Source: Chthoniobacterales bacterium (GTDB lineage: Bacteria > Verrucomicrobiota > Verrucomicrobiia > Chthoniobacterales > UBA10450). Taken from it: a DNA stretch of 41,058 bases. The notes beneath the pieces were generated by a model. The model was not told where the DNA came from and did not search any database. It worked only from the letters and a program-made list of their open reading frames with translations. Shown piece by piece: positions 1 to 41,058 of this stretch. Position 1 is the first letter of the stretch; every line of letters starts with the position of its first letter. The DNA lies in contig JACCTI010000385.1 of the NCBI GenBank assembly GCA_013812515.1, forward strand, positions 1-41,058, given 5' to 3'. The translations under genes were made by a program, and so were the position numbers.

Positions 1-1596
1 GATGCCGTCGGTGTCGACTTCGATGACCTGCGCGCCTCTGGAGTTGAGCCAGTCGATCATCTTCTGCAGGAGCTCGCGCCCGATCTGCGTGACGCGCGCG
101 GCGGCGTCGAAATCGGCGAAGTGGCCCTGCGCGAAGCCGAGGTAGCCGTAGAAGCTGTTGATCAGGATTTTAAAGGTGTTCTGGAGCGCGTGGAGGTGTT
201 GCTGCTCGGCGCGACCGCTCGCCGCGCGCATGGCGGCTTTTGTTTCCAACCGAAACTTGCGCAGATCGGTGAGGAGGCTGCGAAAGATCTGGAGTTGATC
301 GGTGACCGGGAAGCAATCGAACTGCAGCATGACGCTCGGGTAGAGCGAGGCGATGTCGCAATGCCAGACGTCGCGCGCGACGCCGGTGAAGAACATCGCG
401 GTGTAGCCGCCCTCGAAGCCGCGCGCCATCGGCAACTCGGGGATGCTGTGGCGCCGGCGGAAGTATTCGCGGAGGAAGAGGGCGTTGATGCGGGTGGCGT
501 TGCCGCGCACGATTACGTCCTGGTAGTTGTAGGGAAAGATCTGCGCCTGGATGAAGTAGCTCGGGGTGAGGAGCTCGGCGATTGCGCGTGTTTCGCGCAC
601 CGCACAGAGGGCACGTTTTCGGAATTGCTCACTGTTCGTGAGATATTCGCGCTGGAGGTTTTTGCCTGTTAACGAAGAGAACTCCGCGCTGTCGCAGAAG
701 CCGAAGTGCTCCGCGACGTCCATGCGATCGAACCCGGTGAGGGTGCGCATGCCGACGTCGTAAAACTGCGCGAGCAGGAAGGTGTCGACGAAGTGACGCC
801 CATCCACGGTGAACTTCGGGTAGTCGATCGTCTTCTCCGCGATTTGCAGGCGGGAGGCGCGCGACCGCAGGAACCCGCCGCTGCGGCCCCAATCGAGTTT
901 TACCTTGGCTTTGCGCGCCCGAGTGACGAGATACGGCAGATCGAAGCGGAAGAGATCGTGGCCTTCGATCACGTCCGGATCGCGCTCTTTGATCAGAGTC
1001 GTTAGGCGCTTAAGCGCGTCGCGCTCGGATTCCTCGGGCTTCGCTGGATCGACGACGATCAGTTCTTCCCAGCCGCTGTTGTCGGAAAGCGCGATGCACG
1101 CGATGTGGTTGTTGTAGCCGGGGGCGCTGACCCCGGCGGGAGTGGCGTCGCCGCCAGAAGAACTGGGGTCAGCGCCCCCGGCTACAACGTCAATCACTTC
1201 GAGCTGGAGACGCTTCAGCTCCTCCAGCGCTAGACCTTTGAACAACGTCCGGCCGCTCGCGGTGAGGTAATGCTGCACCGGATCGCTGAACGCGAAGAAA
1301 GTGCGGCCGGCTTTCTTCAAACCATTGCGAAGCGCAATCAGCTCCTTCCAGCTATTGACCGTGATCAGCCAATTGTATTTCAGATCGCTCGCGAGCTTCT
1401 CCGCGTTTTCCATTCCGAGATCCGCGACATCCGCATCCGCCCAAACAAGCGGATGGAACGGCTCGACATCCACTACCGTGCTCCCGTCCTTTTCGCGCCG
1501 ATAAACGCGCACCGTCCCGGTGTCGCCCATCTCGATCGCGACAATCCGCTCACTCGAATCAGCGCCGAAGAGGAGCGTGTTTTCTTCAAAGGCCAT
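1..1596 (-). CDS. Family B DNA polymerase, 3' end truncated by window edge
   Basis: Reverse-strand frame open from ATG at 1596 to position 1 (532 codons): MAFEENTLLFGADSSERIVAIEMGDTG...; motif A DIASLYPSVML, motif B NTFKILINSFYGYLGF, motif C VDTDG. Not in the supplied ORF list because it runs off the window. Confidence 0.88.
   Translation of the reverse strand, partial: MAFEENTLLFGADSSERIVAIEMGDTGTVRVYRREKDGSTVVDVEPFHPLVWADADVADLGMENAEKLASDLKYNWLITVNSWKELIALRNGLKKAGRTFFAFSDPVQHYLTASGRTLFKGLALEELKRLQLEVIDVVAGGADPSSSGGDATPAGVSAPGYNNHIACIALSDNSGWEELIVVDPAKPEESERDALKRLTTLIKERDPDVIEGHDLFRFDLPYLVTRARKAKVKLDWGRSGGFLRSRASRLQIAEKTIDYPKFTVDGRHFVDTFLLAQFYDVGMRTLTGFDRMDVAEHFGFCDSAEFSSLTGKNLQREYLTNSEQFRKRALCAVRETRAIAELLTPSYFIQAQIFPYNYQDVIVRGNATRINALFLREYFRRRHSIPELPMARGFEGGYTAMFFTGVARDVWHCDIASLYPSVMLQFDCFPVTDQLQIFRSLLTDLRKFRLETKAAMRAASGRAEQQHLHALQNTFKILINSFYGYLGFAQGHFADFDAAARVTQIGRELLQKMIDWLNSRGAQVIEVDTDGI
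1111..1188. repeat. REP-like palindrome (24-nt perfect arms, 30-nt loop) inside the polB ORF
   Basis: gttgtagccgggggcgctgacccc (1111-1134) and exact reverse complement ggggtcagcgcccccggctacaac (1165-1188); related copy at 30893-30981. Confidence 0.9.
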
Positions 1597-1661
1597 TGCT
1601 CCTGAACAAAGAGAGAAAACGGATCAGGAAAACAGGAAAGCAGGAACGAATTTGGAGGGGA

Positions 1662-1706
1662 GAAAACCAGAAAGAGAAGCAAGCCCTTTCTGGGTTTCTG
1701 GTTTTC
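1662..1706. repeat. AT-rich spacer palindrome (gaaaaccagaaa ... tttctggttttc)
   Basis: 12-nt perfect inverted repeat 1662-1673 / 1695-1706 in the divergent polB/amidohydrolase spacer. Confidence 0.7.
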
Positions 1707-1730
1707 AAAATTTGTTTTATCTTCTTGGCC

Positions 1731-3068
1731 ATGAAGCTTCGCCTCCTCCTCGCGCTTTCACTCGCTCCCGCAGTCGCAGCGTTAGCTCAACAAACGCCAC
1801 AACAGATCGCCGACGCCGAGCTGCCATCGCTGATCACGATCTACAAAGACCTGCACACGCATCCCGAGCTTTCGACGCATGAAGAGCGCTCGGCCGGAAT
1901 CGTGGCGAAGGAACTCAAAGCGGCCGGATGTGAGGTGACAGAGCGCGTCGGCAAATATGAGAAGCCAAACCTCCAATGCTTCGGCGTGATCGGCGTAATG
2001 AAGAATGGCGACGGGCCAGTGGTCGCGATTCGCACCGATCTCGACGGGTTACCTGTGAAAGAGGAAACAGGCGTGCCGTACGCGAGCACCGTCATGACGA
2101 AGAATGACGCCGGGCAGGATGTGGGCGTGATGCACGCGTGCGGTCACGACATTCACATGTCGACCTTTATCGGCACGGCGCGTGCGCTCGGGAAACTGAA
2201 AGATAAGTGGCACGGCACGATCGTGTTCATCGGCCAACCCGCGGAAGAGACGGTAGGCGGCGCCCGGGCGCTCTTGAAGGACGGCCTCTACACGCGCTGG
2301 CCCAAGCCGGATTACGTGCTCGGATTGCACGACGATGCCGAGATCGCGACTGGGCAGATCGGCGTCACGGAAGGCTATTGCTACGCGAATGTGGATTCAG
2401 TCGACGTGAGCGTGAAAGGCGCCGGTGGTCACGGCGCGTATCCGCACAAGACGAAAGATCCGGTCGTGCTCGCGGCCGAGATCATCAACGGCTGGCAGAC
2501 AATCGCGAGCCGCGAAACCAATCCACACGACGATGTCGTGGTGACGGTCGGGTCAATCCACGGTGGCACAAAACACAACATCATCTCCGACGAAGTGAAG
2601 ATGCAGCTCACAGTCCGCACCTACAAGAAGGAGGTGCGCGACGTCGTGCTCGCGGCGATCGAGCGCATCGCGAAAGGCTGCGCGATCGCGGCCGGTTTGC
2701 CGCCCGAGAGGATGCCCGAGGTGCACGTGCGCGAAGATGAGTTCACCCCCGCGACCTATAACAATCCCGAGCTGACGAAGCGTGTTTCAGCCTCGCTGAA
2801 GAGCGCGATCGGCGCCGATAACGTAGTTCAAAAGGATCCGACAATGGGCGGCGAAGATTTTTCGGAATACAGTCTGCCGGAGCATTCGGTGCCAGCGTTC
2901 ATGTTCAATGTCGGTGCCGTCGATCCGGCGAAAGCAGCGGAGAGCAAGAACAACGGCACGCCGTTGCCAAGCCTGCATTCGAGTAAATTCGCGCCGGTGC
3001 CGGAGCCGACGATCCGCACGGGCATGATAGGGATGACCAGCGCCGTGCTCGATTTAATGAAGAAATAG
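1731..3068 (+). CDS. M20-family amidohydrolase/peptidase, predicted secreted
   Basis: ORF from MKLRLLLALSLAPAVAALAQ (signal peptide-like); HACGHDIHMS, GGHGAYPH, GGEDFSEY metal-site motifs. Confidence 0.88.
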   Translation: MKLRLLLALSLAPAVAALAQQTPQQIADAELPSLITIYKDLHTHPELSTHEERSAGIVAKELKAAGCEVTERVGKYEKPNLQCFGVIGVMKNGDGPVVAIRTDLDGLPVKEETGVPYASTVMTKNDAGQDVGVMHACGHDIHMSTFIGTARALGKLKDKWHGTIVFIGQPAEETVGGARALLKDGLYTRWPKPDYVLGLHDDAEIATGQIGVTEGYCYANVDSVDVSVKGAGGHGAYPHKTKDPVVLAAEIINGWQTIASRETNPHDDVVVTVGSIHGGTKHNIISDEVKMQLTVRTYKKEVRDVVLAAIERIAKGCAIAAGLPPERMPEVHVREDEFTPATYNNPELTKRVSASLKSAIGADNVVQKDPTMGGEDFSEYSLPEHSVPAFMFNVGAVDPAKAAESKNNGTPLPSLHSSKFAPVPEPTIRTGMIGMTSAVLDLMKK

Positions 3069-3083
3069 GGCGGCTGCGGTTCG

Positions 3084-3303
3084 GGTCTGGAGAGCGCAGG
3101 CTGCCAGCCTGCAGTTCTCGGCAGCTTGCCGAAAAGGTAAGCAGGCAAGAGAAAGGCGGACCGTGTTCGCTCAACGCTCCGTGATGCGATGCGGCTTGAG
3201 TGGGCACTCGAATACCACAGGACGTCCTGCCTCGCCGATCGTCACAGATTCATCCGGCAAGCTGCCGGATGCGAGCAGGCAGGCAGCCTGCGCTCCCCGG
3301 ACC
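3084..3303. repeat. Composite REP-like inverted repeat in convergent spacer
   Basis: Left arm ggtctggagagcgcaggctgccagcctgc...ggcagcttgccg (3084-3131) is the imperfect reverse complement of ccggcaagctgcc...gcaggcaggcagcctgcgctccccggacc (3254-3303). Confidence 0.8.
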
Positions 3304-3317
3304 GAAGAACCGGCGCG

Positions 3318-4868
3318 CTATTTCACCCGGACGTTCTTGCGCAAAAATGTCGGGACGTCAAGGTCCTGGCCTTCCACGATCGTGGGCTCGCTCTTCTCGA
3401 AACGGCCGCGGGTCAGGGATTCGAACTGCAGCACTTCCTGCTTCGCCACAAGCTTCTCTGCCGCTTTCGGCTCCAGTGGCAAAATTGGTTTTTTCTTCGG
3501 CAGGATCACGCGCGGCTGCTGCGGTTCCGGCTGGGCAATTGGCTCCCGCAAGATTGGAGCGGGTGGAGTGGGCGGCGCTAGTGTGCCCACAGTCTCGAGA
3601 GGCGCTGGGTCAGGCGCCTGTTGCTGCGGGAAATCTTCGGTCAATTCCGGCTGTGGCAACGTTGTTTCGATTGTTTGTAATGGCCGCTCCAGGTGAAAAG
3701 GTTCGGTGAATTCCGGTTCGGGCAGCAGCGGCTCTGCTTCTCGTGGTGTGATTGCTTGCGCTTCCGCGATCTCCAGTTCCGGCTCAGGCGCTGGGATCGA
3801 TGGCGGCTCAAGAGCAGGCGCCGGTTCCGAGACCCGCGGAGGAGTCGCTGCAGTCGGAGCTTGAACGACCGGCTTCGCCGCGGCTTCCCCACTGCTGCCT
3901 AACGAACTAATGATCGTGACCGCGAGACGGTTCCCCATTCGTCCGTCGACGACCGTGCCGAAAAGGATCTGCGTTTCATTCCCGATGTGCCGGTTGAGTT
4001 CATGCATCAGAATCTCAACTTCCGACAACGTCATGGCAGGCCCGCCCGCGACCTGCACAAGAACGTTGTTCGCATCAGACAACATCCGGCCACGATCCAT
4101 GAGGGGATTTTTCAACGCCTGAGTTAAGGCATCATGCGCGCGGTTGTCGGAATCCGATTCACCGTAGCCGAAGAGGCAACGCGCATTGGGATTCTGCAAT
4201 GCAGAGAGAAGATCATCGAAGCCGATCCGGATCAGGCCTGGCCGCTGAATAAGGCTGATGATCGAGCGGAGGCTTTGGCTGATCGTGACGTCGGCCGCGG
4301 CAAAGGCTTGATGGATGCCAGCTTTAGGCGCCACCATATCGCCCATTAGATCATTCTCGAAGCAGATTACCGCGCTCGAAACTTCCTGGAGGCGCGCGAG
4401 CGCTTCCTGCGCCTGCGCTTTGCGCCGCTTGCCTTCAAACGCGAACGGCATGATCGCGAAGCTGATGAGGAGCGCTCCCGTTTCGCGCGCGAGTTCCGCA
4501 ACGACCGGCGCCGCGCCCGAACCAGTGCCGCCGCCCAAACCGGCACAGACGAAGATCATGCGGGCGTCGCCGAAGGCCGCGCGAGTTTCATCGGCGGCTT
4601 CAGAGGCAGCGTTGTAGCCCAGCTCCGGATCACCGCCCGTGCCCAAACCGCGAGTCACAGTGCGGCCGAGTTGGACTTTGTGCGAGGCGACTGAACTGGC
4701 GAGTGCCTGCACATCGGTGTTGGCGGCGATGAGGTCGCCTTTGTCGAGGCCATCGAGCACCATGCGATCGAGTGCATTGGAGCCGGCGCCGCCGACCCCG
4801 ATGACTTTGATCGGGATGATCTCTTCTTCGCGTTCCGGCAGGCTGTAGTTACGGCTGAGTTGAATCAT
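3318..4868 (-). CDS. ftsZ: Cell division protein FtsZ with long Pro/Glu-rich C-terminal linker
   Basis: GVGGAGSNALDRM, GGGTGSGAAPVVAE tubulin signature; C-terminal peptide DLDVPTFLRKNVRVK. Start set at MIQLSRNYS (4868); the longer ORF start at 4913 runs through a spacer repeat. Confidence 0.95.
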   Translation of the reverse strand: MIQLSRNYSLPEREEEIIPIKVIGVGGAGSNALDRMVLDGLDKGDLIAANTDVQALASSVASHKVQLGRTVTRGLGTGGDPELGYNAASEAADETRAAFGDARMIFVCAGLGGGTGSGAAPVVAELARETGALLISFAIMPFAFEGKRRKAQAQEALARLQEVSSAVICFENDLMGDMVAPKAGIHQAFAAADVTISQSLRSIISLIQRPGLIRIGFDDLLSALQNPNARCLFGYGESDSDNRAHDALTQALKNPLMDRGRMLSDANNVLVQVAGGPAMTLSEVEILMHELNRHIGNETQILFGTVVDGRMGNRLAVTIISSLGSSGEAAAKPVVQAPTAATPPRVSEPAPALEPPSIPAPEPELEIAEAQAITPREAEPLLPEPEFTEPFHLERPLQTIETTLPQPELTEDFPQQQAPDPAPLETVGTLAPPTPPAPILREPIAQPEPQQPRVILPKKKPILPLEPKAAEKLVAKQEVLQFESLTRGRFEKSEPTIVEGQDLDVPTFLRKNVRVK

Positions 4869-4877
4869 TTTTAATTT

Positions 4878-4983
4878 CCAAGTTCCAAACCACCGGGCTC
4901 CAAAGAAACCCAAGGCCCAGCGAGCCGCTCATTATTCAATTGGCGCTTGGGAATTTGGAGCTTCTTTGGGATTTGGAACTTGG
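4878..4983. repeat. Low-complexity spacer palindrome between ftsA and ftsZ
   Basis: ccaagttccaaa (4878-4889) and tttggaacttgg (4972-4983) plus internal ttggg/tttgg word repeats. Confidence 0.7.
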
Positions 4984-5004
4984 GCTTTGGGATTTCCGTT
5001 TTCA

Positions 5005-6216
5005 CTAGCGCCTCCCGCTGAAGATTTTGCCGAAGAGGCGGCCAAGACCGCCCCGTGGCCGCCGATCCACCTGCACCGCTTGCGCATACTTGATCAGGCC
5101 AATCCCGGCGGAGAATTGGGGATTCTCGAAAGCGCTCGTTAGGCCGGACATGGATTGCGCATGGGCGACGCGCGCCGGCGCCTCGAAAATTTCCTCGGCC
5201 AGGTGATCGATGCCTTTGAGGTGGCTGCAACCGCCGGTGATAAAAATTCCTTCGCCGATGTAGTTGATGAACGGCTCCTCCTCGAGCTTGCGTTTCAGCA
5301 GCTCGAAAGTTTCGCGCAGCCGCAAATGAATGATCGTGTTCAACGTCTCGCGTTCGATCTCTTTGCCCGCGAATCCGGAGTCGTCTTTCAGCAGCACGGT
5401 TTCGCCTGGAAGCGAATTCCCGAGCGTGACGCCGCCTTCTTCCACCTTCAGCTTCTCCGCGCGAGTCATCGGGATACGCAGACCCATGGAGATGTCGTTT
5501 GTGATGTGATCGCCGCCCACCCCCAGGACGCCGCTCTGCTTCACCGCGCCGTCCACATAGAGGATGTAATCCGTCGTGCCGCCGCCGATATCGATCACGA
5601 GCGCGCCGAGATTTTTCTGGTGCGGTGTCAGGACGACTTGCGCGGCTGCCAGCGGGTTGAAGACGACGTCCTCCACTTCGAGCGGTAATTCTTTGACGCA
5701 GCGAATCGTGTTCTGAATTCGCGTGCGCACGCCGTGCACGATATGGAAATCCGCTTCCAAGCGTGCGGCCAGCATGCCAACGGGATTGAGCACGCCATCC
5801 TGACCGTCGACGTGATAATGCTGGATAATGGAATGCAAGAACGCGTTCTGGGATGGGATGCTGACCTCCCGCGCGTTCAGCTTTACGTCCTCGATGTCCT
5901 GCTCGTCGATCTCGTTGCGCTCTTCTGGCAGGCTCACAGTGCCCCGATTGTTGAAGCTCTGGATATGCGAGCCAGCCACGCCGACGTAGACGCTGCGGAT
6001 CATCACGTCGCTTTTCGTCTCCGCATCGACAACCGCCTCGTGGACGCACTTCATCGCAGTCTCGAAATCGACGATCTCGCCTTTGCGCACGCCGCGGGAT
6101 GGCGCTTGCCCCACGCCTAAAATCTTGATTGTCCCGTCGGCTCTCCCCTCGCCGACCACGACGCAGATTTTGGAAGTCCCAATCTCCAGCCCCACCATTA
6201 AGTCACTGCTCGCCAT
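5005..6216 (-). CDS. ftsA: Cell division protein FtsA
   Basis: MASSDLMVGLEIGTSKICVVVGE...; GALVIDIGGGTTDYILY; IFITGGCSHLKGID (actin-like ATPase motifs); adjacent to ftsZ. Confidence 0.95.
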   Translation of the reverse strand: MASSDLMVGLEIGTSKICVVVGEGRADGTIKILGVGQAPSRGVRKGEIVDFETAMKCVHEAVVDAETKSDVMIRSVYVGVAGSHIQSFNNRGTVSLPEERNEIDEQDIEDVKLNAREVSIPSQNAFLHSIIQHYHVDGQDGVLNPVGMLAARLEADFHIVHGVRTRIQNTIRCVKELPLEVEDVVFNPLAAAQVVLTPHQKNLGALVIDIGGGTTDYILYVDGAVKQSGVLGVGGDHITNDISMGLRIPMTRAEKLKVEEGGVTLGNSLPGETVLLKDDSGFAGKEIERETLNTIIHLRLRETFELLKRKLEEEPFINYIGEGIFITGGCSHLKGIDHLAEEIFEAPARVAHAQSMSGLTSAFENPQFSAGIGLIKYAQAVQVDRRPRGGLGRLFGKIFSGRR

Positions 6217-6217
6217 G

Positions 6218-7312
6218 CTAATTCTTCTTTCCGCGTTCCACTCGCACCGCCCGGCGAATTTTCGGCTCCTTCGGCTCAGATGCGGTTGCTTTTCGTTTCG
6301 TCGCCGCCGGCGTTACCTCGGGTTTCGTTCCCGGCTGCACGGGCGTTGCCTTTAGGATTTTCGGTTCCTCGCCTTCCGGGTCGATCGTTTCGTTGATGAT
6401 TTCCGTGGGCGACTTCGTGAACGTGACCGGGATATTTCGCTGCACGAGCAGGTTAACAGTCTCGAGCTCGCGCTCCGAATCATCTGAGTAAACCAGAAAC
6501 TGCTCCAGCCGCTGTAGCTGGGAATCGAGATCGTCAAAACCGAAGGTCACCCGCGTGTAATTCTTATCGGTCACGATTAGGCAATATCCTTTTGAAACGT
6601 CGATCTCCCGAATCTGGAACCGCGTTTGCATGAAGCTGCGCGTGCTCAGTCGCAGCAACTCGAGCGCAGCCTCAACCTCAAATGATTCGACGACTTTGCC
6701 GGGCTCGAGTGGCTCGTTCCCGCAGCCGGCGATCACCGGCAAACCGAGGTATTCCGGGAGCAGCTTCTTCTCTTTCATGAGCACGCCCCGCGCGTCAACC
6801 AGGAACGCAGCCTCCGACGCAAAGGGATCGAGCACGTCTTTGTCCGAACTAATCCAGGCGACCGGTTTGCGTTCGACAATCTGAATGTTGATTTGGCCCG
6901 GCATGTTGCGCACGACCTGCACTTCATCCACCTGCGCGAGTTGCTGGAGCTGATCGTGCACGCGCGCGAGGTTGACGCTGAAGATGTTCTCACCTTCGCG
7001 GAGCTCCGCGGCTTGCAGGACCTGCTCACGCTGCAAGGTCCCGTCCGTCCGCACTTCGATCCTGCTCAGGCGATAATCAGGATTCTCGAAGAAGAGCCGC
7101 TTCGCTCCGAAGCGCACGCCGTATACCACACTGGCGAGTGCGAGCACGCTCAAGATCACTTTGGATGTCACCACGAGGATGCGCTTGTTCCGATGATGCG
7201 TGGCGATGTGCGAGCGGACCTTCACATCGAGCAGATGTTGCTGGCGACGCTGGCGCGTATTCGAGACGCGCTGGTTTCTCGCGCGCGCCGGTTCTTTGAC
7301 GAGGCGGCTCAT
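6218..7312 (-). CDS. ftsQ: Cell division protein FtsQ (POTRA)
   Basis: Single TM segment, POTRA-like region, QVVRNMPGQINIQIVERKPVAWI; overlaps ddl stop by 4 nt (ATGA). Confidence 0.85.
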   Translation of the reverse strand: MSRLVKEPARARNQRVSNTRQRRQQHLLDVKVRSHIATHHRNKRILVVTSKVILSVLALASVVYGVRFGAKRLFFENPDYRLSRIEVRTDGTLQREQVLQAAELREGENIFSVNLARVHDQLQQLAQVDEVQVVRNMPGQINIQIVERKPVAWISSDKDVLDPFASEAAFLVDARGVLMKEKKLLPEYLGLPVIAGCGNEPLEPGKVVESFEVEAALELLRLSTRSFMQTRFQIREIDVSKGYCLIVTDKNYTRVTFGFDDLDSQLQRLEQFLVYSDDSERELETVNLLVQRNIPVTFTKSPTEIINETIDPEGEEPKILKATPVQPGTKPEVTPAATKRKATASEPKEPKIRRAVRVERGKKN

Positions 7313-8241
7313 GCGCGGGCGCTTCCTCGCGCAACTTTCGACAGTTCGATGATGCGCGCGCAGAGTTGCGGATAACTGATGCCGGCGGCGGCGGCCGCTT
7401 CGGGCAACAAACTCACCTCCGTCATTCCGGGAATGGTGTTGATCTCCAGGACCGTCGGTTCACCCGCTTCGGGCAAGATAATGTCGACGCGCGAGTAAAC
7501 CTTCAGGCCTAACGAGCGATGCGCGCGCAGCGCCAGATCCTGAATCGCGCGCGTTTGTTCCTCCGGGATGTGCGCCGGACAAACGTGCTGCGCCCCGCCT
7601 CCCGCACTCGGGTTCAGGAACGGATATTTGTTCGCGAAATCGTAGAAGCCGCCTTTCGGGATGATTTCCAGAATGGGCAGCGCCTGATCACCCAGGATAC
7701 CGATCGTCAGCTCTCGCCCGCGGATGAATTTCTCGACGAGGAATTCGCGATCGTATTTGACCGCATTCGCAAGTGCGTTATCAACCTCGTTTTCTCGCTT
7801 CACAATGTAGACGCCCACGGTCGAGCCATCTCGTGGCACTTTGATCACGAGCGGCACCTGCATCGAAGGGCGCGCGCCAATGCGAATGACTTCGGACTCG
7901 GGCGTGGCCACCCCGTGGGCACGGAATCGTTCCTTCGACAGGATCTTGTCGAAGGCGAGCCGGCTCTCTTCGACACCATCGCCGGTGTAAGCGATGCCGC
8001 GCTCCTCCAAGATCTGCTGGATCTGTCCGTCCTCGCCGAACGTGCCGTGGATAGTGAGAAAGGCAATCTCTGCATCGTGCGGCACTTCGAAGTCCGGCCC
8101 GCGCACATCCACGTCCTGGACATTCGCGCCTAACGAGCGCAGCGCATTCGACACGCCAGCGGCCGTCGCAAGTGAAACGTCGCGCTCCGATCCCGGTCCG
8201 CCTTTCAGGACTGCGATGTGTTTTCCCGTGAGCGTGTTCAT
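7309..8241 (-). CDS. ddl: D-alanine--D-alanine ligase
   Basis: KGGPGSERDVSLATA, FLTIHGTFGEDGQIQ, VLEINTIPGMTEVSLLP. Confidence 0.94.
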   Translation of the reverse strand: MNTLTGKHIAVLKGGPGSERDVSLATAAGVSNALRSLGANVQDVDVRGPDFEVPHDAEIAFLTIHGTFGEDGQIQQILEERGIAYTGDGVEESRLAFDKILSKERFRAHGVATPESEVIRIGARPSMQVPLVIKVPRDGSTVGVYIVKRENEVDNALANAVKYDREFLVEKFIRGRELTIGILGDQALPILEIIPKGGFYDFANKYPFLNPSAGGGAQHVCPAHIPEEQTRAIQDLALRAHRSLGLKVYSRVDIILPEAGEPTVLEINTIPGMTEVSLLPEAAAAAGISYPQLCARIIELSKVARGSARA

Positions 8242-8266
8242 GGGAGCAATTCCGGGGACCGCACAC

Positions 8267-10570
8267 TCATCCGCACGCTTCCTCCCCCACGATTTGCACT
8301 TCCGTTTCCAATTGGATTCCGCGTATCTCGCGCACGACGGACTTGATCTTCTCGATCAACTCCAGCATCTCCACCGCGGTGGCGCCGCCATCGTTCACGA
8401 TGAAATTCCCGTGCACTTGCGAGATGCGCGCCTTGCCCACTGCGCAGTTCTTCAGCCCGAGCCCGTCGACGAGTTTGCCTGCGGGACAAGACTCTGGGTT
8501 TTTGAAAATGCAGCCTGCGCTGGAAGCTGCCGGCTGACTGGTGCGCCGTTTTTCCTGCGACTCTTCCATGCGCGCGGCGATCTCCTCCGCGGCCGCATGA
8601 TGGCCATGAAACACGGCGGAAACAGCGTAGTTCTTCTCTAAAGCTGGAACGTGCCGGTAGTGGATCTCCATTTGGTCGGGCCGTTTTGTGTGCGCGTTTC
8701 CTTCGCCGTCGAGATAGCGGAGGGAGACGACGTTCTCGAAGGTCTGCACGCCCATCGCACCGGCGTTCATCCGTAATCCGCCGCCAACCGCACCGGGAAT
8801 TCCTTCCATCCACTCGAGGCCGCCTATCCCCGCTTTTCGACCGGCGTAGGCCACTTCCTTCAACTTCGCGCCGACGCCGGCGGTGATCTCAGTTCCGTCT
8901 ACCGCCAGATGATCAAATTCACCGCCGGAAGGATGCACGACGACGCCGCGAATGCCGCCGTCGCGCACGAGCAAATTCGAGCCGCGACCGATCACGAAAA
9001 GCGATAAATTTTCGTGGCGGCAGAATCGAATGATGTGCGCGAACGCCTGCTCCGTGCGCGGCTCGACCCAGAATTGCGCCGGCCCACCAACGCGTAACGT
9101 GGTGTGCTTCGCGAGCGGCTCGTAGAGGCGAACCTCGCCTTTCGCCCCGACGATGTCCCGGAGGCGCTCAACGATGACAAGGTCCGCCGCGAGAAGCGAG
9201 AGCTGCTCGTGGATGTTCCCCGCCCCGAGGCTCAAAACGAGATCGCCGTCAGCAATGATGTTGCCGACATCACAGTGCAGCCGCTCGAGGCTCGCCTGGA
9301 AGGCCGCGCCACCATGTCCGTGCGCCGCAATCTCATCCACAATCGTTCGTCCGGTGATTCCCGGGATGGGAGCTTCACTCGCTGGGTAAACATCCGCGAC
9401 AAAGACGCGATCCGACTGATCGAAGGCAGAGCCGAACTCCTTCCGGAGTGCTTTTGTGCGCGAATAGCGATGGGGCTGAAACATCGTCACCAGCCGGTTA
9501 CGTCCCATGGAGCGGGCCGTAGCGAGGGTGGCGCGAATCTCCGTCGGATGGTGTGCGTAATCGTCCACCAGTAGAAAGCGCTCGCTCGAGTATTTGATCT
9601 CGAACCGGCGACGCGCGTGCTGAAAATGCCGCAGCGAAGCGGCGACTTTCGCGAACGGAATTCCTACTTCCATCGCGAGCGCGATCACGCCGAGAGCGTT
9701 GCTCACATTGTGCCGTCCGGGAACGTTCAGAACAGCTTCGCCAAGTTTTTCCTCGTCGCGATAGACAGAAAAGACCGATGTGAAGTCCTGCAATTGGATG
9801 CCGACTCCGCGGTACTTGGAATCGGCGGCGAACCCGTAGGAGATCGCACGCGGGCGATCTGCGCAAAGCCGCGTCGCGTTTCGATCGTCGGCACAGTAGA
9901 AGACGCTGCCGGAGGTCCGATCGAGGAGCTGCGAAAAGACGGATTCGATCGCGGCGAGATCCTCGTAAAAGTCCAGATGCTCTTCCTCGATGTTGAGGAT
10001 GAGAGCGTGCTCCGGATGGAAGAAGCACAACGTGCCGTCGCTCTCATCACCTTCCGCGATAAAGTACGAACCACGCGGATCCCAGTGCGCGTTAGACCCG
10101 AGGAGTGGAATCTCCGCGCCGACGTAATGCGATGGGTGCAATCCACCTTCGCGAAAGACGTGCGCCGCCATCGCGGATGTGGTCGTCTTGCCATGCATAC
10201 CGGCCACGACGATGCCGCGCTTTCCGAGCATCATCGCCGCCAATGCTTCGGCGCGCCGCAACCGCGGCTTCCCCGCCTTGCCTGCCGCCATCAGAATCGG
10301 GTTCTCCTTTCGAATCGCGGAGGAATAGACCACGAACTCGGCGTCGGCCGCGTCTTCCGCCAGATGTTTGAGGTGAAAACGAAGGCCGAGGCGTTCCAGT
10401 CGAGTCGTCTCCACCGAGCCGGCGCGATCGGAGCCGCTGACCTGGTGCCCGAGCTCGAGCAATAACGCCGCGATGCCACTCATGCCGCTGCCGGCCACGC
10501 CAACGAGATGAATGCGGTGTCGCTCCTGCGTGAGTTGCCTCTGAAGATCAGCTTCGGGAGCGAGCGTCAT
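8267..10570 (-). CDS. murC-murB: MurC-MurB fusion: UDP-N-acetylmuramate--L-alanine ligase / UDP-N-acetylenolpyruvoylglucosamine reductase
   Basis: Single ORF; N-terminal MurC (HLVGVAGSGMSGIA, GMHGKTTTSAM, DDYAHHPTEI) then MurB (LRVGGPAQFWVEP, GRGSNLLVRDGGIRG, GIPGAVGGGLRMNAGA). ATG at 10570 overlaps murG TGA. Confidence 0.94.
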   Translation of the reverse strand: MTLAPEADLQRQLTQERHRIHLVGVAGSGMSGIAALLLELGHQVSGSDRAGSVETTRLERLGLRFHLKHLAEDAADAEFVVYSSAIRKENPILMAAGKAGKPRLRRAEALAAMMLGKRGIVVAGMHGKTTTSAMAAHVFREGGLHPSHYVGAEIPLLGSNAHWDPRGSYFIAEGDESDGTLCFFHPEHALILNIEEEHLDFYEDLAAIESVFSQLLDRTSGSVFYCADDRNATRLCADRPRAISYGFAADSKYRGVGIQLQDFTSVFSVYRDEEKLGEAVLNVPGRHNVSNALGVIALAMEVGIPFAKVAASLRHFQHARRRFEIKYSSERFLLVDDYAHHPTEIRATLATARSMGRNRLVTMFQPHRYSRTKALRKEFGSAFDQSDRVFVADVYPASEAPIPGITGRTIVDEIAAHGHGGAAFQASLERLHCDVGNIIADGDLVLSLGAGNIHEQLSLLAADLVIVERLRDIVGAKGEVRLYEPLAKHTTLRVGGPAQFWVEPRTEQAFAHIIRFCRHENLSLFVIGRGSNLLVRDGGIRGVVVHPSGGEFDHLAVDGTEITAGVGAKLKEVAYAGRKAGIGGLEWMEGIPGAVGGGLRMNAGAMGVQTFENVVSLRYLDGEGNAHTKRPDQMEIHYRHVPALEKNYAVSAVFHGHHAAAEEIAARMEESQEKRRTSQPAASSAGCIFKNPESCPAGKLVDGLGLKNCAVGKARISQVHGNFIVNDGGATAVEMLELIEKIKSVVREIRGIQLETEVQIVGEEACG

Positions 10571-11652
10571 GCTTGCGTATATCTCTCCATCGTCGCGACG
10601 ACAAGATTGGCGGCGTTTTTCGGGGCGAGTTGCGCGCAATTTTCCGCCATGCGCCGCAGACGCGGCTCGTCGTTGATTAACTCGCGAATTTTTCGCGCGA
10701 GAACGTCGCCGGAAATTTCTCCTTCGCGCAACATGATGGCCGCGTCGACACGCGTGAAGATTTCAGCGTTGCGCGTCTGGTGATCGTCGGCCGCGTAGGG
10801 GAACGGGATTAAGACGGAAGGCAATGAAAAGGCCGCCAGTTCCGCGAGGCTGGCCGCACCGGAACGCGCAATCGCGAGATCGGCGGCGCTGTAAACTTCT
10901 TCCATCGAATGATGAAAGGCCGCGACGTAAGCCGGAATGTTTTCGCGCAGGTAATTGTCGGCCACGAGACGCTCGTCCCGCACGCCGGAGAGGTGGATAA
11001 CCTGGAACGGTTCGCCTTGCAGTGAAGGAAGAGATTTGATCATCCCCTGATTAATCCCGGCTGCGCCCTGGCTGCCGCCCATGACGAGCAGCGTGTGCAG
11101 GTCTTCGCGGAGCCCGAGTTTTCGTCGCGCTTCTGCGCGGTCGAGACGTTGCAGTTCCGACCGAATCGGCGTGCCGGTCACCTCGGTTTTCACTCTCGGG
11201 AAAAACTGGGCCGCTTCCCCGAAGCCTAACAATACCGCCCGGACCATCCGGGCGGTCATGCGATTCGCCCTGCCGGGAAACGCGTTCGATTCGTGGATAA
11301 AAGTCGGAACCCGCCGTATCCGCCCGGCCAGCACCGGCGCGGTCGACGTAAACCCGCCCATGCCCAGAATGGCGTGTGGTTGGAACTTCCGATAAATCTG
11401 GCGGCAGCGGGAAAGGCTTTCGTTGAAACGTTGCGTGAACCTGACGATGGCGGGTGAAAACGGTGACGGCAGCCCCACGGTTGGGAGTTTCTCGAACTGG
11501 AACTCGGGATGGCTCGAGAGCGCCACGCTGTCGATTTCCTTTTCGGAGACAAACAGCATGACCTCATGGCCGCGACCGCGCAGAACTTCCGCGACGGCGA
11601 GACCAGGAAATATGTGGCCGCCGGTGCCGCCGCATGCGATGACCGCCTTCAT
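10567..11652 (-). CDS. murG: MurG N-acetylglucosaminyltransferase
   Basis: MKAVIACGGTGGHIFPGLAVAEVL; HESNAFPGRANR; SGAASLAELAAFSLPSVLIPFPYAADDHQ. Start trimmed from the ORF-track start at 12027. Confidence 0.95.
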   Translation of the reverse strand: MKAVIACGGTGGHIFPGLAVAEVLRGRGHEVMLFVSEKEIDSVALSSHPEFQFEKLPTVGLPSPFSPAIVRFTQRFNESLSRCRQIYRKFQPHAILGMGGFTSTAPVLAGRIRRVPTFIHESNAFPGRANRMTARMVRAVLLGFGEAAQFFPRVKTEVTGTPIRSELQRLDRAEARRKLGLREDLHTLLVMGGSQGAAGINQGMIKSLPSLQGEPFQVIHLSGVRDERLVADNYLRENIPAYVAAFHHSMEEVYSAADLAIARSGAASLAELAAFSLPSVLIPFPYAADDHQTRNAEIFTRVDAAIMLREGEISGDVLARKIRELINDEPRLRRMAENCAQLAPKNAANLVVATMERYTQA

Positions 11653-11654
11653 GG

Positions 11655-11747
11655 AATTTGCGAGTTGCGATTTGCGATTTGCGATCTTCCGCCGCGCATC
11701 GCAGCCCACAGGACCGGAATCGAAAAACGAAAAACGAAAAACGAAAA
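11655..11747. repeat. Tandem 7-bp word repeats in ftsW-murG spacer
   Basis: gatttgcgatttgcgatc (three ttgcga units) and cgaaaaacgaaaaacgaaaaacgaaaa (11721-11747). Confidence 0.75.
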
Positions 11748-11752
11748 TATCA

Positions 11753-12898
11753 TCAGATTCGGGGGGTTGTGCGCACCTGCATCGTGGTGCGTCTATTGTT
11801 CGCAGCCGGTTCGAGCACGCCCCGGCGGTAAATGCTGAGCAGAATCCCGACGCCGAAGAGACAGGCCGCGAGATTAGATCCGCCATAGCTGATGAATGGG
11901 AGCGGCAATCCTTTGTTAGGCAGAAGTGACGTCGTGACGCCGATATTGACCGCGGCCTGCAGCGCGAGGAGCGAGACGATGCCGGAGCCAAGGAGCAAGC
12001 CAAAGCGGTCTTTCGCGTGCAGCGCAATCATCGTCCCGCAGACGATGATGACGAGAAAGAGAAACACGACGACCAGACTGACCCTGAGCCCGAGTTCCTC
12101 CCCGATCATCGGAAAGATGAAATCCGTGTGGGCGTAGGGCAGATACATCATTTTCTGTCGACCGTTTCCGAGGCCGAGGCCTTCGATTCCGCCGCTGCCC
12201 CACGCAATCAGTGCCTGCATCTGCTGGAGACCCGCGTCGTCCTTGTAGAGCTCCGGATGAAGAAAGGCGGTGAGCCGCGCCATGCGCTCGGGAATAGCGA
12301 TGGCGACAAAGAGAATGCCGGCCACGCCGCTCAGCGAGAGGATCCCGAGGATGATCGGGTTCGTGCCAGCGACGAACATCATGACTAACGCAGTCGCGCC
12401 GATTAGAGAAGTGGTTCCCAGATCCACTTCGGTGACAATCAGCGCAAGGAGAATGCTGACGACCGCGAGGGGGATGACGAAGCCCTTCAGAAAGCGAGCG
12501 CTGTTCTTCTCATTCCGCGAAAACCAGAACGCGAGAAAAAATACCGAGGCGAGCTTCGCCATTTCGGACGGCTGTAAAGTGAACCCGCCAAAACCGATCC
12601 AGCGGCGAGAGCCGTTGATGCGCATCCCGATGTGCGGGACAAAACAAAGTGCGAGCGCGGCTGCGGCCACCGCAAACCAGATCCACCAGGTGCGCGCCCA
12701 GAAGTGATAATCCATGAACGCGGCGATTGTGCAGACGAGAAGGCCAACACCGAGCCAGACCGCCTGGCGTTTCACGAAGAAGTAAACGTCGTTGTGGCTA
12801 TCCTTCGCAAAGGCGCTGGTGCTGAAAAGCATTACGATGCCGATCACGAGCATGACGAGGACAGCGAGGAACAGAATGTAGGCGCTCTTACGATGCAT
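11753..12898 (-). CDS. ftsW: FtsW/RodA/SpoVE family lipid II polymerase
   Basis: Polytopic; FVKRQAVWLGVG, GGLGNGRQKMMYLPYAHTDFIFPMIGEELG-type region, LPFISYGGSNLAACLFGVG. Confidence 0.92.
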   Translation of the reverse strand: MHRKSAYILFLAVLVMLVIGIVMLFSTSAFAKDSHNDVYFFVKRQAVWLGVGLLVCTIAAFMDYHFWARTWWIWFAVAAAALALCFVPHIGMRINGSRRWIGFGGFTLQPSEMAKLASVFFLAFWFSRNEKNSARFLKGFVIPLAVVSILLALIVTEVDLGTTSLIGATALVMMFVAGTNPIILGILSLSGVAGILFVAIAIPERMARLTAFLHPELYKDDAGLQQMQALIAWGSGGIEGLGLGNGRQKMMYLPYAHTDFIFPMIGEELGLRVSLVVVFLFLVIIVCGTMIALHAKDRFGLLLGSGIVSLLALQAAVNIGVTTSLLPNKGLPLPFISYGGSNLAACLFGVGILLSIYRRGVLEPAANNRRTTMQVRTTPRI

Positions 12899-12918
12899 CG
12901 GCGTTTATTTGGAGCTAA

Positions 12919-13066
12919 GGATGAACACGGATGAAACACAGATGGAAACAGGAGCGGAGGATTGCGGATCGCAGAGGGGAACATGTCTCGCCCCGGTCGC
13001 GGGTCTCGGACGGTGCGGCGCGTCGTCCTTACCTTTTCCGCATCCGTATTTCATCCGTCTCAATCC
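12919..13066. repeat. Inverted 'catccgtgtt' word repeats in ftsW-LysM spacer
   Basis: ggatgaacacggatgaaacacagatgg (12919-12945) vs gcatccgtatttcatccgtctcaatcc (13040-13066), imperfect reverse complements. Confidence 0.65.
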
Positions 13067-13080
13067 GTGGCCGATCGAAA

Positions 13081-13656
13081 TCAGTTCCCCCCGCTCCTGG
13101 ACTTCGCTTTCGACGGGACGATGAGCTTTTGCCCGATCTGTAACTTCCGCGGATCGTCAATGTGATTGATCGCGAGCAGATCGCTTTCGGAGACCTTCAG
13201 CTTCTTCGCGATCTTAACCGGATTATCGCCCTTGGCGACGACGTAGAAATTGCCGGAGCCGGTTCCTACCGGCATTGCTTTCGGAATTGCGGATGGTTCG
13301 GCAACCGGGCCCTCGTTCTTGACTACGGGCTTCGCGGCGGACGGCGCCGCGAGCGGAAGCGCAGCTGCTTCACTCTTCGGTGATGCAGGTGGTGCGCCTT
13401 CGTTTCTCGATACGGGCGACGAAGACGAGGAGGAGGAGGTAGGAAACGTGCCCTGCCGGCCTTTGATCGTGTTGAACGCAATAATGCCTGCGACTGCGAC
13501 GACGTGGAGGACCAGCACGATGAGAAGCGCGCGCGAGAGCTTCATGTTCGGCTCGGACATTTCCTCGTAATCCATCTCATCAGCGGGCGAGAGGGAGCGA
13601 TGCGCCGTGCTGGCGCGGAGCTTTTTCCTTTGCAGAAATAATCTCGGTATTTTCAT
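13081..13656 (-). CDS. LysM-domain membrane-anchored protein
   Basis: MKIPRLFLQRKK...TM LSRALLIVLVLHVVAVAGIIAF...; C-terminal LysM YVVAKGDNPVKIAKKLKVSESDLLAINHIDDPRKLQIGQKLIVP. Start trimmed from 13830. Confidence 0.85.
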   Translation of the reverse strand: MKIPRLFLQRKKLRASTAHRSLSPADEMDYEEMSEPNMKLSRALLIVLVLHVVAVAGIIAFNTIKGRQGTFPTSSSSSSSPVSRNEGAPPASPKSEAAALPLAAPSAAKPVVKNEGPVAEPSAIPKAMPVGTGSGNFYVVAKGDNPVKIAKKLKVSESDLLAINHIDDPRKLQIGQKLIVPSKAKSRSGGN

Positions 13657-13661
13657 AAGGC

Positions 13662-14987
13662 TTACTTTTTCAGCGCGTGCACGAGGGCACGAAATTGATC
13701 GCCGCGGTCGGCGTAGCTCTTGAACATGTCGAAAGAAGACGTGCCCGGAGAGAAGAGGACCACCTCGCCTGGTTGCGCCACGGCGTGCGCGCGCTCCACT
13801 GCATCGGCGATCGAGACGGCAATCTCGCAAGGCACGACACCGCTCCAGTCGCGGCCAATGCGCTCGGCCATCTCCCCGATCAGAATCGTCGCGCGGACCT
13901 TCTCGGAGACGAGGGGCCGAAGAGTTTCGTATTCGAAGCCTTTATCCTTCCCGCCCGCGATCAGGACCACTGGTTTCGACTGCGCAAGGAGGGCTTTCTC
14001 GACTGCGTCGAGGTTCGTCGCCTTCGAGTCGTTAATGTAGCCAACCCCGCTGAGCTCACGCACAAACTCGAGGCGATGCGGCCGCGGCTGGTAGGCGGAG
14101 AGTGGCGGCACCATCTGTTCGAAAGAGAGTCCTCGCGCGAGGCCGACAGCGAGGGTGGCCATGAGGTTCTCGATATTATGCGAGCCACGCAGCTTCGTGT
14201 CGGAGAGGCGCAGCACTTCTTGGCCGGAGTAAACAATTGCTCCTTCGGCGAGACGGAAATCGGCCCGATCTTGGTAGGCGCTGAACGTCACCGCCCGCGC
14301 TTTGATCGGCGGCAGCTCCTCGGCGGCGTTCACCACCGCCACGTCATCCGTCGTCTGGTAATCAAAGATGCGGAGTTTGGCGGCGCGATATTCGCCTAAC
14401 GAGCGATAGCGATCGAGGTGATCGGGTGCGAAGTTCAACCAGACGGTGATCGCGGGCCGGAAAGTGGTGATCGTCTCAAGTTGGAACGAGCTCACTTCGA
14501 CGGTGAGGACGTCGAGATCACGGCCTTCGCGCGCCACGTCCGAAAGCGGCTTGCCGATGTTGCCACAGGCGATTGTCTTCTGGCCGCACGCGTTCAGCAA
14601 TTGCGCGAGCAACTCCGTCGTGGTCGTCTTCCCGTTTGTCCCGGTGATCGCGACGACGGGTGCGTTGCAGGAGCGCCAGCCCAGTTCGAGCTCGCCAAGG
14701 ATTTCGACCTCTCGGGCGACGAAGTTTTTCCCGAGCGGAGATGCGGGATCAATTCCCGGACTCAGCACCACCATTTCGTAGCGAGCCGCATCTCGCTCCG
14801 CTTCGGGCCCGCAGATCACTTCGATGCCGCGCGCGCGCAGACCTTCGATGGTGGTTTTAAGGATGGTTTTTTCTTCCGCGCTATCGAGCACCGTGACCGT
14901 CGCCCCTTCGTCCTTCAGTAAATGCGCGGCCGCCGTGCCGCTCAGCCCCGCTCCGAGAACTGCCACCTTTCGATCCGTGTAACGCAC
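13662..14987 (-). CDS. murD: UDP-N-acetylmuramoylalanine--D-glutamate ligase
   Basis: GTNGKTTTTELL, LNFAPDHLDRY, YINDSKATNLDA. Confidence 0.94.
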   Translation of the reverse strand: MRYTDRKVAVLGAGLSGTAAAHLLKDEGATVTVLDSAEEKTILKTTIEGLRARGIEVICGPEAERDAARYEMVVLSPGIDPASPLGKNFVAREVEILGELELGWRSCNAPVVAITGTNGKTTTTELLAQLLNACGQKTIACGNIGKPLSDVAREGRDLDVLTVEVSSFQLETITTFRPAITVWLNFAPDHLDRYRSLGEYRAAKLRIFDYQTTDDVAVVNAAEELPPIKARAVTFSAYQDRADFRLAEGAIVYSGQEVLRLSDTKLRGSHNIENLMATLAVGLARGLSFEQMVPPLSAYQPRPHRLEFVRELSGVGYINDSKATNLDAVEKALLAQSKPVVLIAGGKDKGFEYETLRPLVSEKVRATILIGEMAERIGRDWSGVVPCEIAVSIADAVERAHAVAQPGEVVLFSPGTSSFDMFKSYADRGDQFRALVHALKK

Positions 14988-14992
14988 AGTCT

Positions 14993-16093
14993 TTACCTCA
15001 GCTTCAAGGTGGCGAGTCCGAGCAGCGCAAAGATGGCGGAGAGAATCCAGAACCGCACGATGACGGTGTTCTCTTTCCAGCCGCTCAGCTCGAAATGATG
15101 ATGGAGCGGCGACATCGCGAAAATGCGTTTGCCGGTGAGTTTGAAACTCATGACCTGGAGAATCACCGAGGCGGCTTCGATTACGAACACGCCGCCGACC
15201 ACCGCGAGGAGCAGCTCCTGTTTACAACAGATCGCGACCACGCCAATGAGTCCGCCGATCGCGAGCGAGCCAGTGTCGCCCATGAAAACCCTTGCCGGAT
15301 AACAATTGAACCAGAGAAAGCCGAGACCCGCGCCAACCACGGTGGAGCAGACGACCGTGAGCTCGCCAGTGAAGGAGTAAAACGGCACCTGCAAATATTC
15401 CGCGATCCGGAAATTCCCGGCTGCGTAGGTGAGGAGGGCATAGGCAAACGCGACCGTGATGGTGCAGCCAATCGCGAGTCCATCAAGCCCGTCGGTGAGA
15501 TTCACCGCGTTGGACGAACCAGCGATGACGATTGCAAAAAAAATCATCGTAAAGAGGCCCATGTTCGCAATCACCGGCACCTTGAAAAACGGGAGGTAAA
15601 GCGAGCGCGCCTGCACTTGAAGGAGCGGGCTCGTCAGGAAAGCCGCAGTCACCACGCCAGCGACGATCAGTTGAATCAGCAACTTGAAGCGGCCGCTAAT
15701 TCCATCCGATTTTTTCTTCGTCACCTTCAAGTAGTCGTCCGCGAAGCCAAGGCCGCCGAGCACGGTCATCGCGAAAAGGGCCAGCCAGACGAAGCGATTA
15801 TCCGGGCGCGCCCAGAGCACGCTCGAGATGAAGACGGCACCTATGATCAAGACCCCGCCCATCGTCGGCACACCTTTTTTCCCGCCATGTAATTCCGCGA
15901 GCCGATGCACTTCCGCCGCGGTCCGGATCGGTTGGCCCACTTTGAGCGAAATCAGTTTGCGGATGACGAAGTTGCCAGCAACGATCGAGATCGTGAACGC
16001 GGTGATCGCGGCCGCGACCGCGCGAAAAGTGACGTAGCTAAAGACGTTGAAGCCGCCCACGTCATTACTCAGGAAATGGAGGTAGTACATCAT
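14993..16093 (-). CDS. mraY: Phospho-N-acetylmuramoyl-pentapeptide transferase
   Basis: GVPTMGGVLI, LGFADDYLKV, NAVNLTDGLDGLA, MGDTGSLAIGG, SPLHHHFELSGW. Confidence 0.96.
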   Translation of the reverse strand: MMYYLHFLSNDVGGFNVFSYVTFRAVAAAITAFTISIVAGNFVIRKLISLKVGQPIRTAAEVHRLAELHGGKKGVPTMGGVLIIGAVFISSVLWARPDNRFVWLALFAMTVLGGLGFADDYLKVTKKKSDGISGRFKLLIQLIVAGVVTAAFLTSPLLQVQARSLYLPFFKVPVIANMGLFTMIFFAIVIAGSSNAVNLTDGLDGLAIGCTITVAFAYALLTYAAGNFRIAEYLQVPFYSFTGELTVVCSTVVGAGLGFLWFNCYPARVFMGDTGSLAIGGLIGVVAICCKQELLLAVVGGVFVIEAASVILQVMSFKLTGKRIFAMSPLHHHFELSGWKENTVIVRFWILSAIFALLGLATLKLR

Positions 16094-17481
16094 GAGCGCA
16101 CCTCCGCCGGCATGCGGCGTTCGAATTCCTCCAGCACGCGTTCCGTTCGCGCGAAGCGACTGCCCTTGACTAAAACGAGATCGCCGGGCGAGGTGACCTG
16201 AGCCAGGAGGTCCGCCGCTTCGATCGCGGTTGCGAGATTCGTTGCCTGCTCGAGGCCGGCCGATTGCGCCGCGCGTCCAATGCCTGCGGCGGTATCGCCA
16301 ATGGTGATCAGGCGATCGATGCGCAGCGCCGCAGCGGCTTGTCCCACCTCGATGTGAGCGCGCTCCGACTCGACGCCGAGTTCACCCATTTGCCCGAGCA
16401 CCGCGATGCGTTCTCCGTCGGTCTCAAGCTCCAGGAGAGTGCGCAAGGCGGCTTTCATTGACTCGGGATTCGCGTTGTAGCTGTCGTCGAGAAATCGCAC
16501 GCCGCGGATCTCCCGGAGTTGCAGCCGAGCCTTTGTCAGCGGTGTGGAGGCAAGCCCGGCGGCGCATTCTTCCAGTGAAACTCCGAAGGCGCGAGCGGCC
16601 GCGATCGCGAGGATGGCGTTTTGCACCATGTGCAGCCCGGCCACCGGTAATTGCGCACGGCAACGATGCGCACCTTCCAGGACAGTGAACTCCGAGCCTT
16701 CGGCGCTCTGGCGAATGTCTTCCGCGCGGAGAGTGCCCTTTTCAATCCCGGCAAAAATGACCTTGGCGCGCGTGCGCCGCGCGATCAATTCGCTGAACGG
16801 ATCGTCCGCGTTCAATACGACAGTCCCGCCGCTGCTGATCGCTTCGACCAGTGCGCCTTTTTCCTGCGCGATCCTTTCACGCGAGCCCATGAACTCGACG
16901 TGCGCGATGCCAATGTTTGTGATGATGGCGGCATCGGGCGCGGCGATACGGGCGAGCGGCGCGATCTCGCCTGGATGATTCATGCCGAGTTCCCAGACAC
17001 CGATCTCGTGCGCGCGATTCGCTTCCAGAATGGTTTGAGGCAGACCGACGTGATTGTTGCAATTTCCTTCCGTTTTCGTGACCTGAAACCGCTTGCCCAG
17101 CGCAGCCGCGACGAAGTCCTTCGTGCTCGTTTTGCCGTTGCTGCCGGTAATACCGATAACGCTTAGAGGAAGCGACTTTCGGTAGCTGGCGGCGATCTCC
17201 TGATACGCAGCGAGCGTGTCTGCCACGCGAATGAGCGCGAAACCATCCGGCGCAAGTCCCCTCCAACTCTCCTCCACCAAGGCACCGACCGCGCCGCGTT
17301 CCGCGGTTTCTGCGAGGAAGCGATGACCGTCGAAGTTTTCGCCGCGAATCGGGACGAAAAGATCGCCCGCCTCGATAGTGCGCGAGTCGGTGCTGATGCG
17401 TGAGATCAGCACATTCGGATCTCCAGTTGCGAGCGAGCCCTTCGCGTACTCCGCGATTGCTGACAGAGGAAGCGGGTTCAT
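16090..17481 (-). CDS. murF: UDP-N-acetylmuramoyl-tripeptide--D-alanyl-D-alanine ligase
   Basis: GITGSNGKTSTKDFV, ELGMNHPGEIAPLARIAAPDAAIITNIG, DDSYNANPESM. Confidence 0.94.
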   Translation of the reverse strand: MNPLPLSAIAEYAKGSLATGDPNVLISRISTDSRTIEAGDLFVPIRGENFDGHRFLAETAERGAVGALVEESWRGLAPDGFALIRVADTLAAYQEIAASYRKSLPLSVIGITGSNGKTSTKDFVAAALGKRFQVTKTEGNCNNHVGLPQTILEANRAHEIGVWELGMNHPGEIAPLARIAAPDAAIITNIGIAHVEFMGSRERIAQEKGALVEAISSGGTVVLNADDPFSELIARRTRAKVIFAGIEKGTLRAEDIRQSAEGSEFTVLEGAHRCRAQLPVAGLHMVQNAILAIAAARAFGVSLEECAAGLASTPLTKARLQLREIRGVRFLDDSYNANPESMKAALRTLLELETDGERIAVLGQMGELGVESERAHIEVGQAAAALRIDRLITIGDTAAGIGRAAQSAGLEQATNLATAIEAADLLAQVTSPGDLVLVKGSRFARTERVLEEFERRMPAEVRS

Positions 17482-17566
17482 CTCGCTTCAGTGCGCGCCC
17501 GCGAGCTTCCGGGGAGCGCACGCATTTTGCGTGGCGAAAGTTTGTCGTCGCAGAACGGGACGACCA

Positions 17567-17583
17567 GCACGCCACAGGCGTGC
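17567..17583. repeat. Perfect GC hairpin (gcacgcc-aca-ggcgtgc) in the murE-murF spacer
   Basis: 7-bp perfect arms in the only sizeable gap (130 bp) of the mur gene block. Confidence 0.65.
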
Positions 17584-17611
17584 GCTGTCCGGCATATAAG
17601 ATCACCCTTCA

Positions 17612-19090
17612 TCAGAATTCGATCGGGTTATCTTCCAAGGCGCGGCGCGCAACCTGGATGTCATCGAACGGGACCGTGTTGTCCGCGAACTCCTGATACG
17701 TCTCGTGTCCCTTCCCCGCGATGAGGACGATGTCGCGCGGCTGCGCAAGCGTGATGGCACGCGCTATCGCTTGCGCGCGATCCGTAATCTTCTCGTAGCG
17801 CGTGGAGCGAAAACCCATTGCCACTTCCGCGATGATGGCGTCAGGATCTTCCTTTCGCGGGTTGTCGGAAGTGATGATGCTGAAGTCGGCATTCTGCTCA
17901 GCGGCAGCGGCCATCAATGGACGTTTCTGTCGATCGCGATCGCCACCGCATCCGAAGACGACGATCACTCGGCGAGGCGAAAGCTCGCGGAGAGTCTTAA
18001 GGACATTCAGCAACGCGTCGGGCGTGTGCGCGTAATCGACAAAGACTTGAAATTGCCGCTTGGCCGGAACGGCTTCGAGCCGGCCAGGAACTTGCGGCGA
18101 TTTCGCGAGACTCAGGATGGCCTCGCGCAAACCAATGCCGAGGCTGCTCGCCGCCGCCAGGGCTGCGAGTGAATTCGCGACATTGAAGCGACCGATGAGC
18201 GGCACACGAACGAGGTAGCTCTTGCCTCGAGCATCGAGTTGGTACGATGTGGCGCCAAACTCCGGGCGGTAATTCGAGGCGCGGAAATCAGCCCGCGCTC
18301 CCAATCCATAAGTCACGACGGGAAAACTTTTCTCGAGGTGATCGAGTAACCGCTCGCCATGACGATCATCGATGTTCACGACCGCGACCGGGTTTTTCTT
18401 GACCTGCTGCTTCGAAAGATCGCTGAAGAGTTTCAGTTTTGATTCGAAGTAGCGCTCCATCGTTCCGTGAAAATCAAGATGGTCCTGCGTCAGGTTCGTG
18501 AAGACCGCGACGTCCCATTCGAGCCCGCGCGTTCGTTCCTGCGTGAGCGCGTGCGAAGAGACTTCCATGGCAGCGGCTTTGCACCCGGCGTTCACCATTT
18601 GCGCCAGGAGCTGCTGGACTTCGAGCGATTCGGGGGTCGTGCGCAGAGCCGGCAGCACGCGCTCGCCGATCTCGTAACGAACAGTCCCGATCAACCCGCA
18701 ACGTATCCCCGCTTTTTCGCAGATGTGCTTGATGAGGAACGTGGTGGTGGTCTTGCCATTGGTCCCGGTCACGCCCGCCATTTTCAGACGGCGCATCGGA
18801 TGTTCGTAAAAAGCCCTGGCCAGATCGGCGAGCGCGATGCGCGAGTCGTTGACCTGCACGCAAGTGGCGCGCGGCTGCTGGATGGTGCGCTCGGCGACGA
18901 TCACCGATGCTCCCCTCTCGATCGCCTGTTCGATGAACTGGTGCCCGTCGCTTTTTTCGCCGCGCAAGGCGACGAAAAGTGAGTTCTTCCCCACGCGCCG
19001 GGAGTCGTAGGCGATGTTTTCCACCGCGCGATCAACCGGGCCCACGATGGAGCCGGGTTGAATCGCGGCGAGAAGATGCTTGAGCAGCAT
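17612..19090 (-). CDS. murE: MurE ligase, predicted meso-diaminopimelate type
   Basis: GVTGTNGKTTTTFL, TNLTQDHLDFHG; DNPRKEDP motif associated with meso-DAP specificity. Confidence 0.95.
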   Translation of the reverse strand: MLLKHLLAAIQPGSIVGPVDRAVENIAYDSRRVGKNSLFVALRGEKSDGHQFIEQAIERGASVIVAERTIQQPRATCVQVNDSRIALADLARAFYEHPMRRLKMAGVTGTNGKTTTTFLIKHICEKAGIRCGLIGTVRYEIGERVLPALRTTPESLEVQQLLAQMVNAGCKAAAMEVSSHALTQERTRGLEWDVAVFTNLTQDHLDFHGTMERYFESKLKLFSDLSKQQVKKNPVAVVNIDDRHGERLLDHLEKSFPVVTYGLGARADFRASNYRPEFGATSYQLDARGKSYLVRVPLIGRFNVANSLAALAAASSLGIGLREAILSLAKSPQVPGRLEAVPAKRQFQVFVDYAHTPDALLNVLKTLRELSPRRVIVVFGCGGDRDRQKRPLMAAAAEQNADFSIITSDNPRKEDPDAIIAEVAMGFRSTRYEKITDRAQAIARAITLAQPRDIVLIAGKGHETYQEFADNTVPFDDIQVARRALEDNPIEF

Positions 19091-19118
19091 GAGGTGTAGG
19101 CAAGCGGGCGTTGCGCGC

Positions 19119-20882
19119 TCAACGGCGGGTGGCGTTAGTTAAGGCGATTTGCCCAGCCGTGACCGCTTTGCTGAGTTCCTCATGCGGCTCAAGATCCAAA
19201 TAGCGTGCCGCCTTCTCCGCGATGCGGGAGAAGATCGGGGCGGCCACCGTGCCGCCGTAGTTTAATTCGGGAGTTTTCGTTTTCGCATCGTCGAGCGTGA
19301 CGAGCGCGACGAACTGCGGATGCTCCGCGGGCATGTAGCCGGAAAACGAGACGACATATTTCCCGTGCTCGTAGCCGCCGTGCGGATCGACTTTCTGTGC
19401 CGTCCCGGTTTTGCCCGCAATGGTAAATCCAGCGACCGCCGCCCCCGCAGCGGTCCCGTGATCGCTCACCACGCCGCGCAGTGCGTTCCCGATTTTCTGC
19501 GCCGTTTCCGGCGAGATCACCTGACGCAAGATCGTCGGTGAAAAGGTGCTGACGATTTCGCCATTCGCTTTCGTGATTGATTTCACGATGCGCGGCGTGA
19601 CGAGCTTCCCGCCATTCGCAATCGCAGCCATCGCCACCGTCATCTGCAAAGGCGTGACGCCCACCTCGTGGCCCATCGGGATGCGCGTGATCGAAATCTT
19701 ACTCCAGGATTGGGGCGGCCGAATCACCCCGGGAATTTCGCCCGGGAGTTCGATTCCCGTGCGCTCTCCGAAACCGAAGCGGCGGATGTATTCGTAAAAC
19801 TTCTGATCACCAACCGAAAGAGCGAGCTTCGCCGCGCCGATGTTGCTCGATTTCACCAGAACGTCCTGCACGCTGATCTCGCCATAGCCATGATGATCGT
19901 GCAGCGCCCGGCCGCCGTAATTCCAGACGCCGTTCTCGCAAAAAATTGTGGTCTCGGGGCTGACCTTCTTCTCGTTGATTGCGGCGGCGGCGGTCACGAT
20001 CTTGAAGGTCGAGCCCGGCTCCATCATGTCGATGATGGCGCGGTTCTTCATCTCTTCCGGCTTGGCCTCCGCGCGCTCGTTCAAGTCATAGTGGGGACGA
20101 TTCGCCATCGCGAGAATCTCGCCGGTCTCCGGCCGCATCAGAATGATGGTGGCCTTCTGCGGACGGTATTCGCGCATCGCCGCATCGATCTCGTTCTCAA
20201 CGATGTTCTGCAGGTTCAGGTCAATCGTGAGGCGAACCTTGTTGCCGTCGCGCGGCGCCCGTTCCTGACCGCGATACAGCACAATCTCCTGCCCGGCCCG
20301 GTTATGCTCGATGAAGCGATAACCATCGTCGCCGTGCAGGTAATCTTCCATCGAGGACTCCACGCCTTGGATGCCGTGATGATTGAAATCGGTAAAGCCG
20401 ATGACGTGGCAGAGCATCGATCCGTTCGGATAAACGCGAGTGGAATCGCGTTCGAAGTAGATGCCGCGCAGTTTTTCTTCCTCCAGCTTCCGGCGCAGGG
20501 TCGCGGTCGTGGCGAGCGGCACCTGCCGCTTGAGGACGATGTAACGGCGGTCGCTCGAGAGCTTCTCGGATAACTCGTTAGGCGAAAGGCCCAGCGTCGT
20601 CGCGAGCAACCGAGTCAACCCTTCGGGGTTGTCCGTGTGCGTTGCATCCGCGACCACCGTTTCGCCGGGAATATTGTTAGCGAGCACTTCGCCGTTGGCA
20701 TCCAGAATGGCGCCGCGTTCCGCATAAATGGGCTGTTTATAAACGTGCTTCTCCGCGGCGAGTCCGGCGTACTCGTCGTGCTTGATCATTTGCAGGTAAA
20801 CGAGCCGAAACGAGAACAAGCTGAACAAGCTCGCGAAAGCGACGCAGACCAGCGCGCACCGTGTCCGGCTGTTCCAGTTCAT
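19119..20882 (-). CDS. ftsI: Division-specific transpeptidase FtsI/PBP3
   Basis: PBP motifs STFKIV (SxxK), SSN, AGKTGTAQ; N-terminal TM; position between ftsL-like and murE. Confidence 0.94.
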   Translation of the reverse strand: MNWNSRTRCALVCVAFASLFSLFSFRLVYLQMIKHDEYAGLAAEKHVYKQPIYAERGAILDANGEVLANNIPGETVVADATHTDNPEGLTRLLATTLGLSPNELSEKLSSDRRYIVLKRQVPLATTATLRRKLEEEKLRGIYFERDSTRVYPNGSMLCHVIGFTDFNHHGIQGVESSMEDYLHGDDGYRFIEHNRAGQEIVLYRGQERAPRDGNKVRLTIDLNLQNIVENEIDAAMREYRPQKATIILMRPETGEILAMANRPHYDLNERAEAKPEEMKNRAIIDMMEPGSTFKIVTAAAAINEKKVSPETTIFCENGVWNYGGRALHDHHGYGEISVQDVLVKSSNIGAAKLALSVGDQKFYEYIRRFGFGERTGIELPGEIPGVIRPPQSWSKISITRIPMGHEVGVTPLQMTVAMAAIANGGKLVTPRIVKSITKANGEIVSTFSPTILRQVISPETAQKIGNALRGVVSDHGTAAGAAVAGFTIAGKTGTAQKVDPHGGYEHGKYVVSFSGYMPAEHPQFVALVTLDDAKTKTPELNYGGTVAAPIFSRIAEKAARYLDLEPHEELSKAVTAGQIALTNATRR

Positions 20883-21247
20883 CTGCCGGCGCGTTGGTTA
20901 ACGACTGGTTGAATGGCGTCTTCGCCGCGGATCTCCGCGGGCGTGCTGATCCGGACAATGCTCGGCTCCGCGATCGGGATCATTTTCAGATAACCTTCCT
21001 TCAAGCGCCGTTGCAGCGCGGAACGCGAAGTGAGCGCAGCGATCTGCACGTTCGCGACATCGTTCTGGGAGCGAACGCTCGCGAGCTCGTTCTCCAGCGC
21101 CTTCCGCCGATCGCCCAGATGGTAGAGCTGGACGTTCAGGTAGACGTAGATCAGCCCGGTAAGAGCGAGGAAGCCGGTGATGAGGATCCACCGTGCGAGG
21201 GATGGAGCGTTGATGGTGTTGAACTGCTTTCGGCGTGCGCGTTGCAT
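20879..21247 (-). CDS. ftsL: FtsL-like small bitopic division protein
   Basis: 122 aa, one TM followed by coiled-coil-like region; position between rsmH and ftsI. Confidence 0.7.
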   Translation of the reverse strand: MQRARRKQFNTINAPSLARWILITGFLALTGLIYVYLNVQLYHLGDRRKALENELASVRSQNDVANVQIAALTSRSALQRRLKEGYLKMIPIAEPSIVRISTPAEIRGEDAIQPVVNQRAGR

Positions 21248-22264
21248 TTAGATTTTTTCGGCGACGCGCAATTTCGCGCTGCGCGACCGTGGATTGTTGC
21301 GTTGTTCGCTTTCTCCCGCCTCGACCGGCTTCGCGGTGACGAGCTTGAGCTTGTAATTGGGGTTTGGTCGCGGCTCGGGCCACTCGGGCCGGTCGAGAAA
21401 CTCGCGGCTGCCCTCGCGGAAGATGTTCTTGACGATCCGATCCTCGAGAGAATGAAACGTGATGACCGCGATGCGGGCGCCAGACGCGAGACGCGCGCAG
21501 AGCGCGCAGAGTCCTTCCTCAAGCGCGCCGAGCTCGTCGTTCACTTCCATTCGCAGCGCCTGAAAGATCTGCGTCGCGGGGTGTTTGCGGCCATGGCGCC
21601 AGACAATCTTCTCGACCGCTTGCGCGAGCTGCATCGTTTCGCGAAAGGGCGTCATCTTGCGTTGCTTCACAAGCTGGCTTGCGATCCGGCGCGCGGCTGA
21701 TTCCTGACCGAGATTGCGGAAGAGCTGGGTCAGTTCCTGCTCGGCGTAATTGTTCACGATATCTGCGGCCGTCAGCTCGCGGCGCGGATCCATCCGCATA
21801 TCGAGCGGACCGTTCCGCATCATGCTGAAACCGCGCTCGGCGTTCTCCAGTTGGCGCGAGGAGACGCCCAGGTCGAGCAGCGCGCCAGCAATCGCGTCCA
21901 CGCCGAGTTCATCCAGGACTCGGGCGGCTTCGCGAAAATTCGCCTGCCGCAGAGTCACACGACCACCGAAGCGCGCGAGGCGTTCGCTTGCATAACGGAT
22001 CGCGTCCGGATCCTGATCCAGCGCGAGCACGTCGGCGCCGGTTTGCAGGATCGCTTCGGAATGTCCGCCTCCGCCGCAAGTGCCGTCGAGCACCAGCCCA
22101 CCAGCTCTGGGGGCGAGCAGTTCAATTACCTCCGTGGCGAGCACGGGACGGTGATAGGTGAAATCGTCCATCGCAGCTGCCTCCTCTTGAATCATCCCGC
22201 AACCCGCTGCGAAAGACATCGAGCGCGCGAGGAACAATGCGTTCGTTAGGCCAAGCATCGTCAT
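21248..22264 (-). CDS. rsmH: 16S rRNA (cytosine(1402)-N4)-methyltransferase
   Basis: YHRPVLATEVIELL, LDGTCGGGGHSEAIL, ITFHSLEDRIVKNIF; ATGA overlap with mraZ stop. Confidence 0.94.
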   Translation of the reverse strand: MTMLGLTNALFLARSMSFAAGCGMIQEEAAAMDDFTYHRPVLATEVIELLAPRAGGLVLDGTCGGGGHSEAILQTGADVLALDQDPDAIRYASERLARFGGRVTLRQANFREAARVLDELGVDAIAGALLDLGVSSRQLENAERGFSMMRNGPLDMRMDPRRELTAADIVNNYAEQELTQLFRNLGQESAARRIASQLVKQRKMTPFRETMQLAQAVEKIVWRHGRKHPATQIFQALRMEVNDELGALEEGLCALCARLASGARIAVITFHSLEDRIVKNIFREGSREFLDRPEWPEPRPNPNYKLKLVTAKPVEAGESEQRNNPRSRSAKLRVAEKI

Positions 22265-22719
22265 CAGAGGCCGATCACATCAGCTACGCGCTGATAGGTG
22301 GATTTCTCTTCGTCCTGCGAACGTTTCCATTTCTGCAGGTTCCAGATTTCGAAGCGGCCTTCGCCACCGACGAGGGCAACCTCGCCTTTCAAGCTCAACT
22401 GCCGGCAAAGATCCTCCGGCAGGACGAGGCGACCCTGTTTGTCAGACGAACCGTGCTGCGCGCGCGCGTGTAATTGCCGGGAAAAGACGCGACGTTCGCG
22501 AAGCGAGACGCTCGGATTCGATTGCGCGTGCGCACTCATTCGCGCGAACTCCCCCTCCGGCATCACGAGAAGAAATTGATTCTGTGGCTCGGGGAGAATG
22601 ATGAACTCTTCCGCTTCGCCACGCCGCCATCGCGCCGGGATTGTGAGGCGATTTTTTTCGTCGAGAGAATGACGAAACTCGCCCGCGTAGAAGGTCTGAG
22701 GTTGCGAGTCGTGGTTCAT
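22264..22719 (-). CDS. mraZ: Transcriptional regulator MraZ
   Basis: FYAGEFRHSLDEKNRLTIPARWR; first gene of dcw cluster. Start at MNHDSQPQ (22719) preferred over 22752, which lies within the operator-like repeats. Confidence 0.92.
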   Translation of the reverse strand: MNHDSQPQTFYAGEFRHSLDEKNRLTIPARWRRGEAEEFIILPEPQNQFLLVMPEGEFARMSAHAQSNPSVSLRERRVFSRQLHARAQHGSSDKQGRLVLPEDLCRQLSLKGEVALVGGEGRFEIWNLQKWKRSQDEEKSTYQRVADVIGL

Positions 22720-22738
22720 CCGCCGATGGAGGGATTTT

Positions 22739-22773
22739 CCACTGTGATCCACTCCGCCCCACTTCTAACCACT
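22739..22773 (-). promoter_or_regulatory. Candidate MraZ operator: four AGTGG repeats with exact 10-bp period
   Basis: On the minus strand: agtggttaga agtggggcgg agtggatcac agtggaaaat; CCACT at 22739, 22749, 22759 and 22769 on +. Confidence 0.75.
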
Positions 22774-22791
22774 TTGCTCTTGGGGGGTCAA
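22762..22791 (-). promoter_or_regulatory. Candidate mraZ promoter
   Basis: Minus strand TTGACC (22791-22786), 18-nt spacer, TAGAAG (22767-22762), overlapping the AGTGG repeats. Confidence 0.4.
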
Positions 22792-22888
22792 CGAAATTAA
22801 TTGGTATTTTCTGGAATTTCGGAGCCGTTCCGGCTCGATGGAGCTCGCCATCCGATGGTTGCTCCTCTGCCAATGTCCATTTTGTTCT

Positions 22889-23333
22889 GACGCATTGCTG
22901 CGCGCGCCCTACGACGCCGTCGTTATTTCTGTCGCGCAACGGCGCGGGAAGCGTGGTGCAGCATGGCCAGGAGCTTTGTCAGCTCGCCCGGCTTGATGCA
23001 AAACCAAGGGCGCGGCTTCTCCTAGCTGAATCAGGCCTTCCAAAACTTGCCATTGGCCAGCGGGTCCGATTCTTTTTCGAAGCATACCCATATCAGCGCT
23101 ACGGAGCGGTTAATGCAAAGCTCGATTGGATAAGTCCATCGGTCGTGAGTTTTCCGGAAGGGCCACGGTTTATCGCGCTCGCTTCGCTGGACGAAGCGCC
23201 CGACCGGCGCGCCAAGCCATTGGCCCTCCGTGTCGGCATGCGGGGAGAAGCGCGGGTGGTGGTCGGCCGAAGAACGATGATCGAATATGCCTTCGAGCCA
23301 GTGCGACAATTGCGCGAGAACGCGCGGGAATAG
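22889..23333 (+). pseudogene. Degraded C-terminal part of an HlyD-like membrane fusion protein
   Basis: DALLRAPYDAVVISVAQR in one frame, continuing as AGSVVQHGQELCQLARLDAKPRARLLLAESGLPKLAIGQRVRFFFEAYPYQRYG...VGMRGEARVVVGRRTMIEYAFEPVRQLRE in another; no N-terminal half present. Confidence 0.65.
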
Positions 23334-23347
23334 CCGAAGCTCCGAAG

Positions 23348-24419
23348 ATGCAACCAGCCCTTTCCAGCCTCAAACTCGAAGACATCAGGACCACGAACGA
23401 CGCCATGTCGCGCTGTCTGCGTCTCGCGGCGGTCGCTTCTCAGTCCGACGTGCCGGTTGTCCTGCTCGGTGAGACCGGCACAGGGAAAACGCTCCTCGCT
23501 CACGCCATTCATAATTCATCCCTCCGTTCCGGTCGGGCATTTGTTTCGTTCAACGCCTCCGCCATGAGCGACACGCTGCTCGAGAGTCAGCTTTTCGGCC
23601 ACGAGCGAGGCGCCTTCACCGGAGCGCAGCAAACAGTGAAAGGAAAGTTCGAGCTCGCCCACGGCGGGACCCTCTTCCTCGATGAAATTTCGGAGATGAG
23701 CTCCCTTGCGCAGGTCAAGATTTTGCGAGCGCTGGAGTATGGCGAATTTGAACGGCTCGGCTCGGAGCGCATGCTGACCTGCGACGTCCGTATCATCTGC
23801 GCGGCAAACTGTTCCCTCCGCGAGAGGGTCGCGCAGGGAAAGTTTCGCGAAGATCTTTTCCATAGGCTAAATGGGCTTACCTTGCTCATCCCCCCTCTGC
23901 GGGAACGCGTTGAAGAATTGCCAGCGTTAATCGCGGCGGAACTCAAGGCCTCTGCGGCACGCGAGGGGAAGAAGATTACTGCGATTCATCCGGAAGCTAT
24001 GGCGACGCTGCTCGCTCATGACTGGCGCGGAAACCTCCGCGAGCTTAGCCACATCGTGCGCACGATGGCTCTTTTGTGCGACGGCGAAGTCATTCTCCCG
24101 GAGAATGTGCTGTTTTCGCCGGATCTCCCCTCGAGCAATGCCGGAGAAAGAAAAGGAGAGCACCGCAGCCCTTCATGGCGGTATTTACGGCTCCGAGAGC
24201 CGGGATTTCTCGCTCTCCGTCGCGCTTGCGCGTCACATTCATTTCGTTTACGACCGGACGAACCATAATCAGCGGCTCACAGCGAAGCTTTTGGGCATTT
24301 CGCGCTCGAGGCTCACGCGACACCTGCGAGCACTGCGCCACGATGAGGCCAACGGTTCGAATCCGATGCCACAAAGCAGCGGAAACGAGGCAATCGTGCG
24401 CGTGCGAAGGGAAGGGTAA
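23348..24419 (+). pseudogene. Sigma-54 interacting AAA+ / Fis-type activator split by a frameshift
   Basis: AAA+ domain (GETGTGKT, GAFTGA, GGTLFLDEI) in frame from 23348, stop at 24268; the Fis-type HTH (NQRLTAKLLGISRSRLTRHLRAL) is in the +1 frame ending 24419. Likely 1-nt indel near the A-rich run at ~24145-24155. Confidence 0.8.
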
Positions 24420-24557
24420 ACGAATGGCCGAAAGTTTCTCCGTAATCATAAGTCTCTTTTGGCGAGAGCCAAAGGACGGTATTCCGCGCGTTTGCTCTTC
24501 CCCGTCTTTCGCGGGGTGCGGGATGTGGCACGCGAGGTGTTACTAGGAAGCGGCAAG

Positions 24558-24728
24558 GTGAGTGCATCGAAAACAAAAGAAGGTGCGCAAGCTGGAGATC
24601 CAAAACATCAAAAGCAGGAGCGTCAAAAAGAGAAGCTCATTCGCTTGGATGATCTGATTCCAAAGCAGAACGTCCGCGGCGGTGGCAAATCATTTTTCGG
24701 CGCATCCGACACCCAGAAACCAAACTAA
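24558..24728 (+). CDS. Short Lys-rich peptide with GG motif (candidate precursor 1)
   Basis: GTG start with AGGAAG 7 nt upstream; 56 aa ending ...LIRLDDLIPKQNVRGGGKSFFGASDTQKPN. Confidence 0.6.
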   Translation: MSASKTKEGAQAGDPKHQKQERQKEKLIRLDDLIPKQNVRGGGKSFFGASDTQKPN

Positions 24729-24748
24729 AACATAAAGGAATAGTCAGT

Positions 24749-24946
24749 ATGCCACAGAAAAAAGAAACCAGTCGGACAACCCAGAAAAAGCCCGGTGTGA
24801 AGGTGCAGGACCTCGCGCCGAAGAAAGACGCTAAAGGCGGTGGCGGAAAAGGAACACAGGGCAGCAACCTCTCAGGAGGCGGCAAGCTCTCAGGAAGCAG
24901 CCTCTCGGGGGGCGGCTCAACCAGCACAAGCAGCTCGCTCGCCTAA
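24749..24946 (+). CDS. Short Lys-rich peptide with GG motif and Gly/Ser-rich tail (candidate precursor 2)
   Basis: MPQKKETSRTTQKKPGVKVQDLAPKKDAKGGGGKGTQGSNLSGGGKLSGSSLSGGGSTSTSSSLA; AAGGA upstream. Confidence 0.7.
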   Translation: MPQKKETSRTTQKKPGVKVQDLAPKKDAKGGGGKGTQGSNLSGGGKLSGSSLSGGGSTSTSSSLA

Positions 24947-25019
24947 GTAACGGGCTTGCCAGCCGCCGTCGCGGTCCAATCCCACGATCGGCTAACGATA
25001 ATGAAAGAGACTAAAAGAT

Positions 25020-25121
25020 ATGACAACGAAAAGTAAAAGCTCGAAGTCGAGCAGCACTAAGAAACCAAAAGGGAAAGCTCAGGATCTTGCGCCGAAGAAG
25101 GACGCTAAGGGGGGCGCGTAA
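25020..25121 (+). CDS. Short Lys-rich peptide ending at the GG motif (candidate precursor 3, 'leader only')
   Basis: MTTKSKSSKSSSTKKPKGKAQDLAPKKDAKGGA*, 33 aa; too short for the ORF track. Confidence 0.6.
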   Translation: MTTKSKSSKSSSTKKPKGKAQDLAPKKDAKGGA

Positions 25122-25202
25122 CGCAGGGGCGCGGAACGCCTTTTCCTGGGATCGGGGCTTACCAACTCCTCAGAACGAAAACCGAGAACTAGTTCTCACA
25201 TT

Positions 25203-25240
25203 GTTGCGCGCCTCCGGCGATTGCCTGGAGGCGCGACAAC
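25203..25240. terminator. GC-rich hairpin downstream of the peptide genes; terminator-like but no T-tract
   Basis: gttgcgcgcctcc ... ggaggcgcgacaac. Confidence 0.35.
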
Positions 25241-25522
25241 GATCGCCGGGTGAGAAAACTTCCGCAACGCAGGTCGCGTCCGTTGCCGGGAGGCGATGAA
25301 TCTGTTCAGAAATCTTCCTGAAGCTTCAGATCGTGAAACGAGCAAAGACGCACGTCTTGCCGCTCAATTTCATCCCGAGCCTCTTGCGAGCACAAAACTC
25401 GAAGCTCATTTCGCGTTCTGCGAGGTAAACTGAATCCAAGCCTTCCCCGTAACCAGGATGGCATCCCAGTTCAGTCCAACCGACCGGCAAGGTCACAAGC
25501 ATGGAATTTTTCGCCTGTTAAC

Positions 25523-26020
25523 GTGCTGAATATGAACTGGCGGATCCCCGCGGTTGTTCTCTGCTTTTTCAACGCCGGTCTGGCCCGCGCGCAGCTGCAA
25601 TCGCCCGCCGCCTCCGACGCAGTGCGGGTCACGGTTTCGCGGCATGAGGATGGCTCGCGCACTGCCTACGAGATGGACCCAGCCAACAAGAAAGCGCTAG
25701 CCACAACTACGAACGCGGCCGGCAAGACACTCGAAACAATCAAATACCAGCTCGACGACGCCGGCCGGTTTTCCACCGGCAATGTTTTCGGACCGGACGG
25801 TCAGCTCCGTTTTAAGACAGTTTACAAGTATGGTCCGAATGGGCAGCTTCTCGAGGAGACACAGCTCACGAAAGATGGCGTGGTGAAGCTTAAGCTCGTC
25901 TATAGTTACGACGGGAGCGACAAGCAGAACGGTTATTCGGTTTACGACGGTGCCGGAAAGTTCCTCGGCCAAACCACACCGCGCGGGGCGGGCGTGACTG
26001 CTGCTCCGCCGAAGAAGTAA
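25523..26020 (+). CDS. Secreted hypothetical protein, YD-repeat/antitoxin-component-like
   Basis: MNWRIPAVVLCFFNAGLARA signal peptide; repeated YGPNGQLLEET / YDGAGKFLGQT segments. Confidence 0.65.
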   Translation: MLNMNWRIPAVVLCFFNAGLARAQLQSPAASDAVRVTVSRHEDGSRTAYEMDPANKKALATTTNAAGKTLETIKYQLDDAGRFSTGNVFGPDGQLRFKTVYKYGPNGQLLEETQLTKDGVVKLKLVYSYDGSDKQNGYSVYDGAGKFLGQTTPRGAGVTAAPPKK

Positions 26021-26027
26021 GGCGCGA

Positions 26028-26097
26028 TGTTAGCCAACTCCTCCATCGTTGGAGGTCTGGCGAGGCGTTCGCTTGCTACCCAGCACAAAGGCGGCTA
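26028..26097. repeat. Palindromic spacer element upstream of exbB
   Basis: ttagcc...ggctaa outer arms and cctcca-tcgt-tggagg inner hairpin. Confidence 0.45.
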
Positions 26098-26109
26098 AGA
26101 AGGTTCGGC

Positions 26110-26796
26110 ATGATCGATTACATCCAGAAGGGTGGTCTGCTCATGTGGCCCATTCTGGTTTGCAGCATTGTTTCCACCGCTGTTTTCGCGGAGCGGCTTC
26201 TCTACTTCCACCGCGCCACGATTCACGTTGGCGAATTCCTCCAGGGACTCTCGAACCTGATCAGCCGCCGCAAGTTCGCTGAAGCTTTGCACGAGTCCGC
26301 CGGCACGCCCGGGCCTATCGCCCGCGTGATTCACGCCGCGATTATCCGGCATGATTCGCCGCGGTCCGAGCTGCGCGAGATTGTTCAGGAAGCGGGTCAA
26401 CTGGAAGTCCCAAAGCTGGAGCGTTTGCTCGGCGTGCTCGCGACAATCGCGTTTCTCACGCCGCTGCTTGGACTTCTCGGGACGGTCGCGGGTATGATCG
26501 AAGCCTTCGGCACGATTTCATCCAACGGCGGTTACGCTACTGTGACGGAGCTCTCGAACGGCATTTACAAAAGCCTTTTGACCACGGCCGCCGGACTCGT
26601 CGTGGCAACGCCGACCTTCGTTGCCTACAGCTATCTTTCGTCGCGCGTGAATACGCTTATGCACGAGATGGAACGCGCCGGAATCGAAGTGGTCCACATG
26701 CTGAGCGATCGCACCGCGGCCGGCGACATCATCACCTTTCAGCCACCGCCTCCCGCAGTCGCCGAGCGCGAGCGGCGCGCTGATCGCCAATCCTGA
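26110..26796 (+). CDS. exbB: MotA/TolQ/ExbB proton channel family protein
   Basis: TPLLGLLGTVAGMIEAFGTIS and three TM segments. Confidence 0.88.
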   Translation: MIDYIQKGGLLMWPILVCSIVSTAVFAERLLYFHRATIHVGEFLQGLSNLISRRKFAEALHESAGTPGPIARVIHAAIIRHDSPRSELREIVQEAGQLEVPKLERLLGVLATIAFLTPLLGLLGTVAGMIEAFGTISSNGGYATVTELSNGIYKSLLTTAAGLVVATPTFVAYSYLSSRVNTLMHEMERAGIEVVHMLSDRTAAGDIITFQPPPPAVAERERRADRQS

Positions 26797-26805
26797 GTTC
26801 GGCGG

Positions 26806-27210
26806 ATGAAAATCACCCGCACGAAGGAATATCACTTCGGCTGGATCGGAGTGGTCTCGATGATCGACGTCGTCTTTCTCCTGATCTTTTTCCTGCTGCT
26901 CAGCTCGAATTTCATTCTGCAGCCCGGCATCTCTGTCTCACTTCCGCTTTCGCGTTTCACGCTCGGAGCCCAGGTGAATCCGGAGATCATCAGCATCACC
27001 GGCGGCGCCGCGCCCGCGGTTTACTTCCGTGACGAAAAAGTAGCGCTGGAGCAACTCGGACCGCTCCTCGAGGCGGCGAAGAACGAAGGTCGGCCCGTCA
27101 TCATTAAAGCGGATCGGCAGACGCCGTATGATCTCGTCATGGCGGTGACAAACGCGACGCTTGAACATGGCATCACGTCCGTGTCCCTGGCGAGCGCTCC
27201 GCTGCGATGA
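26806..27210 (+). CDS. exbD: ExbD/TolR family protein
   Basis: MIDVVFLLIFFLLLSSNF TM with catalytic Asp; VIIKADRQTPYDLVMAV. Confidence 0.87.
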   Translation: MKITRTKEYHFGWIGVVSMIDVVFLLIFFLLLSSNFILQPGISVSLPLSRFTLGAQVNPEIISITGGAAPAVYFRDEKVALEQLGPLLEAAKNEGRPVIIKADRQTPYDLVMAVTNATLEHGITSVSLASAPLR

Positions 27211-28001
27211 TGCGCCCTCTGGCAGCGCAACCGGAGTTCACAACGCTTTTCGATTGGAGTCCACCGCGTGCGCGGAAGATTCCGTTCATCAGCTTCGTCT
27301 CGGCGTCAGCCGTTCTTCACCTCTTCTGCTTTTACGTTTTTCAGATCGTCTACCCGCCGGCGGTTGCCCTCATCCCGCCGCCGGCACGAGTGAACATCAT
27401 CACGCCGTCATCCGGGGAAGGACGTACCCTTTTGCAATGGATCGATGCGGAAGACCCGGCGCTTTCCTCGACGACGCAGCGTCCGGCAGAAGCGAGCTTT
27501 TCACCGCCCGCGTCGGAGCATGTCCCTTCGTACGAGAGCAGGAAACCGGGACTGCGGGAGCCGCCAGCGTACCAGCCTGACTTGCGCGTGCCCAGTTCGC
27601 AACCACCTGGACCCGTTCGACTCACGCGCCGGGCAGGCCAGACGCCAACCACCACGACGCCGACAGAGCTGAGGTTTTCAGACGACTTGCAACCTCTCGG
27701 GACTTCACCAGCGTCCACATTCCACTTCACCACCTTGAGCAAAGAACCTCCGCAAGCCGCGAGTTATCGTGTCGGCATCGATTCGCGGGGCGACGTGCGT
27801 TACTGCTTTCTGCAACATTCATCCGGCGATCTCACGCTGGACCAAGAAGGGCGCAGGGTTGTTCTGCTCTGCCGGTTTTCGCCGCTCGAAAATCGTCAAA
27901 CACAGGACGGCGATGCCTTCGTTTGGACTACAGCGACCTTCGAGTGGGGCAACGACCTTGTTCCGCCAATCGCGACGTCCGCTGACTCTCCCGCGCCGTG
28001 A
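27207..28001 (+). CDS. TonB-like energy transducer (atypical)
   Basis: Overlaps exbD by 4 nt; single N-terminal TM, Pro-rich middle, C-terminal YRVGIDSRGDVRYCFLQHSSGD. Confidence 0.55.
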   Translation: MMRPLAAQPEFTTLFDWSPPRARKIPFISFVSASAVLHLFCFYVFQIVYPPAVALIPPPARVNIITPSSGEGRTLLQWIDAEDPALSSTTQRPAEASFSPPASEHVPSYESRKPGLREPPAYQPDLRVPSSQPPGPVRLTRRAGQTPTTTTPTELRFSDDLQPLGTSPASTFHFTTLSKEPPQAASYRVGIDSRGDVRYCFLQHSSGDLTLDQEGRRVVLLCRFSPLENRQTQDGDAFVWTTATFEWGNDLVPPIATSADSPAP

Positions 28002-28237
28002 TTCGCGTCAGCCTGACGGCGCTGGTCACGATCTATCTGCTGGTTTTCCTTGCGGCAGTTTTCCTCCTCTGGATAGTCGGGGAGTGGAACCGTCGACGGC
28101 GTGAACGCCGCGCGTTACGTTACCGATTGCGCTGTGTGATCTGCGCCTTCGAGTGGGAAGATCGAACGTCCGCTTTGCTTCCGCGGTGCCCACGTTGCGG
28201 GAGCTTGAACGAACGATTCAAACCGGAGCAAATTTGA
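27998..28237 (+). CDS. Small membrane protein with zinc-ribbon-like Cys pairs
   Basis: TM + CVIC...CPRC; 4-nt overlap with the preceding gene. Confidence 0.6.
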   Translation: MIRVSLTALVTIYLLVFLAAVFLLWIVGEWNRRRRERRALRYRLRCVICAFEWEDRTSALLPRCPRCGSLNERFKPEQI

Positions 28238-28238
28238 T

Positions 28239-29417
28239 ATGGGAATGTGGATTGGCCGCAATCGAAAGGCGCGCGTGACCTACGGGTTCGACGAAATCGC
28301 GCTCGTGCCGGGACGAGTCACAATTAACCCGAACGAGGTCGACACCCGTTTCTGTTTGCCGCGTCGCGATGCGGAGCCGATCGAGCTGAAGATTCCTATC
28401 CTGGCCAGCGCGATGGATGGCGTAGTCGATGTGCGTTTCGCGACCGCGATGAGCAAACTCGGCGGTCTCGCAGTTTTGAATTTGGAAGGGGTCCAGACGC
28501 GCTACAAGAACCCGCGGGAGGTCCTCCAGAAAGTCGTTGAAACCGACAAGTCTGAGATCACCGGTTTGCTGCAAAAAATCTACCAGGAGCCCGTCCAGGA
28601 AGATCTGATTGCCGCGCGCATCCGCGAGATGAAGGACAATGGCGCGATCGCCGCTGTCAGCTCCATCCCGCAACGCGCGGAGCAGTTCGGCAGGATCGCA
28701 CAAGAAGCTGGCGCAGATGTTTTCGTCGTGCAAAGCACGGTCTCGACCGTCGAACACATCTCGACCGAGTACAAATCGCTCGATCTGGCGAATTTCTGTC
28801 GCGAGATGAGCATCCCCGTCATCGTGGGTAACACCGTCGGCTACGATGTGACGCTCGCCATCATGGAATGCGGACCCGCTGCCGTGCTGATCGGGGTTGG
28901 GCCGGGTGCGGCTTGCACTTCCCGCGGCGTGCTCGGTCTGGGCGTTCCGCAGGTGACCGCCACCGTCGATTGCGCCGCGGCCCGCGACGCTTACTTCAAG
29001 AAAACCTCACGCTATGTGCCGATCATCACCGACGGCGGCATGAGCAAAGGCGGGGACGTCTGCAAAGCTCTCGCCTGTGGCGCCGATGCCGTCATGGTCG
29101 GAAGCGCCTTCGCCAGGGCGTTTGAGGCGCCGGGTCAGGGTTATCACTGGGGCATGGCCACGCCACATGCCAATCTTCCCCGCGGCACGCGGATCAAAGT
29201 CGGCGCGACCGGTTCCTTAAAGCAGATCCTGTTTGGCCCGGCAGAAGTCGATGACGGCAGCCAGAATCTGGTTGGCGCGATTACCACCTGCATGGGGAAC
29301 GTGGGGGCGCGCAACATTTCCGACTTTCAACAAACCGAGATCATTATTGCGCCGTCGATCAAAACAGAAGGCAAGCTCTTCCAGACGGTGCAAAGCGTCG
29401 GGATGGGCACGCGCTAG
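28239..29417 (+). CDS. GuaB3-like IMP dehydrogenase family protein
   Basis: RVTYGFDEIALVPGRVTINPNEVDT, PILASAMDGV, GVGPGAACTSRGVLGLGVPQ catalytic loop. Confidence 0.85.
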   Translation: MGMWIGRNRKARVTYGFDEIALVPGRVTINPNEVDTRFCLPRRDAEPIELKIPILASAMDGVVDVRFATAMSKLGGLAVLNLEGVQTRYKNPREVLQKVVETDKSEITGLLQKIYQEPVQEDLIAARIREMKDNGAIAAVSSIPQRAEQFGRIAQEAGADVFVVQSTVSTVEHISTEYKSLDLANFCREMSIPVIVGNTVGYDVTLAIMECGPAAVLIGVGPGAACTSRGVLGLGVPQVTATVDCAAARDAYFKKTSRYVPIITDGGMSKGGDVCKALACGADAVMVGSAFARAFEAPGQGYHWGMATPHANLPRGTRIKVGATGSLKQILFGPAEVDDGSQNLVGAITTCMGNVGARNISDFQQTEIIIAPSIKTEGKLFQTVQSVGMGTR

Positions 29418-29422
29418 AAAGA

Positions 29423-29613
29423 AGTGAATAGTGAGTCGTGCATGGTGGAAATTGTCCGCATTCTCTCATTTGATCACCGCTCATCAGTCATCATTCACAC
29501 TGCTCATGGAAAACCGCGGGAAAACGCGCTGAGACAGGAAAATAGCAGGTGGTAATCGGTCATAAGTAAAAGTTGCGCGGCCCGGTCCACCCATTCACTA
29601 GTCACTATTCACT
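29423..29613. repeat. Spacer palindrome (agtgaatagtga ... tcactattcact) ending at the fabF start codon
   Basis: 12-nt perfect inverted repeat 29423-29434 / 29602-29613; fabF ATG at 29614. Confidence 0.75.
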
Positions 29614-30861
29614 ATGCACAGTCGCCGCGTCGTCATCACTGGTCTGGGTGTCGTCACTCCGGTGGGTAACGACGTTGCGGCGTTCTGGGAAAATCTGAAG
29701 AACGGCGTCAGCGGTATTGGCGTCGTCGATGCGTTTGATACGACGGGCTTCGACTGCAAGATCGGCGGCCAGGTCCGGAATTTCGAGCCGAAGGATTTCT
29801 TCCATAATCCGAAGGACGCACGCCGCACCGACCGTTTTGCGCAGCTTTCGATGGCGGCGGCGAAGATGGCGAAAGAGGACAGCGGGATCGATCTCGGCCG
29901 GACGAACCTCGAGCGTTTCGGCGTTATCGTCAGCAGCGGCATCGGCGGGTTGAAGACGCTCGAAGATCAACACAGCAACCTGCTCTTCAAAGGCCCGACG
30001 CGCCTCTCGCCTTTCACAATTCCGATGCTGATCAGCAACATGGCCAGCGGTCTGATCTCGATGGAATACGGATTGGAAGGCCCGAACTTTTGCATCGTCA
30101 CCGCGTGCGCCACGTCGAACAACTCCATTGGTGAGTCGTGGCGCATGATCAAATTTGGGGACGCCGACATTTTCCTCGCCGGCGGATCTGAAGCTTCCAT
30201 GATCCCGATTGGTCTCAGTGCGTTCGCCTCCATGAAAGCGCTCAGCTTGCGCAACGACGATCCGCAACGCGCGTCGCGCCCCTGGGATAAGGATCGCGAC
30301 GGGTTTGTGATGAGCGAAGGCGCCGGAGTTGTGGTGGTGGAAGAGCTCGAACACGCGAAGGCACGCGGCGCAAAGATCTACTGCGAGCTGACCGGCTACG
30401 GACTAACCGCAGACGCTTATCACATGACTGCTCCTCCGCCCGATGGCGGGGGCGCGGCCCGTGCCATGCGTATAGCGCTGGAGCACGCCAAAACGAATGC
30501 GGACGAAATCGATTATGTGAACGCGCACGCGACTTCGACCGGTCTTGGCGACGTCGCGGAAACGCGCGCGATCAAAGCTGTCCTGGGCGAGCACGCGCAC
30601 AAAGTTTCCGTCAGTTCTACGAAATCGATGACGGGCCACTTGTTAGGGGGAGCGGGCGCGGTCGAGATGGCGGCGTGCGCGCTCGCGATGCGCGATTCCG
30701 TCATTCCTCCGACGACAAACCTGGAAAATCCCGACGAAGAGTGCGATCTCGATTACACGCCGCTCGTCGCGAAGGAGAAGAAGGTTCGCGTGGTCATGAA
30801 CAATTCCTTCGGCTTCGGCGGACACAACGCGACCCTGATCGCACGCGAGTTTCTCGGGTAG
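29614..30861 (+). CDS. fabF: 3-oxoacyl-ACP synthase II (FabF/KAS II)
   Basis: RRVVITGLGVVTPVGNDV; Cys in VTACATSNNSIGE; His in NAHATSTGLGD and NNSFGFGGHNA. Confidence 0.95.
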   Translation: MHSRRVVITGLGVVTPVGNDVAAFWENLKNGVSGIGVVDAFDTTGFDCKIGGQVRNFEPKDFFHNPKDARRTDRFAQLSMAAAKMAKEDSGIDLGRTNLERFGVIVSSGIGGLKTLEDQHSNLLFKGPTRLSPFTIPMLISNMASGLISMEYGLEGPNFCIVTACATSNNSIGESWRMIKFGDADIFLAGGSEASMIPIGLSAFASMKALSLRNDDPQRASRPWDKDRDGFVMSEGAGVVVVEELEHAKARGAKIYCELTGYGLTADAYHMTAPPPDGGGAARAMRIALEHAKTNADEIDYVNAHATSTGLGDVAETRAIKAVLGEHAHKVSVSSTKSMTGHLLGGAGAVEMAACALAMRDSVIPPTTNLENPDEECDLDYTPLVAKEKKVRVVMNNSFGFGGHNATLIAREFLG

Positions 30862-30892
30862 AGCATCTGCCGAACGTTCGGCTCGCGATGAA

Positions 30893-30981
30893 GTTGTAGC
30901 CGGGGGCGTTGAACCCGGCTATTTGCTAATCAGGTCTCGATCAAGTTTCGCGCCGCCGGGGTCAACGCCCCCGGCTACAAC
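30893..30981. repeat. REP-like palindrome, second copy of the 1111-1188 family
   Basis: gttgtagccgggggcgttgaacccgg (30893-30918) / ccggggtcaacgcccccggctacaac (30956-30981), one mismatch. Confidence 0.9.
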
Positions 30982-31089
30982 TCGTCGACAAACTGCTTCA
31001 CGACGATGCGGCTACTCGGCAAAAATCGGCGTGGCGGTCACATCGGAGGCATCGAAGGAGAAGCCGTGCCCGGTCGCGCGAAAGGTTCT

Positions 31090-31443
31090 TCAGCAAAGTG
31101 CAAACACTCTGCCTCCTAGTTGACGAAGAGAATCCCACCAAACCGACGGTCGTGCGGCGACCAAAAGACGGTAAAAAGATCGTGCCTCATCGACCGAGTT
31201 AATGAAAATGTGACTGCCGTTGCCTTGTTGATAGAGCGCGTTGAACTCTACCTCACCGATCCGGCGGGCGAGTTCCTTCGTTGCCGCAAATGAACCGGCC
31301 GCGAGCGCGGCAATGATCGTGACGTCGATGACCGTCATGTCGCCGTATTGTGATATCACATTCCCGCCCCGATCGTGAGCTGCTGCGATGAGCAAGAAAT
31401 GGCAGGCACGACCAAGCGCGGAGTCTGACCGCCATTCAAACAC
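31090..31443 (-). CDS. Hypothetical protein
   Basis: Open frame between convergent fabF and the oxidoreductase; no family recognised; start uncertain (internal MTVIDVT possible). Confidence 0.35.
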   Translation of the reverse strand: MFEWRSDSALGRACHFLLIAAAHDRGGNVISQYGDMTVIDVTIIAALAAGSFAATKELARRIGEVEFNALYQQGNGSHIFINSVDEARSFYRLLVAARPSVWWDSLRQLGGRVFALC

Positions 31444-31469
31444 GCCCCGGCGTGGCTGCGGGGAGCCGG

Positions 31470-32111
31470 CTACGCAAATCGGTCTTCCGTCCAGGGATCA
31501 GCCGTGTTGCTGTAGCCGCGGACTTCCCAGAAGCCGAGTTTATCACTCTCAGAAAATTCAATTGAGCGGACAAACTTCGCCCCCTTCCAAGCGTAGAGCT
31601 TCGGGATAATAACGCGCGCTGGCCCGCCGTGCTCTCGAGTGAGCGGTTTGCCGTCGTAATGTGTGGCAATCAGAACATCGTCGTCCAGTACATCATCCAT
31701 CCGCACGTTCGTGGTGTAGCCGTCATAGCTGGCGAAGAGAACGTACTTCGCTTCGGCCCGCGGCTTCACGAGGTCGGCCAGAGTGAAGAACGCAACCCCG
31801 GTCCACCGGACGTCGAACTTGCTCCAGGTAGTGACGCAGTGAAAATCGCTGACGTCTTCAAATCGTGGCAGAGCATTCAACTTATCCCAGGTAAAGGTCG
31901 TCGGCGTTTCCACCAAGCCACCCACTTCCAGGCGCCAATCCGCAAGGATGATCTCAGGACGAATGCCGAGGTCGAGCACCGGAAAGCCCGGTGTGAGATG
32001 TTGTCCCGGCGGCAGTCGCTCGTCGGAGCGAACGGCCGGTTTCGCTTTGCCGCTCATCTTGCGGGCAAAACGCTCTTTGCGCTCGATAAAGCTCGGATTT
32101 GAAGTGCTCAC
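31470..32111 (-). CDS. Sulfite-oxidase-like molybdopterin-dependent oxidoreductase
   Basis: LPPGQHLTPGFPVLDLG, DFHCVTTWSKFDVRWTGV (Cys ligand), HGGPARVIIPKLYAWKGAKFVRSIEF. Confidence 0.88.
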   Translation of the reverse strand: MSTSNPSFIERKERFARKMSGKAKPAVRSDERLPPGQHLTPGFPVLDLGIRPEIILADWRLEVGGLVETPTTFTWDKLNALPRFEDVSDFHCVTTWSKFDVRWTGVAFFTLADLVKPRAEAKYVLFASYDGYTTNVRMDDVLDDDVLIATHYDGKPLTREHGGPARVIIPKLYAWKGAKFVRSIEFSESDKLGFWEVRGYSNTADPWTEDRFA

Positions 32112-32236
32112 GAAAATTATTTATCCGCGAATCACGCCGATTAGCGGAGATTTTTCGCTATCAATTTCGGTAGGGTCGGTCCCGGCCGGTAGCTTGCGCG
32201 ACTGGTAATGATAGGCCAGAGCGCCTCCCTACCTTC

Positions 32237-32995
32237 TCACACGTTTGTCTTCGACGTCTTCAGCAGCTTGATGGCATCGCGCAACTCGGCGGCGCGCTCG
32301 TAGAGCTCACTCGCGATTGCGACTTCCATTTCGCGCTGCATGATCTCGAGCTTCGAGAGCGGCCGCTTCGAGCTGACTTCTTCGAGCCATTCCTCCAGAA
32401 ACGCGAGCTCGGAGCTTTTTTGCGCGAGCTCCGGAAAACTGGATTGCTGAAAAAAGTCCTGGATGGCGTCCCGGCCCCGCTCGATCTCCCGCATTGCTTC
32501 GCCGAACTTTCCGTCGCTAAGCAGGATGGATGCTTTCGCGCGTGTGTTCATCATGAGCACGTAAGGACGAAATTGCTGAAAGCTCCACGCCAGCTCGTCG
32601 CGATCGGTGTGCTCGGCGACAAATTCGAAAAGATCGAGGTTCCGTTGCGTGTCACGGATGACGGCGGGGAAATCGTTGATCTGAAAGAGACTCAGGTAAC
32701 GGTGGTAATACTGGATGCCTTCCTGCTGCAGTTCGCTGCATTGCTCGGCAGAAAGCTCGTAGCTGTCCCCGCGCGCTTCGGCGCGAGCCGCGCGCCGCTG
32801 GTGGTATTGCAAGAGCGACTCACAGTTGTGCGGCCGATGACCATCCGGGCGCCCTGTCATTTCCATCTGGAGCAGGCCGAGATCGATGCGGAGCTGGAGC
32901 TTCTCGCGGCCGTCGAGTCCCAGAATTTTGCGCACCTTGATCGCACCGGTTTCGTGCGGCCAATCATTCAGCAGCGTGTTGAGATCAAGACTCAT
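32237..32995 (-). CDS. UvrB/UvrC-motif-containing protein
   Basis: C-terminal LEIMQREMEVAIASELYERAAELRDAIKLLK UVR motif; start approximate (MSLDLNTLLND). Confidence 0.7.
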   Translation of the reverse strand: MSLDLNTLLNDWPHETGAIKVRKILGLDGREKLQLRIDLGLLQMEMTGRPDGHRPHNCESLLQYHQRRAARAEARGDSYELSAEQCSELQQEGIQYYHRYLSLFQINDFPAVIRDTQRNLDLFEFVAEHTDRDELAWSFQQFRPYVLMMNTRAKASILLSDGKFGEAMREIERGRDAIQDFFQQSSFPELAQKSSELAFLEEWLEEVSSKRPLSKLEIMQREMEVAIASELYERAAELRDAIKLLKTSKTNV

Positions 32996-33154
32996 CATGT
33001 AGTTAATTTTCGTATAAACCCCTCTGGATATCAATCGTCTCTCAAAGAGGCCGAGAGCTTCTCAATCTTCAATGACGCGGGACCGAACAAGAATGCACGT
33101 GCGGTTGGACGATGAGCGGAGCGCGCACGTTCGAACTGCGCAGCGGGACGATAA

Positions 33155-34081
33155 TTGCACGGGAGCGCCTTTTCGCTGAGCCTGCCCGCGGTGGAGCAGG
33201 AAATAGACTCTTTCATTCGTTTTCTCGCGACCGAGCGGGGTCTCTCCGACAATTACCAGCTCTCCACGCGCCGCTCGCTTGCGGAATTCGCGGAGTGGTG
33301 TTCGCGTGCGCGTAAAATCACGACGGCACGCGACGTGACGCTGCCACTACTCAGCGAATATCTGGGCGGGCAGAAACGCCGCGGCTTGGCAGCGTCTTCC
33401 ATCAAGCTCGTCGTCGTAGCATTGAAGATCTTCTTCCGCTTTCTTTTGACGAAGGGACGCATTGACCGCGATCCCGCGGAGACCCTCGCGTTACCGCGCA
33501 TCGAACGCTACCTCCCGGAAACGCTGAACGAAATTCAGGTTGAGCAATTGATCGAAAGCATCAATACAACGCATCCGCGTGGCTTGCGCGACCGCGCCAT
33601 CATGGAGCTTCTTTATGCGAGCGGATTGCGCATCTCGGAGTTGGCAAATGCCCGGCTGGAGAACTTTAATCCGGAGGAGCGCATCCTGCGCGTGACCGGA
33701 AAAGGCAACAAGATGCGGCTCGTGCCGGTGGGCGCGAAAGCCTGTGCCGCGCTCGCCGCCTACGTTTCTGCGGAGCGCCCTAAGCTCGTGAAGCCGCGGA
33801 CCGGCAGTGAGATATTCCTCTCCACGCGCGGGACAAAGTTAACGACCGTTCGCCTGTGGCAGATCGTGAAGGAGCGCGCGAAGCAATCAGGACTCGAGGC
33901 GAATATCTATCCTCACCTGCTGAGGCACAGCTTCGCGACACACCTGCTCGGCAATGGCGCTGACCTTCGCATCATTCAGGAAATGCTCGGACACGCCGAT
34001 ATTTCGACCACGCAGGTCTACACGCACGTCGATCAGCAGCGGCTAAAAGCGGTGCATCGCAAATTTCATCCACGCGCCTGA
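33155..34081 (+). CDS. xerD: Tyrosine recombinase XerD-like
   Basis: LYASGLRISEL, GKGNKMRLVPVG, HLLRHSFATHLL, LGHADISTTQVYTHV; TTG start proposed by ORF track. Confidence 0.88.
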   Translation: MHGSAFSLSLPAVEQEIDSFIRFLATERGLSDNYQLSTRRSLAEFAEWCSRARKITTARDVTLPLLSEYLGGQKRRGLAASSIKLVVVALKIFFRFLLTKGRIDRDPAETLALPRIERYLPETLNEIQVEQLIESINTTHPRGLRDRAIMELLYASGLRISELANARLENFNPEERILRVTGKGNKMRLVPVGAKACAALAAYVSAERPKLVKPRTGSEIFLSTRGTKLTTVRLWQIVKERAKQSGLEANIYPHLLRHSFATHLLGNGADLRIIQEMLGHADISTTQVYTHVDQQRLKAVHRKFHPRA

Positions 34082-34199
34082 TTCTGCTCCGGGAGCACAA
34101 CCGCTGTTCCGTTCGCACGCTCACGCGGTTGCTACGCGATTCGGCTGCATGTCCGTCCGTGCTTGGCGGCTGCGCGGCGGGGGTTAGAATGGCGGAACG

Positions 34200-36005
34200 A
34201 TGAGACGATTTACCCTGCTCCTGCTGGCGGGCGCAGTGGCGGCTTTCGCAGTTTGGTTCGTGATGCGCGGCAAGCTGGCGAAGCCCTCCAGCTCCGCGGT
34301 GACTTCACTCCTGCCGGGCGACACGGTCGCGTTCATCCACTTGCCCGACCTGAACGGCAGCCGAGCGAAGTGGCACAAGACCGAGATCTACAAACTCTGG
34401 CGGGAACCGGCGTTGCAGGAGTTCCTGCAGCGGCCTCTCTCGAAATATTCAGCAGCCGGCACCTCGCGCGATCCGCTGGAAGAACTCGAGCCGCTCGAGA
34501 TGAAGGATGCGTTCCTGGCGATCACTTCATGGGAAAACAACCACCTGAAGATGCTCGGCGGATTTCGTTTCAAAGGAAGCGCGGAGGAGGCGGAGAAGGT
34601 GATCGGAAAGTGGCGCACGCGCATGCAGCAGAATGCGCCCAGTGCGCAGGGCGAGACTATACCGTATCAACAGCACTCGATCGACTTGATGAGACAAGAC
34701 GCGGTCACGGTGGCTACCGCTTACGACGGCCATTGGTTCTTCGCGGCCAACGATGTGGCTGCGCTCCAGGCATTGCTGGACCGTGCAGACGAGCGCGTGA
34801 AAGATCCGGGGAGCACGCTGGCGCAAGAAGAAAGCTTCACCGCTGCGTTCCAGCACATGCCGCTCAACTACGCCGCCTTTGCCTACGCGCGAGTGGATCG
34901 CTACCTCGATCGTCTGTCAAAGGCAGTGCCAAACTCCGCCTCAGCAGGCGAACAGCTCGGCATGCTTCGGCAGGTGCGAAGCGTGGCCGCGGCCTCGAGC
35001 ATCGATAACGGGCGGTTCCGTGACGTCCTGTTTCTCGCGATGCCCAAGCGTCAGGACGTGGGCGATCTCACGCGCAGTTCGCTTTCGCTCGCCACATCTG
35101 ACTCGTTTCTCTACAGCGCGGGTTTCCTGAAGCTGCCCAGCGAGCTACCTGCGGCCGCCGCCACGTCTCCGGCTGAAAGAACCGGCCTGCCCGCCATGTT
35201 CCACCGAGCGATCGCAGCCTTGGCTTCAACGGGAGTGACGATGCAGGACTGGAACAGCGCATTCGGCCCAGAGTTTGGGATCATTGGAAATTGGGCCGAG
35301 AACGCACGTCTGCCTGCATTCTCGGTCAGCCTGCCGGTCAAGGATTTGGCGAAGGCGAAAACGATAATTAGGGCCCTGACGGCAGCGACGAGGGAGGACG
35401 AAACCTGGACGCGATCGGAAAAGGATAGCGTGACATATTTCTCGCGCCCGCCTGTTAGCCCGATGGTGCCCGTGGCGCCGACTCTGGCGCTCTCCGATCG
35501 CCTGCTCCTTCTCGGACAGGATCCCGCCGCGGCCGAAGACGCCGTCCGTCGCAGTACGGCTGGCCATTCAGCTTTGGCCGAGTCGAATACTTACAAAGGA
35601 GCGGCGCGCCTGGTGGCGCCGCCGAAACATGCGTTCACCTATCTCGACATGCCGTTGCTCTACACCCGCCTGGACGCGGCGGTCCGGCCGATGCTTGTGA
35701 TGGCGGCGGCGTTCATGCCCCGGATCGGAGAAACGGTGGATCTTTCCAAGCTCCCGAACGCGGAGGTGATCACTAAGCACCTTGGTTCAGTGGTTGTTTC
35801 GCAGAGCTACGACACCGACGGGTACATGACGGAATCGGCTGGGCCGATTTCGCTCTACCCGGCCGTGATCGGAATCGGCGTGGCAACCGGCGCGAGTTCT
35901 ACCTTGTTTCGCTCGCCACCAGCCAGGAATCTTCAGCCGGGGCGTAGTCCTGCGCCTGCGGCACCTCCGGTGCCACCCAGCCCGACACCTGACGAGGCGC
36001 GGTAG
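34200..36005 (+). CDS. Hypothetical membrane-anchored protein, DUF3352-like
   Basis: N-terminal TM MRRFTLLLLAGAVAAFAVWFVM, long soluble region (TSLLPGDTVAFIHLPDL), Pro-rich C-terminus. Confidence 0.6.
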   Translation: MRRFTLLLLAGAVAAFAVWFVMRGKLAKPSSSAVTSLLPGDTVAFIHLPDLNGSRAKWHKTEIYKLWREPALQEFLQRPLSKYSAAGTSRDPLEELEPLEMKDAFLAITSWENNHLKMLGGFRFKGSAEEAEKVIGKWRTRMQQNAPSAQGETIPYQQHSIDLMRQDAVTVATAYDGHWFFAANDVAALQALLDRADERVKDPGSTLAQEESFTAAFQHMPLNYAAFAYARVDRYLDRLSKAVPNSASAGEQLGMLRQVRSVAAASSIDNGRFRDVLFLAMPKRQDVGDLTRSSLSLATSDSFLYSAGFLKLPSELPAAAATSPAERTGLPAMFHRAIAALASTGVTMQDWNSAFGPEFGIIGNWAENARLPAFSVSLPVKDLAKAKTIIRALTAATREDETWTRSEKDSVTYFSRPPVSPMVPVAPTLALSDRLLLLGQDPAAAEDAVRRSTAGHSALAESNTYKGAARLVAPPKHAFTYLDMPLLYTRLDAAVRPMLVMAAAFMPRIGETVDLSKLPNAEVITKHLGSVVVSQSYDTDGYMTESAGPISLYPAVIGIGVATGASSTLFRSPPARNLQPGRSPAPAAPPVPPSPTPDEAR

Positions 36006-36111
36006 CCGTGCTGGTTAGTCACATCGACGTCATGCGGAGCGGCTGAATTTGCGGGGATTTCCCGGAGAAAACTGCTGTCAAGTTTCTAAGATATGTTATC
36101 GTCTGCGCCCT

Positions 36112-36450
36112 ATGGCCATCCTGAAGAAAAACGCATTTTCCCGTAGAGTTCCTGACCTCGTGACTGAGGAACTGGTTGCCGTGCTCTCACGTCGCGCTTC
36201 CTTCGAGTTCAAGCAACTCTTCGAGATCGTCCACGAAAATCTGCGGGCCCGGAATGCGGCCAGTGGTGGCGAGGAAATGCTGCGCCTGCGAGCGTATGAA
36301 AAGCTTCAGAACCTTGTCTCGCGCGGTGCGGTGAAGAAAACCGGCAAGAAATACAAGGGCCTGCCGGCGGCGCTGGCTCAGGCGATCGCACCTCAGAACG
36401 GACACATTCCCGGCGGGGCGGCGAAGCCTGCCGTAGCGGCGGCAAAGTAA
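36112..36450 (+). CDS. Small hypothetical protein
   Basis: MAILKKNAFSRRVPDLVTEELVAVLSRR...; start trimmed from 36049. Confidence 0.6.
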   Translation: MAILKKNAFSRRVPDLVTEELVAVLSRRASFEFKQLFEIVHENLRARNAASGGEEMLRLRAYEKLQNLVSRGAVKKTGKKYKGLPAALAQAIAPQNGHIPGGAAKPAVAAAK

Positions 36451-36477
36451 GCTTCCCGTCCAAGGGACGGTCTCTGC

Positions 36478-36849
36478 ATGATTCGCGATTACCTGCCCAT
36501 CCTGCTCCACATCGTGGTCGCGGTTGGATTCGCTGTTTCGGCTCTCCTCGTTAGCGTGCTGCTCGGCAAAGCCGGGAAGCGTAGCCGAATCAAAGATTCC
36601 GCCTACGAATGCGGGATGCTGCCGCAGGGCGAAGCGCAGCCGCGCTTCAGTGTCAAATTCTACCTGGTTGCGATGCTGTTCATCCTCTTCGATCTCGAGA
36701 TCGTGTTTATGTATCCGTGGGCGGTTGTTTACAAGGAGTCGGTCGTGCAGAGCAAAACCATTCTTTGGAGCATGCTGAGTTTCGTCTCCATCCTCATGGT
36801 CGGCTACGTCTACGCGCTGAAAAAAGGCGCGCTCGAGTGGAAAAAGTAG
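36478..36849 (+). CDS. nuoA: NADH-quinone oxidoreductase subunit A
   Basis: YECGMLPQGEAQPRFSVKFYLVAMLFILFDLEIVFMYPWAV. Confidence 0.92.
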   Translation: MIRDYLPILLHIVVAVGFAVSALLVSVLLGKAGKRSRIKDSAYECGMLPQGEAQPRFSVKFYLVAMLFILFDLEIVFMYPWAVVYKESVVQSKTILWSMLSFVSILMVGYVYALKKGALEWKK

Positions 36850-36934
36850 GCCGCCGCACTTCGCCCTTTCCTCTCTCTGTTCTGCGGCCTTTCCGGCTTG
36901 CGCCGTCGATCTCCAACGCTAATCCTTACCGCCC

Positions 36935-37252
36935 ATGGTTCACCACGTCGCGCTCTTCAAGCTGAAACCGGACGTCACGCCGGCGCGGGTGGAAGAGATG
37001 ATGATGAAGGCGCGGATGCAGCTCCTAAAAATTCCGGAGGTGCTCAGCATCAAGTGCGGGAAACGGATCGATGCCGGAATGCCCTGGCCCTTCTTCATCG
37101 CGATCGATTTCGAGTCGATGGACAAATATGACATCTATTGTGATGATCCCGTTTACGTGAAGTTCGTCGAGGAAGTCATCAAGCCGAATGTCGCTGAGAC
37201 GCTGGCCTTGGACTTCGAAATGGACCCGGGCAAAGACGTCCAGTTCTCGTAG
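36935..37252 (+). CDS. Dabb-family (stress-responsive A/B barrel) protein
   Basis: MVHHVALFKLKPDVTPARVEEM...; D-x-YxxxPVYVKFVEEVIKP. Confidence 0.8.
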   Translation: MVHHVALFKLKPDVTPARVEEMMMKARMQLLKIPEVLSIKCGKRIDAGMPWPFFIAIDFESMDKYDIYCDDPVYVKFVEEVIKPNVAETLALDFEMDPGKDVQFS

Positions 37253-37333
37253 CCTCGGCCTGACAAATGACTCGACGGCGGCGTCGATTCATTGCTATTT
37301 GCGGAGCGCGCCGCCACCATGCGCAGGAGCGTG

Positions 37334-38545
37334 ATGCGACTCGGCTATCTCTACTCACGTTATCCGGTGCTCTCGCAGACTTTCTGCGACACGGAGATGC
37401 TCGAGCTGGAGCGGCGCGGGCTCGAACTTTCGATCGCCTCCATGTACCCACCGAAGACGCCGCTTCGGCACGAGTACTTGGCGCACTTGCGCGCTGCTGT
37501 TCACTACGCTCCGGAAAAACCTGCGATGGAGGCACTCGCGGAAAAGGCGAAGCGAAAAGGCCGCTGGCCCGAGGCGCTGATCGCACAGCACGAGGGGAAT
37601 TACGGTCCGGAATATAAAGCGGCCTTGCGCGCGCGGAACGCGCTTTTCTTCGTCGAGCTCTTCGAGCGGGAACGAATTCGACATTTCCACGTCCACTTCA
37701 CAAATCGCGCCGCGCATACCGCACTTTTTGTGAAGGCGATCAGCGGGATTCCATTCAGCGTTACCGCCCACGGACAAGACTTCATGGTAGATCTCGGAAA
37801 CGACGAACTGCTCCGCGAGATCTGCGCCGGAGCGGAGTTTGTCGGCGCAGAGACTGATTACAGCCGCGGCTTACTGGCAGCACGTTGCCCCGCATCCGCC
37901 GAGAAAATCTTCCGGATCTACAACGGCATGGATCTGAAGAAATTCGATCGCGCTATGGAGAGCCTCCGCTCTCCGGGACCCGTCCGTTTGCTGAGCGTCG
38001 GACGACTTGTCGCATTTAAGGGTTGCAACGTTTTGATCGACGCCTGCTCTGAGCTCCGCCGGAATGGCTTGGAGTTTGCGTGTGAAATCATCGGGGACGG
38101 TCCACTCCGCGGTGCTCTTGAGACGCAGATTGCGCAGCACGACCTCGCGAATCACGTCCGCCTTTCGGGTGAACGGCCACAGAGCTACGTGCTTGCTTCT
38201 CTGGCAGGATGCGACCTCTTCGTCCTCGCGGCGACAGTCGATGAGCGCGGCGCGAGCGACGTGTTTCCCACCGTGATTGCCGAAGCCATGACGAGCGGCA
38301 AAGCAGTCGTTTCTAGTACCGTCGCCGGCATTCCGGAACTGGTGGCGCAGGACGAAACGGGATTCCTCGTCCCACGAGAAGACCCGCGCGCGCTCGCTGG
38401 CGCGTTGAGGCGATTGATTGAGGATGCGGCCTTGCGGAAAGACTTCGGACGAAATGGCCGGCGAAGAATCGAAACACACTTCACGATCGAAAAGACGATC
38501 GAGCCTCTCTTGAGCCGGTTTACGAAGACACATGCGGCGCATTGA
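37334..38545 (+). CDS. Family 4 glycosyltransferase
   Basis: MRLGYLYSRYPVLSQTF; VRLLSVGRLVAFKGCNVLIDA; DVFPTVIAEAMTSGKAVVSSTVAGIPELV. Confidence 0.88.
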   Translation: MRLGYLYSRYPVLSQTFCDTEMLELERRGLELSIASMYPPKTPLRHEYLAHLRAAVHYAPEKPAMEALAEKAKRKGRWPEALIAQHEGNYGPEYKAALRARNALFFVELFERERIRHFHVHFTNRAAHTALFVKAISGIPFSVTAHGQDFMVDLGNDELLREICAGAEFVGAETDYSRGLLAARCPASAEKIFRIYNGMDLKKFDRAMESLRSPGPVRLLSVGRLVAFKGCNVLIDACSELRRNGLEFACEIIGDGPLRGALETQIAQHDLANHVRLSGERPQSYVLASLAGCDLFVLAATVDERGASDVFPTVIAEAMTSGKAVVSSTVAGIPELVAQDETGFLVPREDPRALAGALRRLIEDAALRKDFGRNGRRRIETHFTIEKTIEPLLSRFTKTHAAH

Positions 38546-38600
38546 CCGGGCTGGGTTTTCGGGCAGGAATGTGCGTTGCGCTCTCGGCGCAGCGTAATCG

Positions 38601-39500
38601 ATGCACAAGAAAGGGATCCTTCTCGCTGGCGGCGCAGGCACTCGCCTCTACCCGCTGACGCAGATTGTCTGCAAGCAGCTCCTGCCGATTTACGACAAGC
38701 CGATGATCTGTTATCCGCTTGCCACGCTCATGCTCGGCGGCCTGCGCGAGATTCTGATCATCTCGACGCCGAAAGATCTGCCGATGCTGAAGGATTATCT
38801 CGGCGACGGGTCACACCTTGGCGTTCGGATCGAATACGCTGAGCAGCCCAAGCCGGAAGGCATCGCGCAAGCATTTCTGATCGGCGCGGATTTCCTCGGC
38901 GAATCGGGCGCGTCGCTCATCCTCGGCGACAATATTTTCTACGGGAAACTCGACTTCTACCGCGCGGCTCTCGCGGTGAAATACGGAGCCTCCATTTTCG
39001 GCTATCAAGTGCGCGATCCGCAACGTTACGGCGTCGTCGAGTTCGGCCCCGATGGCCGCGCTGTCAGCTTGGAAGAGAAGCCGCAAGTTCCGAAGAGCCA
39101 CTTCGCAGTGCCAGGCCTTTACGTCTATGACGAACGTGTGGTCGAATTTTGCCGTAGCCTTAAACCGTCGGCCCGCGGTGAGTTGGAGATCACGGAGCTG
39201 AATTGCCTCTACCTGGAACGCAACGAACTGCAGGTAAAGCTCCTGACGCGCGGAATGGCCTGGCTTGATACCGGCACTCAAAGCAGCTTGCTCGAGGCCG
39301 GCAATTACATTGCGACGATCGAGCAGCGGCAGGGTCTGAAGATCGCCTGTCTCGAAGAAGTCGCGTTCCGAGTGGGCTTCATTGATGAGCCGCAATTAGA
39401 ACGCCTGATTAACCGTCTGCCGAAAGGCGAATACCGCGATTATCTGCGCCTCGTCTCCGATGAAGGACGCAATCCCGTTCGCCCGGAGGCGGAAGAGTAG
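38601..39500 (+). CDS. rfbA: Glucose-1-phosphate thymidylyltransferase
   Basis: KGILLAGGAGTRLYPLTQIVCKQLLPIYDKPMI; LILGDNIFYG. Confidence 0.95.
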   Translation: MHKKGILLAGGAGTRLYPLTQIVCKQLLPIYDKPMICYPLATLMLGGLREILIISTPKDLPMLKDYLGDGSHLGVRIEYAEQPKPEGIAQAFLIGADFLGESGASLILGDNIFYGKLDFYRAALAVKYGASIFGYQVRDPQRYGVVEFGPDGRAVSLEEKPQVPKSHFAVPGLYVYDERVVEFCRSLKPSARGELEITELNCLYLERNELQVKLLTRGMAWLDTGTQSSLLEAGNYIATIEQRQGLKIACLEEVAFRVGFIDEPQLERLINRLPKGEYRDYLRLVSDEGRNPVRPEAEE

Positions 39501-39509
39501 GCTCAGGCG

Positions 39510-40169
39510 TTATTGTGGCTGTTCGCGCAGCAAGTGACTCGTGTCTGCGAGTAATGTCGTCACGCCGTCCGCCGCCGTCATGTCGTAGTAGCCGCGAATG
39601 ATGCCGCGACGATCGACCAGCACCGCACGGGTGCTATGCACCGGCTGCCCCAGTTCATCGGCTCCATCCGAGACTGCGAGTTTGAAGCCATCGCGCGTCA
39701 ACCCGTAAATCGCCTCCACGGCGCCGGTCAAAAAATCCCATCGCCCCGGCTGGACATGCAGGCGTTCCGCGTAATCGCGCAGAACCTCCGGTGTGTCGGT
39801 CTCGGGATCCACGCTAAACGAAACCAGATGCACGTCCGATTTTTCCAGGGGGCGCTGCATCTCCGCCATGCGACTGCTGATCAGCGGGCAGGGTCCCGGG
39901 CAGGAAGTGAAGATGAAATCAGCAATCCAAATTTTCCCTCGCAAGTCCGAGGAACCAAACGGCTGACCGTCTTGATTCGTTAGGCGAAACTCGGGGACGG
40001 TCCCGTACTGCGGAATCGCGCGGCGCGACGCCTGTTGCACTTGGGCGTGGCGCAGCCAGAAGAGCGACGCAGCTGTCGCAACTGGAATGAGGATGAGCGT
40101 GGCATACCAGGCGATCGCAGCGACCGATATCGTGCGTTTGTTGCGGGCGAGTGTGCCAGCCGTCGTCAT
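39510..40169 (-). CDS. SCO1/SenC family protein
   Basis: DLRGKIWIADFIFTSCPGPCPLISSRMAEMQ (CxxxC copper motif); overlaps the upstream gene by 4 nt. Confidence 0.9.
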   Translation of the reverse strand: MTTAGTLARNKRTISVAAIAWYATLILIPVATAASLFWLRHAQVQQASRRAIPQYGTVPEFRLTNQDGQPFGSSDLRGKIWIADFIFTSCPGPCPLISSRMAEMQRPLEKSDVHLVSFSVDPETDTPEVLRDYAERLHVQPGRWDFLTGAVEAIYGLTRDGFKLAVSDGADELGQPVHSTRAVLVDRRGIIRGYYDMTAADGVTTLLADTSHLLREQPQ

Positions 40170-41038
40170 ACCTTTGTGAAAACGAGCACCGCCATGAGGA
40201 GCGGCAGATAGATGATCGAGGTCAGGAAAAGATCCTGCGCCGATTTCGGCGTCTTCTCCCGGTGGAACCGCATAGCCATGACGATAAAACCGCTGCCAAG
40301 CGCAACTGCGCAGAATAAGTAAGCGGCACTCGTTAGGTGAACGTAGAAGGGGAATCCGCTCACGATCAGGAGCAGCATGCAGAAGAGAACACTTTGACTG
40401 GAACTGCGCGCGCCCGATTCGTCGTCACTCGAGATCATGCGAAAACCGGCACGCTTATAATCTGCGCGATACTTCCACGCGAGGGCAAAGAAGTGCGGCA
40501 TCTGCCAGAAGAACATAATGATGAAAAGACTCCACGCGCCCGGCCCGAGCTCGCCTCTAACAGCCGCCCAGCCGATCAGGGGAGGGATCGCTCCCGGGAT
40601 GGCGCCGATCAGTGTGTTTGTCGTGCTGATTCGCTTGAGCGGAGTGTAGCCGAGCACGTAGAGGAGAACGGTGACTGCGGCGAGAGTCGCCGAAAGGGAG
40701 TTGCACGCGCGCGCCAGATAAATGACGCCGGCAAGACTAAGGAATCCGCCAAGAGACAAGGCGAGAGCGGGCGACATTCTCCCTCCGGGAATCGGACGCG
40801 ACTTCGTGCGAGACATGAGTGCGTCGAGCCGGCACTCCCACCATTGATTTAGTGCGGCTGCGCCGCCAGCGGCTAACGCGGTTCCGAAGACCGCATGGAA
40901 CAAAGCCAACGGAGCGAAGCGAGGCGGGGCGCCCATGTAAAATCCGACTGCGGTCGTGACGAGCACAAGAAGGGTGAGTTGTGCCTTGACCAACTCGGCA
41001 AAATCCGAGACCCAGCCATTGGTCGAAGCATTCGGCAA
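40166..41038 (-). CDS. ctaB: Protoheme IX farnesyltransferase (heme O synthase)
   Basis: UbiA-type NQWWECRLDALMSRTKSRPIPGGRMSP; polytopic; pairs with SCO. Confidence 0.9.
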   Translation of the reverse strand: MPNASTNGWVSDFAELVKAQLTLLVLVTTAVGFYMGAPPRFAPLALFHAVFGTALAAGGAAALNQWWECRLDALMSRTKSRPIPGGRMSPALALSLGGFLSLAGVIYLARACNSLSATLAAVTVLLYVLGYTPLKRISTTNTLIGAIPGAIPPLIGWAAVRGELGPGAWSLFIIMFFWQMPHFFALAWKYRADYKRAGFRMISSDDESGARSSSQSVLFCMLLLIVSGFPFYVHLTSAAYLFCAVALGSGFIVMAMRFHREKTPKSAQDLFLTSIIYLPLLMAVLVFTKV

Positions 41039-41058
41039 GGCACCGGGGTCTAACGAGC

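What the first reader, a model, noticed from the sequence alone, without database searches (positions are those of the whole stretch)
24558..25121. Three tandem mini-genes sharing a D-L-x-P-K-x-x-x-[KR]-G-G motif: candidate double-glycine precursor peptides of an undescribed secretion system
Seen in sequence: three consecutive plus-strand ORFs encode Lys-rich peptides with an aligned segment: LDDLIPKQNVRGG|GKSFFGASDTQKPN, VQDLAPKKDAKGG|GGKGTQGSNLSGGGKLSGSSLSGGG..., AQDLAPKKDAKGG|A. The N-termini are Lys/Ser-rich and divergent, the motif is conserved, and the tails differ completely. That conserved-leader/variable-core pattern fits GG-type exported peptides. Established: double-glycine leaders are cleaved by peptidase-containing ABC transporters working with HlyD-type adaptors. 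A degraded HlyD-like gene and a sigma-54 activator lie directly upstream. Inference: a decaying or orphan cassette of a GG-peptide export system whose transporter is not in this window. I do not recognise a named family for this motif.
Basis: partly seen in the sequence, partly recalled or inferred. Interest (0 to 1): 0.78.

Follow-up and report, generated by a model that had tools for sequence, protein, structure and literature searches.

The report
Exported-peptide genes beside a HetC-like exporter
Three tiny genes in this soil Verrucomicrobia genome belong to a widespread, previously unnamed family of small peptides that sit beside a peptide-cutting exporter in many soil bacteria and are probably trimmed and secreted by it; the copy in this window is a decaying fragment of that system.

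Summary
The motif recurs in 31 of 214 genomes of the window's order (reversed-pattern control: 3). In 35 of 36 testable loci such peptides lie within 1.8 kb downstream of a conserved same-strand cassette: a SurA/PrsA-like protein (TIGR04500-related), a ~1,040-aa ABC exporter with two cNMP-binding domains and an intact C39 peptidase (HetC architecture), HlyD, and a sigma-54 activator. Class A peptides (window gene 1) keep leader and tail ([RH]QLLFGATDT); class B (genes 2, 3) keep the leader but have unalignable tails. Class A genes carry a -24/-12-like element 28-35 nt before their GTG start (31 of 35; shuffled 0.0001). Cassette plus peptide recurs in Acidobacteria and Gemmatimonadetes. No Pfam, NCBIfam or PHROG family and no held paper matched. 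The canonical leader consensus L-12/E-8/L-7 is not met, so cleavage at GG is inferred. In the window, a ~2.7-kb fragment (broken HlyD, frameshifted activator, three peptides) is inserted beside mraZ; the transporter survives elsewhere in the genome. Verdict: new variant of a known kind (PCAT precursor-peptide systems), probably real; biological role unknown.

The parts
22898..23333 (+). HlyD-type adaptor, 3' fragment only (about residues 245-390 of ~391), frameshifted near 22930
   Evidence: tblastn 63% to the L039 HlyD residues 260-390; out-of-frame LRAPYDAVV upstream
23348..24268 (+). sigma-54 interaction-domain activator, AAA+ part intact, reading frame shifted before the C-terminal helix-turn-helix
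   Evidence: PF00158 E=2.5e-61; 73% to relatives over residues 1-280; frames
24195..24353 (+). out-of-frame remnant of the activator's C-terminal HTH (RLTAKLLGISRSRLTRHL)
   Evidence: frame comparison with relatives
24526..24541 (+). -24/-12-like sigma-54 promoter element TGGCACGCGAGGTGTT
   Evidence: 31 of 35 class A genes have it 28-35 nt before the start; shuffled control 0.0001
24558..24728 (+). class A precursor peptide (GTG start; leader ...LIRLDDLIPKQNVRGG, tail GKSFFGASDTQKPN)
24749..24946 (+). class B precursor peptide (leader ...VKVQDLAPKKDAKGG, Gly/Ser repeat tail)
25020..25121 (+). class B peptide with one-residue tail (leader ...KAQDLAPKKDAKGG|A); probably a degenerate copy
25306..25502 (-). 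remnant of the YdjC/ChbG-like gene that follows the peptides, intact, in the second copy (contig C165)
   Evidence: blastn match of window 25390-25481 to C165

Best explanation
The three ORFs are precursor peptides of a C39-peptidase ABC export system. Inferred working: a sigma-54 activator switches on a -24/-12-type promoter in front of the peptide genes. The peptides' Lys-rich leader (hydrophobic residues at -15, -13, -10 and -4, conserved D-11 and P-8, ending in GG) is held by a cytosolic SurA/PrsA-like partner and by the C39 domain of a HetC-like exporter that may be gated by a nucleotide through its cNMP-binding domains. C39 cuts after GG and the tail leaves through the ABC channel, HlyD and an outer-membrane channel. 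Class A delivers one conserved short peptide (...LFGATDT...), best guessed as a signal or accessory. Class B delivers variable, low-complexity cargo, in some genomes possibly modified by a LanKC/LanL-like enzyme. In this window only a decaying 3' fragment of the cassette remains, inserted beside mraZ; the transporter is encoded elsewhere in the genome. Shown by sequence: family, linkage, operon order, conserved promoter-like element, intact C39 catalytic residues, purifying selection, decay of this copy. Inferred: sigma-54 use, cleavage at GG, export, nucleotide gating, any signalling or antimicrobial role.
For: Order-wide motif hits 31/214 vs 3 control genomes. Conserved cassette PpiC-like / cNMP-cNMP-C39-ABC / HlyD / sigma-54 activator directly upstream; 35 of 36 loci with a sigma-54 activator hit and at least 500 nt downstream have a motif peptide within 1.8 kb. 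Genome-level co-occurrence with the transporter: Fisher p=2e-15 in the order, 1.7e-4 within the family (genomes are related, so p is indicative). C39 Q/C/H/D residues invariant in seven diverse members, domain aligned to ComA, PCAT1 and LahT. Promoter-like element before 31/35 class A genes and before peptide genes outside the cassette. rpoN present in the own genome. Same order of genes plus leader peptides in Acidobacteria (L227) and Gemmatimonadetes (L230, L245, L247). SurA/PrsA-like fold of the partner, pLDDT 90.5, Foldseek E about 1e-5. Own transporter on C253+C357, joined by a 127-nt identical overlap.
Against: Leaders miss the canonical PCAT consensus L-12/E-8/L-7 (PMC6959990). Window gene 3 has a single residue after GG; in some relatives GG is changed to DG or AG, or the class A frame is broken. 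The -12 half reads TG[AGT]T rather than TTGC, and a sigma-54 start would leave almost no 5' UTR. No outer-membrane channel gene was found in the cassette. No cleavage, export or expression data exist. Foldseek TM-scores for the partner are low (0.2-0.45), because only parts superpose.
Confidence: 0.77

Rival explanations
1. The peptides bind and regulate the exporter or its SurA-like partner from inside the cell (a regulatory or chaperone-linked Lys-rich peptide); GG is a binding motif, not a cut site.
For: Class A is conserved on both sides of GG (tail pN/pS 0.19). Window gene 3 ends one residue after GG. Canonical leader residues are absent (PMC6959990).
Against: Class B has a conserved leader with unalignable tails, typical of a leader/cargo split. 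The neighbouring exporter keeps intact C39 catalytic residues. Several class B paralogues occur per locus.
Confidence: 0.12
2. They are precursors of modified peptides (RiPPs) in the strict sense, with a LanKC/LanL-like kinase-lyase half-enzyme or an unknown enzyme acting on the tails before export. This is a refinement of, not an exclusive alternative to, the best explanation.
For: A RamC_N + kinase protein lies beside the SDLTPKKDARGG subclass in four genomes. A TIGR04500 protein (MirC) is an essential partner in rosaritide graspetide synthesis (PMC13097080).
Against: Most cassettes have no recurring modification enzyme nearby. Only 2 of 96 tails contain Cys, so lanthionines are unlikely. 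14 of the 18 genomes with RamC_N above cut-off have no motif peptide beside it.
Confidence: 0.3
3. Ordinary Lys-rich small basic proteins (nucleic-acid binding or ribosome-associated) that merely lie next to export genes.
For: Lys/Arg-rich N-termini; no family match.
Against: Position behind the exporter cassette in 35/36 loci, recurrence in other phyla and the shared promoter-like element.
Confidence: 0.03

Closest known systems
HetC of Nostoc PCC 7120 (cNMP-binding + C39 + ABC exporter; PMC10986499)
   Same: Domain order cNMP, C39 peptidase, ABC membrane and ATPase domains; similar position of the catalytic Cys (C347 in HetC, about 336 here).
   Different: Here two cNMP domains are matched, and HlyD, a TIGR04500-like partner, a sigma-54 activator and candidate substrates lie alongside; hetC has no adaptor gene and no GG-peptide gene nearby and its substrate is unknown. 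Direct sequence comparison with HetC was not run.
PCAT / bacteriocin exporters (PCAT1, ComA, LahT) and their double-glycine leader peptides
   Same: C39 domain with conserved Q, C, H, D; cargo behind a GG; best full-length NCBIfam models are HlyB and NHLM_micro_ABC1, both below cut-off.
   Different: Leader lacks L-12, E-8, L-7 and instead keeps D-11, L-10, P-8 with hydrophobic -13 and -15; transporter carries extra N-terminal cNMP domains.
TIGR04500 PpiC-related peptide maturation proteins (MirC of rosaritide, PMC13097080)
   Same: Weak match as the only NCBIfam hit (E=1.5e-7, below cut-off); SurA/PrsA-like fold; next to a PCAT.
   Different: No graspetide synthetase seen near the cassettes examined; the match covers only residues 54-105.
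NHLP / Nif11-type and other GG-leader RiPP systems
   Same: Leader peptide ending in GG plus C39 exporter and HlyD.
   Different: No NHLP, Nif11 or other leader model matches the peptides; no modification enzyme in most loci.

Membership tests
Double-glycine (PCAT) precursor peptides | Gly-Gly (or GA/GS) at -2/-1 followed by cargo | tested here: met
   GG in nearly all members found, but the search pattern required it; rare DG/AG variants seen with the HMM. Window gene 3 has only one residue of cargo
Double-glycine (PCAT) precursor peptides | Leader consensus L-12, E-8, L-7 (PMC6959990) | tested here: not met
   -12 is D or R/Q, -8 is P, -7 is mostly K
Double-glycine (PCAT) precursor peptides | Hydrophobic residue at -4 | tested here: inconclusive
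   Class A V in 33/33; class B A 41, P 9, V 5, T 4 of 61
Double-glycine (PCAT) precursor peptides | Encoded with a C39-peptidase ABC exporter | tested here: met
   Cassette in relatives; in the own genome on other contigs
Double-glycine (PCAT) precursor peptides | Cleavage after GG and export | not testable with these tools
   needs biochemistry
HetC-like cNMP-C39-ABC exporters | cNMP-binding domain(s) + C39 + ABC membrane + ABC ATPase in one chain | tested here: met
   PF00027 x2, PF03412, PF00664, PF00005 in L039
HetC-like cNMP-C39-ABC exporters | Intact C39 catalytic residues | tested here: met
   Q329, C335, H408, D424 invariant
HetC-like cNMP-C39-ABC exporters | Nucleotide (ppGpp) binding required for function | not testable with these tools
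   shown for HetC only (PMC10986499)
Sigma-54-dependent operon | AAA+ sigma-54 activator and rpoN present | tested here: met
Sigma-54-dependent operon | -24/-12 promoter TGGCACG-N4-TTGC | tested here: inconclusive
   -24 half and spacing conserved, -12 half reads TG[AGT]T
TIGR04500 PpiC-related maturation proteins | Score above the curated cut-off | tested here: not met
   31 bits vs 180; SurA/PrsA-like fold agrees
Lanthipeptides (LanKC/LanL) | Full synthetase with cyclase domain and Cys/Ser/Thr core | tested here: not met
   Only RamC_N + kinase half, beside one peptide subclass; 2 of 96 tails have Cys

The most novel reading that the evidence does not exclude
Class A is a conserved secreted signalling peptide (leader + ...LFG...) shared by Verrucomicrobiota, Acidobacteriota, Gemmatimonadota and possibly Hydrogenedentota, released by a nucleotide-gated HetC-type exporter under sigma-54 control, with class B as variable co-exported effectors: a previously undescribed peptide communication or competition system of abundant soil bacteria, and a route to the kind of substrate that HetC-type exporters carry.
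Probability: 0.2. Interest if true: 0.87.

Novelty: new variant of a known kind. Interest (0 to 1): 0.64.

Why it matters
Exporters with cNMP-binding and C39 domains are known from HetC, which is essential for heterocyst formation but whose substrate is unknown because no GG peptide gene lies near it (PMC10986499). Here the same architecture comes with conserved candidate substrates, an adaptor, a partner chaperone and a regulator in one operon, so cleavage, transport and nucleotide gating become directly testable. The hosts include soil Verrucomicrobia known mostly from metagenomes, whose secreted peptides are little known. The leader motif also gives a handle for mining.

Tried and rejected
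Known peptide families: no Pfam, NCBIfam or PHROG match to the peptides. RNA element: no Rfam match in 22000-26500. A specific link between the exporter's cNMP domains and neighbouring TPR-nucleotidyl cyclases: such cyclases are common (5-24 per genome) and only a few lie near cassettes, so dropped. A general link to LanKC-like enzymes: only 4 of 18 genomes. A recurrent modification enzyme next to cassettes: neighbours are unrelated housekeeping genes. Contiguity of the window with the own transporter contig: the window HlyD fragment does not match C357 at DNA level, so it is a second, diverged copy. A regex was off by one and found nothing; replace it. Literature: the motif strings occur in no held paper, and no held paper combines four of the six system terms searched.

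Full report
OBSERVATION. Each carries D-L-x-P-K-x3-[KR]-G-G. Upstream lie a HlyD 3' fragment (22898-23333, frameshifted) and a sigma-54 activator (23348-24268) whose C-terminal HTH has slipped out of frame to 24195-24353.

IT IS A FAMILY. The back-translated motif occurs in 31 of 214 genomes of the order, against 3 genomes for the reversed pattern. From the loci fetched, 96 distinct peptides were extracted. They fall into two classes. Class A has a GTG start 31 codons before the motif, a leader ending LIRLDDLIPKxxVxGG and a conserved tail [RH]QLLFGATDT. Class B has a short Lys-rich N-terminus, a leader ending [IV]KVRDLKPxKDAKGG and tails of 1-40 residues, often low-complexity repeats, that do not align. 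pN/pS is 0.26 for the class A leader, 0.19 for the class A tail and 0.24 for the class B motif. Invariance of D, L, P and GG is partly built into the search pattern; the conserved -15, -13, -5 and -4 positions are not.

THE CASSETTE. Clustering of neighbours shows four recurrent genes on the same strand, upstream of the peptides: a ~360-aa protein weakly matching TIGR04500, predicted with high confidence (pLDDT 90.5) and resembling SurA/PrsA chaperones; a ~1,040-aa exporter with two cNMP-binding domains, C39 peptidase, ABC membrane and ATPase domains; a HlyD adaptor; and a sigma-54 activator. The C39 residues Q329, C335, H408 and D424 are invariant among seven diverse exporters and the domain aligns with ComA, PCAT1 and LahT. 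Of 36 loci with a sigma-54 activator hit and at least 500 nt downstream, 35 carry motif peptides within 1.8 kb. The transporter is in 46 of 214 order genomes. After setting aside one chance hit (G018), 25 genomes have both motif and transporter, 5 motif only, 21 transporter only, 163 neither. Genes further out are unrelated housekeeping genes, so the unit is the cassette.

PROMOTER. A 16-nt element TGGCA[CT][GA]AATNCTG[AG]T lies 28-35 nt before the class A start in 31 of 35 genes (shuffled 0.0001). A family-wide search for it returned 38 sites, most of them in front of motif peptides, including peptide genes outside the cassette. The -24 half and the spacing fit sigma-54; the -12 half (TG[AGT]T) departs from TTGC. 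The own genome has rpoN. The window version is TGGCACGCGAGGTGTT at 24526-24541. A sigma-54 start would fall only a few bases before the GTG, which is unexplained.

THE WINDOW COPY. In congeners, mraZ and the gene homologous to window 25535-26017 are about 150 bp apart. In the window about 2.7 kb, holding the HlyD fragment, activator, three peptides and a YdjC/ChbG remnant, sits between them. A second copy of the peptides with an intact ChbG-like gene is on C165, 80% identical over 315 bp and with a wholly different class B tail. The own exporter is split over C253 and C357, which share a 127-nt identical end; its HlyD does not match the window fragment at DNA level. So the window holds a decaying second copy. 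An assembly chimera at about 22.9 kb cannot be excluded in a 485-contig genome with 4.6% estimated contamination.

WIDER SPREAD. A scan of named genomes places the system in soil Verrucomicrobia MAGs (Chthoniobacterales, Spartobacteria, one Udaeobacter-labelled MAG) and finds the exporter architecture in Acidobacteria, Gemmatimonadetes, Opitutaceae, Planctomycetes, Actinobacteria and others. The whole gene order with leader peptides recurs in Acidobacteria L227 and Gemmatimonadetes L230, L245, L247; leader-like peptides without the activator occur in Acidobacteria L236 and Opitutaceae L198, L202, L211; Hydrogenedentota L243 has a class A-like peptide, on the other strand from its exporter. Several class A-like peptides keep ...DVxGG...[LV]FG. 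The weakest of these (L230, L243, L198, L202) have leader-HMM E-values of 0.05-0.9 on their own and rest on position and pattern. Some exporters sit without recognisable peptides.

MECHANISM. Best reading: peptides held by the SurA-like partner and the C39 domain, cut after GG, exported through ABC, HlyD and an outer-membrane channel, switched on by sigma-54 and possibly gated by a nucleotide. HetC is the closest described exporter: same domain order, cysteine protease activity, ppGpp binding, substrate unknown, no adaptor or GG peptide nearby (PMC10986499). MirC, a TIGR04500 protein, is an essential partner in rosaritide synthesis and lies beside a PCAT (PMC13097080). The leader fails the canonical L-12/E-8/L-7 consensus (PMC6959990), so 'member of the classical double-glycine leader family' is not claimed; 'works like it' is.

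LIMITS. All functional steps are inferred. Genomes are related, so co-occurrence p-values are indicative. Many genomes are fragmentary MAGs. The paper library lacks most subscription journals, so 'unpublished' is not proven.

Noticed in passing
L127:7186-8628, L128:1725-3128, L192:6410-7789, L064:7007-8344: A RamC_N + kinase half of a class III/IV lanthionine synthetase, without cyclase domain, beside peptides of the SDLTPKKDARGG subclass with Pro/Tyr-rich tails in four genomes.
   Followed up: partly
L159, L163 (G165:C304, G173:C60): The same -24/-12-like element precedes LuxR/NarL-type response regulator genes, possible further members of the regulon.
   Followed up: no
window 22801-25535: About 2.7 kb inserted between mraZ and the gene upstream of exbB/exbD relative to congeners, where the two genes are about 150 bp apart.
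   Followed up: partly
G000:C165:1-2984 (L070): Second peptide copy in the own genome: its class A gene is frameshifted with P-8 changed to L, its class B leader is nearly identical but the tail is entirely different.
   Followed up: yes
L185, L186: Exporter and SurA-like gene without HlyD or motif peptides, next to a MraY homologue and an LpxL-like acyltransferase, in two other Verrucomicrobia.
   Followed up: no
L260, L261: Nitriliruptoraceae loci with a cNMP-C39-ABC exporter and acidic GG-leader peptides ending in short Cys/Thr-rich tails, resembling lanthipeptide-type precursors.
   Followed up: no
G144:C20, G175:C139, G143:C21: Runs of many TPR-nucleotidyl cyclase genes (5-24 cyclase domains per genome) in this family of soil Verrucomicrobia.
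   Followed up: no
L253 (record labelled Klebsiella pneumoniae MAG): Carries a cassette of the Acidobacteria-like kind; the record's species label looks wrong.
   Followed up: no
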